Positions 1 to 56,678 of a stretch of DNA of 56,678 bases are shown here, piece by piece (positions within the stretch are counted from its first letter, which is position 1; each line of letters opens with the position of its first letter). A model generated the notes under the pieces. The model was not told where the DNA came from. It searched no databases and saw only the letters and a program-made list of their open reading frames with translations. The translations under genes and the position numbers were made by a program. The DNA lies in NCBI GenBank assembly GCA_026416715.1, contig JAOAEQ010000023.1, forward strand, positions 1 to 56,678, read 5' to 3'. Source of the DNA: a bacterium. GTDB lineage: Bacteria; UBP4; UBA4092; JAOAEQ01.

Positions 1-1
1 T

Positions 2-367
2 AATAATGCGGTTGGCGGAAACGCTGATCCGGAAACTATTCGCGGGACTAGCGCATATTATCATCAGCCACAAGCGATGGCACTCGGTCATGCGATATAT
101 CGCCGTTTATTGGATGAACTTGGCTATCCCGGATTTGGATTCGTTTATTTTGATGCTGCAGCGGTTCGAACGCATCAGGCGATAACCGCGCTGATTGAAG
201 GGCTCTTTATGTCGAATCCGGAAGAAGAAGCAGCGCTCGCAACGCCGGAAATGCAAAAGAAACTCGCTACCGCTATCTTCCACGGTATTGAGGATTTCTT
301 GGTCAAGCAGCGATACCATCAAACCACTGAGACACCGAGACACAGAAATAACACAGAGATATCTTAG
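2..367 (+). CDS. N-acetylmuramoyl-L-alanine amidase (Amidase_3), C-terminal part
   Basis: This is the 3' end of a gene that begins left of the window; the frame is open from base 2. The amidase cleaves the amide between MurNAc and the stem peptide of peptidoglycan and acts in the cell envelope. The visible part starts with NNAVGGN, then RGTSAYYHQPQ (the RGTxxYY-type strand of zinc amidases), then the TALIEGLFMSNPEEEAAL segment. In the family that segment is usually VLVExGFLSNPEE and carries the catalytic Glu. The family core ends near FLVKQR (base ~313). The last 14 codons (323-364) lie inside a degenerate inverted repeat and look acquired, not part of the enzyme. No signal peptide or zinc histidines can be checked because they are upstream. 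The family call is solid. Confidence 0.85.
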   Translation, partial: NNAVGGNADPETIRGTSAYYHQPQAMALGHAIYRRLLDELGYPGFGFVYFDAAAVRTHQAITALIEGLFMSNPEEEAALATPEMQKKLATAIFHGIEDFLVKQRYHQTTETPRHRNNTEIS

Positions 368-394
368 ATGCAAATACTCTGATTTCTGTAGTTT
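323..394. repeat. Degenerate inverted repeat, CACAGAG flavour
   Basis: The left arm (323-357) is made of ACCACTGAG, ACACCGAGA and CACAGAAAT-type units. The right arm (378-394) reads CTCTGATTTCTGTAGTTT. The arms are imperfect complements around a ~20-nt centre. The left arm overlaps the 3' end of the amidase ORF and supplies its stop codon. The right arm ends 7 nt before the methyltransferase start. Confidence 0.5.
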
Positions 395-401
395 ATTATG
401 T

Positions 402-1106
402 ATGCCAATCCCGAAATGGCAATATGATGAATTCTTACCGCCGGGCGTAGATTTTACTTCCGTTGAAGAAGTCCGGAATTATGATACCATGCATCAAAAG
501 TTTCGGGATTATGTTCAATCAACGGAAATAATAGTTCAAGCGCTAGGGCTGAATGCAGAAAGTACGGTCATCGATATGGGTTCGGGTACCGGTGCGTTTA
601 CACTTCATGCGGCGAAACAATGCAAAAAAATTTTTGCGGTAGATATCTCCAAGCCAATGCTAGAGTATTGTCAGCAGAAGGCGAAAGAATCGGGGGTTTC
701 CAATATAACATTTCATCATGGCGGGCTACTTACCTATGAACATCAAGGAGAACCGGTCGATGCGATGGTTTGTGTTGCGGTAGTACATCATCTTCCGGAT
801 TTCTGGAAACAAATCGGATTACAGCGGGCGAACCGGATGATTAAACCGAACGGAAAATTATTTCTATTCGATATTGTATTTTCTTCGAAATTGGCTAATT
901 TACCTGATGAAATTGCCCGGTTGATTACCGCTTTTGAACAGCAAGCTGGAGCGCAGATGGCGAAAGAAGCAATTATCCATATTAAAGAGGAATATAGCAC
1001 CTACGATTGGATTATGGAAGGTATCTTATCGAAAAGCGGATTTAAAATTGATTCCGCTCAATACAACACTGGATTTCAAGCGACATATATTTGTTCACAA
1101 GTTTAA
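402..1106 (+). CDS. class I SAM-dependent methyltransferase
   Basis: A 234-residue soluble protein with a Rossmann-type methyltransferase fold. SAM-binding motif I is visible as VIDMGSGTGAFTLHAA near residues 60-75. It is followed by the acidic end of the next strand (IFAVDISKPMLEYC) and a post-motif VCVAVVHHLPDFW region typical of Methyltransf_11/25 proteins. The substrate cannot be told from sequence. An in-frame extension to base 195 exists, but it overlaps the amidase gene and encodes low-complexity basic sequence, so the ATG at 402 is preferred. No Shine-Dalgarno is visible; the start is preceded by the arm of an intergenic inverted repeat. Downstream, 80 bp separate it from the next gene on the same strand, so the two may be cotranscribed. 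Confidence 0.8.
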   Translation: MPIPKWQYDEFLPPGVDFTSVEEVRNYDTMHQKFRDYVQSTEIIVQALGLNAESTVIDMGSGTGAFTLHAAKQCKKIFAVDISKPMLEYCQQKAKESGVSNITFHHGGLLTYEHQGEPVDAMVCVAVVHHLPDFWKQIGLQRANRMIKPNGKLFLFDIVFSSKLANLPDEIARLITAFEQQAGAQMAKEAIIHIKEEYSTYDWIMEGILSKSGFKIDSAQYNTGFQATYICSQV

Positions 1107-1185
1107 TTTAGATAATTCTACAGTTAAGCATTGTCTTTACCATCTCTCGGGAGTACGCTGAGTTTCTGCAGTTTATTTCGTAATT

Positions 1186-1983
1186 ATGCCTATCTCGAAA
1201 ATCAAACTCGGGCATCTTTCGGTCAGTAAATTAATTCTTGGCGGGAATCCGTTCAGTGGATTTTCGCATCAGACCCCGGAAAAAGATTGGGAAATGAAAT
1301 CATATTATACCACTGCGCGGATTAAAGAAGTCTTCCGGCAAGCGGAATCGCTCGGCATTAATACTCATCTTGGCCGCGCTGACCACCACGTTATGCGGGT
1401 TCTCCTCGAATACTGGAATGAAGGTGGAACGATTCAATGGATTGCGCAGACCTGTCCAGAAGTTGGGACTATTGACCGGGGCATTCAGAATGCTATCGCT
1501 GGAAAAGCGAACGCATGTTTTATCCACGGCGGAGAAATGGATTATCGGTTTGCGAACAACCAGCTTGATGATGTGCCGGTCGCAATTCAGAAAATCCGCG
1601 ATGCAGGAATGCCCGCAGGTATTGCCGGGCATAATCCGGCGGTATTCGAGTGGGCGGAAGAGAATCTCGACGTTGATTTCTATATGTGTTCTTATTATAA
1701 CTCAGCACATCGCGACCAGCATAAAGAGCATATTTCCGGTATGCCGGAATGGTTTGCTGATACTGACCGTGAGAAAATGGTTAAGTTAATCCAGCAATTA
1801 TCAAAACCGGTGATTCATTATAAAGTTCTGGCGGCAGGCAGAAATAATCCGGAAGAAGCGTTTAAGTTCGTTGCCCAGCATTTACGCCCGCAAGATGCGG
1901 TATGTATTGGTATCTATACCAAAGATAATCCAACCATGCTTGCGGAAGACTTGCAGTTGCTTGAAAAGTATCTTAAGCAATGA
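1186..1983 (+). CDS. TIM-barrel protein resembling aldo/keto reductases, function unknown
   Basis: 265 residues with no signal peptide. The opening MPISKIKLGHLSVSKLILGG resembles the first strand of aldo/keto-reductase barrels (LGxTGLxVSxLxLG). The strand-end patterns after it (INTHLGRADHH, IAQTCP, ACFIHGGEMDYR, PAGIAGHNP, VDFYMCSYYN, PVIHYKVLAAG, AVCIGIY) fit an eight-stranded barrel. The canonical Asp-Tyr-Lys-His tetrad of true aldo/keto reductases is not recognisable, so the reaction is unknown. Such proteins occur in Planctomycetes-like and candidate-phylum genomes beside sugar oxidoreductases, which is background knowledge only. There is no Shine-Dalgarno. The 20 bases before the start (TTTCTGCAGTTTATTTCG) resemble those before the preceding methyltransferase gene. 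Confidence 0.55.
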   Translation: MPISKIKLGHLSVSKLILGGNPFSGFSHQTPEKDWEMKSYYTTARIKEVFRQAESLGINTHLGRADHHVMRVLLEYWNEGGTIQWIAQTCPEVGTIDRGIQNAIAGKANACFIHGGEMDYRFANNQLDDVPVAIQKIRDAGMPAGIAGHNPAVFEWAEENLDVDFYMCSYYNSAHRDQHKEHISGMPEWFADTDREKMVKLIQQLSKPVIHYKVLAAGRNNPEEAFKFVAQHLRPQDAVCIGIYTKDNPTMLAEDLQLLEKYLKQ

Positions 1984-2056
1984 CTTTACATGATGTATCA
2001 ATGTTAATGTTGTGCGCTGAGCGGAGGATTTCGCTGCATTCTTTGTGGTAGGGTTG

Positions 2057-2719
2057 TTATCTAACGGTAATTGAATCTTTAATCTGTTCCATCTTTTTCG
2101 GTCCGATACCGCTAACTAAAATCAAATCTTCTACCCGCTGAAACGCTCCATGCTCTTGCCGATATTGAATAATTCGTTGCGCAAGTTTTGGTCCTATGCC
2201 AGGCAGAGTTTCTAATTCCGATTGTGAAGCGGTATTAACATTTATCTTCCCAGATTGACGGGATTTTGAAGAAGGCAATGCTAGCGCTCCACCAGCAGGT
2301 GGAGCATAAACCTGCCACTGTTGCGTTTGCGTTAAATCTGATTTACTTTCTCCTGCTTGTCCTATGAACGGAACAACGATTTTTTCACCATCTTGAATGA
2401 ATTCCGCTAAATTTAGTTGATTGATATCCGCTTGTTTCGTGGTATCGCCTGCAGTGGTTATTGCATCATAGAGTCGGCTGCCGAATGGAAGATGATATAT
2501 TCCCGGGTTATTTACCGCACCGGTTATATGGACGATAACCGTTTGCCCGGAATAAGCGTTCGGTGCTGAACCAGCTAGTGTGGATTGAATATTTGCAAGA
2601 GCAGGGGTAACGGTTACCGTCTCGCGACTATTTAAATATTGTTTTACGCCAAATCCAACTAAGATGACTCCGAGTAGGAATAAGATTACTAACTGCTCCT
2701 GCTTTGTCAGATTAAACAT
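2057..2719 (-). CDS. comEA: ComEA-like helix-hairpin-helix DNA-binding protein
   Basis: 220 residues. An N-terminal membrane anchor (about residues 10-27, LVILFLLGVILVGFGV) is followed by an SLBB-type domain (VIVHITGAVNNPGIYHLP to EKIVVPF, about 60-120). After a Ser/Gly/Ala linker comes a C-terminal double helix-hairpin-helix (INVNTA-type KINVNTASQSELETLPGIGPKLAQRII, then LILVSGIGPKKMEQI). This is the full ComEA architecture. In competent bacteria ComEA binds incoming double-stranded DNA at the outer face of the cytoplasmic membrane and hands it to ComEC. No comEC, comF or pilus ATPase gene lies nearby. The gene is divergent from mutL across a 222-bp gap. No Shine-Dalgarno is visible before the ATG. 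Confidence 0.85.
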   Translation of the reverse strand: MFNLTKQEQLVILFLLGVILVGFGVKQYLNSRETVTVTPALANIQSTLAGSAPNAYSGQTVIVHITGAVNNPGIYHLPFGSRLYDAITTAGDTTKQADINQLNLAEFIQDGEKIVVPFIGQAGESKSDLTQTQQWQVYAPPAGGALALPSSKSRQSGKINVNTASQSELETLPGIGPKLAQRIIQYRQEHGAFQRVEDLILVSGIGPKKMEQIKDSITVR

Positions 2720-2941
2720 AGTATATAAAAATTATAGCGATTGCATGGGATTATAAGACAGATTAATCCGTTACTAATATTACCTTTTTCTATTAAAATA
2801 GCGTAATCTATTTCAATTTGTCAACTCTGCTAAAAATAATATATACTTTTAATGGACGAAAAAGCAAATTAATGATAGTGTAATTACTATCTCACTGTTT
2901 CTCCGTTTTTCGGATGCTTAGTTTTTCAGTTAATTTATTCT
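2720..2941. other. divergent comEA/mutL intergenic region with family-B repeat
   Basis: AT-rich gap that must hold the promoters for both divergent genes. No unambiguous -35/-10 pair stands out. The mutL-proximal half contains GGACGAAAAAGC and, further on, GTTTCTCCGTTTTTCGG followed by TTAGTTTTTCAG. These are the two strands of the same AAACGGAGA-type intergenic repeat seen at 6266 and 10081, ending shortly before the mutL start. Confidence 0.4.
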
Positions 2942-4795
2942 ATGAATAGAATTAAAATACTGCCAGAACATGTGGCAAACCAAATCGCAGCTGGAGAGGT
3001 GGTTGAGCGCCCGGCATCGGTGGTGAAAGAGCTGGTAGAAAATGCGATTGATGCGAATGCAAGCCAGATAACTATTGAAATTAAAGGGGCTGGGAAAAAA
3101 TATATCCGCGTTGCAGATAATGGTTCTGGAATGACTCGCGCCGATGCGGAACTTGCAGTCGAACGGTTCGCCACCAGTAAACTCGAATCAGTATCCGATT
3201 TAACGGCGATTAAAACGCTTGGTTTTCGCGGAGAAGCGCTCCCGAGCATTGCGTCTGTTTCAAAGTTTGAGTTGGTCACCCGGTCGGAAGAGAGTATTAG
3301 CGGAACGAAAATTATTATTGAAGGTGGAATGAAAAAAGAGATAACTGAAATTGGTGCGCCAGTCGGCACCACGGTTAAAGTCCAGAACCTATTTTATAAT
3401 ACACCCGCACGATTAAAATTTCTAAAATCTGATACTACCGAAACCGCACAAATCATCGCCACAGTCAGTCATCTCGCTCTCGGATACCCGCAAATATACT
3501 TTAAACTCTTAATTGACGGAAAAGAAATCTATAATCTGCCACCTGTATCTGAAATTCTGGGTCGAATCATTGCTATCTTCGGGAAAGAAACTGAATCGGA
3601 ATTAATTCCGCTTCCCAGCCCGAATATGGTGTCAGCTTGTGTGGTGTCCGGCTATATTGCTAAACCAAGTTTGTCCCGGAATAACTGGTCTGGGTTTATG
3701 AGTTATGTTAACCGCAGGTTTGTTTCCAATCGGACAATAACCCGTGCGGTGTTCGATGGATATCATACATTACTACCGGTACAGCGATATCCGGTTGGCG
3801 TCCTTTTTATATCAATCGACCCGAAATTGGTAGATGTGAATGTACATCCGACGAAACGCGAAGTCCGATTCGTTCACGAGAAAGAAATTTATGAAACGAT
3901 ACTTGAAACTATCCGATTTGCGTTACATCAAGTAATGTTGATTCCAGATATTAAAGAACCAATAGAAAAAGAAATGCCAAGTTCCAAACCCCAAATTCCA
4001 CATACACTCCACATACCAAAATCCAAACCGAAAGAACCGGAACCGAAAATTCAAACCCAGTTTGCGATTACACCGACCATTCCAGAATCGGTTATATCCA
4101 CTAGCCAGGATACAGTTCCTTCGCCGCAAGAAAAACCTAGAGAGCTGAATATTCATGCTTCACCGGTATCACAATCTACCCTCCGCATTCTGCAATCTGA
4201 GACTAAACCTTCAGAGTTTCCGCAAATGGAACCGTTAGCGCAACTAGATGAAACTTACATCCTCTGCCGGTCGGGTGAAGATTTACTGATTATCGACCAG
4301 CATGCGGCGCATGAACGGATTCTTTACGACCGGCTAATGCCGAAAATTAAGAACCAAGAATCAATCACCCAACTGCTGTTATTCCCGCAAACCATTGAAC
4401 TTCCGGCAAAAGAAGCAACGGTTCTCGCCGAATATAAAGATGAATTGCAGAAGTATGGATTTGAACTCGACCATCTTGGTGGGAACACTTATACGCTTCG
4501 TGCCGTACCGGAAATAGTGGTTGATACTGACTATCGTCAACTCATTCTCGACATTATTGATAATTTAACAACTATTGGGAAGAAATTGCCGACTGAGGAA
4601 ATACAGGAGCGGATGGTAACGTTCCTCGTTTGTCGTGCTGCAGTTAAATCCGGTGATATCCAGCAGATGCCGGAATGGAAGAAACTCATATACGATTTAC
4701 AGAATACCACTTCACCTTACACCTGCCCGCATGGACGACCAACAGCTATACGTCTTTCGAAAGAAGAACTGGAAAAACGATTTAAAAGAACCTAA
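2942..4795 (+). CDS. mutL: DNA mismatch repair protein MutL
   Basis: 617 residues, the usual size for bacterial MutL. The N-terminal GHKL ATPase is clear: IAAGEVVERPASVVKELVENAIDAN (motif I), DNGSGM (motif II), FATSKL and TLGFRGEALPSIASV (motif III, ATP lid). The ~110-residue linker (about 335-445) is rich in Pro, Lys and Glu. The C-terminal domain has DQHAAHERILYD, the nicking-endonuclease motif DQHA(X)2E(X)4E with Asp in place of the last Glu, plus a CRAAVKSG segment and CPHGRP. It therefore looks like an endonuclease-type MutL that nicks the daughter strand, as in organisms without MutH. No mutS is in the window. There is no Shine-Dalgarno at the ATG. The gene is convergent with the response regulator downstream. 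Confidence 0.97.
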   Translation: MNRIKILPEHVANQIAAGEVVERPASVVKELVENAIDANASQITIEIKGAGKKYIRVADNGSGMTRADAELAVERFATSKLESVSDLTAIKTLGFRGEALPSIASVSKFELVTRSEESISGTKIIIEGGMKKEITEIGAPVGTTVKVQNLFYNTPARLKFLKSDTTETAQIIATVSHLALGYPQIYFKLLIDGKEIYNLPPVSEILGRIIAIFGKETESELIPLPSPNMVSACVVSGYIAKPSLSRNNWSGFMSYVNRRFVSNRTITRAVFDGYHTLLPVQRYPVGVLFISIDPKLVDVNVHPTKREVRFVHEKEIYETILETIRFALHQVMLIPDIKEPIEKEMPSSKPQIPHTLHIPKSKPKEPEPKIQTQFAITPTIPESVISTSQDTVPSPQEKPRELNIHASPVSQSTLRILQSETKPSEFPQMEPLAQLDETYILCRSGEDLLIIDQHAAHERILYDRLMPKIKNQESITQLLLFPQTIELPAKEATVLAEYKDELQKYGFELDHLGGNTYTLRAVPEIVVDTDYRQLILDIIDNLTTIGKKLPTEEIQERMVTFLVCRAAVKSGDIQQMPEWKKLIYDLQNTTSPYTCPHGRPTAIRLSKEELEKRFKRT

Positions 4796-4869
4796 TCTAA
4801 AAGATTCAATTCAAATTCAACCTTTTTAAATTTAAATTTTGCAATGCTAATTATGCATTTGAAAATACA

Positions 4870-6252
4870 TTATTCGATTTTATATTTTTTCATCCGGTAG
4901 CCGAGAGTACGTCGGGTTATTCCAAGTAATTTAGCCGCTTTACTCTGATTATGCTGGGTCTTCAGGAGTGCACTTTGAATCAGTCGACGTTCCATTTCTT
5001 CTAAAGTTATCCCTTCTTCAAGAACCGCATCCGCTTTGGTTGCCAGTTGTTCCTGACTACTCTGAATTGGGATAGGTAAATCTTCCGGAAGGATAACCTC
5101 GCCATTGCCCATAACCAGCGCATGTTCAATAGCATTTTCGAGTTCACGAATATTGCCCGGCCAATGGTATTGCATAATCAAAGATAAGGTTGTCGGATGC
5201 AGTTTCGGTTTCTTTTTAGTAGCGGATTCACTAGCTGAACTAAACCGGGTTAAAAAATGGTCGATTAATGCCGGAATATCTTCTTTGCGTTCCCGCAATG
5301 GCGGGAGATAAATACTTACCACATTCAGCCGATAATATAAATCTTCGCGAAACTCTTTTTTCCGCAGCGCTTCTTCAAGATTTTTATTCGTGGCAGCGAT
5401 AACTCGAACATCAACGGTAATCGTTTGTGTATCTCCAACGCGTTCAAATTGCCGCTCTTGGAGAACGCGGAGCAGTTTCACCTGGGTAGATAACGGAATA
5501 TCACCAATTTCATCGAGAAAAATCGTCCCGGTATTAGCTAATTCGAACCGTCCTTCGCGGTCACGAATCGCACCAGTAAACGCGCCTTTCACATGACCGA
5601 ATAACTCTGATTCCAATAATCCTTCTGGCAACGCCGCACAGGTCGCTTTAACAAACGGTCCTTGGCTCCGGGGAGAAAGAGCATGGATCGCCTGCGCAAC
5701 CAATTCTTTTCCTGTCCCACTTTCCCCGCGAAGGAGAACTGTGGTTGAAGTCGGTGCAACTTTTCGGATTTTTGCAAACACTTCTTGCATTGGTTTACTG
5801 GTTCCAATAATATTTTCAAGTGAATATTTTTTACCGACCTCTTGTTTTAATCGAATATTTTCCCACTGCAACTGGATCTGCGAAATAAGGTTTTTAACTT
5901 TCAATCGCAATTCATCAAGTTTAACCGGTTTGATAAGATAATCTTTTGCGCCGGATTTAAGCGCGTCTACTGCCGTTTCAACCGTAGCATATGCGGTTAC
6001 GAATAGAACTGCGGTTTCCGGATTATTCCGTTTAATCCAGCGGAATAACTCTAATCCATCGATATGTGGCATCCGCAAATCGGTGATAACGATATCAATC
6101 AGTTCCTGTTTCATAATCCGAATCGCTGATTCGCCACTATGTGCTGAATAAACCGTATATCCATCTTTTTCAAGCGCTTGTCGAAATATTTCCGCTTGTT
6201 TCGGTTCATCATCAACGACGAGAATGGTTATCTCATTATCACTAACTGACAT
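4870..6252 (-). CDS. sigma-54-dependent response regulator (NtrC/AtoC type)
   Basis: 460 residues in three domains. The receiver domain (about 8-120) has the acidic pocket VDDE and phosphoacceptor Asp in IVITDLRMP. The AAA+ sigma-54-interaction domain (about 145-375) has Walker A GESGTGKE, the sigma-54 contact loop GAFTGA, Walker B GTIFLDEIG and the R-finger region FREDLYYRL. A C-terminal Fis-type helix-turn-helix (about 425-460, NQSKAAKLLGITRRTLGYR) completes the protein. It should activate sigma-54 promoters when phosphorylated. No histidine kinase gene adjoins it, so its partner is elsewhere. Downstream of the upstream lipoprotein gene on the same strand, it is separated from that gene by an inverted repeat. 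No Shine-Dalgarno is seen at the ATG. Confidence 0.95.
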   Translation of the reverse strand: MSVSDNEITILVVDDEPKQAEIFRQALEKDGYTVYSAHSGESAIRIMKQELIDIVITDLRMPHIDGLELFRWIKRNNPETAVLFVTAYATVETAVDALKSGAKDYLIKPVKLDELRLKVKNLISQIQLQWENIRLKQEVGKKYSLENIIGTSKPMQEVFAKIRKVAPTSTTVLLRGESGTGKELVAQAIHALSPRSQGPFVKATCAALPEGLLESELFGHVKGAFTGAIRDREGRFELANTGTIFLDEIGDIPLSTQVKLLRVLQERQFERVGDTQTITVDVRVIAATNKNLEEALRKKEFREDLYYRLNVVSIYLPPLRERKEDIPALIDHFLTRFSSASESATKKKPKLHPTTLSLIMQYHWPGNIRELENAIEHALVMGNGEVILPEDLPIPIQSSQEQLATKADAVLEEGITLEEMERRLIQSALLKTQHNQSKAAKLLGITRRTLGYRMKKYKIE

Positions 6253-6265
6253 AAACCAAGTTAAA

Positions 6266-6334
6266 AACGAAAAAACGGAGAAACTGAAATATTATATAAG
6301 CTAGCGGCTTGGTTTGTTTCTCCGTTCTTTTGCT
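6266..6334. repeat. Intergenic inverted repeat, AAACGGAGA flavour
   Basis: The arms AACGGAGAAAC (6274-6284) and GTTTCTCCGTT (6316-6326) are perfect 11-bp complements. Pairing extends outward to about 19 positions with three mismatches. The right side continues as CTTTTGCTC and TTTCGTTCT units. It lies between the lipoprotein stop and the response-regulator start, both on the minus strand, so it could act as a terminator or processing hairpin. Two of the three mismatches become U-G pairs in a minus-strand transcript. Confidence 0.65.
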
Positions 6335-6398
6335 CTTTCGTTCTTCCGTTGGATTTTGTTTTGGCTTGTGAGTGTTTGCATCTAAGGTTTTCCTTTTG

Positions 6399-6590
6399 CT
6401 ACGGTCTCCAGTGACCAGGAATCCAAATCCAATCGCTCCCGTTCCAACTCCAGTGCCCAGGAACCCAACGTGGACCCGGAGGTGGTCCTGGCGGTCCTTC
6501 ATGATACACCACCGTTCCTCTACATGATGCCATAGTTAATACCGCAAGAAGAACAAGCATAAGTATAGCAAGTATTTTTAACCATTGCAT
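6399..6590 (-). CDS. small YXWGXW-like repeat lipoprotein
   Basis: 63 residues from the ATG at 6590, which is preceded by a strong AAGGAGGG at 8 nt; an in-frame longer ORF to 6635 lacks this. A hydrophobic signal sequence (LKILAILMLVLLAVLT) ends in a lipobox MASC, so Cys would be lipidated. The mature part is PGPPPGPRWVPGHW followed by SWNGSDWIWIPGHW, two W-x-P-G-H-W modules. This resembles the YXWGXW repeat of many small bacterial lipoproteins, whose function is unknown. The good ribosome site and intact lipobox argue that it is a real gene despite its size. Confidence 0.75.
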   Translation of the reverse strand: MQWLKILAILMLVLLAVLTMASCRGTVVYHEGPPGPPPGPRWVPGHWSWNGSDWIWIPGHWRP

Positions 6591-6660
6591 AGAACGCCCT
6601 CCTTTCAATTTTGGATAAAAAGTGTTCAACCGCATTCTCAGTCTTTAAAAGAAGCATATT

Positions 6661-7560
6661 TTATACCAAAAATTGGGTTAAATGCCGTTTCGCAATAAAC
6701 AATCCTTTTTTAACTTTTTCTTCCGAATGTTCCCAGACCGGGTCTTCGTGTTCTATCGAAATAACCCCGTCATACCCCGATTCGCTTAAAACGGATATCC
6801 ATTTGCCCCAATTGATTTCTCCTAATCCTGGCATCCGATATCGCCACCAACCACGACTATAAATCGAACCAGTACTAAGTTTTTTAGAGAGAATCTCGGT
6901 ATCTTTTGCATGAGTATGGAATATACGGGAGGCAAATTCTTTTGTCGCTTCGATATAATCTACCCCTAACCAGTAAAGATGTGATGGATCAAGGTTCAAC
7001 CCGAAATTTTCTTCCGGTCGTAGTTCAAACATCTTCTTCCAGTTATCGGGAGAAAAGGCGATATTCCCAACCAATTCCGGTTTCTGCCATCCTTCCATCG
7101 GACAATTTTCAATCATCAATTTAACATTATGCTTCTTTGCGTATACTAAGTGCTCTTTAAAAATCTTTTTGAACTCTTTAAAGTTATCTTCAATCGTTAG
7201 GTTCGGATCGCGGCCGATAAACGTACCAACCAGTTCAACCTCCAGCAATTCCGCAGCATTGATAACCTTATATAAATGCTGATGGATTGCTTTCCTTTTT
7301 TTCGGATCCGGATGCAGGTTGTTATCGTAATAAGCTAACGAAGATATCTCCATATTATGGTCGGAAAAAAGTTTCTTGATTTCTTTCGCTTTAGCCGCAG
7401 TTAGCGTGGTAACATTCAGTGTACTACCCGCATAATCTCGGTCGCTATCAACTGGCCAGGCAGCAACCTCTAATGCTTGAAACCCATTTTCACTCGACCA
7501 TTGTACCAACTTCGGTAACTCCATTTTCCCTAAACATACCGTCAGAAATCCTAGTTTCAT
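6661..7560 (-). CDS. sugar phosphate isomerase/epimerase (AP endonuclease family 2 fold)
   Basis: 299 residues starting at MKLGFLTVCLGKMEL. The ATG at 7560 has GGAAGGAAGG upstream, so it is preferred to the in-frame start at 7596. The protein has the xylose-isomerase-like TIM-barrel pattern: ALEVAAWP after strand 2, LMIENCPMEGW (metal-binding Glu), FGLNLDPSHLYWLGVD (Asp/His), IFHTHAKDTE (His), GVISIEHEDPVW (Glu). These are the usual metal ligands of IolE/IolI/AP_endonuc_2 proteins. The gene begins 22 bp after the end of the oxidoreductase gene on the same strand. The pair is therefore probably an operon that oxidises and isomerises a sugar or inositol-like substrate, identity unknown. Confidence 0.88.
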   Translation of the reverse strand: MKLGFLTVCLGKMELPKLVQWSSENGFQALEVAAWPVDSDRDYAGSTLNVTTLTAAKAKEIKKLFSDHNMEISSLAYYDNNLHPDPKKRKAIHQHLYKVINAAELLEVELVGTFIGRDPNLTIEDNFKEFKKIFKEHLVYAKKHNVKLMIENCPMEGWQKPELVGNIAFSPDNWKKMFELRPEENFGLNLDPSHLYWLGVDYIEATKEFASRIFHTHAKDTEILSKKLSTGSIYSRGWWRYRMPGLGEINWGKWISVLSESGYDGVISIEHEDPVWEHSEEKVKKGLFIAKRHLTQFLV

Positions 7561-7582
7561 AAATACCTTCCTTCCTTTAACT

Positions 7583-8749
7583 TTAATATTTGACATTACG
7601 TACCTTTACCCATTTTTTGGTTTGATAGCTTTTTAAAATTGCAGCATTGAGGAGCATAGCGCGATGTCCATCAATAAATTTCGGATATTCGCCATTGCGT
7701 GTACCATTTCGTATATCCTGATATACGTTTTCAAGCACATTCTTCAATCCGTCAGGATACCCTTCCGGATGTCCTCCAGGATAATGCGCTAACGGTTTCG
7801 CTTTTTTCTCTAATAAGCTCGGGTCTTTAGGTAGTATTTCATTTGGTTTATCCCGATGACCTAACCATAATTCATTTGGATTCTCTTGGTCCCAAGCGAG
7901 TGACGATTTACTTCCGTCGATTTCAAACCAAAGCCGGTTTTTCCGCCCAGCACTAACCTGACTAACGAGAAACACTCCATGTTGTCCGCCATCAAACCGC
8001 AATAATACCGCGCCGTAATCTTCGGTATCAACCTGCATTGTTTGCGTTAGTTTGCGTGTGGAAATATTTCTGTCGGAACCCTTGAATGTTTCTATAATAC
8101 CTTTTGGACGAATCCTCGTGGGAATAACTGTTTTCAGGTCAGCAAATACTTCAACGATTTTAAGTCCACTAACATATTGGATTAAATCACACCAATGCGA
8201 CCCGATATCCGCTATAGCACGCAAGTTTCCACTTAGATTGGATTCTAACCGCCAGTTGTAGTCGGTCGGATACAGTAACCAATCCTGCAGATACGATCCG
8301 TGAACCAGATAGATTTTCCCAAGTTCACCTAGCGCAATTAACTGTTTCGCTTGCTGAACCAGCGGATATCCCCGATAATTAAAATCAATCGCATTAACCA
8401 GTTTGGTTTTATTTACCGCAGCGACTAATTTTGCGGATTCAGATTCGTTCATAGATAAAGGTTTTTCGGAAATAATATGTTTCCCGGCATGAATCGCATC
8501 TAGGGTTATCTGAAAATGCAAATAATTCGGGGTACAGTTATGGATAGCCTGAATTTCTGGATTACGCAGCATATCGCGATAATCACCATATGCCAATGGA
8601 ATATGCAACTGACGCGCTTTCTCTTCAGCTCGAGCTTGCGATTCTTCCGCCAGCGCTATAACCTCGACATATCCGAGCCGACGTAAAGCTTCAATATGTG
8701 CTGGACCGATAAATCCCGTGCCGATAATTCCCGCTTTAATCGTTTTCAT
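7583..8749 (-). CDS. Gfo/Idh/MocA family oxidoreductase
   Basis: 388 residues from the ATG at 8749, which has GCGGAGGTG about 11 nt upstream. A GTG at 8761 would lie inside that site. The N-terminal Rossmann domain shows AGIIGTGFIGPAHIEAL, the NAD(P)-binding glycine motif. The next landmark is AIHNCTPNYLHFQITLDAIHAGKHIISEKPLS, the EKP motif whose Lys is catalytic in this superfamily. The C-terminal alpha/beta domain follows (DIGSHWCDLIQYVSGL, with the substrate-binding GxHxxD pattern). Such enzymes oxidise sugars, inositols or their derivatives. It is the first gene of a likely operon with the isomerase. The substrate is not determinable. Confidence 0.92.
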   Translation of the reverse strand: MKTIKAGIIGTGFIGPAHIEALRRLGYVEVIALAEESQARAEEKARQLHIPLAYGDYRDMLRNPEIQAIHNCTPNYLHFQITLDAIHAGKHIISEKPLSMNESESAKLVAAVNKTKLVNAIDFNYRGYPLVQQAKQLIALGELGKIYLVHGSYLQDWLLYPTDYNWRLESNLSGNLRAIADIGSHWCDLIQYVSGLKIVEVFADLKTVIPTRIRPKGIIETFKGSDRNISTRKLTQTMQVDTEDYGAVLLRFDGGQHGVFLVSQVSAGRKNRLWFEIDGSKSSLAWDQENPNELWLGHRDKPNEILPKDPSLLEKKAKPLAHYPGGHPEGYPDGLKNVLENVYQDIRNGTRNGEYPKFIDGHRAMLLNAAILKSYQTKKWVKVRNVKY

Positions 8750-8761
8750 TTTTCTATTCAC

Positions 8762-9134
8762 CTCCGCTATCGTAAAATTAAGTATACGAAACTTATATTT
8801 TTAATAGTATCAGAAAAAAAGACGATCTGCAATAGCAACTAACAAGAATGAAAGTTACTAAATTCCACTTGGAAAGTGGACAAAATGGTAAAAGTGAAAA
8901 AAGATACTTATGTATCATTTACCATTTAACTGATTTATTTTTACCCCATCCTATATTTAGGCATACGATTTGCTCATTATTAATTATGGTGAAAAGTGAC
9001 TTTGGAATAAACTTAATAAATATTTGAAATGATTTGAGTTATAAAATTACACACATGTGCATAATATAACTAAAAAGTTATCCATCAGATAGTTTGATTA
9101 CAAAAATGTATTCGAAAAGAAGGGAGGCGGGTTT
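8762..9134. other. 373-bp divergent intergenic region
   Basis: This gap separates the minus-strand sugar operon from the plus-strand Cas4-like gene. It contains the hairpin listed at 8883-8927 and a short IR CCACTT-GGA-AAGTGG at 8865-8879. Nearer the Cas4-like gene is AT-rich sequence (ACACACATGTGCATAATATAAC at about 9050) that may contain a promoter. No ORF, RNA gene or CRISPR repeat unit was seen. Confidence 0.4.
8883..8927. repeat. Intergenic hairpin with AAATGGTAAA arms
   Basis: AAATGGTAAA (8883-8892) and TTTACCATTT (8918-8927) are perfect 10-bp complements. The apex is GATAC-TTAT-GTATC, with an unpaired purine stretch on the left side only. The right side continues into TTTAACTGA and TTTATTTTTACC, resembling the TTAAAT flavour of intergenic repeats elsewhere in the window. 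It sits upstream of both divergent genes, so it could be a leader structure or operator instead of a terminator. Confidence 0.5.
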
Positions 9135-9740
9135 ATGATAACATTAACAGGTTCGGAATTATTATTAACAATTAAAGATTTAGTTGATTTCGTTGAATGC
9201 CCTAGAATACTATATTGGTCATATCTTCGTCCGAATTTATCCGACCAAAGAAAAGACCCGCTATCTCATGAAACAGCGTTATTATATAAAGACCAATACG
9301 ACCCGATTTTAACTGACCTTTTGATACAGAACGGGATTCAGCATATTGAGCGCTATGTTGGAGTAGAACTCCGCAACAAAATTATTCACGGTAAAATCGA
9401 TGTGCTTGTTAAAGATGGAAGTAAACAATATCCAATATATATTAAAAATGCTAAAGAATGTAAATCATTATCCTATTTTCTGCCGGTATATGCGTATGCT
9501 TGGTTAATCAATGATACTTACGGAACCGTATGTGAGAAAGGGTTTATTTATTATCCGAGCCGGCAGGAGCTGGAATCAGTATATATCGGACAAGCAGAAC
9601 TAGCTGTGGCTGAAGCAACTGCGGAATCCGCTCGGAATATTGTTTCGTGCGGGATCCTTCCGGATACACTCCATTATAACCCGCGGAAATGCTTAGGATG
9701 TAAATATCGGCTATTCTGTAATGAACTACCTACTCGGTAA
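9135..9740 (+). CDS. solitary Cas4-like PD-(D/E)XK family protein, active site altered
   Basis: 201 residues with an unmistakable Cas4/RecB-like layout. Cys22 lies in FVECPRILYWSYL. Cys186, Cys189 and Cys195 lie in PRKCLGCKYRLFC. These are the four ligands of the Cas4 iron-sulfur cluster. The nuclease core appears as HGKIDVLVKDG (Asp89) followed by YPIYIKNAK. In the family the second strand reads roughly P-V-E-x-K. Here the Glu position is Tyr102 while Lys104 remains. The later QhxxY motif also seems partly lost (LPVYAY). The start is well supported by GGGAGGCGGG upstream. No cas gene or CRISPR array is in the window, so it is a stand-alone Cas4-like protein. It may bind DNA or hold a cluster without being a normal nuclease. 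Confidence 0.75.
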   Translation: MITLTGSELLLTIKDLVDFVECPRILYWSYLRPNLSDQRKDPLSHETALLYKDQYDPILTDLLIQNGIQHIERYVGVELRNKIIHGKIDVLVKDGSKQYPIYIKNAKECKSLSYFLPVYAYAWLINDTYGTVCEKGFIYYPSRQELESVYIGQAELAVAEATAESARNIVSCGILPDTLHYNPRKCLGCKYRLFCNELPTR

Positions 9741-9811
9741 GGTTGCTGTGTGTTAATTATGCGGAGTATCGGAGTATGGGAGTTCACGCCGCTGTTACCC
9801 CGATACGTTAT

Positions 9812-10063
9812 TTATTCTTTTGCTTGACTAGCGGACGGTGCTGATGGTATCGTAGCATGCGTTGAGATAGATTGCGGTTTTGTATATCTCTCTGGAAAAA
9901 CCTGACGAAGTAAATGTTCCCGTTGCGGTAAAGGAACTTGTTCCCATTGATGTGGATAAAGGTTAATCCCAAGTTTCTCTCGAATCAATTTTAGTTTCAT
10001 CTTCAAAGCGCGTTTTTTCTTTCGATGTTTTTTTCTCATTTCGTTTCGATTATCTCGACCCAT
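9812..10063 (-). CDS. small basic protein, unknown
   Basis: 83 residues. The start is well supported by GGAGGTTGTATC immediately before the ATG. The first 30 residues are extremely basic (NEMRKKHRKKKRALKMKLKL) and probably helical. They are followed by a compact segment (GINLYPHQWEQVPLPQREHLL, VFPERYTKP) and a Ser/Ala/Pro-rich tail. The Arg/Lys N-terminus suggests binding to nucleic acid or the ribosome, but I do not recognise the family. It is the gene before the phosphoesterase in the opposite reading sense of the repeat at 10081; both neighbours on its upstream side are minus-strand. Confidence 0.6.
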   Translation of the reverse strand: MGRDNRNEMRKKHRKKKRALKMKLKLIREKLGINLYPHQWEQVPLPQREHLLRQVFPERYTKPQSISTHATIPSAPSASQAKE

Positions 10064-10080
10064 GATACAACCTCCGACTT

Positions 10081-10186
10081 AATGTCAAATCTCAAAGCTA
10101 ACTTAAGAACAGAAAAACGAAAAAACCATAATGTTGAGTATAGCCGTTTATTGGTTCTTTAGTTTTTCCGTTCTCTTGTTGACATT
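10081..10186. repeat. Long imperfect inverted repeat, AAACGGAGA flavour
   Basis: Outer arms AATGTCAA (10081-10088) and TTGACATT (10179-10186) are perfect. Inside them ~26-nt arms built of GAACAGAAAAACG and AAAAAACCA versus TGGTTCTTT, AGTTTTTCC and GTTCTCTT pair with about six differences. Three of those are A/G differences that give U-G pairs in a minus-strand transcript. Both flanking genes are on the minus strand, so the element would be transcribed between them. Confidence 0.65.
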
Positions 10187-10235
10187 CATAAAACATTTTG
10201 AAATTTTAAGGTAATATTATACGCTACACTTCAAG

Positions 10236-12437
10236 TTACTGTCTACTACAAAAGGCATACAGTACGCCATCCATTGATGCGAGATAGAGTGTATTTCCAG
10301 AAATCGCTGGCGTAGATAGAATCGGAATATCAAAATCCTGTTTCCAGACCAGATTACCAGAATTGATATCTAGTGCATAGAAATTTCCGTCACTCGCTCC
10401 AATATATACTGTTTTCCCGGAAATGACCGGAGACGAAAAAATAGTCGCATAATTCGGCTGATATGGACTCATTCGGAGGAGCGAATCGTTTGTACGAAAT
10501 TGCCAATGTAATTGACCGGTTTCAGCATCTAACGCATAAACTGTTCCTTTGCCTGACGCTGAAACAACTAAACCATACGCTATGCTCGGTGTAGTTAACG
10601 ACCACGATTTATCCATTGCAAACGACCAGCGCTTTTGCCCAGAATTACTATCTATTGCGGTTAGGTTTCCGTCAATATCCGCAATATATATTTTGCCGTT
10701 ATATACAACCGGTGCGGTATGTAATCCGCTACATTTATAACTCCAGATTATTTCACCGGTTTGTGCGTCTATTGCACAACAATTCTTTTCATTCCAAATC
10801 GCACCGAAATAAAGCGTATCATTCGCTACTGATGGCGTTGTCCAGGAGGAAACCCAATCCGAACCATATTTCTTTTCCCAAATCAAACTACCGGCAATCG
10901 CATCTAAACATACGAATTTACCAGCGTTTCCAGTATATAGCCTATTACCAGCGACAACCGGTGCAGAATATATCCAGTGCGAAAACCCGTCATCTAAATC
11001 GTAGCTCCATTGCAGCTGAAGGTTCGGTAGCGAGAATGCATATATTCGTCCGCCCATATCCGTTGCATAGAGCATATCGTTTGATATCGCCGGAGTATGG
11101 TTAACTGGTAATCGTGTTGGCGCGGAACGGATTTGCTTTCCCGAAATTGCATTAATTGCGATAATTCTGCCTCCGGTTCCGGATTTATTCTTCACGGCGA
11201 GATATAACATTTTATCTTTAATCACAGGAGAAGAAAGCATAACTTGACTGTTCTTTAACTCGGTTTTCCAGCAAAGCGCTAGTGGCGGTGTTGTTAAAAC
11301 ATTTTCACTTGTGCCTATCCTTACATTATCCTTTTTGAATGTTAGCCAATCAGTGGTCGGCTGGGAAACAGCACCAATATCTTCTATTAACACCGGAGAA
11401 ACGATCGAACGTCGCTGGCCAATGAATCGATATTCAGTGGTCAACCATGGTCTATCCTTTTTGTTTAGGATTTTAGATTTTTGATTTTGGATTTTTATAA
11501 TTCGGTATCCTGCCGGGCTGGCATCAATTCCACCGAACCGTAATGGCGGAGTGCTGATATAGAGTTGATTGTTTTCGAACCAGATTTTGTCCGAATGCCA
11601 ATGACCGGTGAATAACGCGGTCACTTCCGGATATTTCGCTATCGGATTATGCCGTAAGTCTGGTTGTGGCGGATAATGCTGAAAAACGAGTATCGGTTTA
11701 TTCGTCCCCAATATTTTGACATCCTTATCGAACCAACGCTGCTGCCGAAACGTCGTTAAAACGCTATTCAGTACAATACAATGATATCCGTTATAATCGA
11801 ATGAATAATAATCCGGACCGAGATAATGATGATAATTAAATACCCGATTATCGCCGTCATTTGCATCATGGTTCCCGAAAACATGGTACCATTTCGCTCT
11901 ACTTTGTTTAACACCATCTATATACAATTCATATTGCGTGGTATAACTGCCTCTACTTACCAAATCGCCGGTCGCAATGATGAATGCTGGCGGTGGATTG
12001 AGTTGATTCAGCTCGTGGATTACCGATTTAAAATCTGCTCCAGTCGCAAGCGTAGTATCGATATGAATATCCGTTACCTGAATGAAATAATCCGATGGTT
12101 TACCAACCATCTTTTGTAATCCGAAATTATATTCGGTTCGTAAGTTGTCTTCCGCAAATACATAGTAAAATGAACTCGAGCTTATGTATCCGCTCGGAAC
12201 AGTGATAAACACGAACTGCGCTGCAGTATCAATCGTTAATCTATATTTCCCATTCGCATCGGTTATCACGATTTCTAATCCATTTGAAACGCCGATATTC
12301 GCTAACCCTACTTCGCCAATATCTCGAACGCCATTTCCATTTTCATCTTGAAAAACAAACCCTTCGATTAAATGTGCGAATCCGGATATCGTTAAAATAA
12401 AATATAATAATATAGAAAATATTATAAACATTCTCAT
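10236..12437 (-). CDS. secreted metallophosphoesterase fused to a PQQ-type beta-propeller
   Basis: 733 residues. A signal peptide (about 1-21) is followed by a short SdrD-B-like or metallophosphoesterase-N domain (IEGFVFQDENGNGVRDIGEVGLANIGV, about 22-105). Next is a calcineurin-like phosphoesterase (about 118-340) with the full metal motif set: TDIHID, GDLVSRG, GNHD, FQHYPP and GHWH. From about 380 onward there are repeated blades of the form GKIYIADIDGNLTAIDSNSGQKRWSF. These are the W-docking units of PQQ/WD-like propellers, at least six blades. The protein should be exported. The propeller may bind a substrate or partner, and whether it holds PQQ is not implied. The substrate of the phosphoesterase is unknown. 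The gene stands alone and is divergent from pyrK. Confidence 0.85.
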   Translation of the reverse strand: MRMFIIFSILLYFILTISGFAHLIEGFVFQDENGNGVRDIGEVGLANIGVSNGLEIVITDANGKYRLTIDTAAQFVFITVPSGYISSSSFYYVFAEDNLRTEYNFGLQKMVGKPSDYFIQVTDIHIDTTLATGADFKSVIHELNQLNPPPAFIIATGDLVSRGSYTTQYELYIDGVKQSRAKWYHVFGNHDANDGDNRVFNYHHYLGPDYYSFDYNGYHCIVLNSVLTTFRQQRWFDKDVKILGTNKPILVFQHYPPQPDLRHNPIAKYPEVTALFTGHWHSDKIWFENNQLYISTPPLRFGGIDASPAGYRIIKIQNQKSKILNKKDRPWLTTEYRFIGQRRSIVSPVLIEDIGAVSQPTTDWLTFKKDNVRIGTSENVLTTPPLALCWKTELKNSQVMLSSPVIKDKMLYLAVKNKSGTGGRIIAINAISGKQIRSAPTRLPVNHTPAISNDMLYATDMGGRIYAFSLPNLQLQWSYDLDDGFSHWIYSAPVVAGNRLYTGNAGKFVCLDAIAGSLIWEKKYGSDWVSSWTTPSVANDTLYFGAIWNEKNCCAIDAQTGEIIWSYKCSGLHTAPVVYNGKIYIADIDGNLTAIDSNSGQKRWSFAMDKSWSLTTPSIAYGLVVSASGKGTVYALDAETGQLHWQFRTNDSLLRMSPYQPNYATIFSSPVISGKTVYIGASDGNFYALDINSGNLVWKQDFDIPILSTPAISGNTLYLASMDGVLYAFCSRQ

Positions 12438-12562
12438 AATATATAGTTATTATATCATTCTATTTACCATAAATCTATTTGCTATTTTTATTCAATAAAG
12501 TGTAAAATTTTCTATCGATTCTTTATCATTATATATAGCTAAATAATTCTCAGGTACACTAA

Positions 12563-13351
12563 ATGATTTCGATAAAAGCTCAGATTATTGATAAGAAACT
12601 CTACGGTTCAGCTGGTGCTCTATTCCGTCTCATTGCGCCGGACATTGCTACAGAAGCGCAACCCGGACAATTTGCCCTCATCCGATGCGGTGAAAGTTAT
12701 GACCCGTTATTACGTCGCCCGTTAACTTTCTTTCGTCTCGATAAAAAGCAAGGAACCCTTGATATTCTCTTCCGGATTCTGGGTAAAGGAACCGCACTAC
12801 TTGCAGAGAAAAATATCGGAGATACCTGCGACATTCTCGGTCCGTTAGGGAAAGGATTTCAGTTTGATAAAACCGTTACCTACCCTGTTCTTCTCGCTGG
12901 GGGAATGGGCGTCGCGCCGTTATTCGCGCTTGCTGAGCAGCTGGTAAATATCAATTTGAAACCGTTAATTTTTCTCGGCGCAAAAACTCAATCGGAATTA
13001 TGGTATAAAGAAAATTTTATGGAACTCGGTTGCGAAATTAACGTTGCTACCGATGATGGTTCGTTCGGGTTTAAAGGCACGGTTCTGGATTTGTTTAACT
13101 CGGAAATTGCTTATGTGCAATCCGCAACAGTTTTCGGCTGTGGTCCAATGCCGATGCTCAAGCGACTCGCGGAACTCGCTCACGAGCGTAAATTCCAATG
13201 TCAGATATCATTAGAAGAAAATATGGCGTGTGGACTTGGCGCATGTCAGGGTTGTGTAGTTCCGGTGGTTGGTCCGGAAAAATATAAATTGGTTTGTAAA
13301 GATGGACCGGTCTTTAATGCGAACGAAATTTCATTCGTATTCAATAAATAA
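12563..13351 (+). CDS. pyrK: dihydroorotate dehydrogenase B electron-transfer subunit PyrK
   Basis: 262 residues. The FAD domain (about 1-100) carries the RRPLTF flavin motif. The NAD-binding domain (about 100-205) opens with LLAGGMGVAPLFALAEQL. A C-terminal [2Fe-2S] segment shows four Cys in EENMACGLGACQGCVV and KLVCKDGP. PyrK passes electrons from PyrD to NAD+, so this organism makes orotate with NAD+ and not quinone or fumarate, which is compatible with anaerobic growth. The partner pyrD begins 78 bp downstream on the same strand. The order pyrK-pyrD-pyrF-pyrE is a classic pyrimidine cluster. Only a weak CAGGT precedes the start. Confidence 0.96.
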   Translation: MISIKAQIIDKKLYGSAGALFRLIAPDIATEAQPGQFALIRCGESYDPLLRRPLTFFRLDKKQGTLDILFRILGKGTALLAEKNIGDTCDILGPLGKGFQFDKTVTYPVLLAGGMGVAPLFALAEQLVNINLKPLIFLGAKTQSELWYKENFMELGCEINVATDDGSFGFKGTVLDLFNSEIAYVQSATVFGCGPMPMLKRLAELAHERKFQCQISLEENMACGLGACQGCVVPVVGPEKYKLVCKDGPVFNANEISFVFNK

Positions 13352-13428
13352 TGCCAAATGCTAAAATCCCAATTTTAGTTTTTCAGTGAGGTTTTTCTGT
13401 ATTTGACATTTTTATCTAACTCGGTATT

Positions 13429-14301
13429 ATGTCAGACCTTTCAATAAACTTAGCAGGTATCCGAATGAAAAATCCGGTGATGGTTGCTTCTGGCACGTTC
13501 GGTTACGGCGATGAATATGCAAAGTTGGTTGATATCAATCGACTTGGCGCATTGGTTACCAAAACCATCACCGTTGCTCCGCGGTTTGGCAATCCGCCGC
13601 CACGGTTGGTTGAAACTCCTGCAGGTATGTTGAATTCGATTGGGCTGCAGAATATTGGGATACATAAATTTATTTCTGATAAACTACCTATCCTAAAAAA
13701 ATTTATCACCCCTATTATCGTTAGCATCGCTGGAGAATCAGTTGCTGAATTCGTTCAATTAGCTGAAATGTTATCCGCAGAATCCGGTATCGCAGGACTA
13801 GAAATGAACATCTCCTGTCCGAACGTTAAATCCGGCGGGATGCTCTTTGGGATTGACCCAGAGTTGACTAGAGAAGTGGTTTCTGCAGTTCGAAAATCAA
13901 CTAAACTCCCGCTATTAGTCAAACTTACACCAAATGTAACGGACATAACCCTCATTGGAAGAAGTGCGGTTGATGCCGGTGCCGATGCGTTAGTTGCTAT
14001 CAATACTCTGCTCGGGATGGTGTTTGATACCAAAACCGGCAAGCCAAAATTAGGTAATCTAGTTGGTGGATTATCTGGACCGGCGATTCGACCGATTGCA
14101 GTCCGCATGGTTTACGAATTAGCGAAAACAGTAACCGTTCCGATTATTGGAACTGGCGGAATCATGAATACTGACGACGCGCTAGAATTCTTCTATGCTG
14201 GCGCAAAAGCGGTCTCAATTGGAACCGGAATATTCGTTGACCCGCAGATCCCGATAAAAATTATTGACGGTTTAACCAAATTGCATCATAGTCATAAATG
14301 A
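13429..14301 (+). CDS. pyrD: dihydroorotate dehydrogenase B catalytic subunit PyrD
   Basis: 290 residues. This is a class 1B FMN enzyme oxidising dihydroorotate to orotate in the cytoplasm. Visible are NPVMVASGTFGYG near the N-terminus, GLQNIGI, the catalytic loop EMNISCPNVKSGG with the class 1 Cys base, VKLTPN, and the FMN phosphate site PIIGTGGI followed by AVSIGTGIF. The length matches the class 1B family. It follows pyrK directly, as expected for the heterotetramer. The gap before it contains AATGCCAAATGCT and ATTTGACATTT, the two sides of the AAATGTCAA intergenic repeat. No Shine-Dalgarno is visible. Confidence 0.97.
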   Translation: MSDLSINLAGIRMKNPVMVASGTFGYGDEYAKLVDINRLGALVTKTITVAPRFGNPPPRLVETPAGMLNSIGLQNIGIHKFISDKLPILKKFITPIIVSIAGESVAEFVQLAEMLSAESGIAGLEMNISCPNVKSGGMLFGIDPELTREVVSAVRKSTKLPLLVKLTPNVTDITLIGRSAVDAGADALVAINTLLGMVFDTKTGKPKLGNLVGGLSGPAIRPIAVRMVYELAKTVTVPIIGTGGIMNTDDALEFFYAGAKAVSIGTGIFVDPQIPIKIIDGLTKLHHSHK

Positions 14302-14384
14302 AATAACTTAAAAACCGAAAAAATTGCGAATGTTGCGTTGTTCCGTTTCTATGTGCTTTCGTTCTTCAGTTATAGGTTTTTCGT
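14302..14384. repeat. Degenerate inverted repeat, AAACGGAGA flavour
   Basis: The whole pyrD-pyrF gap consists of an arm AACTTAAAAACCGAAAAAA on the left and TTCCGTTTC, TTTCGTTCTTCAG, TTATAGGTTTTT on the right. These are imperfect complements with a short GC-containing centre. The right arm ends about 4 nt before the pyrF ATG. Confidence 0.5.
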
Positions 14385-15092
14385 ATGAATCCTTTAATTG
14401 TTGCGCTTGATACTCCGGATGAACAGAAGGTTAAACGGTTGATTGACCAGTTAGCGCTCTATGTCGGTGCGTTTAAAATCGGGCTAGAGTTATATACTGC
14501 ACTCGGTCCGACAATCATCCGTTATATTCAAAATCTCGGTGGAAAAGTTTTTTTAGATATAAAATTTCATGATATTCCGAATACGGTTGCCGGTGCTGCC
14601 GCAGCGGCGACGCGACATAAAGTCTGGATGTTTAATGTTCATTGTTCAGGCGGGTTGGCTATGATGCATGCTGCAGTTCAATCAGCAAAAGATACCGCAA
14701 CAGCATTAAATCTACCGATGCCCATTATTTTAGGGGTAACGATTTTAACCAGTATTAATGAAATGATATTAAAGCAGGAGATCAGAATCGAAAAAGGGTT
14801 GACGAATCAGGTGGTCCATTTTGCGCTATTAGCGCATGAAGCGGGATTAAATGGTGTGGTAGCTTCACCGAGAGAAATTGTTCCGATTCGGGAGAAACTT
14901 GGAAAGGAATTTATTATTCTAACGCCGGGGATTCGCCCGAGCTGGGCATCGGACGCGCAAGACCAGAAACGGATTATGACACCGCAGGAAGCGATTGCTG
15001 CCGGTGCAAATTATATTGTAGTCGGTCGGCCAATAACCCTTGCACCAAATCCTGTTGACGCTGCACAACGGATCATAGAAGAAATCTCCTAA
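14385..15092 (+). CDS. pyrF: orotidine 5'-phosphate decarboxylase PyrF
   Basis: 235 residues, the group I family. It converts OMP to UMP. The catalytic Asp-Lys-Asp set is visible in VFLDIKFHDIPNTV near residues 56-68. The opening IVALDTPDEQKV holds the ligand-binding Asp, and the phosphate-binding end reads ILTPGIRPSW followed by GANYIVVGRPIT. It is third in the pyr cluster. No Shine-Dalgarno is seen; the start is preceded by the arm of an intergenic inverted repeat. Confidence 0.97.
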   Translation: MNPLIVALDTPDEQKVKRLIDQLALYVGAFKIGLELYTALGPTIIRYIQNLGGKVFLDIKFHDIPNTVAGAAAAATRHKVWMFNVHCSGGLAMMHAAVQSAKDTATALNLPMPIILGVTILTSINEMILKQEIRIEKGLTNQVVHFALLAHEAGLNGVVASPREIVPIREKLGKEFIILTPGIRPSWASDAQDQKRIMTPQEAIAAGANYIVVGRPITLAPNPVDAAQRIIEEIS

Positions 15093-15324
15093 CTCCTGAC
15101 GCTGATAGATAAAAATACAGATTTACACTGATTGCATTCATATGAATCCGTGATAATTTCTTTGTAACATATTAAATTGTTAAATTTCTACTTGCAATTT
15201 TATTTTTTTTTGTATACACTTAATAATCAAAAGTTACAATATTCAAAGGATTAATTAATGCGGCAATATAATTCTTGTGTTCAGGACATCAATTATCACT
15301 GTGTTAAACTTAGGTTTCTAATAA
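15093..15324. other. pyrF-pyrE gap with a further repeat flavour
   Basis: The first part (about 15100-15165) reads ACGCTGATAGAT, ACAGATTTACACTGATT, CATATG and AATCCGTGATAAT. This is a loose inverted arrangement of GATTTACAC and ATCCGTG units around CATATG. The rest is AT-rich (TTGTATACACTTAATAATC at about 15210) and may hold a promoter for pyrE. No ORF. Confidence 0.35.
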
Positions 15325-15921
15325 ATGAATGAGAAAAATAATCATAACGATAAAGAGCAACAAAAAGTATTAGATACACTTAAAGAATGCGGCGGTTTTC
15401 TAGAAGGGCATTTCTTATTATCTTCTGGGTTGCATAGCGGTAAATATTTGCAATGTGCTCTGGTTCTCCAGTATCCGAAACTCGCTGAAAAATTTGGAAA
15501 GCAACTTGCAGAAAAAGTTAAAGAATTAAAGGTTGATGTGGTTATCGGTCCGGCATTAGGTGGAGTTATTGTTGCGCATGAAGTAGCGCGTGCGCTTGGC
15601 GTTCGCGCATTGTTCACCGAACGTGTTGAAGGGAAAATGACACTTCGTCGTGGATTTACCATCCAACCGAACGAACATGTTCTTGCCGTAGAAGATGTCA
15701 TTACCACTGGCGGGTCAACGCTAGAAGTTATCCGCGCTGCAACTGAACAAGGTGGAAAAGTTGTTGGTGTCGCTGCGTTAGTTGACCGAAGCGGTGGAAA
15801 TTTTAAACCGGATATTCCTGTCCATTCGTTAGTTCAAATCCAAGTTGAAACCTATCCACCTGAATCTTGTCCTTTATGTAAAGCGGGAATCCCTGCTGTG
15901 AAACCAGGTAGTCGGAAATAA
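15325..15921 (+). CDS. pyrE: orotate phosphoribosyltransferase PyrE
   Basis: 198 residues. It joins orotate to PRPP to give OMP, the step before PyrF. The PRPP-binding loop is clear as VLAVEDVITTGGST. Upstream are VIGPALGGVIVAHEVARAL and the substrate-side FTERVEGKMTLRRGF, which carries the catalytic flexible loop Lys/Arg residues. The C-terminal PESCPLCKAGIPAVKPGSRK is typical of the branch of PyrE found in anaerobes. It completes the pyrK-D-F-E set. The longer 232-bp gap before it suggests it may have its own promoter. Confidence 0.97.
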   Translation: MNEKNNHNDKEQQKVLDTLKECGGFLEGHFLLSSGLHSGKYLQCALVLQYPKLAEKFGKQLAEKVKELKVDVVIGPALGGVIVAHEVARALGVRALFTERVEGKMTLRRGFTIQPNEHVLAVEDVITTGGSTLEVIRAATEQGGKVVGVAALVDRSGGNFKPDIPVHSLVQIQVETYPPESCPLCKAGIPAVKPGSRK

Positions 15922-16168
15922 TAAAAAATACCGTTTCTCATTCTCCCCTAATAAAAATCATTTTTGATTCTACAAATTGAATCTCTTGATTAAGTCTATA
16001 CATACTTTCTTTCTTGCAGAGATGCGGTGATAATGCTACATGCTTCCATGGTTTTAAATTAACCCTCGATTATTACTAAATATATTTATAGTTTTTGTGC
16101 AGGATTATTGAATTAGTGCAGATTTTACTTGCGAATTTATTCTAGCTGGTGTAGTATATAAGGGCAAA

Positions 16169-16777
16169 ATGGTTATTTCAACAATTCCCGCTCAAAAACA
16201 TAGCAGTTGTTATGTAGCTCGTAAAAAAACTAAAAATATAATCTACTATACTGCTATCAGCTCTACCATTGGTAAACTATATCTTGCAGCAACAGAACGG
16301 GGGTTGGCTCGGATAAGAATTGGAAAAAATAATGATAAGTCTTTATTTTTGAAAGAGTTATATGCTTTATACCCCTCTTGTTCAATAGAAGAAAATTCAG
16401 TTCCGTTTCGTAAAATCATACAATTATTAAATCAATATTTTTCTGGTAAAAAAATTAATATATCGCGATTATCTTTTGATTTTAGTTTAGGTACACCGTT
16501 GCAACAATCGATCTGGAAAATTTTATGTCAGATACCTTATGGTCAACTGAGGTCGTATCAATGGATCGCTGAACAAATCAACAATCCGAATGCAGCTCGT
16601 GCTGTTGGCCAAGCAACAGGAAAAAATCCGATACCAATATTAGTCCCTTGTCATCGGGTAATTAATAAAAATGGAACCCTCGGTGGTTATAGTGGCGGAA
16701 TAAATATTAAAAGAAAATTGTTAGAAATTGAAGGGATATCCCTTAATGCCAAATGTCAAAATCTTAATGGTAAATAA
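16169..16777 (+). CDS. ogt: methylated-DNA-[protein]-cysteine S-methyltransferase
   Basis: 202 residues. It repairs O6-alkylguanine by moving the alkyl group to its own Cys. The active site is PIPILVPCHRVI with the acceptor Cys. Before it come the DNA-binding segment SYQWIAEQINNPNAARAVGQA and the asparagine hinge. After it is GGYSGGINIKRKLLEIEG. The first ~25 residues are not conserved, and a start at a later codon is possible since no Shine-Dalgarno is seen. The family core ends at LEIEG. The final residues (LNAKCQNLNGK) are encoded by an AATGCCAAATGTCAAAATC repeat arm, as with the amidase at the left edge. Confidence 0.92.
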   Translation: MVISTIPAQKHSSCYVARKKTKNIIYYTAISSTIGKLYLAATERGLARIRIGKNNDKSLFLKELYALYPSCSIEENSVPFRKIIQLLNQYFSGKKINISRLSFDFSLGTPLQQSIWKILCQIPYGQLRSYQWIAEQINNPNAARAVGQATGKNPIPILVPCHRVINKNGTLGGYSGGINIKRKLLEIEGISLNAKCQNLNGK

Positions 16778-16867
16778 AGGTCATTATTAAATCTTTGAAG
16801 TTAATTATGACATTTGAGTTCTGACCGAGAATAGTGATGCGAGACATTTGACCCTGAGCATTTAACG
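16740..16867. repeat. Degenerate inverted repeat, AAATGTCAA flavour
   Basis: The left arm AATGCCAAATGTCAAAATC (within the end of the ogt ORF) faces TATGACATTTGAGTTCTGACC and GAGACATTTGACCC on the right. The units ATTTGACAT are repeated twice on the right side. The element ends about 9 nt before the start of the next gene. Confidence 0.5.
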
Positions 16868-16875
16868 CTAATGAT

Positions 16876-17799
16876 ATGAACAAAATTGAACGAATACATA
16901 AGGCTATTAATGGGAAAACAGTTGACCGAATTCCGTATAGTGTTTGGTATCATTTTGGACTGCAGTATCTACCGGGACAAGCACTTGCAGAAGCGGAATT
17001 AACCTTTTATCGGAAATTCAATTTAGATTTTATCAAGGTCATGCACGACTATCCCTATCCATTACCGGAAGGAATGCAGGAAATTAAGCAACCAAATGAC
17101 TGGTTGAAACTGAAACCGGTAAATATTAACCAAGGTGGGTTTAAACAGCAATTGGTTGCGTTAAAACTTATCGGAAAACAATTAAACGGCGAAGCCTATT
17201 ATATCGATACCATATTCAGTCCGTGGAGTACTGCACGGAAGTTAGCACGTGACCGGATATTCGAGCACCAGCGGACCGCCCCGAAAAAACTTAAATACGG
17301 ATTAGAAGTTATTACGGAAAGTTTTTATAATTATATTTCTGTTGCAATCAACAGTGGTTTAAGCGGGATATTTTTATCAATTGGTGGAGCAAGTTTCGAC
17401 CTGATGTCTGAAAAGGAATACTGTGTCTTCGGTAAACCGTATGATTTAGAAGTATTAAATGCTGCAAGTTCCGCACCGTTCAATGTGCTTCATATTCATG
17501 GAAAGAATATTATGTTCGACTTAGTGAAAGAATACCCGGTTCATGCATTGAACTGGTCGCATCGACATACTGCTCCGAGCCTGAAAGAAGCGCGGAACAA
17601 ATATTCTGGTTGTATCCTTGGTGGAATAGATGAATTAAATACGGATTCAGTCCGCCCGCCCGAAATTAGAGAACAGGTATTTCAGACGATCAAAGACCTC
17701 GGGAAGAAAGGGGTGATTCTTGGACCTGGCTGTGCGATTCCAACGAATACACCACCGGCAAATATCAGCGAAATCAGAAAAACGCTAATTAATTATTAA
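16876..17799 (+). CDS. uroporphyrinogen decarboxylase-family protein (HemE-like barrel)
   Basis: 307 residues, shorter than HemE (about 350). It opens with RIHKAINGKTVDRIPYSVWYH, the standard N-terminal signature of the URO-D/MtaA superfamily. It ends with GVILGPGCAIPTNTPPANISEI, the shared C-terminal loop. Between them are the barrel strands INSGLSGIFLSIGGAS and VLHIHGKNI. True HemE retains an N-terminal Arg-rich propionate-binding loop that is not evident here. No other haem gene is present, so a corrinoid or other methyltransferase role is more likely than porphyrin decarboxylation. This is inferred from the superfamily. A second member lies at 23485 on the other strand. Confidence 0.8.
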   Translation: MNKIERIHKAINGKTVDRIPYSVWYHFGLQYLPGQALAEAELTFYRKFNLDFIKVMHDYPYPLPEGMQEIKQPNDWLKLKPVNINQGGFKQQLVALKLIGKQLNGEAYYIDTIFSPWSTARKLARDRIFEHQRTAPKKLKYGLEVITESFYNYISVAINSGLSGIFLSIGGASFDLMSEKEYCVFGKPYDLEVLNAASSAPFNVLHIHGKNIMFDLVKEYPVHALNWSHRHTAPSLKEARNKYSGCILGGIDELNTDSVRPPEIREQVFQTIKDLGKKGVILGPGCAIPTNTPPANISEIRKTLINY

Positions 17800-17939
17800 T
17801 AATCAATTATCGTTTAGCCCTTAAAACTGCTTAGGAAACAAAATTATTATTGTTAGTATCTCAGCAAGCTCACAAGCTCAACAGTGTTAGCAGTATAGGT
17901 TTGCATTAAAAAAATAAATATAGGAGGTTTACAAAACGT

Positions 17940-18479
17940 ATGGCTAAAGCGAAATACGAAGACGCACGATTACTGTTGCAGTTATACGATTTACGTCGCG
18001 AAGCGTTACTTCGTCGGGCACGGCAATGGTTTTTAACCCAGTTCAGCGCATATAACTGGGAAGAGTATCAACGGAAATATCTGCCCGGTAGTGAAGAGGA
18101 ACGAATGATTCGGATGGTAACTAGTTATTGGAATATGGCCGCGAGTATCGTTCGCGCTGGAGCGATTGATCAACAATTGTTTTTTCAGAACAACGCTGAA
18201 ATGTTACAGGTCTGGGAGAAGGTAAAACCGTGGATTGAGGGTGCGCGAATGGAAATACGGCCGAGTTATTTGCAGACGTTAGAATCGGTGGTCGCTGATT
18301 ATACCGAATGGTTAGAAAAAATGAATGCAAAATATGCAATTAAACGGAAACGTACTATACCGACCGCTCCTGTACTTGGGGTAACTGGACCAGCAGAACC
18401 TGCTGAACCAGTGCTAAAACGGAAACGGGGGCGCCCGAAGAAAAGACGACCACGGGGTCGACCGCGAAAACGGCGATAA
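17940..18479 (+). CDS. unknown helical protein with C-terminal AT-hook-like tail
   Basis: 179 residues. The start is well supported by AGGAGG at about 12 nt. The first ~125 residues look all-helical and amphipathic (ARLLLQLYDLRREALLRRAR, EEERMIRMVTSYWNMAASIV, EKVKPWIEGARM). They resemble DUF4760-type proteins in layout, though I am not certain of the family. After a Pro/Ala-rich spacer the protein ends in two AT-hook cores, KRKRGRPKKRR and PRGRPRKRR, which in other proteins insert Arg-Gly-Arg into the minor groove of AT-rich DNA. A role at DNA is therefore likely but unproved. A T-tailed stem-loop follows 26 bp after the stop. Confidence 0.65.
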   Translation: MAKAKYEDARLLLQLYDLRREALLRRARQWFLTQFSAYNWEEYQRKYLPGSEEERMIRMVTSYWNMAASIVRAGAIDQQLFFQNNAEMLQVWEKVKPWIEGARMEIRPSYLQTLESVVADYTEWLEKMNAKYAIKRKRTIPTAPVLGVTGPAEPAEPVLKRKRGRPKKRRPRGRPRKRR

Positions 18480-18504
18480 ACAATAAATGCCTAACAAATC
18501 TTTT

Positions 18505-18573
18505 AACCGCAGCGAACGCAAAGAACTTTGAAGAATAGCATGGTACCGTAAAGTGTTTCTGCGGTTTTTTTAT
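18505..18573 (+). terminator. stem-loop with T-run, CGCAGAGAA flavour repeat
   Basis: AACCGCAG (18505-18512) pairs perfectly with CTGCGGTT (18559-18566), followed directly by TTTTTT. The interior (CGAACGCAAAG, GTACCG, AAAGTGTTT) is a worn version of the AACCGCAGAGAACGCAGAG repeat. Placed 26 bp after the AT-hook gene, it could serve as its rho-independent terminator. Confidence 0.6.
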
Positions 18574-18595
18574 CATTGAGTTCCAGCCCTGGTTA

Positions 18596-19951
18596 TTATT
18601 TTGGAAATTTGATAAAAAACTCTTTAACCAATTTAACCACAACTCCGGAAAGAGCAATCAACGCAATAATGTTTGGAATCATCATTAATCCATTGAACGT
18701 ATCGGCATAACTCCATACCATTTCTAATCCGCCGACTGCACCCACTACGATTAGCGGTAACCAGATAATTCGGTATACTATCCTCGCTTTATTAGTAAAT
18801 AAATATGCAGCGCAGGTTTCTCCATAAAAACACCAAGCCAGGTTAGTATCGTAAGCGGTTAATATCATTGAGAGAACCACCAGCGGCCCGCCGATAGTTT
18901 TTCCATAGAACGTATCGAATGCGAGCATGGTTAGTTCCGACCCGGTTTTCCCCGAACTCCACACCCCTGTCATCAGGATTGCAAACGCGGTTGCGCTACA
19001 AATAACAAGCGTATCAACGAACACTTCAAAAATCCCCCACATCCCCTGCCGAACGGGATGGTCAGTTCTCGCGGTTGCGTGAGCTATCGGCGCACTGCCA
19101 AGTCCAGCTTCGTTACTGAATACTCCTCGCGCAAGACCGTACCGCATAGCGAGCCAAACCGAAGTGCCTACCGCACCGCCAGCGACTGCAGATGAACTGA
19201 ATGCGGATTGGAATATCAACCCGATTACCGCTGGGAGTTGCGTGATATTAAACAGGATAACAACTGCTGCACCAAGAAAATAAAGGATACACATAAACGG
19301 CGCTACGATAACTGCAACATTTGCAATCCATTTAAGTCCACCGATGGTAACAATTCCTACCGCAAACAATAACACTATCCCAGTTATCCATGGTGAAATG
19401 CCGAATTGTTGCGCGCCGAGCGCAACTGAATTCGCTTGCACCATATTTCCAATTCCGAACGCGGCGAACGCACCAAATATAGAAAATAATATGGCTAATA
19501 TTTTAAAGTTCTTACCCAATCCTTCTGTCATATACATCATCGGCCCGCCGATATATGGTCCATCTGCTTCTTTCTTCCGAAAATGCACCGCTAATACCAC
19601 TTCACAGAATTTGGTACACATTCCTAATACACCGGAAACCCACATCCAGAACACGGCACCCGGTCCACCGAGCGCGATTGCCGTTGCGACGCCAGCAATA
19701 TTGCCGACACCTACCGTTCCGCCCATCGCTACTGATATCGCTTGAAACGGAGAAATATCGCCTTCCCGATGGTCAGTTTTTTCCGTTATTTTCCCTACGG
19801 TTTCTTTTATCATTCGACGAAATGCTGTGAATTGAATAAATTTCGTTCGTAGGGTTAAGAATATCCCGGTTAACACTAATAGCACTAATGCTGGCGGCCC
19901 CCAAATAAAATTATTCAAAGAGGAATTAAGTTGGTTGATGAATTCAAGCAT
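18596..19951 (-). CDS. alanine/glycine:cation symporter family protein (AGCS)
   Basis: 451 residues with about 10-11 membrane spans. It imports Ala or Gly with Na+ or H+. Family hallmarks are visible: GVGNIAGVATAIALGGPGAVFWMW near residues 75-100, GPYIGGPMMYMTEGLG, and the long signature RYGLARGVFSNEAGLGSAPIAHATA. The N-terminus IWGPPALVLLVLTGIFLTLRTKFIQ is standard. The start has AGGAGG followed by AAACGAT. It stands alone, divergent from the CNNM gene and convergent with the AT-hook gene. Confidence 0.95.
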   Translation of the reverse strand: MLEFINQLNSSLNNFIWGPPALVLLVLTGIFLTLRTKFIQFTAFRRMIKETVGKITEKTDHREGDISPFQAISVAMGGTVGVGNIAGVATAIALGGPGAVFWMWVSGVLGMCTKFCEVVLAVHFRKKEADGPYIGGPMMYMTEGLGKNFKILAILFSIFGAFAAFGIGNMVQANSVALGAQQFGISPWITGIVLLFAVGIVTIGGLKWIANVAVIVAPFMCILYFLGAAVVILFNITQLPAVIGLIFQSAFSSSAVAGGAVGTSVWLAMRYGLARGVFSNEAGLGSAPIAHATARTDHPVRQGMWGIFEVFVDTLVICSATAFAILMTGVWSSGKTGSELTMLAFDTFYGKTIGGPLVVLSMILTAYDTNLAWCFYGETCAAYLFTNKARIVYRIIWLPLIVVGAVGGLEMVWSYADTFNGLMMIPNIIALIALSGVVVKLVKEFFIKFPK

Positions 19952-20123
19952 ATCGTTTCCTCCTGCCTAAAAATTTGACGAAAATTATAGCATAACCTTA
20001 AAAAGGAATCATATCGCATCTCGGCGAATTTAATAAACCGAGTTTGCCCACTCTCCCGTTTTTTGCTAACATAACCCTAGTGGATTTATCAATACTTGAT
20101 ACAATTTAGGTTTCTATATTACC

Positions 20124-21449
20124 ATGGAATTTATCTACGATATTATATTCAAACTCGGAGCGGTATTCTTTTTAGTTTTCCTAAATGGTTTTTTTGTTGC
20201 AGCTGAATTTGCAATTGTTAAAGTCCGAGCTACGAGAATAGAAACCCTAGTTGAAAAAGGGATTGCTCCGGCAAAAGTCGTCCGACACATCATTCAGCAT
20301 TTAAACGCATATTTATCCGCATGCCAGCTCGGAATAACAATCGCTAGTCTTGGACTTGGTTGGATAGGTGAACCATTTGTCGCTCGCCTGATCGCCCCGG
20401 TATTTACCTTCTGGGGAATAACATCTTCGGAAACAGTATCACATGTTATTGCCACCCCGTTAGCGTTCATTTTTATCACTTTTCTGCATATTGTTTTAGG
20501 TGAACTTGCCCCGAAACAGTTAGCTATCCAGCGGGAAGAGACGACTTCGTTATGGATAGCTTATCCATTGAAATGGTTTTATAAAGTTTTTTATCCAGCG
20601 ATATGGTTACTTAACGAATCTGCTAACCAATTGTTGAAATTATTTGGAATTAGAGCTATTAGCGAAACAGAACTTGCTCATACCGAAGAAGAACTCCGAT
20701 TAGTTTTTGCGGAATCACATCGGGTAGGGAAACTTTCTGCTACCGGCAAGCAGATTATGGAAAATGTTCTCACGTTTACCCACCGGCAAGTGAAAGAAGT
20801 TATGGTTCCGCGAACGAACATTGTTGGGTTAGAAATTAATACCTCAGCGACTCAGATTATTCGCGCAGCAGTTGATACCGGTTACTCCCGTATGCCAGTA
20901 TATAAGTCTGATTTAGACCATATCGTCGGCATCGTCTATATTAAAGACGTCCTTGCACTGGAAGAAAACCGGGATTTAATTATTCTCTCTGACCTACTAC
21001 GTCCGGCATATTTCGTTCCAGAAACTAAGTTGATCAGTGAACTATTGCGCGAGTTGCAGAAACAGAAAATACATATGGCGATTGTCGTCGATGAATATGG
21101 TGCAGTTACTGGTTTAGTTACTCTCGAAGATTTAATTGAAGAGATTGTTGGCGAAATCCAAGATGAATACGATACTGAAGAAGAACGCGTGATTAAATTA
21201 AAAGACGGGTCGTTATCGTTAGATGCGACCATGACGATACATGATTTGCGGGAAGATTACAACATCCGGTTACCGGAAAATATGCCGTATGATACGTTAG
21301 CCGGATTTATTCTTGATGAACTTGCCCGTATCCCAGTCGGCGGAGAAACGGTAACCTACGAAAACCAACTGTTCACCGTAACTAAAGTTGAAGGACGGCG
21401 GATTATTCGCGTGAAATATACTCGCCTGAAGTCAGAAGAGAACGGATAA
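20124..21449 (+). CDS. CNNM/CorC-HlyC family membrane protein with CBS domains
   Basis: 441 residues. An N-terminal DUF21/CNNM transmembrane domain (about 1-195, four segments, beginning AVFFLVFLNGFFVAAEFAIVKVRATR) is followed by two CBS domains (about 215-335). The CBS region contains REVMVPRTNIV-type KEVMVPRTNIVGLEIN and AIVVDEYGAVTGLVTLEDLIEEIVGEIQDE. A C-terminal CorC/HlyC transporter-associated domain (about 350-435, with LPENMPYDTLAGFILDEL) completes it. Such proteins are linked to Mg2+ or Co2+ export and are often annotated hemolysin, but the haemolysin label has little support. No clear Shine-Dalgarno is present. Confidence 0.93.
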   Translation: MEFIYDIIFKLGAVFFLVFLNGFFVAAEFAIVKVRATRIETLVEKGIAPAKVVRHIIQHLNAYLSACQLGITIASLGLGWIGEPFVARLIAPVFTFWGITSSETVSHVIATPLAFIFITFLHIVLGELAPKQLAIQREETTSLWIAYPLKWFYKVFYPAIWLLNESANQLLKLFGIRAISETELAHTEEELRLVFAESHRVGKLSATGKQIMENVLTFTHRQVKEVMVPRTNIVGLEINTSATQIIRAAVDTGYSRMPVYKSDLDHIVGIVYIKDVLALEENRDLIILSDLLRPAYFVPETKLISELLRELQKQKIHMAIVVDEYGAVTGLVTLEDLIEEIVGEIQDEYDTEEERVIKLKDGSLSLDATMTIHDLREDYNIRLPENMPYDTLAGFILDELARIPVGGETVTYENQLFTVTKVEGRRIIRVKYTRLKSEENG

Positions 21450-21499
21450 ACCTAAATCGTGGTGAATCCTTTTTGCCTATTTCTGGGTTCGCTACATCA

Positions 21500-21528
21500 G
21501 GTTGTCTCGCCGGCTAGGCAAGACAACC
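21500..21528. terminator. bidirectional terminator-like hairpin
   Basis: GGTTGTCTCGCC (21500-21511), a GGCT-containing loop, then GGCAAGACAACC (21517-21528). There is one internal mismatch (C-A on the plus strand, G-U in a minus-strand transcript). It lies between convergent genes. It also overlaps the last codons and the stop of the minus-strand ParB-like ORF. No T-run follows on either side. Confidence 0.5.
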
Positions 21529-21771
21529 ATTTCCTTCCATAGCCAACTCGTTCATTTCACTTTCCTGTGTTTGGTTTAGTTGCAGCGCTAATTCCTGATA
21601 ATAGGATATAATCACTCCTAGCTGTTGAACGAAAATAACCAGTTCTGCAGTGACTACCAGCGGATGTAATAATCCATACTGGCGGATATCTTCCGCCAGC
21701 TCTTCAATGTTCCCAACCTCGAATCGTATCCGGTTCCCAACGTTAATTTGTGAGATAGATAGATTTGGCAT
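21514..21771 (-). CDS. ParB N-terminal-domain-like fragment
   Basis: 85 residues with a good start (CAGGAGGGCGCT before the ATG). The first 40 residues, ISQINVGNRIRFEVGNIEEL followed by AEDIRQYGLLHPLVVT, match the opening of ParB/Spo0J nuclease-like domains (IPxxxIxPNPxQPR...LAxSIxxxGLLQPIVV). The rest of the domain, in particular the GERR box that binds CTP in ParB, is missing. It is replaced by a 45-residue hydrophobic/Gln-rich sequence of no known type. The 3' end lies inside a hairpin. It may be a decayed gene fragment that is still translated, or a short regulator built on the ParB fold. Confidence 0.5.
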   Translation of the reverse strand: MPNLSISQINVGNRIRFEVGNIEELAEDIRQYGLLHPLVVTAELVIFVQQLGVIISYYQELALQLNQTQESEMNELAMEGNGCLA

Positions 21772-21882
21772 AGCGCCCTCCTGAAATAAAATTTATTGAA
21801 GTTACTTTAATACATCTAGCGTACCGCAAATGATTCTTTTAGAAGTGTCTATAGCATCTATGAGAGATGAGAGAGAAGAGAA

Positions 21883-21913
21883 AAACCCGAATTGATCCGA
21901 TCAATTCGGGTTT
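21883..21913. repeat. perfect 14-bp hairpin with CCG loop
   Basis: AAACCCGAATTGAT (21883-21896), loop CCG, ATCAATTCGGGTTT (21900-21913). Outside this a GAGA/TCTC pair extends the stem with a 2-nt bulge. It lies between divergent genes, upstream of both. The apex GAATTGAT-CCG-ATCAATTC recurs with a compensating change at 28082-28102. Confidence 0.7.
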
Positions 21914-22047
21914 CTCTCCATTCTTTCTCCGTTTTGAATCCAAGCTGATTCGGGAGAATCAAATAAACATTTACTTGCTCAATAATGGATATAATGCTAT
22001 GCTGGTATTAAGAAATCGACTTATTTTAATCAAGAGAGGTGACGTCT

Positions 22048-22437
22048 ATGAAAAAAGTTTTAGGAGTAGTCCTTGCAATAATTATTGCCGGGAGTATCGT
22101 TTACCTAGCTATCGCACAGCAGTCAAGCCAACAGCTAAAAAATGTCCAGGTGTTGAAATATAAATCGTATGCTGAGGTGACGAAATATATGGCATCGGAT
22201 ATTAATCCGGGATTAGGGGTTAACTGCACGTTCTGCCATGATACCAAAGATTTCTCATCTGATGCGAAAAGGGAAAAGGTTATTTCACGGATAATGTTAA
22301 CCATGGTGCAAGAGGTGAATAAAAAATATCTAACCGTTCCTGGGAAAAAGATTAAACAAGCTACCTGCTATATGTGCCATCGGGGACAAAAAAAACCGGC
22401 AACATCTGCTGCGGAAGAAAACAACCGGAGAAGATAA
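22048..22437 (+). CDS. membrane-anchored or periplasmic dihaem c-type cytochrome
   Basis: 129 residues from the ATG at 22048, preceded by AGAGAGGTGACGTCT; the earlier GTG lies in that site. An N-terminal signal-anchor (KVLGVVLAIIIAGSIVYLAIA) precedes two haem-binding CXXCH motifs: CTFCH in GLGVNCTFCHDTKDF and CYMCH in ATCYMCHRGQKKP. The pattern LGVNCTFCHD, then SDAKREKVISRIMLTMVQEVN, matches the family related to the cytochrome subunit of photosynthetic reaction centres (CytoC_RC), which is common in non-photosynthetic bacteria. The protein should carry electrons outside the cytoplasmic membrane. No oxidase or reductase partner is adjacent. Confidence 0.85.
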   Translation: MKKVLGVVLAIIIAGSIVYLAIAQQSSQQLKNVQVLKYKSYAEVTKYMASDINPGLGVNCTFCHDTKDFSSDAKREKVISRIMLTMVQEVNKKYLTVPGKKIKQATCYMCHRGQKKPATSAAEENNRRR

Positions 22438-22572
22438 ACAATAAATAGTAAGAAGTTAAAAGCTCCCATTATGCGTTAAATACGACATGGGATGACTAAC
22501 GGTTAAGATTTCGCGATTCGTCTATTTAGGAATATATTTTATCTTAATTATCCAACATTATGAGGAAAAGAT

Positions 22573-23424
22573 ATGTTTAAAATAGGACTTGTTGACCATC
22601 ATTTAAATAATTATCATAGCGATAAATTCCTGCAGTTGCTCCACGGACCGCTAGCAGCTGAAGAATGCCGGATTGTTGCTGCTTGGGAATCGCATCCAAA
22701 AGGCGAAGCGGATTGGTGTTCGAAAAACGGCGTACTTCGGGTCGCATCAGCTGAAGAAGTCGCCCGTCAGGTCGATGCGGTTATGGTTATGGCACCGGAT
22801 GATATCGAGTTCCACCGTCGATTCTGCGAATCCGTCTTGCCATTTGGGAAACCGACGTTTATCGATAAATTCCTGGCACCGAATCTCGCGGATGCACAGT
22901 TTATCGTTGACCTAGCCAGACAATCGGGAACGCGGATTATGTCGAGTTCAGCGCTAGCGTTCTCCGTCGAATTAGAACAGCATCTGCCGATATTTAAAGA
23001 AGGGATAACCGAAGTTTTTGTTCGCGGGTTCGGAAAATGGGAAGGATATGGTGTCCATACGATTGCAATGGCAATGCGGATTCTCGGCGGCCAGTTCCAA
23101 CGACTGATTGATACCGGAACCGCTTTAAGTCATTTCGTTACGCTTGATTACGGTTCGGGGAAACGAGCGACGGTCGAAGTTCGAGAAGCAGAAAATCAGC
23201 ATGATGCTTGTCCCTGGCAGTTCGGATTCCGGGTAGGGAAAAAGTTCGTCTGTGGAACGATTAAAAATTATGACGGATTTTATCTGAACCTGATGAAATA
23301 TGTAGTAGCTTTTTTTAAAGGAGCTGAACCAGAATATTCAATTGACGCAGCACTCGGTACCGTCGCAGTATTGGAACTCGCTGTTCGATCGCAGCAGCAC
23401 GGCGGAGTATGGGTGAACCGGTAA
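22573..23424 (+). CDS. Gfo/Idh/MocA-like oxidoreductase, N-terminal variant
   Basis: 283 residues, shorter than the usual 330-390. It begins FKIGLVDHHLNNYHSDKFLQLL, which replaces the normal GxGxxG nucleotide loop. It continues with the superfamily pattern VDAVMVMAPDDIEFHRRFCESVLPFGKPTFIDKFLAPNLADA, where IDK stands in for the catalytic EKP. A C-terminal beta-sheet domain follows. The start has GAGGAAAAGAT upstream. This short lineage without a clear glycine motif is seen in uncultured bacteria. Its substrate is unknown, and binding of NAD(P) is uncertain. Confidence 0.75.
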   Translation: MFKIGLVDHHLNNYHSDKFLQLLHGPLAAEECRIVAAWESHPKGEADWCSKNGVLRVASAEEVARQVDAVMVMAPDDIEFHRRFCESVLPFGKPTFIDKFLAPNLADAQFIVDLARQSGTRIMSSSALAFSVELEQHLPIFKEGITEVFVRGFGKWEGYGVHTIAMAMRILGGQFQRLIDTGTALSHFVTLDYGSGKRATVEVREAENQHDACPWQFGFRVGKKFVCGTIKNYDGFYLNLMKYVVAFFKGAEPEYSIDAALGTVAVLELAVRSQQHGGVWVNR

Positions 23425-23484
23425 ACCTTTTTCCATTTCAAAATGTAAAATGTATAATGCTAAATGTAAATTTAAGATAGTATT

Positions 23485-24570
23485 TTAGTATTTCCCAAAT
23501 TCCTGGTAGGCGGTAAATAAAGCTAGAATATTTTGGGTCGGCGTATCGGGCGGGATATTATGTGCGGTGCATATAATATATCCGCCGTTTTCTTTTCCGA
23601 TTTCGCAGCGCTGTTTAACTTCCTGCCGGATTTCATCCGGTGTGCCGTGCGGAACCGTATGCTGGATATCAATTCCGCCATGGAAACAAAGGTCGTGACC
23701 GAACTCTTTTTTTAACTCCGCTAAATCCATTCCTTTCGCTTGCGGCTGAATTGATTGCAGGATATCTAATCCGCAGTCGATAAACTCTGGGATTAGCTCG
23801 CGCACCGCACCGCAGGTATGATGCATAACTTTCAACCCGAACTGATGTGCAAGTTCAATATATGCTTTAAATCCCGGTTTAAAAAATCTCCGCCAGGTAG
23901 TGATATCAAACATCAATCCGGTCTGAGTCCCGAAATCATCTCCCATCATGAAAATATCAAGTTTCCCTTGGGCAGATTCGAATACGCGACGGTTATAATC
24001 TAAAAAATACTCGCGAATATGCGCGATAATCGCTTCTGCGATTTTAGGATTCTGAACCAAATCGATATAACTCTGTTCCATTCCGCGCAGATAGAAGAGC
24101 GGTTTAAGTTGCGCCGTGCGGTCTAGTCGGTCGCCAGCGTTAACGATGACATGCTCCCGATATTTTGCACAATCATGAACGAGCGTTGAATAATCCCACC
24201 AATCTGCTTTAGGCCAGTTCGGATACTGCTCGATTTCCTGAACACTCGTTGCAGAAGCTAACGGCGATTCTACCACGTGTTGATAACTCCATCTGAATGT
24301 TCCCTGTTCAACGGTTATAGTTTTCCGACGAACTCCCCAAAGGTCAGCTACTGACCCGTCGTCATATTTTTTTAATTTCTGCCCTGCATAACTCGGTCCT
24401 GCAAGATACCGGAAATCAACGTCGAAATAGCGGAGTAATTGTTCGGTATCACTGAATCCGAAATGCGATACAAGCCGGTCGGTTACTGTCGGGTCTGCCC
24501 AGTAATCCCATGGCAGTCGGTCAGCTATCTGATGGGCGAGAATTCTTTTGAGTCGTTCTTTTGGTGTCAT
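23485..24570 (-). CDS. uroporphyrinogen decarboxylase-family methyltransferase-like protein
   Basis: 361 residues, full superfamily length. N-terminal MTPKERLKRILAHQIADRLPWDYWADP is the usual signature. Later landmarks are IFMMGDDFGTQTGLMFDI (barrel strand with acidic pocket), GLKVMHHTCGAVRELIPEFIDCGLDILQSIQP (possible His/Cys metal site), LCFHGGIDIQHTVPHGTP and the C-terminal IICTAHNIPPDTPTQNI. The HTCG motif with a downstream conserved His is the zinc-type pattern of MtaA/MtbA/CmuA cobalamin methyltransferases, so a corrinoid-linked methyl transfer is more plausible than haem synthesis. The gene is alone and convergent with the oxidoreductase. No Shine-Dalgarno. Confidence 0.8.
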   Translation of the reverse strand: MTPKERLKRILAHQIADRLPWDYWADPTVTDRLVSHFGFSDTEQLLRYFDVDFRYLAGPSYAGQKLKKYDDGSVADLWGVRRKTITVEQGTFRWSYQHVVESPLASATSVQEIEQYPNWPKADWWDYSTLVHDCAKYREHVIVNAGDRLDRTAQLKPLFYLRGMEQSYIDLVQNPKIAEAIIAHIREYFLDYNRRVFESAQGKLDIFMMGDDFGTQTGLMFDITTWRRFFKPGFKAYIELAHQFGLKVMHHTCGAVRELIPEFIDCGLDILQSIQPQAKGMDLAELKKEFGHDLCFHGGIDIQHTVPHGTPDEIRQEVKQRCEIGKENGGYIICTAHNIPPDTPTQNILALFTAYQEFGKY

Positions 24571-24872
24571 AATCTAAGAGAGGAAAACATATTCGATTGA
24601 TTTACACGGGATTTAGCCCATAACTATATTTCGGGTTTAAACTCAGGGATACTCATCTATTTTTTATTATCTGCGAAAAATAATGCTTCTGCGTGAATCG
24701 GAAACGAAAGAATAATCCACCTTGCATAAAGTTACAATTGGATTTATACTTATTTACATTATTCAATCGGCTAGGTATCGAATTCCATTAGAATGAATCT
24801 AAGTTTTCCTGTTTTCAATTCGCGACATTCACGATGTAACTAATTATAATTTTGGTAAATTAGGAGAACACT
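24571..24872. other. 302-bp divergent intergenic region
   Basis: Between the URO-D-like gene and the HtrA gene. It contains GATTTACACGGGATTTAGCCC near 24600, facing TTTCGGGTTT, a loose inverted arrangement. The remainder is AT-rich sequence that must hold the htrA promoter. No ORF or RNA gene seen. Confidence 0.35.
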
Positions 24873-26927
24873 ATGATAGCTCAAAACCATCTATTTCGTA
24901 AAATAACGGTAGATTCAATTTTAGTAATCGTTACGTTCATGTTATTTTTCCCGAGTTGGAGTAACTCTGTTACTGTCAATGATGTTAGAAAAGCGGTTGA
25001 CCGAGCAGTGAAAAAAGTTTATCCGGCACTGGTACGTATTCATGTCGTTGAAGTAGATTATTGGTCGGGAAAAGAGCAGAAATATGAATCTGCGGGTAGT
25101 GGGTTTATTATTTCACCGGAAGGGTATGTTATCACGAACCATCACGTTGCCGGAAAAACGAAACAGATTATGTGTACGCTGGCAAATAAAGAAGAACTCG
25201 ATGCGGAATTAGTTGGAACCGATGCGCTTGCGGATATTGCGGTAATTAAACTGAAATCGGATGGGAAACGGCGATTTCCATACGTCCAGTTCGGTGACTC
25301 TGATAAAGTTCGGGTCGGAGACTATGTGCTCGCCATGGGAAGTCCGTATGCGTTATCGCAATCGGTAACGATGGGGATTGTTAGTAACACTGCATTAGTT
25401 ATGCCGGATTTATACTGGTCGGAGAAGTTCACGATGGATGGCGAAGATATCGGTGCTATCGTTCGTTGGATAGGTCATGATGCACCGATATTCGGTGGGA
25501 ATTCCGGCGGGCCCTTAGTTAACCTTAATGGCGAAGTTATCGGGGTTAATGAAATGAAAATGGGCATAGGGAGCGCTATTCCTGGGAATTTAGCAAAATC
25601 GGTCGCAGAAGAATTGATTAAAAATAAAAAGATTTCCCGCTCTTGGATTGGAATCGGGATTCAACCATTGCTAAAATTTTCAGAATATAAACGCGGAGTT
25701 TTGGTTAGCGGAACTATCGAAGGTTCTCCGGCAGAAAAAGCTGGATTGAAATCCGGTGATATTATTCTGAAAGTTAATGGCCAACCGGTAACGGTTCGGT
25801 TTGCGGAAGAAATACCGATATTCAATCAGTTTATAGCGAGCTTACCCGTGGGAAAAGATGCAGAAATACTTATTCTACGTGATGGGAAAGAGCAAGTGGT
25901 ACAAGTGACCACTCAAGAGCGAGAAGCAGCTCAACCGAAACAACAAGAATTGAAAGAATGGGGCATAACGGTTCGGAATATATCGCTCTTGATGCAAAAA
26001 CAACTCAAACGGGATTCGCGCAATGGGGTATGTATCACCTCGCTTCGTGCTGGCGGTCCTTGCGATGAAGCGAAACCAAAACTGAACGAACAGGATGTTA
26101 TTGTTGCAGTGAATGACCAGCCGGTTAATACTGTGCAAGAATTAATGGCGATAACTGAAAAAATTATTGAAGGGAAACAAGAGCCGGTCCCAGTGGTAGT
26201 TGCATTTGACCGGAAGACAGAACGGTATCTAACCGTGGTAAAAGTTGGAATCAAAAAACTGGAAGACCCAGGACTAGAAGTGCGAAAAGCCTGGGTGCCG
26301 GTAGCAACTCAGGTGTTGACTAAAGATTTAGCTGAAGGATTGGGACTCGAAGGGAAAACCGGCGTTCGTATCACGCAGGTTTATCCGAATACGACCGCAG
26401 AACAAGCAGGATTGAAAGTTGGCGATATCATTATCGCTATCGATGGTGAGAAAATCGCGGCATCACAACCGGAGGATTTCGAAGTCTTCCCGACTATGGT
26501 TCGGCAATATAAGATTGGGGCAACCGCTGAATTGACTGTTATCCGAAATAAAAAAGAAATAACGATTCCGATTACCCTTGCGGCATCGCCAAAATTGCCA
26601 CGGGAGATGAAAAAGTATCGCGATGATATTTTCGATTTCACGGTGCGCGAAATCGGATTCCTCGACAGAGCGAAAGAAAAATGGGGTGAACAACAAACCG
26701 GTGTATTAGTAGAAAGTGTTGGGGAAGGAGGTTGGGCAGCGTTATCGCATCTTGCCGTATCAGATTTACTCCTGAAGATAGATGGACAAACAATTAATGA
26801 TATCGCAGATGTCGAACGGTTGATGAAAGAAGTTGCGGAGAAGAAACCGAAAAGTGTGGTTCTGCAGGTACAACGTGGGATAAGTACAATGTTTGTTGAA
26901 CTGAAACCGAGTTGGCCAAGTAAATAA
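24873..26927 (+). CDS. secreted HtrA/DegP-type serine protease with several PDZ domains
   Basis: 684 residues. An N-terminal hydrophobic export signal (about 13-32) precedes a trypsin-like domain with an intact triad: His91 in VITNHHVAG, Asp121 in LADIAVIK, Ser211 in GGNSGGPLVN. After it come PDZ domains at about 265-350, 360-450, 470-580 and 600-680, each with a GDIILKVNG or GDIIIAIDG-type strand. Four PDZ units exceed the one or two of DegP/DegQ and resemble multi-PDZ proteins of Planctomycetes and other phyla. It should degrade or chaperone misfolded envelope proteins. The start has TAGGAGAACACT. A protease-fold paralogue without catalytic residues follows 104 bp downstream and probably belongs to the same operon. 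Confidence 0.92.
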   Translation: MIAQNHLFRKITVDSILVIVTFMLFFPSWSNSVTVNDVRKAVDRAVKKVYPALVRIHVVEVDYWSGKEQKYESAGSGFIISPEGYVITNHHVAGKTKQIMCTLANKEELDAELVGTDALADIAVIKLKSDGKRRFPYVQFGDSDKVRVGDYVLAMGSPYALSQSVTMGIVSNTALVMPDLYWSEKFTMDGEDIGAIVRWIGHDAPIFGGNSGGPLVNLNGEVIGVNEMKMGIGSAIPGNLAKSVAEELIKNKKISRSWIGIGIQPLLKFSEYKRGVLVSGTIEGSPAEKAGLKSGDIILKVNGQPVTVRFAEEIPIFNQFIASLPVGKDAEILILRDGKEQVVQVTTQEREAAQPKQQELKEWGITVRNISLLMQKQLKRDSRNGVCITSLRAGGPCDEAKPKLNEQDVIVAVNDQPVNTVQELMAITEKIIEGKQEPVPVVVAFDRKTERYLTVVKVGIKKLEDPGLEVRKAWVPVATQVLTKDLAEGLGLEGKTGVRITQVYPNTTAEQAGLKVGDIIIAIDGEKIAASQPEDFEVFPTMVRQYKIGATAELTVIRNKKEITIPITLAASPKLPREMKKYRDDIFDFTVREIGFLDRAKEKWGEQQTGVLVESVGEGGWAALSHLAVSDLLLKIDGQTINDIADVERLMKEVAEKKPKSVVLQVQRGISTMFVELKPSWPSK

Positions 26928-26936
26928 ATAATCTAC

Positions 26937-27005
26937 ACCGTAGAGAATGCGGAGGGTGTAGAGATTACTGTTTTATCTTAGCGGTGTCTCTGCGTGTTCT
27001 GCGGT
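26937..27005. repeat. Intergenic inverted repeat, CGCAGAGAA flavour
   Basis: The left arm ACCGTAGAGAATGCGGAG (26937-26954) and right arm CTCTGCGTGTTCTGCGGT (26988-27005) are 18-nt complements with five differences. Four of the five are T-G or G-T oppositions that remain paired as U-G in a plus-strand transcript. Both flanking genes are plus-strand. The unit is 9 nt long (CGCAGAGAA-like) and occurs twice per arm. Confidence 0.7.
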
Positions 27006-27031
27006 AAAAATATGCTAGAAAGGAGCAATAT

Positions 27032-27901
27032 ATGAAGAAATTAAGCTGGTTGGTGGTTTTGTTTGTAGTATTTATCATCATACACGGGGTTCCGGTTTCT
27101 GCGGCTACGGAAGAAGTCGCTGCCGGAAAAGAGATTCTTACGAAATGGCAAAAAGCGGTAGTGACCCTGCAAATCGTGAGTAAACAACGGATTTCTTATG
27201 GCGGTCGGGAATCAAGCGGAGACGAATCGAAATCGGAAGCAACCGGAACGGTTATTGACCCGAGCGGACTTATTGTGATGTCACTTTTTGCTACTGACCC
27301 GAACGCGCGGATGTTCGAAATGCTCAGCGATTCCGGCGATATCGAATCCCAGTTCAAGCGGGAAACAGAAATAACCGACGTTAAAATCCTCATGCCAGAC
27401 GCAACGGAAATCCCAGCGAAAATCGTGCTACGCGATAAAGATTTAGATTTAGCGTTCGTTCGGCCAACCCAGAAACCAGCGAAACCGTTCACGGCAATAG
27501 ATTTAACTAACAATACTACGGTTGGAGTATTAGATTCGATAATCATCTTAAGTCGGTTGGGAAAAGTAGCGAATCGAGTTCCATCAATTTCAATCGATAT
27601 GATACAAGCGGTGATTGAAAAACCGCGAACGTTTTTTATCCCTGGAGCGAAATCTGAAGCTGGCGATTTCGGTTCGCCAGTGTTTGCGCTAAATGGGAAA
27701 GTTGTCGGCATAGTGTTACTCCGTTCGATTCCGCTCGAACGGAGTAGTCGCTCGGTATTTGGCGGTATGAGCGGACTCGGGATGCTGCCGGTTATCCTTC
27801 CGGCATCAGATATTCTTGAAGTTGTTAACCAGGTCCCAGCAACCGTTCCCGCAGAAGAGAAGAAAACCGAAGAGAAAAAACCAACTGAAACACCAAAATA
27901 G
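27032..27901 (+). CDS. catalytically dead trypsin-like (HtrA-fold) secreted protein
   Basis: 289 residues, start with AAAGGAGCAATAT. A signal peptide (about 1-24, ending PVSAA) precedes a domain that follows the HtrA fold landmarks: ATGTVIDPSGLIVMSLFA (family: GSGFIISPEGYVITNHHV), DLDLAFVRP (ADIAVIKL), AGDFGSPVFALNGKVVGIVL (GGNSGGPLVNLNGEVIGV). The catalytic His position is Phe86 (Leu85 before it), the Ser position is Phe213, and only Asp139 is kept. It therefore cannot cleave by the serine mechanism. The tail is a Glu/Lys/Pro-rich stretch. It may bind substrates or regulate the neighbouring active protease. No PDZ domain. Confidence 0.82.
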   Translation: MKKLSWLVVLFVVFIIIHGVPVSAATEEVAAGKEILTKWQKAVVTLQIVSKQRISYGGRESSGDESKSEATGTVIDPSGLIVMSLFATDPNARMFEMLSDSGDIESQFKRETEITDVKILMPDATEIPAKIVLRDKDLDLAFVRPTQKPAKPFTAIDLTNNTTVGVLDSIIILSRLGKVANRVPSISIDMIQAVIEKPRTFFIPGAKSEAGDFGSPVFALNGKVVGIVLLRSIPLERSSRSVFGGMSGLGMLPVILPASDILEVVNQVPATVPAEEKKTEEKKPTETPK

Positions 27902-27911
27902 TTGTCTCCGA

Positions 27912-27937
27912 TAGGGGCTGAATAGGTTCAGCCCCTA
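27912..27937 (+). terminator. perfect 11-bp stem-loop after the pseudoprotease gene
   Basis: TAGGGGCTGAA (27912-27922), loop TAGG, TTCAGCCCCTA (27927-27937). It starts 10 bp after the stop, which fits a transcription end point, but no T-run follows. The stem differs from the one at 46068 by a compensated base pair. Confidence 0.6.
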
Positions 27938-28074
27938 CTTCCGTTAAAGTTATAACAAAACGATATGTAAACTTACCCTAGACTATTAACATTGCAATTA
28001 TTTTCTTTACCGATCATTCAACCAATCTTTTTTTGCTTTCTACTTCAAACCATTCTTTTTTGCCCTGTTGGGTA

Positions 28075-28109
28075 GAGAATGAGAATTGAACCGTTCAATT
28101 CTCATTCTC
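28075..28109. repeat. perfect 16-bp hairpin with CCG loop
   Basis: GAGAATGAGAATTGAA (28075-28090), loop CCG, TTCAATTCTCATTCTC (28094-28109). It lies between the stem-loop at 27912 and the pilin promoter at 28158 and belongs to neither gene clearly. Its apex matches the hairpin at 21883 except for one A-T to T-A swap. Confidence 0.7.
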
Positions 28110-28157
28110 CACCGCTTACTCCTCAGAATGAATTTAGTATAAACTTGTATAATTACT

Positions 28158-28209
28158 TGACAAATTAGCTCAAATTGGGCTACATTATAAGCGAGATTAA
28201 CGTGTGCAT
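28158..28209 (+). promoter_or_regulatory. promoter and leader of the first pseudopilin gene
   Basis: TTGACA at 28158-28163 lies within ACTTGACAAATT. A plausible -10 follows (TACATT at 18-nt spacing, or the overlapping TATAAG). 44 nt after the -35 is GTGTGCAT (28202-28209), which begins a small hairpin GTGCA-TGT-TGCAC. The same ACTTGACAAATT and GTGTGCAT combination occurs before the large secreted protein at 43419. Confidence 0.6.
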
Positions 28210-28247
28210 GTTGCACAGGATTTCCTAGCAAAGGAGGGATTAGTATT

Positions 28248-28826
28248 ATGCTTAAATCACCAAAAGGGTTTACGCTAATCGAATTGCTCATCGTAGTTGC
28301 GATTATTGCGATACTCGCAGCAATAGCGATTCCGAACTTTCTCGCCGCACAAACCCGATCGAAAGTATCTCGAACGAAATCAGATATGCGGGCAATCGCT
28401 ACCGGTATCGAAAGCTACTACGTTGACCAGAACGCTTATCCGTGGACAAATTTGGGATTATATAGCCGACTTGACCGACTGAAAGCTATCACCACTCCGG
28501 TCGCTTATTTATCTTCGTTGCCGATAGATGCATTCAACGCTTCAAACGATATTCCGATAAATAAGATATATCCATTCTGGGATCCGCCGTATGTATGGAG
28601 TTTAGGTGGGTTGAATCCAACAGATGGTTCTGGAACTCCGAACACCCGATTTGTTCTAGTACCTGAACTCTATGATCGGGTCTATTCGCGGATGAAAACC
28701 TGGATGCTGATGTCATACGGACCCGACCAGAATTTTGAAGCTGCAGTACCACCATACCAAGTACAACTATATGACCCAACAAATGGCACGGTTTCGAACG
28801 GCGATATTATGCGTTGGGGACCGTAG
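28248..28826 (+). CDS. type II secretion/type IV pseudopilin (GspG-like)
   Basis: 192 residues, start after AAAGGAGGG. It has a class III prepilin signal: short basic leader KSPKG, cleavage after Gly, then FTLIELLIVVAIIAILAAIA with Glu at +5. The helix continues into FLAAQTRSKVSRTKSDMRAI and SYYVDQNAYPW, the major-pseudopilin layout also seen in many candidate-phylum genomes. The C-terminal part, with Tyr- and Asp-rich loops (SYGPDQNFEAAVPPYQ, YDPTNGTVSNGDIMRWGP), matches the second pseudopilin at 46168, so the two are paralogues. No secretion ATPase, GspD or prepilin peptidase lies nearby. It probably serves a secretion system encoded elsewhere, and the strong promoter fits an abundant subunit. 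Confidence 0.88.
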   Translation: MLKSPKGFTLIELLIVVAIIAILAAIAIPNFLAAQTRSKVSRTKSDMRAIATGIESYYVDQNAYPWTNLGLYSRLDRLKAITTPVAYLSSLPIDAFNASNDIPINKIYPFWDPPYVWSLGGLNPTDGSGTPNTRFVLVPELYDRVYSRMKTWMLMSYGPDQNFEAAVPPYQVQLYDPTNGTVSNGDIMRWGP

Positions 28827-28991
28827 AAAACGATTGTGTTGCGATATTTTGCGATGTATCTATGCAGGGATATCAATTTCGGCAAGTGGTGCTAGCTGAG
28901 CGACTTCGAAATATAAGTAGCCCTTGTTAACACCGAAGTGTTACATAAGCCAAATAAAATAGGTTGAGATGAACGTTGATATTCGGCTATC

Positions 28992-29035
28992 TTTTGGGTG
29001 AGCTTGAGTTGTTTGGCTCACCCAAAATTATTTAT
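28992..29035 (+). terminator. rho-independent terminator-like stem-loop
   Basis: TTTTGGGTGAGC (28992-29003) and GCTCACCCAAAA (29016-29027) are perfect 12-bp complements with a 12-nt loop. AT-rich sequence (TTATTTATTATATTTT) follows. It ends transcripts from the pseudopilin gene 165 bp upstream. The gap before it holds no ORF that I can support. Confidence 0.7.
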
Positions 29036-29076
29036 TATATTTTCGGTCTATTTTTATCTTATTTTTTGATATACAA

Positions 29077-31266
29077 ATGAAACCAAGTTCTTTTCGTCTA
29101 TTGCGTCCAGTATGGGGTTTACAGGTTCTATTGGTTTTCATTTCAACTTCCTTGAGTTTTGCCGGATATACTTATGTTTCCAATTTCGGGACGAATATGA
29201 ATCAAGCGCAATTTATTCAGCTTGATTTTGGTGGACAGATTTGGACTTGCGGGTATGGCGATAATAGCGTGCATATCTGGCATCCGTATAATGGAGCAAA
29301 AGCCTTCTATTCTCCGATTCGCAATGGCAAAAGTTCAACCGGTACTACCGTAGCGATGTACAATCCATCCGGAATCGCTATTGATACCAACGGTATCATC
29401 TATGTAACTTGCGATGGCGGAACTACAACCAAACAGAACGTATTCAAATATCGGGCGATTGACGGAACTATGCTGAACGGATTCGAGCCATCGTTTCGGC
29501 TCGGTGATATCGATATTGATACCAGCAACCATGTGTTTATCGTTGAAAAAGTGAATCTGACAGCGGTACGGTTTTATGTTATGACTACCAGCGGGCAGAA
29601 CCTTACTGGCAGCCCAATTACCATCAATACGACTGGCAACCTCCATCCGGGGATAGGAGTGACAAGAGATGGAAAAACAGTTTATATTGCTGATGTAACG
29701 AATCAGAAGGTATGGAAGTTCACCGGAACAATTACTGGAACCACTGCTAGTTACAGTTTATCCGGTTCATTATCTGGTTCTTGGACTGCTCCGTATGCCT
29801 GCGAAGTAGATAATTTTGGCAACGTTTACGTATCCGATTCCGGAGCAAATCGCGTGGTGATTTTCAATTCAGCTGGTGTTGCCATTGATACGATATTCGG
29901 CTCCGGATTAACTGCACCTACTGGAGTCGGGTTCCACCCGAACATTCAGACGGTATATATCGCTCAAGGGATAAATGCACGGTCATTGCAGAAATGGGTT
30001 ATTCCACCAACGGTTAATATTCCAATAGTTGGATATCACGAAATTCTCCCTGGTGGACAATATTGGTCAAATGTTATGACGATACAGGACAATTTTAGAG
30101 ACCAGATTGATTTTCTAAAAAATCATGGTTATACTGCGGTTAGTTTAGATACCGTCGTATCATATCTCCGTTTTGGCACTCCGCTCCCATCGAATCCGAT
30201 TGTGATAACGTTCGATGATAATTATGAAGGAGAACTGATCCGTGGAGTAAGCTATCTGACTACACGACAATACCACGGTTTAATTTTTACCACTACTGGA
30301 AGAATGGGTTCTTCATCCGGCTGGGTTGGATATCGACCGAGTTTCGCTGACCACAGCGTTGCACAATTAAGCGGGTATTTCGATACGCAATCGCATACCA
30401 TTAACCATCCTAATCTTCATACTCTATCTGCAAACTCAATTCGAATTGAACTTGGCGTTTCTCGCGATTCGATCAATGCTTATTTACCTAAGAAATGCAA
30501 ATATCTCGCGTATCCGTATGGGGGATATACCACGTTTGCCTATTCGCTCGATTCTGTATCTATTCTTGGATTAGTTCACGAAGCCGGATATATCGCTGCG
30601 TTTAATTATGTTGGCAATACCTTTGGTACGGGAAGCACTAATCGAACTCAATGCATGTACTGCTTAAATCGTATAGCAATGGCATATAATGACACGTTAG
30701 ATAATTTCATAAATAAAATCGGGTTCACGGGTAGCTGGGATTCAACTGACCCATATATTATTGATAATTCTGCGTCAAATAGTCGCGGAACCTTCACCAG
30801 TACTGGCAGTTGGTTTAGTGCGGAGACTGCTGGTGCAGGATTTTATGGCGCATACGGAAGTAACTATTACTATTCAAATCCAGGCGCCGGCCGAACCGCA
30901 ATGTGGACTCCGAATTTGCTTATTCCAGGGTTATATCGCGTGTATGCGTGGTGGGATACGAGTACTGCTGATATAAATCGGGCGAGTAATGCGCCGTATA
31001 CAATAGGGTATGCCGGTGGTACGACCACCGTTTACGTCGACCAACGGCAAATCGGATTCCAATGGCGGTTGTTAGGTACCTATCCATTTTCTGCTGGGAC
31101 GACTGGATATGTCCGGTTAACTGATACCGCTAACGGCGTAGTTATTGCCGATGCGATAAAATTTATCCATGATTCTGTTATTCCGGTAGAATTAAGCGAA
31201 TTTGTTGTCCTAGTTGGTGACCTTCAAACTACGGACACCAGCAAGGATAACAAACTCAAAAAATAA
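29077..31266 (+). CDS. secreted polysaccharide deacetylase with beta-propeller and golvesin-type domain
   Basis: 729 residues. A signal peptide (about 1-28) precedes an NHL-like propeller (about 30-310, units such as GIAIDTNGIIYVTCDGG and PYACEVDNFGNVYVSDSGANRVVIF). The NodB polysaccharide deacetylase domain (about 315-520) has metal motif 1 VITFDDNY and motif 2 SHTINHPNL. A golvesin-C/xanthan-lyase-like domain (about 560-700) runs from IIDNSASNSRGTFTSTGSW through PGLYRVYAWW to VIADAIKFIHD. The last residues are IPVELSEFVVL, a tail also present in the 43419 protein. It should remove N- or O-acetyl groups from an extracellular glycan. It overlaps almost directly with the next gene (2 bp apart), implying cotranscription. 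No Shine-Dalgarno. Confidence 0.88.
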   Translation: MKPSSFRLLRPVWGLQVLLVFISTSLSFAGYTYVSNFGTNMNQAQFIQLDFGGQIWTCGYGDNSVHIWHPYNGAKAFYSPIRNGKSSTGTTVAMYNPSGIAIDTNGIIYVTCDGGTTTKQNVFKYRAIDGTMLNGFEPSFRLGDIDIDTSNHVFIVEKVNLTAVRFYVMTTSGQNLTGSPITINTTGNLHPGIGVTRDGKTVYIADVTNQKVWKFTGTITGTTASYSLSGSLSGSWTAPYACEVDNFGNVYVSDSGANRVVIFNSAGVAIDTIFGSGLTAPTGVGFHPNIQTVYIAQGINARSLQKWVIPPTVNIPIVGYHEILPGGQYWSNVMTIQDNFRDQIDFLKNHGYTAVSLDTVVSYLRFGTPLPSNPIVITFDDNYEGELIRGVSYLTTRQYHGLIFTTTGRMGSSSGWVGYRPSFADHSVAQLSGYFDTQSHTINHPNLHTLSANSIRIELGVSRDSINAYLPKKCKYLAYPYGGYTTFAYSLDSVSILGLVHEAGYIAAFNYVGNTFGTGSTNRTQCMYCLNRIAMAYNDTLDNFINKIGFTGSWDSTDPYIIDNSASNSRGTFTSTGSWFSAETAGAGFYGAYGSNYYYSNPGAGRTAMWTPNLLIPGLYRVYAWWDTSTADINRASNAPYTIGYAGGTTTVYVDQRQIGFQWRLLGTYPFSAGTTGYVRLTDTANGVVIADAIKFIHDSVIPVELSEFVVLVGDLQTTDTSKDNKLKK

Positions 31267-31268
31267 TT

Positions 31269-32150
31269 ATGAAACGCACCTATTTATATTATGTAGATAA
31301 ATTCTATCTTAGCATTTTTTTATGTTTAATTTTATGTTCTGTCGTGTTTGCCATCCATCAAGAAGTTTCGTTTCCTATAACTCATGGGGTCGAATATTAT
31401 CATCTGCAAACAGATACCAGTGGTATGTTGCTAAATATTAGCGTCCTCACTATTGACTTAAATAATCCGAATATAACTGTTACGGTTGCGACAGCGTATA
31501 ATGGACTTGAACGAATGACTTCAATCGTTAAACGGAATCAAGCGATAGCCGGGATTAACGGCGGATTTTTTAGTTTTAATCCAAAAGTCCCGGTAGGATT
31601 GGTTATGACTAATGGGCAATTAGTTGCGCCACCATTATCGGATAAACCTGCACGGGCAGCAGTCGGGATAACTTCAACCCGAAAGGCGATATTCGACCGG
31701 GTTGGGTATAAAGACGGAAAATTATACAGTATTAATACCACTGATTGGTCAGAAGTAACAGAAGCGTTAGGTGGGGTCTCGATGTTGGTACGAAACGGTC
31801 AACCGTATGTAACGGTTTTAGAAGAAGGTAGCAATATTGGTTTCAGCACGACCACTCATCCGCGCACTGCGGTCGGTATCACGAAAGAAAATAAGCTGCT
31901 TCTGGTAACTGTTGACGGTCGACAACCTGAGGTAAGTAACGGGATTAGTCTTGATTCTTTAGCCAACCTAATGATTTCGCTCGGAGCAACTGATGCTATG
32001 AACCTTGACGGTGGCGGGTCAACAACTATGGTCATCTACGATACGATTGTGAATTTTCCGTCAGATAAAGATAGTGCTGGTAATCCTGGTCGCGAACGAG
32101 CTGTAGCAAATGGAATCGTTATACAATCAAATCCGAAATCCGAGCCATAA
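31269..32150 (+). CDS. secreted phosphodiester glycosidase family protein (NAGPA-like)
   Basis: 293 residues. A signal peptide (about 12-30, LSIFLCLILCSVVFA) precedes the NAGPA/DUF2233 domain. Hallmarks are VTVATAYNG, AIAGINGGFFSF, PRTAVGITKENKLLLVTVDGRQ and the closing MNLDGGGSTTMVI. The family includes the mammalian uncovering enzyme, which removes GlcNAc from a phosphodiester, and bacterial proteins linked to exopolysaccharide. The likely substrate is a phosphodiester-linked sugar in a cell-surface polymer. It starts 2 bp after the deacetylase stop, so the two enzymes are probably made together and act on the same polymer. Confidence 0.9.
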   Translation: MKRTYLYYVDKFYLSIFLCLILCSVVFAIHQEVSFPITHGVEYYHLQTDTSGMLLNISVLTIDLNNPNITVTVATAYNGLERMTSIVKRNQAIAGINGGFFSFNPKVPVGLVMTNGQLVAPPLSDKPARAAVGITSTRKAIFDRVGYKDGKLYSINTTDWSEVTEALGGVSMLVRNGQPYVTVLEEGSNIGFSTTTHPRTAVGITKENKLLLVTVDGRQPEVSNGISLDSLANLMISLGATDAMNLDGGGSTTMVIYDTIVNFPSDKDSAGNPGRERAVANGIVIQSNPKSEP

Positions 32151-32233
32151 AAATATTTCTAAATCTAAAACCTAGGTTCGACACAGTACTTTAATCTGAT
32201 ATTTGACAATCGAATTTTGGTTTTGTGTAATTT

Positions 32234-34387
32234 ATGGATAAACGTAGGATTAGAATCGGTATCGACGTTGGGGGGACATTCACTCACGCGGTTGCGATAG
32301 ATTCTGCCACATTCGAATTAATCGGCCAGGCGAAAGTTCCGACGACTCATACTGCGGAGGAAGGTGTCGCTAAAGGTATCATTGAATCTTTGCATCAGCT
32401 ACTAGCTGAATCGCAGATCGCCCCTGAAGAAGTAGCGTTTATTGCCCATAGTACGACCCAAGCGACGAATGCGTTACTCGAAGGAGATGTAGCGCCGGTA
32501 GGTATACTCGGTATGGGAAAAGGAATGGAAAAACTGCGGGCAAAATCAGAAACGCAGATTGGTGATATTACGTTAGCACCGGGTAGATTGCTGAAAACCT
32601 ATCATCGGTTCCTAGATACTACGGAAGCTCCTAGCCGAGAGACCATAAAAAATCTAATTTACGAACTTCTTACCGAAGGTGCGAAGGTTATCGTTGCCGC
32701 AGAAGCATTTAGTGTTGATGATACAACGAACGAAGAGCTCGTTCTTGAAGTAGCCGCAGAGTTAGGGCTCCCTGCAACCGCATCATTTGAAATTTCACAA
32801 CTTTATGGATTAAAAATTCGGACTCGGACTGCGGTGATTAATGCGAGTATGTTGCCGAAAATGCTCGAAACTGCGAACATGACGGAATCGAGTGTACGGA
32901 AAGCTGGTATAACCGCACCGTTGATGATTATGCGGTCTGATGGCGGAGTGATGGATATCGTCCAGATGCGGAAACGGCCGATTTTAACCATGTTATCCGG
33001 ACCGGCTGCGGGAGTAGCTGCAGCGCTGATGTATGCGAAAATCTCCGACGGTATTTTTCTGGAAGTTGGCGGAACTAGTACCGATATCTCCGCTATTAGA
33101 AACGGCCGGGCGCTCGTTAAAACTGCTGAGGTTGGCGGACACCGGGTATATCTTCGAACGCTTGATGTTCGAACGCTCGGGATTGCTGGCGGGTCAATGT
33201 GTCGAGTCAAACATAATCGAATTGCGGATGTTGGACCGCGGAGTGCGCATATTGCTGGGCTGGGATACGCGGCATTTACTCAGCCGGAACTGCTCGCGAA
33301 TGCAACGTTGAAATATATCCAGCCGAAACCGGGCGATCCAGCAGATTATGTTTATATTGAATCAACTTGCGGGGCGAAAGTAGCAATTACCCCGACGTGT
33401 GCGGCAAATTTTGCTGGATATGTTCCTTCGGGAGACTATGCTGCAGGAAACCTTTCGGCGATAAAACAGGCAATTTCTCTGCTTGCAAAGGAATTAAAAA
33501 TAAACGAAACGCAGGTCGCGGAAGATATTTTAAGCAAATCCGCTACCAAATGTCTCCGTGTTGTTGGACAATTATTACAGGATTATAAGTTAGATAAACA
33601 GTTGGTTTCATTAATTGGCGGCGGTGGCGGTGCTGCAGCGATTGTTCCCTATTTAGCTAAGCAGATGCAAATGCGGTATCAAATAGCGAAAAATGCAGCC
33701 GTGATTTCCGCTATTGGTGTAGCACTAGCGATGGTACGGGATACGATTGAACGAACGGTTATCAATCCAACGAGTAACGATATTCTTAAAATACGGCAAG
33801 AAGTTGAATCTGCGGTATTAGCAATGGGCGCAGCAGCGGAAAGTATCGAAATCCAGGTTGAAGTTGACGCACAAAAAAATATTCTGCGGGCAACGGCTAC
33901 CGGCACAACAGAACTTCGCACTCGGGATTTGCGTGATCGAATGGTATCGGAAGAAGCACGGAAACAAATTGCAGCGCAATCGCTTCAGGTGGAACCCGAA
34001 CAAGTTAAACATCTCGGGGGGACACCATATTTAGATATCTATATGGCAACAGTATTGAAAAAACGGCTTTTCGGACTCTATCGGCAAGCGCTTCACCCGG
34101 TCCGTATCCTGGATAAAGAAGGAATCATTCGTCTTCAATTCAATGATAGTGCTATAGCTCAAACAACTAAAGGAAACTTAACGGAAACATTAGAAAAGTT
34201 CATTCAGGAACATACTAGTTACGGCGATGCGGGAAGAACACTTCCTGATACCTTCATTTTATATCGTAGTAGAATCTTAGATTTATCTGGTTTGCTTGAG
34301 ATATCACAAATTATCTCGTTAGCAAATGCGGAATTAGCAACGATGGATTCGAATGAACCGGTAGTTTGTTTGGTTAACTTAAGATAA
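32234..34387 (+). CDS. hydantoinase/oxoprolinase family protein (HyuA-like)
   Basis: 717 residues, typical for the family. It opens with IRIGIDVGGTFTHAVAIDSATFELIG, the actin-like ATPase phosphate-1 loop of HyuA N. Further on are FIAHSTTQATNALLEG, ILTMLSGPAAGVAAALMYA and GIFLEVGGTSTDISAIRNGRAL (phosphate-2 type), then LIGGGGGAAAIVPYLA near the C-terminus. The family hydrolyses cyclic amides such as 5-oxoproline or hydantoins with ATP, or carboxylates ketones. A HyuB partner is not adjacent. Its placement between secreted polysaccharide genes is odd and may be incidental. It is cytoplasmic, with no signal peptide. Confidence 0.88.
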   Translation: MDKRRIRIGIDVGGTFTHAVAIDSATFELIGQAKVPTTHTAEEGVAKGIIESLHQLLAESQIAPEEVAFIAHSTTQATNALLEGDVAPVGILGMGKGMEKLRAKSETQIGDITLAPGRLLKTYHRFLDTTEAPSRETIKNLIYELLTEGAKVIVAAEAFSVDDTTNEELVLEVAAELGLPATASFEISQLYGLKIRTRTAVINASMLPKMLETANMTESSVRKAGITAPLMIMRSDGGVMDIVQMRKRPILTMLSGPAAGVAAALMYAKISDGIFLEVGGTSTDISAIRNGRALVKTAEVGGHRVYLRTLDVRTLGIAGGSMCRVKHNRIADVGPRSAHIAGLGYAAFTQPELLANATLKYIQPKPGDPADYVYIESTCGAKVAITPTCAANFAGYVPSGDYAAGNLSAIKQAISLLAKELKINETQVAEDILSKSATKCLRVVGQLLQDYKLDKQLVSLIGGGGGAAAIVPYLAKQMQMRYQIAKNAAVISAIGVALAMVRDTIERTVINPTSNDILKIRQEVESAVLAMGAAAESIEIQVEVDAQKNILRATATGTTELRTRDLRDRMVSEEARKQIAAQSLQVEPEQVKHLGGTPYLDIYMATVLKKRLFGLYRQALHPVRILDKEGIIRLQFNDSAIAQTTKGNLTETLEKFIQEHTSYGDAGRTLPDTFILYRSRILDLSGLLEISQIISLANAELATMDSNEPVVCLVNLR

Positions 34388-34473
34388 TTCGAGCTATAAT
34401 TTATTCTCAATGAAAAAGTTATACCAAATCCTAACGTTGTTCATTTTAAAACTGAATCGGTAAAGTAGATGGT

Positions 34474-37251
34474 ATGTACTCGAATTTCATTTATATTTTT
34501 ATAATTCTCAACATTGTGGTTTGTTTAATCCAACCAGTTTGTTTTGCTGTTGAGAGTGAACCGATTAATCTTCGAACATTAAATCCGAATTTTGATTTTT
34601 TTCCGGAGTCTTCGTTATATGATTTTAGCGTTCTCCTTGATGCACCAGCCGGTAAACATGGTTTTCTCTCGGTAAGACCTGATGGTCATTTCTATTTCGC
34701 TGATGGAACCCGAGCACGATTCTGGGGCGTAGTCATTCCCCAAGAACATGTTGATATCCCGAAAGAACGGATTGACCGAGTAGTAGAAACACTCGCGCGC
34801 GCCGGCGTTAATCTGGTTCGGTTTGATTCACTGGATAGACCTGGCGGAATTATTCGACGGAATATTTTTGATGAATCATATCCACGAAACGCTGAAACTC
34901 GTTATTTCGACCGGAATTATCGTGACCGGTTAGCATATTGGATATATAAACTGAAACAGCGTGGAATTTATACCTATTTAACTTTGCGCGCAGAAAGAGT
35001 TTTTAAACCTGGCGATTCGGTGGTTAACGCTGATCAGCTCGGAGCTGGAGCCCGACCATATGCATATTTCAACCAGAAACTGATTGAGCTACAAAACCAA
35101 TACGCAGAAAAATTTTTATGCTCGTATATTAATCCATATACGGGGTTATCATTTGCGGCGGATCCAGCAGTAGCGATGCTTGAGTTGGTTGCTGAAGATA
35201 GTTTCTTTACGCGTCCGGAACGATTAAATATGCTAGTTGAACCATATAAAACCGAGTTACAGCAGAAATGGAATCAATGGCTTTTAAAGAAATATGGAAC
35301 CACTGCTAACCTTAACCGTGCTTGGACGGTAGCAACTCGTCGGCAGTTCGCCTTAAGCGGATTAACTAAGCAAGAAAATCTCGAACAACAAACAGTATTA
35401 ATACCGAATATGACGCTGGATCATTTCGAATCTGTAATTAAAGGCGAAACTACAGACCCGATGAAATCGCCTGGACGACGTGCGGATGCAGTTCGATTTC
35501 TTGTTGAACTCCAACGGCAATATTTCGCTGAACTACGTGATTTTCTGCGCGAAAAAGGGTTGAAAATCCCTCTGACCGCATCGGTGAACTGCGCGGTTAT
35601 TCCAGACACCTGGTCAGTTATTCAAGAGTTAGATTTCACCGTAACCAATATGGTGGTAGATAATCCGGAAGAACAGAAAATGCCTGTTGGAAAATTGATT
35701 GCGTATTTACCACAAGAAACGCTCGCTGAATTTGGATATGAGAATAAAAATGAACTAAAATCAACTGATGAATGGTCGTTGATGCCGTGGGTAACTCGCG
35801 CGAAATGGGCTGGGAAACCGCTCGTGCTTCGGAAAACCGCTACTTGTTGGCCAAATCATTATCGCGCAGGAAGTATGGTAGAAACCGCCGTATATTGTGG
35901 GTTGCAGGATATCGATGCCGTATTATTTTCAGCGTATCATACCACAGACGACATTGCGACGTTAACTTCATATGGAATGCAATCCGACCCGACCCGATGG
36001 GGGTTATTCGGGCTTGGTGCGAAATTGTTTTTAGCTCGAGAAATTCGACCGACACAACGAATGATTGATATCGGATACTCTTTGGAAGATATGTGTACCT
36101 ATGCAAACTATCTAAACGAACTGCACGTACTCGCTTGGTTCTATCGAATACAAAATCGATTTATTGACCGAGAATATGATGGAAAAGCGGATTTGGTTAT
36201 TGCCTCCGGACGAAGTCATGCGGCAAAATATCCTGGCAGCAAAAGTATCATTTATGCAAATACCGAGTTTGCAAATGCGGCACAGAATAAATTTGTTGGT
36301 AACGAAGAAACGATTTATGCGCTATCCAAGTATCGGGTATCTCGCGTTCCGATATCACCGATGGAATTCAGTTTTGCAGGGATAGGATTTGAAAGTGTGC
36401 AAGCAACAAAACTGGATACCCAAACCGCTTTTACTACCGAAAATGCGATTCTACTTGGTTATCAACCGATGGGGATAGATATAACCCGCAAATATGCGTA
36501 TGGTTTTTACGACCCGAAACGGGAAAACCTGCTAATTGCAGAAGCGAAATATCGTGATATACCCAAATTTGCCGTTGATTTAATGGCACGATGGTATCAC
36601 CTGCCGATAACCCATCATACCTTAACGTCCGGCATTTTCCCTTCCGAAACGGGTGAAATTATCAGGGATACGAACGCTGGTATTTTATATGTTGATACTG
36701 AGAACACGCAGGTAATTGCGGGAGCGTTTAATTCCAACCAACCATATACGACGACAAAAATGGAGATTGTATCGCAATCTCCGTTTGCGGTGATAATTGC
36801 TACATCGCTTGATACCCAGCCGATTACTGTAAGTAAACGGATACTAGTTAAAATGGTTACAGTAGCGGAAAATACTGGTCAGAAACTCAGTTCTATCCCT
36901 CACGTGGTTAAGGAAGGAAAATTTTATCCATTATTATCAGCTGGGAGAAGTCCGATAGTAACCCTTGGACAACCGATAGAAACGCCAACGAAAATCAGGT
37001 TGAATGGCAAACAATTGGTCGAGGTATGTATGCAGAACGGTACTTGGGAACTGCTCTGCGATTTAGCGCAAGACCGATATTATCTTTACTGTGATACTCC
37101 GAATATCCAGTTTACCATCAACTCACGGTCTGACCGACTGCGGTTGATTCGATTCCATGATGCCGTTGAACCAGATGACCCGCAAAAGGTTGACCGAACG
37201 TTTATTTATCCTGGGTTCGCAAAATATATTGAATTAACTGGTATGAAATAA
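34474..37251 (+). CDS. secreted GH5-like (clan GH-A) glycosidase homologue
   Basis: 925 residues with a signal peptide (about 5-25). The catalytic-type barrel begins RPDGHFYFADGTRARFWGVVIPQ (family: FADGxxxRFWGVN) and GVNLVRFDSLD. The segment AVAMLELVAEDSFF (235-245) corresponds to the acid/base strand, usually E-x-N-E-N; Glu241 is kept but Asn is Ala. The strand that normally carries the nucleophile (KPxVxSEWN) reads KPLVLRKTATCWPNHYR here, so the Glu position is about Lys454. This suggests an inactive or altered enzyme. The C-terminal third (about 620-925) is beta-rich and unassigned. It is followed after 10 bp by the GH26-like gene, so the two are likely cotranscribed. Confidence 0.72.
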   Translation: MYSNFIYIFIILNIVVCLIQPVCFAVESEPINLRTLNPNFDFFPESSLYDFSVLLDAPAGKHGFLSVRPDGHFYFADGTRARFWGVVIPQEHVDIPKERIDRVVETLARAGVNLVRFDSLDRPGGIIRRNIFDESYPRNAETRYFDRNYRDRLAYWIYKLKQRGIYTYLTLRAERVFKPGDSVVNADQLGAGARPYAYFNQKLIELQNQYAEKFLCSYINPYTGLSFAADPAVAMLELVAEDSFFTRPERLNMLVEPYKTELQQKWNQWLLKKYGTTANLNRAWTVATRRQFALSGLTKQENLEQQTVLIPNMTLDHFESVIKGETTDPMKSPGRRADAVRFLVELQRQYFAELRDFLREKGLKIPLTASVNCAVIPDTWSVIQELDFTVTNMVVDNPEEQKMPVGKLIAYLPQETLAEFGYENKNELKSTDEWSLMPWVTRAKWAGKPLVLRKTATCWPNHYRAGSMVETAVYCGLQDIDAVLFSAYHTTDDIATLTSYGMQSDPTRWGLFGLGAKLFLAREIRPTQRMIDIGYSLEDMCTYANYLNELHVLAWFYRIQNRFIDREYDGKADLVIASGRSHAAKYPGSKSIIYANTEFANAAQNKFVGNEETIYALSKYRVSRVPISPMEFSFAGIGFESVQATKLDTQTAFTTENAILLGYQPMGIDITRKYAYGFYDPKRENLLIAEAKYRDIPKFAVDLMARWYHLPITHHTLTSGIFPSETGEIIRDTNAGILYVDTENTQVIAGAFNSNQPYTTTKMEIVSQSPFAVIIATSLDTQPITVSKRILVKMVTVAENTGQKLSSIPHVVKEGKFYPLLSAGRSPIVTLGQPIETPTKIRLNGKQLVEVCMQNGTWELLCDLAQDRYYLYCDTPNIQFTINSRSDRLRLIRFHDAVEPDDPQKVDRTFIYPGFAKYIELTGMK

Positions 37252-37261
37252 TTTTTTTCGA

Positions 37262-38935
37262 ATGCAGATTTATTTTAGATTATTTTTATTAGTAATAATC
37301 TCTTTATCTATATCAACAATTGTATTCGGATTAGCAAAATACGAACCGAGTTCTGGTTGTTATCTCGGTGCATATATTGAGGCGGATCCGGTCGCTCCGG
37401 GTAACATTTATGCATTCGAAACCGCAACGCAAAAAAAACATGCTTGTTATATGATTTATGCCGGTTGGGGTTCAGGGTTCCCAACCGCATGGGCGCAGAA
37501 TGCAAAAATATACGGTGCAGCGGTGCAGATAGCATTTGCGCCGAATAATTTTGGGTTGGACTCGGTGGTTGATGGCCCGTATATCCGGAAATGGGCGCAA
37601 GCTGCGCATACGTTACGGATGCCAGTTTTTGTTCGCTGGGCGTCAGAAATGAATTTAAGCGAATTTAATTGGTCGGGTGATACCGCAAAATATGTCAATA
37701 AATGGCGGTTGCTCTATAACATTTTTAAAGAGGAAGCGCCGAATATCGCTATGGTTTGGGCGCCGAACTGGTCACCGACAAGCAATATCCCCGGATATTA
37801 TCCTGGAGATGAATATGTTGACTGGATAGGAGTAGATATGTATATGGGATTAGGTACGGGGACGACTGACCAAACTGACCCAAGAACCAAAATCCAGTAT
37901 GTTTATAATTTTGCAACCTCGCATCGTAAACCGATTATGCTGCCTGAATGGGCTGCCTGCCATGCTTATTCTAAGGATTCTATCGCTTATGATTGCACCG
38001 CGTATGGAATTGAGAAAATGAATCTGATTTATGACCATCTCCAAGCGGAATTCCCAAATCTGAAATTAGTCACCTGGTTCGATTGGGATACCCGGTCTAT
38101 CAACAATGCAGATTTTTCGTTAACTAATAATTATGCGGTGTTAACCAATTATCGCCGCGCGATTTCAAGTCAATATTATTTAACTAGTATTTCGCTCGAT
38201 ACGGCGCTAGTCCAGATACATTTTAGCAATATAACTGCAAATCAGGTTATTTCTGGAAACAGATATATTACCGCAACCACTTCGTTTCCGGTATCGATAA
38301 ATTCGATTGTTTTTTGGATTAATACCACGCAGGTTTCGCGATTAACTACAACTCCCTATCAATATTATTGGTCTACCGAACCCTTTATAGATGGAGAGTA
38401 TCAACTGAAGGTGCAGGTTTATGCAGCGAATAGTAGTTATGACTATGACCAAATTGATGTGGTTCTTGATAAGAGCGGGGATTACGTGAATTTAATTTTG
38501 GATAATAATTCACCAGGGTTTACTACTACCGGAGGTGGCTGGTGGTTATCGAGTTCCCAAGGAGACCGATACGGCGCAAATTATTATTGTCATAATCCAG
38601 GGTCGGGAACCGCAAAAGCTATCTGGCGACCGACTATCCCGAATCCCGGATTCTATGATGTCTATGCGTGGTGGAGTATTCATTCTAATCGCGCAACGAA
38701 TGCACCATATACCATAAATTATTTCGGTGGGATAACCACTATCAGGGTCAATCAAGAGGTTAATGGCGGGCAGTGGAATCTTTTAGGTAAATTTTACTTT
38801 TCCGCTGGGACAACGGGAACGGTAACGCTTTCCGATGATGCGAATGATATTGTTATCGCTGATGCCGTACGGTTCATGAAGAATGCGAATAGTTCTACTG
38901 CTCTTGAAAAAGATAAATGGATATTATACGAATAA
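37262..38935 (+). CDS. secreted GH26-like beta-mannanase-type enzyme with golvesin-type domain
   Basis: 557 residues. A signal peptide (about 5-24) precedes a GH26-like barrel (about 30-300). The two catalytic Glu residues are in place: Glu129 in VFVRWASEMNLSEFNW (family HEMN) and Glu229 in KPIMLPEWAAC, 100 residues apart as usual in the family. VDWIGVDMY is also typical. An Ig-like beta domain follows (about 310-400). The last ~140 residues are a golvesin-C-like domain (LILDNNSPGFTTTGGGWW, PGFYDVYAWW, IVIADAVRFM), the same module as in the deacetylase at 29077. The likely substrate is a mannan-like or beta-linked glycan. It is downstream of the GH5-like gene by 10 bp. Confidence 0.85.
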   Translation: MQIYFRLFLLVIISLSISTIVFGLAKYEPSSGCYLGAYIEADPVAPGNIYAFETATQKKHACYMIYAGWGSGFPTAWAQNAKIYGAAVQIAFAPNNFGLDSVVDGPYIRKWAQAAHTLRMPVFVRWASEMNLSEFNWSGDTAKYVNKWRLLYNIFKEEAPNIAMVWAPNWSPTSNIPGYYPGDEYVDWIGVDMYMGLGTGTTDQTDPRTKIQYVYNFATSHRKPIMLPEWAACHAYSKDSIAYDCTAYGIEKMNLIYDHLQAEFPNLKLVTWFDWDTRSINNADFSLTNNYAVLTNYRRAISSQYYLTSISLDTALVQIHFSNITANQVISGNRYITATTSFPVSINSIVFWINTTQVSRLTTTPYQYYWSTEPFIDGEYQLKVQVYAANSSYDYDQIDVVLDKSGDYVNLILDNNSPGFTTTGGGWWLSSSQGDRYGANYYCHNPGSGTAKAIWRPTIPNPGFYDVYAWWSIHSNRATNAPYTINYFGGITTIRVNQEVNGGQWNLLGKFYFSAGTTGTVTLSDDANDIVIADAVRFMKNANSSTALEKDKWILYE

Positions 38936-38945
38936 CATAAATCAG

Positions 38946-39060
38946 CTAATAAGGATAAATAGGTTAATAGTTAAACGTGTTATGAGTGTTTGGGGTTCAT
39001 AAGACACGGTTTTGAACCCTCAATAATTTAACTGATTTAACCCATTTAACTCATTTAATT
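38946..39060. repeat. Long inverted repeat, GGTTAAATA flavour, with apical hairpin
   Basis: The left arm (38946-38975, CTAATAAGGATAAATAGG and on) and right arm (39028-39060, TTTAACTGA, TTTAACCCA, TTTAACTCA) are imperfect complements with a 9-nt unit. Between them a hairpin GGGTTCA (38993-38999) / TGAACCC (39013-39019) is perfect. The right arm ends 6 nt before the phosphohexomutase start, which has no Shine-Dalgarno. Confidence 0.65.
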
Positions 39061-39066
39061 AAGAAT

Positions 39067-40467
39067 ATGCAAATACGATTCGGAACTGATGGATGGCGAG
39101 CGATTATCGCCGATGAATTTACTTTTGCGAATGTTGAAATTATCGCGCAGGCGTTGGCCGATTATATTTTTTCAACCGGAAACGCATCTCGTGGTATTGT
39201 TATCGGGTATGACTACCGTTTTCATTCAGAAAACTACGCTCTACGGGTAGCTGAAGTCGTCGCAAGTAATCATATTCCGGTATATTTGAGCGATACCGCG
39301 TTGCCGACCCCGGCACTTTCGCTAGCAACCAAACAACGGCAATGCGCTGGCGGAATTATGATAACCGCATCGCATAATCCACCATTATATAATGGGATAA
39401 AGTTTAAAGCGCCGTATGGCGGTTCCGCAACTAAAGAGATTACCCAAGCGATTGAAAAAAAACTATATCAAACACTTCCAAGACGTGAACCTAAAATTGC
39501 GCAAAGGTATATTCAGAAAACGGATTTGGTTACACCGTATTTAACCCAATTACAATCATTTGTTGTGTTAGAAAAAATAATAGAGTATCCTATCAAGGTT
39601 GTTGCGGATTCGATGCATGGGGTCGGCAAAAATTATCTAGAACAACTCCTGCAAGGGGGGAAAATTCAGGTTAAAACGATACGCGGGAATCGAGACGCGC
39701 TATTCGGCGGAATTCTTCCGGAACCAATACCAAAAAATCTGGGGATGCTGTTTGAAGAAGTCCAACGATTCGGTGCAACCGTTGGCCTAGCTACTGATGG
39801 AGATAGTGACCGTATCGGAGTTGTTGATGAACAAGGACGGTTTGTCACCCCACATCATTTAGCACCGATATTATTTGAGCATCTAAAAAAGACTAGGAAA
39901 TGGTCTGGCGATGTCGTTCGCACCATTTCTATGGCATCAATAATAGATAAACTCGCTGCAGAATATGGCGCGACTGTGACAGAAGTGCCGGTCGGATTCA
40001 AGAACGTTGCTGAGTTGATGGTGCAGAAGGATATCCTCATTGGCGGCGAAGAAAGCGGCGGAATCGGGATTAAAAATCATATTCCGGAACGCGACGGACT
40101 ATTGCTCGGACTTCTTACATTAGAATGTTTAGTAACAACGGGAAAAAAACCGAGTAATTTGGTAGCTGATTTAGAAAGCCGATTTGGGAAGCTCGTTTAC
40201 GACCGGATTGATGCGCATTGTCCGGATGAAATAAGAATCGGGTTAATCAATCGGCTGAAATCGCAGCCGCCGGATAAAATCGCGAATATTACCGTAGATA
40301 ACATCAGCAGTTTCGATGGAATTAAATTCTATCTGGTTGATGGAAGTTGGCTATTAATTCGGGCGTCGGATACTGAACCGGTCGTTCGCATCTATGTCGG
40401 TTCAGATTCAGAACGAAAAACCGCAAGTATCCTTAATGCAGGAAAGATACTCTGCGGAATTAAATAA
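39067..40467 (+). CDS. phosphoglucomutase/phosphomannomutase family enzyme
   Basis: 466 residues of the alpha-D-phosphohexomutase superfamily. Domain 1 has FGTDGWRAIIADEFTFANV and the phosphoserine loop GGIMITASHNPPLYNGIKFK. Domain 2 has the metal loop ATDGDSDRIGVVD. Domain 3 has the sugar-specificity loop GGEESGGIGIKNHIPERDG. Domain 4 has the phosphate site RASDTEPVVRIYV. The GEESGG loop is that of glucose/mannose-1-phosphate mutases. With the GH94 phosphorylase gene directly downstream, the two could form a route: phosphorolysis gives a sugar 1-phosphate and this enzyme gives the 6-phosphate. Cytoplasmic. Confidence 0.93.
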   Translation: MQIRFGTDGWRAIIADEFTFANVEIIAQALADYIFSTGNASRGIVIGYDYRFHSENYALRVAEVVASNHIPVYLSDTALPTPALSLATKQRQCAGGIMITASHNPPLYNGIKFKAPYGGSATKEITQAIEKKLYQTLPRREPKIAQRYIQKTDLVTPYLTQLQSFVVLEKIIEYPIKVVADSMHGVGKNYLEQLLQGGKIQVKTIRGNRDALFGGILPEPIPKNLGMLFEEVQRFGATVGLATDGDSDRIGVVDEQGRFVTPHHLAPILFEHLKKTRKWSGDVVRTISMASIIDKLAAEYGATVTEVPVGFKNVAELMVQKDILIGGEESGGIGIKNHIPERDGLLLGLLTLECLVTTGKKPSNLVADLESRFGKLVYDRIDAHCPDEIRIGLINRLKSQPPDKIANITVDNISSFDGIKFYLVDGSWLLIRASDTEPVVRIYVGSDSERKTASILNAGKILCGIK

Positions 40468-40500
40468 AAGAGAGTCGTATAGGACACTATATTTAGCAAG

Positions 40501-40556
40501 GACGCAAAGAAATCTTTATTTTATCCTGGCAGGGTAAACAGGATTATCGTTGCGTC
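40501..40556. repeat. Nested inverted repeat between mutase and phosphorylase genes
   Basis: Outer GACGCAA (40501-40507) / TTGCGTC (40550-40556) and inner ATCCTG (40523-40528) / CAGGAT (40539-40544) are both perfect, sharing one axis. It lies 36 nt before the GH94 start. It could attenuate or stabilise a bicistronic message. Confidence 0.55.
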
Positions 40557-40591
40557 TTTTGTTTGAAAGGTTTGATGGAGAACTATTAGGT

Positions 40592-43150
40592 ATGGGCAAA
40601 TATGGTCATTTTTCAAAAGATGGAAAAGAGTTTATTATCATCCGGCCGGATACTCCGGCACCGTGGGTAAACTATTTAACCAATAAAACCTATCACGTAT
40701 TAATCACGCATGTTGGCGGGGGATATAGTTTCTATATTTCACCGAAAGATAGTCGAATCACCCGATGGCGATATAACGCTCTTCCTTGGGATCGACCAGG
40801 GAAATATGTTTATCTTCGCGATAATGAGAACGGAGAATATTGGTCATTATCCTGGCAGCCGGTCTGCAAACCGCCCGTGTTCTATCAATGTCGGCATGGA
40901 TTGGGATACACTATTATCGAGCAGGAATATGCACATATCCGCTCAACTGTTTGCTATTTTGTTCCACTGGAAGATGAATTAGAGGTCTGGCATATTCGTT
41001 TGATTAATCGCGGAAATAAACCTCGCAATTTAAGTATCTTTTCTTTTGTTGAACTCTGTTTGGGTCATGCACTCGTTGATCTCATCAACCAGCCAAACGA
41101 CCAGCATTTTAATGATGTCCGATTTGTGCAGGAAGATAATGCGATTTATGCAACGAAACGATACTGGGTAACCTATTCCGGACCGACAGTTAAGCAGGCA
41201 AACCAGGCATGGAATAAATGGGTTTATTTTTCGAGCAGTCTACCGGTAATTGGTTTCGATGGAAGCAGAAATAAGTTTATCGGACCATGGCGTAGCGAAT
41301 CGAATCCGCTCGCTATTGAACAAGGTAAATGTTCGAATACCATGATTACTGCAGGAGATGCGGTTGCTGCGCTTCAGAACAATATTTCACTCGCTCCAAA
41401 AGAAGAGCTTGAGTTTACAATTATCTTAGGCGTGGTTGATAAACCGCACGATCGCGGTTTACGCACCCCAGTTGAACCAGCACGGAAATTAGCTAAACCG
41501 TTCATAAAAAAATACGCTGATTCTTTGAACATAGATAAAGAATTTAATCAACTCCGGAAATATTGGGATTGGTATTTAAGCCATGCGCAGGTCGCAACCC
41601 CAGACCCACAAATGAACCTTGCCCTGAATATCTGGAATCAATATCAGAACAAAATTACGTTTTTGTTTTCACGGAATGCGTCGTATTACCATGGCGGACT
41701 TCTTTTCGGTAGGGGATACCGCGATGCCTGTCAGGATGCACTCGGTCCGGTTATGGTTGAACCAGATGCGGTTAAACAGCGGATTCTTGAAATGGCGCAG
41801 AATCAATTTAAAAATGGATCGGTTATGCATTGTTATTTTCCGATAACCGGTGGTGGTGAACGAACCGGACATTCGGATACCCCGCTTTGGTTTCCACTAG
41901 CGGTAACTAATTATCTGAAAGAGACCGGTGATTTTGCGATTCTTGAACAATCCGTTGAATATCTTGATGGGGGAAAGGGAACTATTTTACAGCATCTACT
42001 CAATAATATCAATTATGTCTTAAACGATACGACGAACCGTGGGTTACCGAAATTTGGTCCTGGCGATTGGAACGATACACTCGATTATCTCGGGCGGCAG
42101 GGCAAAGGGGAAAGCGTTTGGGTAGCGATGTGTCTAGCGCTTGCAATTAAGGAAACTGTGCAATTGCTGAAATATTTAGAATCGGAAAAAAAACTACAGA
42201 GTAAGGGGCTGATGTATCAAACTCGCTCGATACGTTCGTTACGTCAAAAGTATGAACAAGCATATTTTAAACTTGCTAATACCATCAACCGCCTTTGTTG
42301 GGATGGAAATTGGTATATCCGCGGAACGAATGATTGGGGTGAAATTATCGGCTCGAAGAAATGTAAAGAAGGGAAAATATTTATCAATACGCAGACCTGG
42401 GCGGTAATCAGCGGAATTGCCCCAAAAAACCGCGCAATTAAAGCACTCGATTCGGTTAGAAAATATCTTGATACCCCGAAAGGACCTCAACTCGTTGCGC
42501 CAGCATATACTGAAGTCAATCCGCGGATCGGGCTAGCAACCCGGTGCGTTCCGGGCAAAAAAGAAAATGGTGCGGTATTCAATCATCCGGTAACTTGGGC
42601 AATTTATGCGGAATGTTTACTCGGGCGCGGAGATATAGCGTATGAATATTATAAAAAAGCGTTACCACCAGCATTTCAGACCTCAAAAAAGATTAAGGTT
42701 AAAGTTAAACCATTATTTCCTCAATCGAAAATCTCCAAGCTACAATCTGAAATTATTTATGACCCGGCTGATGAGGATATCTACGAAGTCGAACCGTATG
42801 TTTATGCGGAATATGTTACCAGCCCGGAACATCCGACCTTTGGACAAGCATCACATTCTTGGTTAACTGGCACCGCTGCGTGGATGCTTCGTGATGGTCT
42901 TGACCATATTCTTGGTGTTAAGCCGACTTATAATGGTCTACTGGTTGACCCGTGTATACCGAAACATTGGAAAGAATACTCGGTCACCCGAAAATATCGC
43001 GACGCAACTTATCATATTACGGTAAAAAACCCTAGCGGGATTAATTGCGGGGTGAAAGAAATCTGGATTGACGGTAAAAAAATTGTATCGAATCTGCTAC
43101 CTATTTTTCCAAAGGGCGAATCGCATTATATCACCGTAATCCTTGGCTAG
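40592..43150 (+). CDS. GH94 family glycoside phosphorylase (cellobiose/chitobiose phosphorylase-like)
   Basis: 852 residues from the ATG at 40592, which has GGAG at about 11 nt; an in-frame TTG at 40550 lies within a repeat. An N-terminal beta-sandwich (about 1-270: KYGHFSKDGKEFIIIRPDTPAPWVNYL, HGLGYTIIEQEY) is followed by an (alpha/alpha)6 barrel. Landmarks there are HGGLLFGRGYRDACQDALGPV, ERTGHSDTPLWFPLAV and the catalytic-acid motif KFGPGDWNDTLD (family GDWNDG). LATRCVPGKKENGAVFNHPVTW and GTAAWMLRDGLDHILGV are the phosphate- and substrate-side loops. It has no signal peptide, so it acts in the cytoplasm on imported disaccharides or beta-glycans and releases a sugar 1-phosphate. Exact substrate unknown. 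Confidence 0.92.
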   Translation: MGKYGHFSKDGKEFIIIRPDTPAPWVNYLTNKTYHVLITHVGGGYSFYISPKDSRITRWRYNALPWDRPGKYVYLRDNENGEYWSLSWQPVCKPPVFYQCRHGLGYTIIEQEYAHIRSTVCYFVPLEDELEVWHIRLINRGNKPRNLSIFSFVELCLGHALVDLINQPNDQHFNDVRFVQEDNAIYATKRYWVTYSGPTVKQANQAWNKWVYFSSSLPVIGFDGSRNKFIGPWRSESNPLAIEQGKCSNTMITAGDAVAALQNNISLAPKEELEFTIILGVVDKPHDRGLRTPVEPARKLAKPFIKKYADSLNIDKEFNQLRKYWDWYLSHAQVATPDPQMNLALNIWNQYQNKITFLFSRNASYYHGGLLFGRGYRDACQDALGPVMVEPDAVKQRILEMAQNQFKNGSVMHCYFPITGGGERTGHSDTPLWFPLAVTNYLKETGDFAILEQSVEYLDGGKGTILQHLLNNINYVLNDTTNRGLPKFGPGDWNDTLDYLGRQGKGESVWVAMCLALAIKETVQLLKYLESEKKLQSKGLMYQTRSIRSLRQKYEQAYFKLANTINRLCWDGNWYIRGTNDWGEIIGSKKCKEGKIFINTQTWAVISGIAPKNRAIKALDSVRKYLDTPKGPQLVAPAYTEVNPRIGLATRCVPGKKENGAVFNHPVTWAIYAECLLGRGDIAYEYYKKALPPAFQTSKKIKVKVKPLFPQSKISKLQSEIIYDPADEDIYEVEPYVYAEYVTSPEHPTFGQASHSWLTGTAAWMLRDGLDHILGVKPTYNGLLVDPCIPKHWKEYSVTRKYRDATYHITVKNPSGINCGVKEIWIDGKKIVSNLLPIFPKGESHYITVILG

Positions 43151-43272
43151 TATAGGTTAGGGATAATTCATTAAAATCTAAATTGCTATTTGTTCATGAC
43201 AAGTATTGATTGTTATTGCGTTCTTTTTAAAATTCCTCTTATTTTAAGACCCGTATTAAACACCAGAAATAC

Positions 43273-43327
43273 TTGACAAATTTAAATAATGTGATATATT
43301 ATATAACACTTAGTGTAGCGTGTGCAT
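43273..43327 (+). promoter_or_regulatory. promoter and leader of the large secreted protein gene
   Basis: TTGACA (43273-43278) in ACTTGACAAATT, with -10 candidate TATATT at 16-nt spacing. GTGTGCAT (43320-43327) follows 47 nt after the -35 start. The arrangement copies that before the pseudopilin at 28248. The rest of the 43151-43418 gap is AT-rich with no ORF apart from an in-frame N-terminal extension. Confidence 0.6.
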
Positions 43328-43418
43328 TAAATTTTTGTTAAAGATAGGAGGGATGTTTTTGAAGAAATTAACAAATTTGGGTAAAACATCTTTGATACGA
43401 AAGGAGGGAGAAAATTTT

Positions 43419-46049
43419 ATGGCTAAAAAAATGAATTTGTTCCGGTTGTGCTTTTTCGTTGTAGTAATAATGTTTCTTAGTACCAGCATATCGTTTGCTT
43501 GGTATATATCAACGACCTATGCGTTTGTTACGGCTTCTGGTCCATATTTGAGTGCTGGATATGGAATCGCATTAGATTCGGTGAATAATCGGTTGTTAGC
43601 AAATTATTATTACGCTGCAACTTATGGCAATTTAAGTTACGTATTTCCAGCAGATCCAAGCGACCCGCTATTTAGTACTGCTAGTGTCGGTGGATTCATC
43701 CGTGACCGAATTGACGGGGCAGGTAATAAATTTTACGGACTTTGGGCAGCATCAGGTGCAGCATATAACAATGGAAAATTCTATATTACAATAGATGGCG
43801 GCACTTATACTCGAGCTGGGTCAATCTGGGTTATGCCATCGAATGATACAACGATAGTTATTCCCGGAATTAGCTCGACCAATTTCATCCTGCAAGTAGG
43901 TGGTGTCTATACGGATGCAAATGCAGCTCAATCATCCGGAATCGGAACTAACTTTTTTGCGACGTTAACTAGGTCGACTGAAGCGGCGATTGCTCTGAAT
44001 TCTACAGATATCGTTTTACCTGATGGAGCCGTGAATACTATCACCGGAGTGTATACAAACGCTAATGGTCTTGGCCGTAATTTCTGGTCCGCTTCTCAAG
44101 GTCGTGGATATTCGCAATCGCGTGGATTGCTATTCCTATGTGACACAACTGGTATTCCCTATCCTGCAAGCTCGTTCCCAACCACTGTTTGGGTAACGTG
44201 GACTCAAGGGAAATTAAAACCGTATGATGGAACAATATACTTAACCACACCGTTACCTGATACGACAAAACCGGTGTTTGTCCAATGGTTGGGAAGGATG
44301 CCAGGTGCTGGACGAGGTGTACTTGTCTATGACGCGAATTCGCCAGTAGGTCCGTTAGGTTCATATGCAGCTTGGACTGGAACATATTTCCCTGCACAAC
44401 CCGGTATTGATGTTGTCGGACGTGCAATAGATAACTTCCCATTTGTTGTTTCCTCAACGTTCCTAGATAGCTATGCCGGTAGTAGCTGTACCACCTGCGT
44501 CATTACACCAGCAAAACCGTTCCCCGGCGTTGTTAGTATGGGTGGTATTCTTCAGATAACCCGTAGTTGGGATGTTGAAGGTGATAGTATTCCGGTTTGG
44601 AATCCGGTAAGAGTAACTACGGCTGTAGCGGTGAGTAGTTTAAACCAAGTTAACATCAGCAGTGTTTTAGGTGGAAAACCATATTATGATATCACCGGTG
44701 TATGGACAAATGCTTCCGGTCTTGGATTAAACTTCTATCCGCAGGGGAATGCTTCCGGAAACTATTGGTTTGACTGGTATAAGATAACCGACCCAACGAA
44801 AATCGCTATTGATACCTCGCTCTGGCTCGGTTCAGCGTTATCAGATAGAGTATATAATGTTCCGAAAGGACCGATATATTCTGTCCAAGGTGTATATACT
44901 GCATTCCCGACATTAGCACAAACTACCAACGGAATGAATTTCTTTACTTCAAGTCCATCGTTGGCAAGAACAGGTCACGCGAATAATAGCACCGGAACAG
45001 GGTGGTATAATGTCAGCGTAGATTCTCCAACCATTTATCTCACAGTACCAGTTGATACTACGGTAGCTGGCGATTCCGTTCTCGTACTATTCTGGTCACA
45101 TCCTGGACAAGCATTTACTCCTGGTTCATGGTGGGATCTTGATACCAGCGGTATCCTTAACTTAGCACATCCATTACCGGTAGGAACATCAACAGCGTAT
45201 GTAGGTATCATTACAGGTTGGATTGACCCGGTTACCAATGCAATCACCATTTTACCGAGAAACTATCTCTACGGTGCATCGTCTCTAGTTGCAGGAAGTA
45301 AGAATATATATATGGGCGATACTGTTTACGTTACGATATTAGCGCATGGCGGTGATTCTGCTTATAACCGTTTCGGACCAGGAACAAAACATAACCGAGT
45401 TCTATCTGGTCCCGGTGCATTAGAGTTCGATAATCTTGGCAATGCGTTTATGGCAGATAAAGTCGCTCGGCGGTTGTATGTATATGATTCAAGCTGGAAT
45501 CTGAAAGCCCAATATTATATTTTCGGAGAACTATCCGGCGTAGTTCGTGGAATAGGCGTAAATCCGGAGAATGGTGATATATATGTTGCGAGTCAATTCG
45601 GTCGAGTATGGAAATTTACACGGACCGGTAGTGATGTAACTAGTTATAAACAAGACCCTGAACCGTTCTACTTCTCAAACGCCCGTGGATTAGATGATAC
45701 CAACGGTGCAGCGATTGATGTCGATGTTGTTCCGTTACCAAAAGGGTTGAAATCGTATTCGGCTGCAGTATATGTTAGCGCTCCTGTTGGTCGAGATGCT
45801 AAAGGACCGGTAAAAGTATTCGTTGATGAACCCGGTGCACGAGGTGTACTAGTGCAGGATTTAGTTTCACCGCAAGCTACGGGAACCGGTATCGGTCCGC
45901 GTGGCGCAGCGATTACTGCTGACCGAAAACGGGTATACTCGGTCAACTGGTCGAGCACAACTGCTACTCCGCAATTTATCACTTACTGGTATCTCGATGG
46001 ATGGTTTGTACCGGTAGAACTATCGCGGTTTGAATCGGTTATTGATTAA
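43419..46049 (+). CDS. large secreted beta-protein with internal GVYTNA-type repeats
   Basis: 876 residues from the ATG at 43419, which has AAAGGAGGG upstream; the in-frame start at 43320 is rejected. A signal peptide (about 5-27, ending SISFAWY) is followed by a beta-rich protein. Four segments share the pattern GV(Y/W)T-N/D-A-x-G-x-G-x-NFF at about residues 162, 210, 427 and 491, suggesting a repeated domain. The C-terminal third has propeller-like NHL units (GALEFDNLGNAFMADKVARRLYVYDSSW, GIGVNPENGDIYVASQFGRVWKF). It ends WFVPVELSRFESVID, the tail shared with the 29077 deacetylase. A strong promoter, strong ribosome site and a T-tailed terminator suggest high expression. It may be an S-layer, sheath or extracellular matrix protein; no enzyme motif was recognised. 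Confidence 0.75.
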   Translation: MAKKMNLFRLCFFVVVIMFLSTSISFAWYISTTYAFVTASGPYLSAGYGIALDSVNNRLLANYYYAATYGNLSYVFPADPSDPLFSTASVGGFIRDRIDGAGNKFYGLWAASGAAYNNGKFYITIDGGTYTRAGSIWVMPSNDTTIVIPGISSTNFILQVGGVYTDANAAQSSGIGTNFFATLTRSTEAAIALNSTDIVLPDGAVNTITGVYTNANGLGRNFWSASQGRGYSQSRGLLFLCDTTGIPYPASSFPTTVWVTWTQGKLKPYDGTIYLTTPLPDTTKPVFVQWLGRMPGAGRGVLVYDANSPVGPLGSYAAWTGTYFPAQPGIDVVGRAIDNFPFVVSSTFLDSYAGSSCTTCVITPAKPFPGVVSMGGILQITRSWDVEGDSIPVWNPVRVTTAVAVSSLNQVNISSVLGGKPYYDITGVWTNASGLGLNFYPQGNASGNYWFDWYKITDPTKIAIDTSLWLGSALSDRVYNVPKGPIYSVQGVYTAFPTLAQTTNGMNFFTSSPSLARTGHANNSTGTGWYNVSVDSPTIYLTVPVDTTVAGDSVLVLFWSHPGQAFTPGSWWDLDTSGILNLAHPLPVGTSTAYVGIITGWIDPVTNAITILPRNYLYGASSLVAGSKNIYMGDTVYVTILAHGGDSAYNRFGPGTKHNRVLSGPGALEFDNLGNAFMADKVARRLYVYDSSWNLKAQYYIFGELSGVVRGIGVNPENGDIYVASQFGRVWKFTRTGSDVTSYKQDPEPFYFSNARGLDDTNGAAIDVDVVPLPKGLKSYSAAVYVSAPVGRDAKGPVKVFVDEPGARGVLVQDLVSPQATGTGIGPRGAAITADRKRVYSVNWSSTTATPQFITYWYLDGWFVPVELSRFESVID

Positions 46050-46067
46050 TAAGATTATGTAGCATTC

Positions 46068-46104
46068 ATAGGGGTTGAATTTGAAAAATCAACCCCTATT
46101 TTTT
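46068..46104 (+). terminator. rho-independent terminator of the 43419 gene
   Basis: ATAGGGGTTGA (46068-46078), a 10-nt loop, TCAACCCCTAT (46089-46099), then T-rich sequence. The 11-bp stem is perfect and starts 18 bp after the stop codon. Confidence 0.85.
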
Positions 46105-46113
46105 ATTATCGAT

Positions 46114-46135
46114 ATATTAACAAATATGTTAATAT
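46114..46135. repeat. short perfect inverted repeat before the second pseudopilin
   Basis: ATATTAACA-AATA-TGTTAATAT, 9-bp perfect arms, 33 bp before the pseudopilin start. Its size and symmetry fit an operator for a dimeric regulator, but there is no further evidence. Confidence 0.35.
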
Positions 46136-46167
46136 TTCATTTTTTCAGGAAAGAAGGTGATTGTATA

Positions 46168-46761
46168 TTGTATAACAAGACAAATAAAGGATTTACGCTT
46201 ATAGAATTGCTTATTGTCGTTGCAATTATCGCCATTTTAGCTGCTATTGCTATTCCAAACTATCTAGCAGCGCAAACCCGAGCGAAAATAAGTCGGGTCA
46301 AAAAAGAAATGCAAACATTATCAACCGCATTAGAAGCTTACGCTACCGATTATAACGCTTATCCAATCTATGATAATACTCGGTGGCACATTATCGGTTG
46401 GGCTAAATTAACTACTCCGATAGCGTATATTACCAAAATACCTAATGATGAATTTAAATGGCGTGGTTCTTGGTATAGTGGTATGGGCGGTAGTGAAGGA
46501 TGGTATTGGGCATATACGAACGGAGTTAGTACTGACCCGAAAAAAGAACCTAGTGCATATACGATTTGGTCAATTGCGCCAGATTTAGTACACCAGATAC
46601 CAGCATATCGGGACAGATATCAATTAGAAAATGATTTAAATAACCCGAATCTAGTTCCGTTACCAGCACCGACTTGGTGGCGGTATCAAGGCGGGAGTTA
46701 TAACTATGACCCTACGAATGGTTTGATGAGTTTCGGTGATATCTGGCGTGCATCAAAATGA
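46168..46761 (+). CDS. second type II/IV pseudopilin (GspG-like)
   Basis: 197 residues if the TTG at 46168 is used, which has AAGAAGGTGA upstream. The in-frame ATG at 46075 overlaps the preceding terminator and is rejected. The leader YNKTNKG is cut before FTLIELLIVVAIIAILAAIA. The continuation YLAAQTRAKISRVKKEMQTL and AYATDYNAYPIYDN parallels the 28248 protein, and the C-terminus (YDPTNGLMSFGDIW) matches it too. The N-terminal 30 residues are nearly identical between the two paralogues while the globular part differs, so they may be alternative or minor subunits of one pilus or secretion system. Confidence 0.85.
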   Translation: MYNKTNKGFTLIELLIVVAIIAILAAIAIPNYLAAQTRAKISRVKKEMQTLSTALEAYATDYNAYPIYDNTRWHIIGWAKLTTPIAYITKIPNDEFKWRGSWYSGMGGSEGWYWAYTNGVSTDPKKEPSAYTIWSIAPDLVHQIPAYRDRYQLENDLNNPNLVPLPAPTWWRYQGGSYNYDPTNGLMSFGDIWRASK

Positions 46762-47045
46762 TGGATAAAAATAAGCGGTTATACACTCATTAATGTTTAC
46801 CCCCGAAGGCTTTCGGGATGATACTATCAGAACAACACTATACTGTGCGGCAAATGTTAATTACGCGCAGGAACACAAAAACAATTATAGGAAAAATGGT
46901 TTTTATAGGGTCACATATAGGACGCAACTAACCGTAGTCATAATATGTTGGCGTTTCTTTTTTGGTTTAATCTTGAAAGCCTTCGTGATTTTTCTAAATC
47001 TTCTAAAACGTAATCAGCATTTGGATTTTTCAATTAAGTCACCGA
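46762..47045. other. intergenic, no supported gene
   Basis: The stretch contains a small GC hairpin CCCGAA-GGCT-TTCGGG at about 46804-46819, placed to end the pseudopilin transcript. The 89-codon ORF in this stretch has no ribosome site and an unlikely composition. Nothing else recognised up to the repeat element at 47046. Confidence 0.4.
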
Positions 47046-47266
47046 CCCGAATAAAAGCTTGACACTCCGTTTTGTTACCTTTATAATAGAGTAAACTCCT
47101 ATTAGCAATTATTTCCAACTCTGTCAATAGTTAAGGGTGTCTGGTGGTAAATAACTGGATAGGCTGAACGTTCAGATGGTTAAATCGCCATTCCGTATAT
47201 ATCTAATTTTCCCGGATTAAGTTATTCGGTAAAGAACGGATGCATAATGGATACAAGGGAAACCGA
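47046..47266 (+). repeat. duplicated promoter-bearing element, copy 1
   Basis: Homologous to 48055-48276. By hand alignment the first ~120 nt differ at about eight positions, and the rest is more divergent, with most differences being transitions. The element starts with a consensus promoter, then GAGTAAACTC, a conserved stretch GTTAAGGGTGTCTGGTGG, a palindrome CTGAACGTTCAG (47164-47175) and GATGG...CCAT. It ends 42 bp before the ATC-hydrolase-like gene and has the same direction. It may be a structured leader RNA. Confidence 0.75.
47059..47087 (+). promoter_or_regulatory. consensus sigma-70 promoter in copy 1
   Basis: TTGACA (47059-47064), 17-nt spacer, TATAAT (47082-47087): a perfect match to the consensus in both boxes and spacing. 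It points toward the gene at 47308, giving a leader of about 215 nt. Confidence 0.75.
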
Positions 47267-47307
47267 TTTTTTTAGGAACGATTAATAGCCCTTGATATTT
47301 CATAAAA

Positions 47308-47907
47308 ATGGATCGAATTTATTTTATGGAAGCGGTGGAATTATTAAAAGATGAAATAGGATTAGTTTCAGCGTATATGATCGGTATTCCAGCAACGATA
47401 GCGGCGAACAAACTGAACTTCTGCGTATCAGCAGATGCTGACCAAGCGGAGCAGAATAAAACCGCATTAAAAAATGCGTTTAAACTGGTAGCGCAGATAT
47501 ATCCTCGTCTGCAGAAAAAGTATGGAAAGCAAGTTGCAGATGATATTATGGGGAAAGTCTTAGTTAAAGTCGCTACTGAATTCTTTCAAGGATTCAAGCC
47601 AATCGGACCCGACGATAAATTCCCAGCGTTTGCGAAAATCTATAAAGATTTCGAAAGCCATAATCTGGTGTTCGACGTTATTGAAGAAACAGATACCAAA
47701 CTCGACGTTATCGTTCGTCGGTGCCTGATATATGAAGCGATGAAAGATCTAGGAATGGGTGATTTGATTCCACATCTCTGTCAGTTCGCATTCACCTATT
47801 TCCAATCATATCATCCGAATATAAAATATCTAAAAGATAAAATGATTGGAAGCGGTGACGCTTGTTGTCATGAAACGTTTCTGTGGAAAGAAGAAGAACT
47901 CAATTAA
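47308..47907 (+). CDS. L-2-amino-thiazoline-4-carboxylic acid hydrolase-like protein
   Basis: 199 residues, cytoplasmic. The layout matches the ATC hydrolase family: a helical N-terminal half, then KVLVKVATEFFQGFKP, DVIVRRCLIYEAMKDLGMGDLIPHLCQFAFTYF, and the end GSGDACCHETFLW. In family members that last segment reads roughly GDxxCxFxF, and the Cys is functionally important. The Pseudomonas enzyme opens a thiazoline ring on the way to L-cysteine. Many homologues have other, unknown roles, so the activity is only suggested. The gene is bracketed by direct repeats (47046 and 48055) and preceded by a consensus promoter, with no obvious Shine-Dalgarno. Confidence 0.72.
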   Translation: MDRIYFMEAVELLKDEIGLVSAYMIGIPATIAANKLNFCVSADADQAEQNKTALKNAFKLVAQIYPRLQKKYGKQVADDIMGKVLVKVATEFFQGFKPIGPDDKFPAFAKIYKDFESHNLVFDVIEETDTKLDVIVRRCLIYEAMKDLGMGDLIPHLCQFAFTYFQSYHPNIKYLKDKMIGSGDACCHETFLWKEEELN

Positions 47908-48054
47908 AATAACCATCCACAGAACCGGTTGGCTCATCGGCACGGTATAAAACAAGGAGAATTCGCGCTACGCAAACCAAACTAGGCACGATCGCATAGA
48001 ACGTGGGGATGAGAAATCGCATGGATAAAAACATTGCGTTTCCTCTATATTCAG

Positions 48055-48276
48055 CCCCGACAAAAGCTTGACACTCCATTTTGTTACCTTTATAATAGAG
48101 TAAACTCCTATCAGCAATTATTTCCAAATTCTATCAATAGTTAAGGGTGTCTGGTGGTAAATAACCGGATAGGTTGAACGTTCGGATGGTCGGGCCGCCA
48201 TCCCATATATATCTAATTCTATCGGAGTAGGTTGAATAGCAAAGGACGGATGTATAATGGGTGCGAAAAATAACCG
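48055..48276 (+). repeat. duplicated promoter-bearing element, copy 2
   Basis: Second copy of the 47046 element, same orientation. Here the palindrome reads TTGAACGTTCGG, whose outer pairs become U-G, and the next stem is GGATGG / CCATCC, perfect in this copy. A 90-codon minus-strand ORF crosses it but has stops in the other copy. Downstream lie ~170 bp without features and then the TPR gene. The region 47908-48054 before it shows nothing I can assign. Confidence 0.75.
48068..48096 (+). promoter_or_regulatory. consensus sigma-70 promoter in copy 2
   Basis: TTGACA (48068-48073), 17-nt spacer, TATAAT (48091-48096). Both boxes are identical to copy 1; the spacer differs by one base. It points toward the TPR gene, with a leader of about 350 nt. 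Confidence 0.75.
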
Positions 48277-48448
48277 ACCACTTACTCGAGAATTTTTAAG
48301 AGACAAGACCTTCCTAATTTGTTCATCCGTTTTTCTGTCTTTCATTTTACATTCTGAAATCAACAGCTCCAATTCGTTTTTTATAAACACCTTTTATTAG
48401 CAGGTGATGCACTAAATTCTTACTTTTTTAATTTCAGGAGGGAACATT

Positions 48449-48859
48449 ATGAGTTTTTGGAATACGCTATTCGGCAAACCTAAAACTGCTAAATACTATA
48501 ATAAACAAGCAATTAAATTGATTCAAAAGGGTAGGTTCGATGAAGCGATTAGTATGTGCAATGAAGCGATAGCACTTGATGCGGGATATACCGATGCGTA
48601 TAACAATCGCGGGTTAGCATATGCGCAAAAGAATGAATATGACCGCGCAATTGCAGATTTTAACAAAGCGCTAGAAATCAATCCGCGGTTAGGCGAAACG
48701 TATTATAATAAAGCGCTAACCTGCGAGAAAGCTGGCCGAACGTTAGATGCAATTGAAGGATATAAAAAAGCAATTGAATTCGGAGCTAAACAGAATCCGT
48801 TTATCCTCGACCGAGCGAAACAGCATATCGCAGATTTAGAAAAAGAACTCAAGCAGTAA
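48449..48859 (+). CDS. tetratricopeptide-repeat protein
   Basis: 136 residues, start after TCAGGAGGGAACATT. Three TPR units span about 17-120: AIKLIQKGRFDEAISMCNEAIALDAGYTDAYNNRG, LAYAQKNEYDRAIADFNKALEINPRLGETYYNKA and LTCEKAGRTLDAIEGYKKAIEFG. TPRs form helical scaffolds that bind other proteins. There is no signal peptide, so it is cytoplasmic, and the partner is unknown. It could be transcribed from the promoter in the repeat at 48055. Confidence 0.9.
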   Translation: MSFWNTLFGKPKTAKYYNKQAIKLIQKGRFDEAISMCNEAIALDAGYTDAYNNRGLAYAQKNEYDRAIADFNKALEINPRLGETYYNKALTCEKAGRTLDAIEGYKKAIEFGAKQNPFILDRAKQHIADLEKELKQ

Positions 48860-48922
48860 GAGAATGATAAAATGGTAATGCCGGAATTTCAGTTTATGGC
48901 GTTCGAATAATCTGATACATAA

Positions 48923-50335
48923 TTATCTATCTGCCGGTTCGGTATGGACGGTAATCTGTGCTATTTGAGGGAACTCAGATTTTATCCTCTGTTCGATAGC
49001 GGTTGAAATATCATGGACTTCGGGTAAGGATAGTTCCGGTTGCAAGCAACAATGCAGCGATACCTTATACTTCCCTTCAGAAGTCTGAACATTGACTTCA
49101 TGGCAATCAAGCACACCAGGGATCATTTCTGCAGTAGCTTTTATCTTTCCTACTAACCGTTGGGTTTGACCGGTAACATCTTTTGCCGGGACAGAATTAT
49201 GGTTTGCGATTTCAAGATGTGTCGTAACCTGTGCAACATTCGGTATCTCCTGTTTAATTCTATCTTCAAGCTGATGAGATAACTCGTGGGCATGCTCAAA
49301 TTTAGTTTCTGGCGCTAATTCTAAATGGAGGTTAATCGATAACTTCCGTCCGATTTCGCTTATTTGAACATTATGGATAGTCAATGATAGGGAATTCGCA
49401 ATCAATCGGATTTTATCTATGGTTTGTTCCTGGCTGGTAGCTTGCGGATCAGCGTGGATAACGATATCCGCATTCGGAATGAGTTTCGCGAGTTTCTGTT
49501 CAACTTCATTAACCACAGTATGCGCCTGTTCGAACGGAACTGTGCGATTAATTGCTAGCCGCATATCGATAAACGTTTGTGCGCCAGCTTTCCGAACTCG
49601 CAAATCACTGAACGACTCCACGCCGGAAACCGACCGAATCACATCTTCTATCTGTAACATCGTCGCTTCACCTGGTGCGGTATCGAGGAGAACGTCAATC
49701 GTCCGTTTTCCTAGGCGGACACTAACAATCAACACCCAGAGAGCAACGATAAGTGCTGCTATTGGGTCAGCCCAGTGCCAATCGAAAGCAAAAACGAATA
49801 TGAGACCGACGATAACTACCACCGTACTCCAAATATCACTTAGGAAATGCAATGCGTCTGCTTCCAATGCTTGACTATCATATTTTTTCGCTGCACGAGA
49901 TAATGCTACCGCCCGTGATATTGTTATTGCTAAAGAAACCAGCATCGTACTTAACGCGACCCAACCTACATCAATCTGCGTCGGTTTAATCAACCGCTGG
50001 ATAGCTTCAGAAATAATCCAGAAGCAGGTGATAAGCAAGAGTGCGGTTTCGATTAATGCGGAGAAACTTTCGATTTTATGATGGCCATAAAGATGTCGAC
50101 GGTCAGCAGGTTTATCGGAGAAGCGAACCGCAAAATAGGTGATCAGTGCTGCACCAAGGTCAAGCGCAGAATGTGCCGCTTCAGAGATGATACCTAAACT
50201 GCCGGTGATAATCCCGATAACTATTTTAAGAATTGTGAGAAATCCTGCTGCCCAAACGGAAGATAAAGCAACCTGCGCCTTCTCTCGGCTATCGGAATTA
50301 AGATCCTGATGTAGATTGTTATGCTGGTGAGCCAA
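48923..50335 (-). CDS. cation diffusion facilitator transporter with three C-terminal domains
   Basis: 470 residues against about 300 in the family. Six membrane spans (about 20-205) carry the two HxxxD zinc-site halves, HSALD in span 2 and HFLSD in span 5, plus the LYGHHKIE loop. This fits Zn2+/Mn2+/Fe2+ export. The C-terminus then holds three tandem ferredoxin-like CTD modules (about 215-290, 300-378, 388-468), each with the pattern V-x-x-C/F-H/S-x-L-x-V-R and F-E/P-x-A-H-x-x-x. Normal CDF proteins have one, which dimerises and senses metal. The start is a TTG with no Shine-Dalgarno, directly abutting a tandem TTAAAT repeat; no ATG is available upstream of the first span. Confidence 0.88.
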   Translation of the reverse strand: MAHQHNNLHQDLNSDSREKAQVALSSVWAAGFLTILKIVIGIITGSLGIISEAAHSALDLGAALITYFAVRFSDKPADRRHLYGHHKIESFSALIETALLLITCFWIISEAIQRLIKPTQIDVGWVALSTMLVSLAITISRAVALSRAAKKYDSQALEADALHFLSDIWSTVVVIVGLIFVFAFDWHWADPIAALIVALWVLIVSVRLGKRTIDVLLDTAPGEATMLQIEDVIRSVSGVESFSDLRVRKAGAQTFIDMRLAINRTVPFEQAHTVVNEVEQKLAKLIPNADIVIHADPQATSQEQTIDKIRLIANSLSLTIHNVQISEIGRKLSINLHLELAPETKFEHAHELSHQLEDRIKQEIPNVAQVTTHLEIANHNSVPAKDVTGQTQRLVGKIKATAEMIPGVLDCHEVNVQTSEGKYKVSLHCCLQPELSLPEVHDISTAIEQRIKSEFPQIAQITVHTEPADR

Positions 50336-50339
50336 AATA

Positions 50340-50536
50340 GGTTAAATAGGTTAAATAAGTTAAATAAGTTAAATCTATAGCGTTAAAATTCATGGTCTGG
50401 TAAGGTATCGGGTATCGAAATTGTAAGCGTGATAAATGAATCTCCAAAACGCTAACCCAGACGACACAAAGCCGAAACCTCTACCGATTGATCGCAATCT
50501 TATATAACCATTTAACCTATTTAACTCATTTAACGG
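50340..50536. repeat. Long structured inverted repeat, GGTTAAATA flavour
   Basis: The left arm (50340-50374) is four 9-nt units GGTTAAATA, GGTTAAATA, AGTTAAATA, AGTTAAAT. The right arm (50504-50536) is the complement, ATTTAACCT, ATTTAACTC, ATTTAACGG. Inside, AGCGTT (50379-50384) pairs with AACGCT (50448-50453), ATTCAT (50388-50393) with ATGAAT (50436-50441), and GTCTGG (50395-50400) with CCAGAC (50457-50462). The last pair crosses the others, as in a pseudoknot. It fills the gap between the EF-G stop and the CDF start, both minus-strand. Confidence 0.75.
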
Positions 50537-50548
50537 CTTTTTGATAGA

Positions 50549-52642
50549 TTATGTTTCTTCTTCTTCCGCCGCTTCAGGTTTCCGAGCGGCAATAATCTTC
50601 TGACTCACTTCCGGTGGAGTTTCCTGATAATGGGAAAATTTCATTGTATAACTGCCACGACCCCGAGCAATTGACCGTAAATCAATCGCATAGCGTGACA
50701 TTTCCGCTAGCGGTACCAACGCTTTTATCACCTGTTTCCCATTTTTCGAATCTACACCCATAATCTGCCCACGTTTCGCATTGATATCGCCTATAATATC
50801 CCCCATATATTGTTCAGGTACCGTCACTTCAACTTCGACAATCGGCTCGAGAATGACCGGTTTAGCTAATTCCATTGCTTTTTTAAACCCGATTGACGCT
50901 GCAATTTTGAACGCCATATCCGAAGAATCAACTTCGTGATAAGAACCATCGTAGAGCGTAATTCTCAAGTCGGTTACCGGAGAACCAGAAAGAACACCTT
51001 TCTGGAGAGCTTCTTGCAATCCTTTTTCCACGCTCGGAATATATTTTGACGGGACGACACCGCCGAAAATCTCGTTCACGAACTCGTATCCTTTACCACG
51101 TGGGAGCGGTTCAAGCCGTAGCCAGACATCGCCATATTGACCGCGACCGCCGGATTGCCGTTTATATTTCCCTTGCGCTTCTGCTTTAGTCCGAATCGTT
51201 TCTCGATATGCAATTTTTGGCGGAGTTAATTCTGCATCAACGCCAAACTTTGTTTTCATTCGGTCTAGAACAATATTTAAATGTAAATCGCCCATGCCAG
51301 AAATAATCGTCTGTCGGGTTTCCGTATCTCGCCGAACTGATAAGGTCTGGTCTTCTTCCGTCAACCGATGAATCGCATTGCTGATTTTCTCTTCATCGCC
51401 CTGCGTTTTCGCTTCAATGGCCATCATAATTACCGGGTCTGGAAACTTCGTTGCTGGCAACATTATCGGATGTTCCCGGTCAGCGAACGTATCCGAAGTT
51501 GTCGTTACGGCAAGTTTCGAACAGGCAGCAATATCACCGGCAACCACTTTATGCACCACCGCATGCTGCTTCCCCATAACCCAGAATAAATTCGCTATTT
51601 TCTCATCTTTTCCTTTATTAACATTATACACGATTGAATCTGATTTCAAGATACCGGAATATACTCGAATAAAACTTAACCGCCCAGCAAAAGGGTCAAC
51701 GATGGTTTTATAGACAAACGCACATAACGGCGCGTCGGATTTGCAAGGTCGTTCCTCTTCTTTTTTACTCTCGGGGTTAATTCCTTTTACTGGCGGCATT
51801 TCCGCCGGTGAAGGAAGATAATCAACAATAAAATCTAATAGGGTAGCGACGCCCGTTGTCTGCACCGCAGCACCACATAAGACTGGAATGAATTTCCGTT
51901 GTCGAATCCCGATAACCAATCCTTTTTGAATTTCTTCTGGCGTTAGTGCTTGTCCATCAAGATATTTCATAGTTAACTCATCATCAGCTTCCGCTGCTGC
52001 TTCGATTAACTTCTCTTTATATTCTTGCGCTTGTACCATCAGGTCAGCGGGAATCTCTGCTTCTTTTATTTTTCCATTCTCGTTCAACTCCGCTTTCATT
52101 TTCAGCAAATTTATTACACCACGGAACCCTTGTTCTTTTCCGATTGGCAAAGAGATCGGCACCGTGTTCATTTTAAACGTTTCACTAATCGAATGAATTG
52201 CACTGAAAAAATCTGCGCGTTCGCGGTCCATTTTCGTGATAAACGCTATTCGTGGAATCGCATATTCATCCGCATACGCCCAAACTTTTTCCGTCTCAAC
52301 TTCAACTCCGGACGATGCATTGATCACCACGAGCGCAGTATCCGCGACCCGCATACTGCCTTTCACCTCGCCAATAAAATCCGCATATCCCGGAGTATCA
52401 ATAATATTTATTTTGGTTTTTTTCCAATCACACGGCGCTAACGTCGCATTAATGGTTATTTTCCGTTTAATTTCATCCGGGTCGAAATCGGTCGTGGTGG
52501 TTCCTTCATCAACTTTACCCAAGCGGGTTATCGCACCAGAAACGAACAGCATTGCTTCCGTAAGCGAAGTTTTACCTGTCCCGTTATGTCCAACAACAAC
52601 GATATTACGTATCTGTTCCGTAGCATATTCTTTTACATTCAT
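50549..52642 (-). CDS. elongation factor G paralogue (EF-G2 type)
   Basis: 697 residues, start after CAGGAGTTTTAGA. The GTPase domain has P-loop VVVGHNGTGKTSLTEAM, switch II DTPGYADFIGEVKGSMRVADT and NKMD-type ITKMDRE. Domains II-V follow, with GRGQYGDVWLRLEP, GVVPSKYIPSVEKGLQEA and EQYMGDIIGDINAKRGQI. The P-loop GHNGTGKT with TEAMLF, and the shortened switch I, are those of the EF-G2/FusA2 group and not of canonical EF-G (GHIDAGKTTTTE). Whether it acts in translocation, recycling or as a tetracycline-resistance-like factor is unknown. A canonical EF-G should be elsewhere in the genome. It is upstream of secD/secF in gene order but on the same strand, beyond a 187-bp gap. Confidence 0.9.
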   Translation of the reverse strand: MNVKEYATEQIRNIVVVGHNGTGKTSLTEAMLFVSGAITRLGKVDEGTTTTDFDPDEIKRKITINATLAPCDWKKTKINIIDTPGYADFIGEVKGSMRVADTALVVINASSGVEVETEKVWAYADEYAIPRIAFITKMDRERADFFSAIHSISETFKMNTVPISLPIGKEQGFRGVINLLKMKAELNENGKIKEAEIPADLMVQAQEYKEKLIEAAAEADDELTMKYLDGQALTPEEIQKGLVIGIRQRKFIPVLCGAAVQTTGVATLLDFIVDYLPSPAEMPPVKGINPESKKEEERPCKSDAPLCAFVYKTIVDPFAGRLSFIRVYSGILKSDSIVYNVNKGKDEKIANLFWVMGKQHAVVHKVVAGDIAACSKLAVTTTSDTFADREHPIMLPATKFPDPVIMMAIEAKTQGDEEKISNAIHRLTEEDQTLSVRRDTETRQTIISGMGDLHLNIVLDRMKTKFGVDAELTPPKIAYRETIRTKAEAQGKYKRQSGGRGQYGDVWLRLEPLPRGKGYEFVNEIFGGVVPSKYIPSVEKGLQEALQKGVLSGSPVTDLRITLYDGSYHEVDSSDMAFKIAASIGFKKAMELAKPVILEPIVEVEVTVPEQYMGDIIGDINAKRGQIMGVDSKNGKQVIKALVPLAEMSRYAIDLRSIARGRGSYTMKFSHYQETPPEVSQKIIAARKPEAAEEEET

Positions 52643-52829
52643 TCTAAAACTCCTGTATTAGACCAAATAAAGTTTTTTATTGAGTTTGATAAAAGTTGTT
52701 AGTTTTATTCATGTAAACTCTACATATGTCCTCTTCCAAGTGTCGCATGAGAAGCGCACTGAAGTAATGTATGCTTCAACATTAAGGTATGCGGCATTGA
52801 TTTGACTTCAGAATTTTGACATTGGGTAT

Positions 52830-53738
52830 TTATCTTTTTAAGTGTCTTCGTTCCCAATTAACCCATTCAAGAACTATCGGACTGGCAACATAGATTGATG
52901 AGAAGGTTCCGGAAATAACGCCAATAATCATCGTGAACGCAAAATCGTGAATAACTTGCCCGCCAAAGAAAAAGAGACAGAGAACGACGATAAATACGGT
53001 CAAGACCGTTAAAATAGTTCGACTCAATGTCTGATTGGTGCTTAAATTGATAATTTCAGCGAACGACAGTTTGCGATGGAGCCGCAAATTCTCTCGAATC
53101 CGGTCGTAGATGATAATCGTATCATTAATCGAATATCCCATAATGGTTAGAATCGCTGCAATAACTACTAATGAGATTTCTTTATGGAATAGAGAAAGCA
53201 TACCAACAACGATGATAACATCATGGAGCATGGCGAAAATCCCAGCAACTGCATATTTGAATTGGAACCGCCACGCCATATAGACAATCATTCCACCCGA
53301 TGCCCAAAGCACCGCAAGAAATGCGCTCCGAACGAAATCGCGACTTACGCTCGCCCCGACGGTTTCCCGACGAAGCACTTCTATTTTCTGCTCGGGAAAA
53401 CTCGTGGTTAATGTTTCGACAATGATATTTGCGGTCTGTTCAGTAGCTTTTTCAGCGGTACCTGCCCGGATAATATAATCCGTTCCTGTAAATCCTACTT
53501 CTTGGATAGTACTTTCGCCGAGCCGAATTTTGGCTAGGGCAGCTCGAATGGCATCGGTTTGAATTGGTTGGCTAAATTTGACTTCGACTAGAGTTCCACC
53601 TTCAAAATCAATATTTCCACGCAGTCCCCAAACGCTTAAGGAAATGATCCCAATAAGAACAAAAAATGCGGTTATGCCATACGCATAATACCGTTTTCCG
53701 ATAAAATCAATATTCGGTTGTTTTATAAATTGAATCAT
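52830..53738 (-). CDS. secF: protein translocase subunit SecF
   Basis: 302 residues from ATG at 53738, with GGA 8 nt upstream; an in-frame TTG at 53750 is also possible. SecF works with SecD and SecYEG, using the proton gradient to finish export of proteins across the inner membrane. It has one N-terminal span, the periplasmic loop opening NIDFEGGTLVEVKFSQP, and five more spans including GYSINDTIIIYDRIRENLR and the end region TVFIVVLCLFFFGGQVIHDFAFTMIIGVISGTFSSIYVA. It follows secD by 88 bp. Confidence 0.97.
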   Translation of the reverse strand: MIQFIKQPNIDFIGKRYYAYGITAFFVLIGIISLSVWGLRGNIDFEGGTLVEVKFSQPIQTDAIRAALAKIRLGESTIQEVGFTGTDYIIRAGTAEKATEQTANIIVETLTTSFPEQKIEVLRRETVGASVSRDFVRSAFLAVLWASGGMIVYMAWRFQFKYAVAGIFAMLHDVIIVVGMLSLFHKEISLVVIAAILTIMGYSINDTIIIYDRIRENLRLHRKLSFAEIINLSTNQTLSRTILTVLTVFIVVLCLFFFGGQVIHDFAFTMIIGVISGTFSSIYVASPIVLEWVNWERRHLKR

Positions 53739-53826
53739 TCTGTATTCCAATGCAAACGGATATTCGCAGATATAAACTGAACATGCGATTTGTATCTGTT
53801 TAAATCGGTTTGCATTAGCCCTTCAT

Positions 53827-55473
53827 TTAAATACTAAGTTTCGTAAAACTACGGCGTAAGGTTAGCCAATCGAAAATAACCCGAGTAACTAAAATTGCCG
53901 TAAACATACTGATAACCAACCCGATACTTAACGTAACCGCAAATCCGCGAACCGGTCCGGTTCCGAATTGGAATAACATTACTGCCGCAATAATCGTAGT
54001 AACATTGGAATCGAGAATCGCATTAAACGCACGGTTGTATCCCGCATCGATTGCTGACCGAACAGTTTTTCCGGCGCGTAGCTCTTCTCGAATCCGTTCG
54101 AAAATCAGCACGTTCGCATCTACTGCCATACCAATGGTTAATACAATCCCAGCAATACCGGGAACGGTTAACACCGCATCCAACGCAGATAACGCTGCAA
54201 TTAATATGATGAGATTTAACACTAACGCAATATCCGCAATGAGTCCCGACCCGCGATAGTAGAAAAACATAAACCCGGCAACGAGCAATCCGCCAAGTAT
54301 CGCGGAAAAAATTCCTTTCTGAATCGAATCGAGTCCAAGGCTCGGTCCAATCGCCCGACTTTCTTCAACCAATAGCGGCGCTGGTAACGCTCCGGCTTTT
54401 AGCACGATCGCTAAATCTTTCGCTTCTTCCATCGTGAATCGTCCTTCAATCATCGCACTTCCGCCACTGATACGTTCTCGAATTACTGGCGCACTTTTCA
54501 CTTCGCCGTCGAGCACAATCGCTAACCGTTTTTTTACATTCGCCGCAGTCACCCGTTCGAAAATCAGCGCTCCTTGCCGATCGAGTTTCAGCTCGACATA
54601 CGGCGCACCGAATTTCATCGTATTGAATTTTACTGACGCTTGCGCAATATGTTCTCCGGTTAATTCTGCTTTCGTCCGGAGCAGAATCGGTTCGGTTACC
54701 GGTTGACCATCTTTCGTTTCACGGAGATATTTCAGTTCATATCCTTCCGGAATTACGGCACCGGGTTTCAGTTGCATCGTTTGATAATCAATAATCTGGT
54801 CAACTAATTCCGGGTCGGCAACAATTTTAAATTCTAAGAACGCTTGTTTCTGGATAATTTGAGAAGCACGAACCGGATCTTCTTCTCCAGGAAGCTGAAC
54901 GACAATACGGTCAGTTCCTTGGAATGCAACGTTCGTTTCAGATAGTCCGAGTTGATTAACCCGGGTCTCGATAACTTTCCGGGCGCGATCCATAATATCC
55001 GTGGTTTTCTCATGGATAATTCGGTCATCAACGGTTAGCGCGATTTGATTCTCTTTAACCGGCGCAGCACTATCTATTTTTAGGAGCAGAGATTTATCAA
55101 GAATAGCTTTAATTGCGGGTTCATTTGCTTTATTGGTATATTGAATGATGTTCGCTACGGTACCACCGCCGTAGATAGCTTTTGCATCAAGCCGGGCGTT
55201 AGCGAAATCGAGATTAAGCCGTTCAATTTCTTTCGCAACCTCCATCTCTTTAACTTTATCCATATCCACCTTAAGCAACATATGGACGCCACCTTGCAAA
55301 TCCAGCCCGAGTTTCAGTTTCCGTTTATTTAAGAATTCATATTCCGATTTGCTTAATTTCGATTGCTGCTCTTTGGATAATGAATACCAACGAATCGTCG
55401 GATAAATATACCACGCTGAAGCGATTAACACCACAGCAATTAAAATAAGTTTCCATTTCCCTAACCGTCCCAT
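53827..55473 (-). CDS. secD: protein translocase subunit SecD
   Basis: 548 residues, start after GAGGAGAACCT. Landmarks: LGLDLQGGVHMLLKVDM after the first span, a P1 periplasmic domain with DRIVVQLPGEEDPVRASQI (about 160-180), the base-region FLEFKIV, and C-terminal spans with VDANVLIFERIREELRAGKTVRSAIDAGYNRAFNAILDSN. The Asp in GMAVDANVLIFE is part of the proton path. No yajC precedes it. It is transcribed toward secF, with a strong promoter upstream at 55576-55605. Confidence 0.97.
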   Translation of the reverse strand: MGRLGKWKLILIAVVLIASAWYIYPTIRWYSLSKEQQSKLSKSEYEFLNKRKLKLGLDLQGGVHMLLKVDMDKVKEMEVAKEIERLNLDFANARLDAKAIYGGGTVANIIQYTNKANEPAIKAILDKSLLLKIDSAAPVKENQIALTVDDRIIHEKTTDIMDRARKVIETRVNQLGLSETNVAFQGTDRIVVQLPGEEDPVRASQIIQKQAFLEFKIVADPELVDQIIDYQTMQLKPGAVIPEGYELKYLRETKDGQPVTEPILLRTKAELTGEHIAQASVKFNTMKFGAPYVELKLDRQGALIFERVTAANVKKRLAIVLDGEVKSAPVIRERISGGSAMIEGRFTMEEAKDLAIVLKAGALPAPLLVEESRAIGPSLGLDSIQKGIFSAILGGLLVAGFMFFYYRGSGLIADIALVLNLIILIAALSALDAVLTVPGIAGIVLTIGMAVDANVLIFERIREELRAGKTVRSAIDAGYNRAFNAILDSNVTTIIAAVMLFQFGTGPVRGFAVTLSIGLVISMFTAILVTRVIFDWLTLRRSFTKLSI

Positions 55474-55575
55474 AGGTTCTCCTCAAAAAAATACGATTCA
55501 AACGGATGCCAACGCTAATGCTCCGCCTACAGCGGATTCCTGCCGATTGAATCGTGGTTTATAAACAGAGTAAAT

Positions 55576-55605
55576 ATTATACTTAATTTAGACCCATTCT
55601 GTCAA
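55576..55605 (-). promoter_or_regulatory. sigma-70 promoter for secD-secF
   Basis: On the minus strand TTGACA (55605-55600), 18-nt spacer, TATAAT (55581-55576). Both boxes match the consensus exactly. The start point would be about 95 nt before the secD ATG. Confidence 0.7.
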
Positions 55606-55643
55606 AAAAAAGTGTATGTTTTTTCATTACGGTTTCTTGGACG

Positions 55644-55681
55644 GGTAAGGATGAACGAGCTCGAGCTCGTTCATCCTTACC
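55644..55681. repeat. 38-bp perfect palindrome without loop
   Basis: Left half GGTAAGGATGAACGAGCTC, right half its exact complement, with the axis inside GAGCTCGAGCTC. It lies between the end of the small minus-strand gene at 55719 and the secD promoter. No T-run follows, so it may be a terminator hairpin, a cruciform or a binding site. Confidence 0.85.
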
Positions 55682-55718
55682 GGACAATAAAACTAGGTTT
55701 AACTAGGAAAGGACTCGA

Positions 55719-56255
55719 TTATCGGGAGCGGTAATATTGCAACAACTCCGGCGTTGGGATAAATGGGTCTGGGATAGGGAGGTTATCGATGAGCAAGCAA
55801 ATATATACTCCACGGTAGAGATGAACACCAGCCAATTGGAATTCGGTTGCGGCTTTATTCCATTGGTTACGGATAGAGTCACCAGTAGATTGCCATGCGG
55901 CAACTGCTAATTTCATGCGGGTTTGCTGTTGTATCCGAGCAGGGGTGGGTTGATAAGGTTTTTCCGGTAATCGGCGAGCATAATCCTGTCGCGCGTTCGT
56001 TCTTACATAGGAATTTTTTCCGAGCGGACCGGATTTGGTAAGTTGCAGTTTCGGTTCGAGATATCTTATAGTTGCGGTAGATAATTCTGCAGGAAATAGA
56101 ATCGATTCAAGTATTTGAGTGATTAACTTTCGTAGTTCTGGTTCCGACGTAGGGATAGATTCGGTTAACGCGTTGAATAATTGTTTTGAGAAATCGTCTA
56201 AAACAAAATTAAACTTTTTAGTTATATAAATAAACGTTGGATATTGATTTTTCAT
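55719..56255 (-). CDS. unknown protein, resembles phage/integrated-element virion-type small proteins
   Basis: 178 residues, start after AGGTGGTATCGT. The N-terminal half (about 1-85) is helical and unassigned. From about 85 the sequence GPLGKNSYVRTNARQDYARR leads into PTPARIQQQTRMKLAVAAWQSTGDSIRNQWNKAA and the end HLYRGVYICLLIDNLPIPDPFIP. The order P-x-T-P-x-R-x-x-Q-x-x-x-R-x-x-L-A, then W-x-x-x-x-x-x-x-R-x-x-W-N-x-A-A, then GxxLY-x-x recalls a group of small proteins in phages and metagenomes of unknown role. That is pattern memory only. It has its own promoter. No other phage gene is nearby. Confidence 0.5.
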   Translation of the reverse strand: MKNQYPTFIYITKKFNFVLDDFSKQLFNALTESIPTSEPELRKLITQILESILFPAELSTATIRYLEPKLQLTKSGPLGKNSYVRTNARQDYARRLPEKPYQPTPARIQQQTRMKLAVAAWQSTGDSIRNQWNKAATEFQLAGVHLYRGVYICLLIDNLPIPDPFIPTPELLQYYRSR

Positions 56256-56296
56256 ACGATACCACCTATTTTAATATTTAGTTACCATAAAAATAA

Positions 56297-56325
56297 ATAG
56301 TATTATAAAATCTGGATGATGTCAA
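56297..56325 (-). promoter_or_regulatory. probable sigma-70 promoter for the 55719 gene
   Basis: Minus strand TTGACA (56325-56320), 17-nt spacer, TACTAT (56302-56297). It is about 45 nt from the start codon. The -35 is consensus; the -10 matches at four of six bases. Confidence 0.45.
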
Positions 56326-56458
56326 GAGGAAAATAAAGAGCAGAGACTTTAATCCTATAAATTTTGGGGAATAATGAATAATGCAGGCTGGTAGTCTATA
56401 GAGGATAAGAAATACTACCGCATAACTGTATAGCCGGAGATACCTCTGATGCGGTTTT

Positions 56459-56498
56459 CGCAAAGTTTACCCCAATAGATATCGGGGTAAACTTTGCG
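56459..56498 (-). terminator. perfect 15-bp stem-loop
   Basis: CGCAAAGTTTACCCC (56459-56473), 10-nt loop, GGGGTAAACTTTGCG (56484-56498). It starts 16 bp after the stop of the minus-strand gene entering from the right, which suits a transcript end. No T-run follows. The rest of 56326-56458 shows nothing. Confidence 0.6.
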
Positions 56499-56514
56499 CT
56501 CATTCAAAAACAAG

Positions 56515-56678
56515 CTAAAAAATCACGTTCGCTAATACACCGCTTCCTTCTACCGACGAACCTAAACTTTCATCCGGCGTATTCCCGGAAAGTTTATTCT
56601 GCTCGAAATAATTTATATATGCTCCGTCACTCAACAGTCCAGCACCGCTATTATTCGTGCACCAATTCCCGATAATCG
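56515..56678 (-). CDS. C-terminal end of a right-handed beta-helix-like protein
   Basis: A 53-codon open frame enters from the right edge on the minus strand and ends at TAG (56517-56515). Its residues include IIGNWCTNNSGAGLLSDGAY and the end SVEGSGVLANVIF. The first is the coil pattern of parallel beta-helix proteins (NosD/pectate-lyase-like, I-x-x-N-x-x-x-x-N-G-G-G). This is probably a secreted protein whose main part is outside the window. The fragment is too short for more. Confidence 0.55.
   Translation of the reverse strand, partial: IIGNWCTNNSGAGLLSDGAYINYFEQNKLSGNTPDESLGSSVEGSGVLANVIF

Follow-up and report, generated by a model that had tools for sequence, protein, structure and literature searches.

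The window, 56,678 nt of bacterial DNA, holds two similar stretches of DNA about 1 kb apart, each behind a strong promoter-like sequence. In a preliminary description they were seen as fitting a new small RNA or cis-regulatory leader, or a small mobile element. The locus raises the question of what was duplicated and whether the two copies could still perform the same task.

Extent and origin of the duplicated module

Direct copies were located on the + strand at 47046-47266 and 48055-48276, with a spacing of 1009-1010 nt. Clear similarity runs through 47053-47250 and 48062-48260 (86% identity over ~198 nt, E 3.8e-61), and each copy carries a promoter that agrees with the consensus at 12 of 12 positions (Table 1), which bears out the duplicated same-strand element of ~220 bp reported in the preliminary description. 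That description had also called the differences mostly transitions, and transitions account for 23 of the 27 substitutions (47053-47250). The similar stretch starts with AAAAGCTTGACA and ends with ATAATGG, which contains the start codon; past this motif a weaker likeness between the copies continues for some 15 nt. Differences are spread unevenly: the promoter and 5′ leader have few of them, and from the P2 loop of the aptamer onward there are many. The common origin of the copies is established from their sequence likeness, and the element reads as a module of promoter (with activity predicted), leader, nhaA-I aptamer, ribosome-binding site and start codon. A free small RNA, as had been suggested, is a less favoured reading, since the start codon forms the end of the conserved module.

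Further copies were sought in the genome and beyond it, as had been proposed. No third copy was found in the genome itself (2.96 Mb, 64 contigs), and 59 other genomes likewise gave no clear copy; the sole match outside the own genome (60 genomes searched, own included) was a borderline one of 36 nt in the promoter part. A small mobile element with an outward promoter, also put forward in the preliminary description, would fit similar 220-bp copies lying 1 kb apart with unrelated genes behind them, but only the two local copies are present in the genome, searches of other genomes, of plasmids and of phages gave no clear match, terminal inverted repeats are lacking, and the boundaries match those of a promoter-to-start-codon unit. 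We consider this origin extremely improbable. Assignment to MITE-like elements was rejected, given that dispersed copies and terminal inverted repeats are both lacking.

Table 1. Positions of the features discussed, in window coordinates
Feature	Position	Strand	Basis or remark
Promoter, copy 1 (TTGACA-N17-TATAAT)	47059-47087	+	12/12 consensus
Aptamer, copy 1, degenerate nhaA-I paralogue (P2 loop TAAATC for CGGGCC)	47135-47193	+	15.2/22.5 bits; 86% identity to copy 2
12-codon ORF at the counterpart of the copy 2 start codon (MDTRETDFFRND)	47247-47285	+	Read from sequence; probably a remnant
ATC_hydrolase (PF14196) family gene after copy 1	47308-47907	+	Pfam 67.5 bits; no clear Shine-Dalgarno
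Promoter, copy 2 (TTGACA-N17-TATAAT)	48068-48096	+	12/12 consensus
Aptamer, copy 2, nhaA-I (RF03057)	48145-48203	+	Rfam 44.5 bits; independent model 48.3 bits
P1 of copy 2	48149-48155/48164-48170	+	
P2 of copy 2	48184-48190/48197-48203	+	
P2 loop of copy 2 (CGGGCC)	48191-48196	+	
Putative expression platform, CCCATATATATCT pairing with GGATGTATAATGGG	48202-48262	+	RNA folding, model only
Shine-Dalgarno-like AAAGGA (48241-48246) and ATG (48257-48259)	48241-48259	+	Sequence; 3′ end of duplicated module
Putative ORF of 47 codons with its start inside the module, first candidate target of copy 2	48257-48400	+	Sequence
TPR protein gene, second candidate target of copy 2	48449-48859	+	Pfam TPR; own GGAGG Shine-Dalgarno
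Cation-efflux gene	48923-50335	Opposite to copies	

The aptamers of the two copies

Copy 2 was matched by the Rfam nhaA-I RNA (RF03057) at 44.5 bits, above the gathering cut-off of 37, and no other Rfam family was reported at this site. A covariance model trained on 17 aptamers, all drawn from genomes other than this one (12 in number), scored copy 2 at 48.3 bits. Covariation in P1 and P2 is strong in the 17-aptamer alignment (score 0.670 vs 0.294 when shuffled, 0/500). When aligned with these 17, copy 2 was found to hold all of the family invariants, namely GGGU, AGG and the P2 loop GUCGGGCCGC. Copy 2 belongs to the nhaA-I (Li+-I/Na+-II) class, in which Li+-sensing riboswitches (Li+-I) are accompanied by rare Na+-sensing variants, Na+-II (PMC9646797). 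It adds a member to an established riboswitch class and is not a new kind of RNA, so the structured cis-regulatory leader proposed behind a strong promoter was right in kind and wrong in its novelty. The ligand of copy 2 would be Li+ or Na+, and ion binding and expression control are predicted. All family-invariant nucleotides are retained in copy 2, which points to selection that still acts on it or to a recent origin.

In the preliminary description it went unnoticed that copy 1 has lost the conserved P2 loop, which is what chiefly sets the two copies apart. In Rfam searches copy 1 was not matched by nhaA-I at E ≤ 1 or at E ≤ 10, and thus fell short of the gathering cut-off; the 17-aptamer model scored it at 15.2 bits. 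When the P2 loop was masked in the model, copy 1 was the second-best place in the window at 22.5 bits, with the next place at 12.3 bits. The two aptamers differ at nine positions, all by transitions. Five of these are consecutive and fall in the P2 loop, where TAAATC stands in copy 1 and CGGGCC in copy 2 (5/6 bases changed); CGGGC, invariant in 17/17 family members, has thereby become UAAAU. A run of at least five would be expected by chance with a probability of ~0.005. At three of the remaining four differences the family prefers the base of copy 2, and at 47156 the T of copy 1 is the commoner one.

Changes between the copies had previously been described as preserving pairing. This applies to the second P2 pair of copy 1, which is G.U, and fails for the outermost pair, which is lost (A.C). 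The "palindromes" CTGAACGTTCAG and TTGAACGTTCGG probably form no hairpin of their own because they overlap the linker together with the base(s) at which P2 of the aptamer begins.

Double G-to-A mutants of the conserved loop show weaker Li+ binding and response (PMC9646797), and by analogy the loop change of copy 1 resembles these laboratory mutations that weaken Li+-I switches. Alternatively, copy 1 could be a functional variant whose rebuilt loop, UAAAUC, recognizes a different ligand, forming a pair with the canonical Li+/Na+ sensor 1 kb away. Such a variant would be consistent with the clustering of changes in the putative binding loop, with the retention of the promoter, P1 and most of P2, and with the specificity variants known in the nhaA-I class (Na+-II; PMC9646797). 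Given that loop invariance is partly inherent in searching with the Rfam model, the loop-blind model was also run over 386 genomes. The canonical loop was present in every strong match; among the weak matches, those that were read showed loops of unrelated sequence and were not recognized by Rfam, so that this search yielded canonical aptamers and background instead of a family of loop variants. As the basal pair of P2 is also lost in copy 1 and the published loop changes reduce the response, we regard a functional variant as very unlikely. Among the loop-blind matches, one of 22.9 bits in another genome (L034, G090:C7:171247-171303, - strand) has a good GGGT-P1-AGG half and an unrelated P2, and is probably due to chance.

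Copy 1 is probably a relic, ligand-blind or nearly so, because the invariant loop nucleotides are lost and because its aptamer is uncoupled from the start codon in the folding models described below.

Predicted switching and candidate targets

When copy 2 was folded without constraint, pairing of CCCATATATATCT with GGATGTATAATGGG covered the start codons. When P1 and P2 were forced, the unpaired probability of the ATG at 48257 increased from 0.22 to 0.68 in a transcript to 48330 and from 0.21 to 0.51 in a transcript to 48290, and was unchanged in the shortest transcript (to 48262); the gain in exposure therefore varies with transcript length. The Shine-Dalgarno stretch of copy 2 was no more open with the forced aptamer. 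For the equivalent ATG of copy 1, the unpaired probability in the longest transcript was 0.15 without and 0.16 with the forced aptamer. Stability of the whole leader was not greater than that of shuffled sequence for either copy (z -0.16 and 0.60). In the minimum-energy fold, the loop UGGUCGG of copy 2 pairs with a downstream CCGACCA, a feature read from two sequences only.

Neither copy is followed by a terminator-like site on the + strand, and a translational reading of copy 2 was therefore adopted. In many of the other aptamers that were read, a downstream terminator uses the 3′ arm of P2 (P2 GCCGCC with GGCGGC-TTTT). The published Li+-I class activates expression, mostly, in its authors' opinion, through release of the ribosome-binding site (PMC9646797). 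Copy 2 probably acts as an ON switch at the level of translation. Binding of an alkali-metal ion would lead to formation of P1 and P2, upon which the downstream stem over the start codon would open and translation would start at ATG 48257. Expression of the TPR gene farther downstream may rise too. The strong promoter of copy 1 may still transcribe the ATC-hydrolase-like gene.

The candidate targets predicted from gene order (the 47-codon ORF, the TPR gene and the ATC-hydrolase-like gene) are unusual. The 47-codon ORF has no Pfam match, and the ATC-hydrolase-like protein has no relative in the other genome of the same class. Neither copy has a transporter gene behind it on its own strand; the protein of the neighbouring cation-efflux gene had five distant matches (40-49% identity). 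NhaA (PF06965) was rejected as a target since it is absent from the genome, which encodes three CPA-type Na+/H+ exchangers (PF00999) on other contigs. An inverted repeat (47873-47887/47916-47930) spans the end of the ATC-hydrolase-like gene and is possibly a terminator or attenuator.

In other genomes, the aptamers precede or adjoin genes for Na+/H+ antiporters, and also OmpA-family, glycosyltransferase and unknown genes; a non-transporter target is therefore not exceptional. Two of these aptamers (L022 in G239 and L019 in G318) stand in front of genes for OmpA-family (Pal-like) lipoproteins, which might connect them with the cell envelope. Two others (L009 in G227 and L021 in G087) precede related small membrane proteins of about 114 aa; the one in G227 has no Pfam match, and two adjacent paralogues follow the aptamer.

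Both copies could instead be relics whose original transporter genes were lost, leaving the modules as constitutive promoters for the genes that follow. The very short ORFs at the module start codons, the missing NhaA and the lack of a same-strand transporter downstream would all be in line with this, but copy 2 has kept every family-invariant nucleotide, and we think it rather unlikely that both are relics. The likely reading is that a promoter-riboswitch-start-codon module was duplicated locally, that copy 2 is an intact ON switch, and that copy 1 has drifted and is probably ligand-blind.

An nhaA-I riboswitch is thereby added in a genome without NhaA, with one other genome of its class among those compared. 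The natural pair, in which one copy is without the conserved ion-response loop, offers a comparison for testing how RNAs of this class bind lithium or sodium, and may also show how duplicated riboswitches degenerate or acquire another specificity. The candidate targets might lead to new parts of the alkali-metal response.

Comparison with known systems

Like nhaA-I/Li+-I RNAs (RF03057), copy 2 consists of GGGU, P1, AGG, a linker and P2 with the loop CGGGCC, in a layout consistent with an ON switch at the ribosome-binding site. Unlike the usual members, it is not followed by NhaA or another transporter, an association that is common and not strictly defining; copy 1 differs from the class by its missing loop. 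The rare Na+-II variants of nhaA-I share the same aptamer architecture and are associated with genes of unknown function, but their published members have an intrinsic terminator, of which none was seen here; their discriminating nucleotide is C54 in D. propionicus. The Na+-I class (DUF1646 motif) has a similar P1/P2 layout and an alkali-metal ligand (PMC9337991, PMC9646797), whereas Rfam places copy 2 in nhaA-I.

Two aptamers on one contig and strand were also found in four of the 12 other genomes (G087, G088, G184 and G355), where the distance between them ranges from 197 nt to about 23 kb, and tandem Li+-I riboswitches have been reported by White et al. (PMC9646797); local duplication is thus not unusual. 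The tandem pair in G088 (G088:C235:6526-6784, - strand; L010/L020) consists of nearly identical nhaA-I aptamers 197 nt apart, with a terminator-like GCGGCC-T run after each and then an unknown membrane protein of 180 aa. As in tandem Li+-I riboswitches, the locus described here has two aptamers of the same class close together on one strand; what is special is that each copy has its own promoter, that a gene lies in between, and that the conserved loop of one, degenerate copy has been erased.
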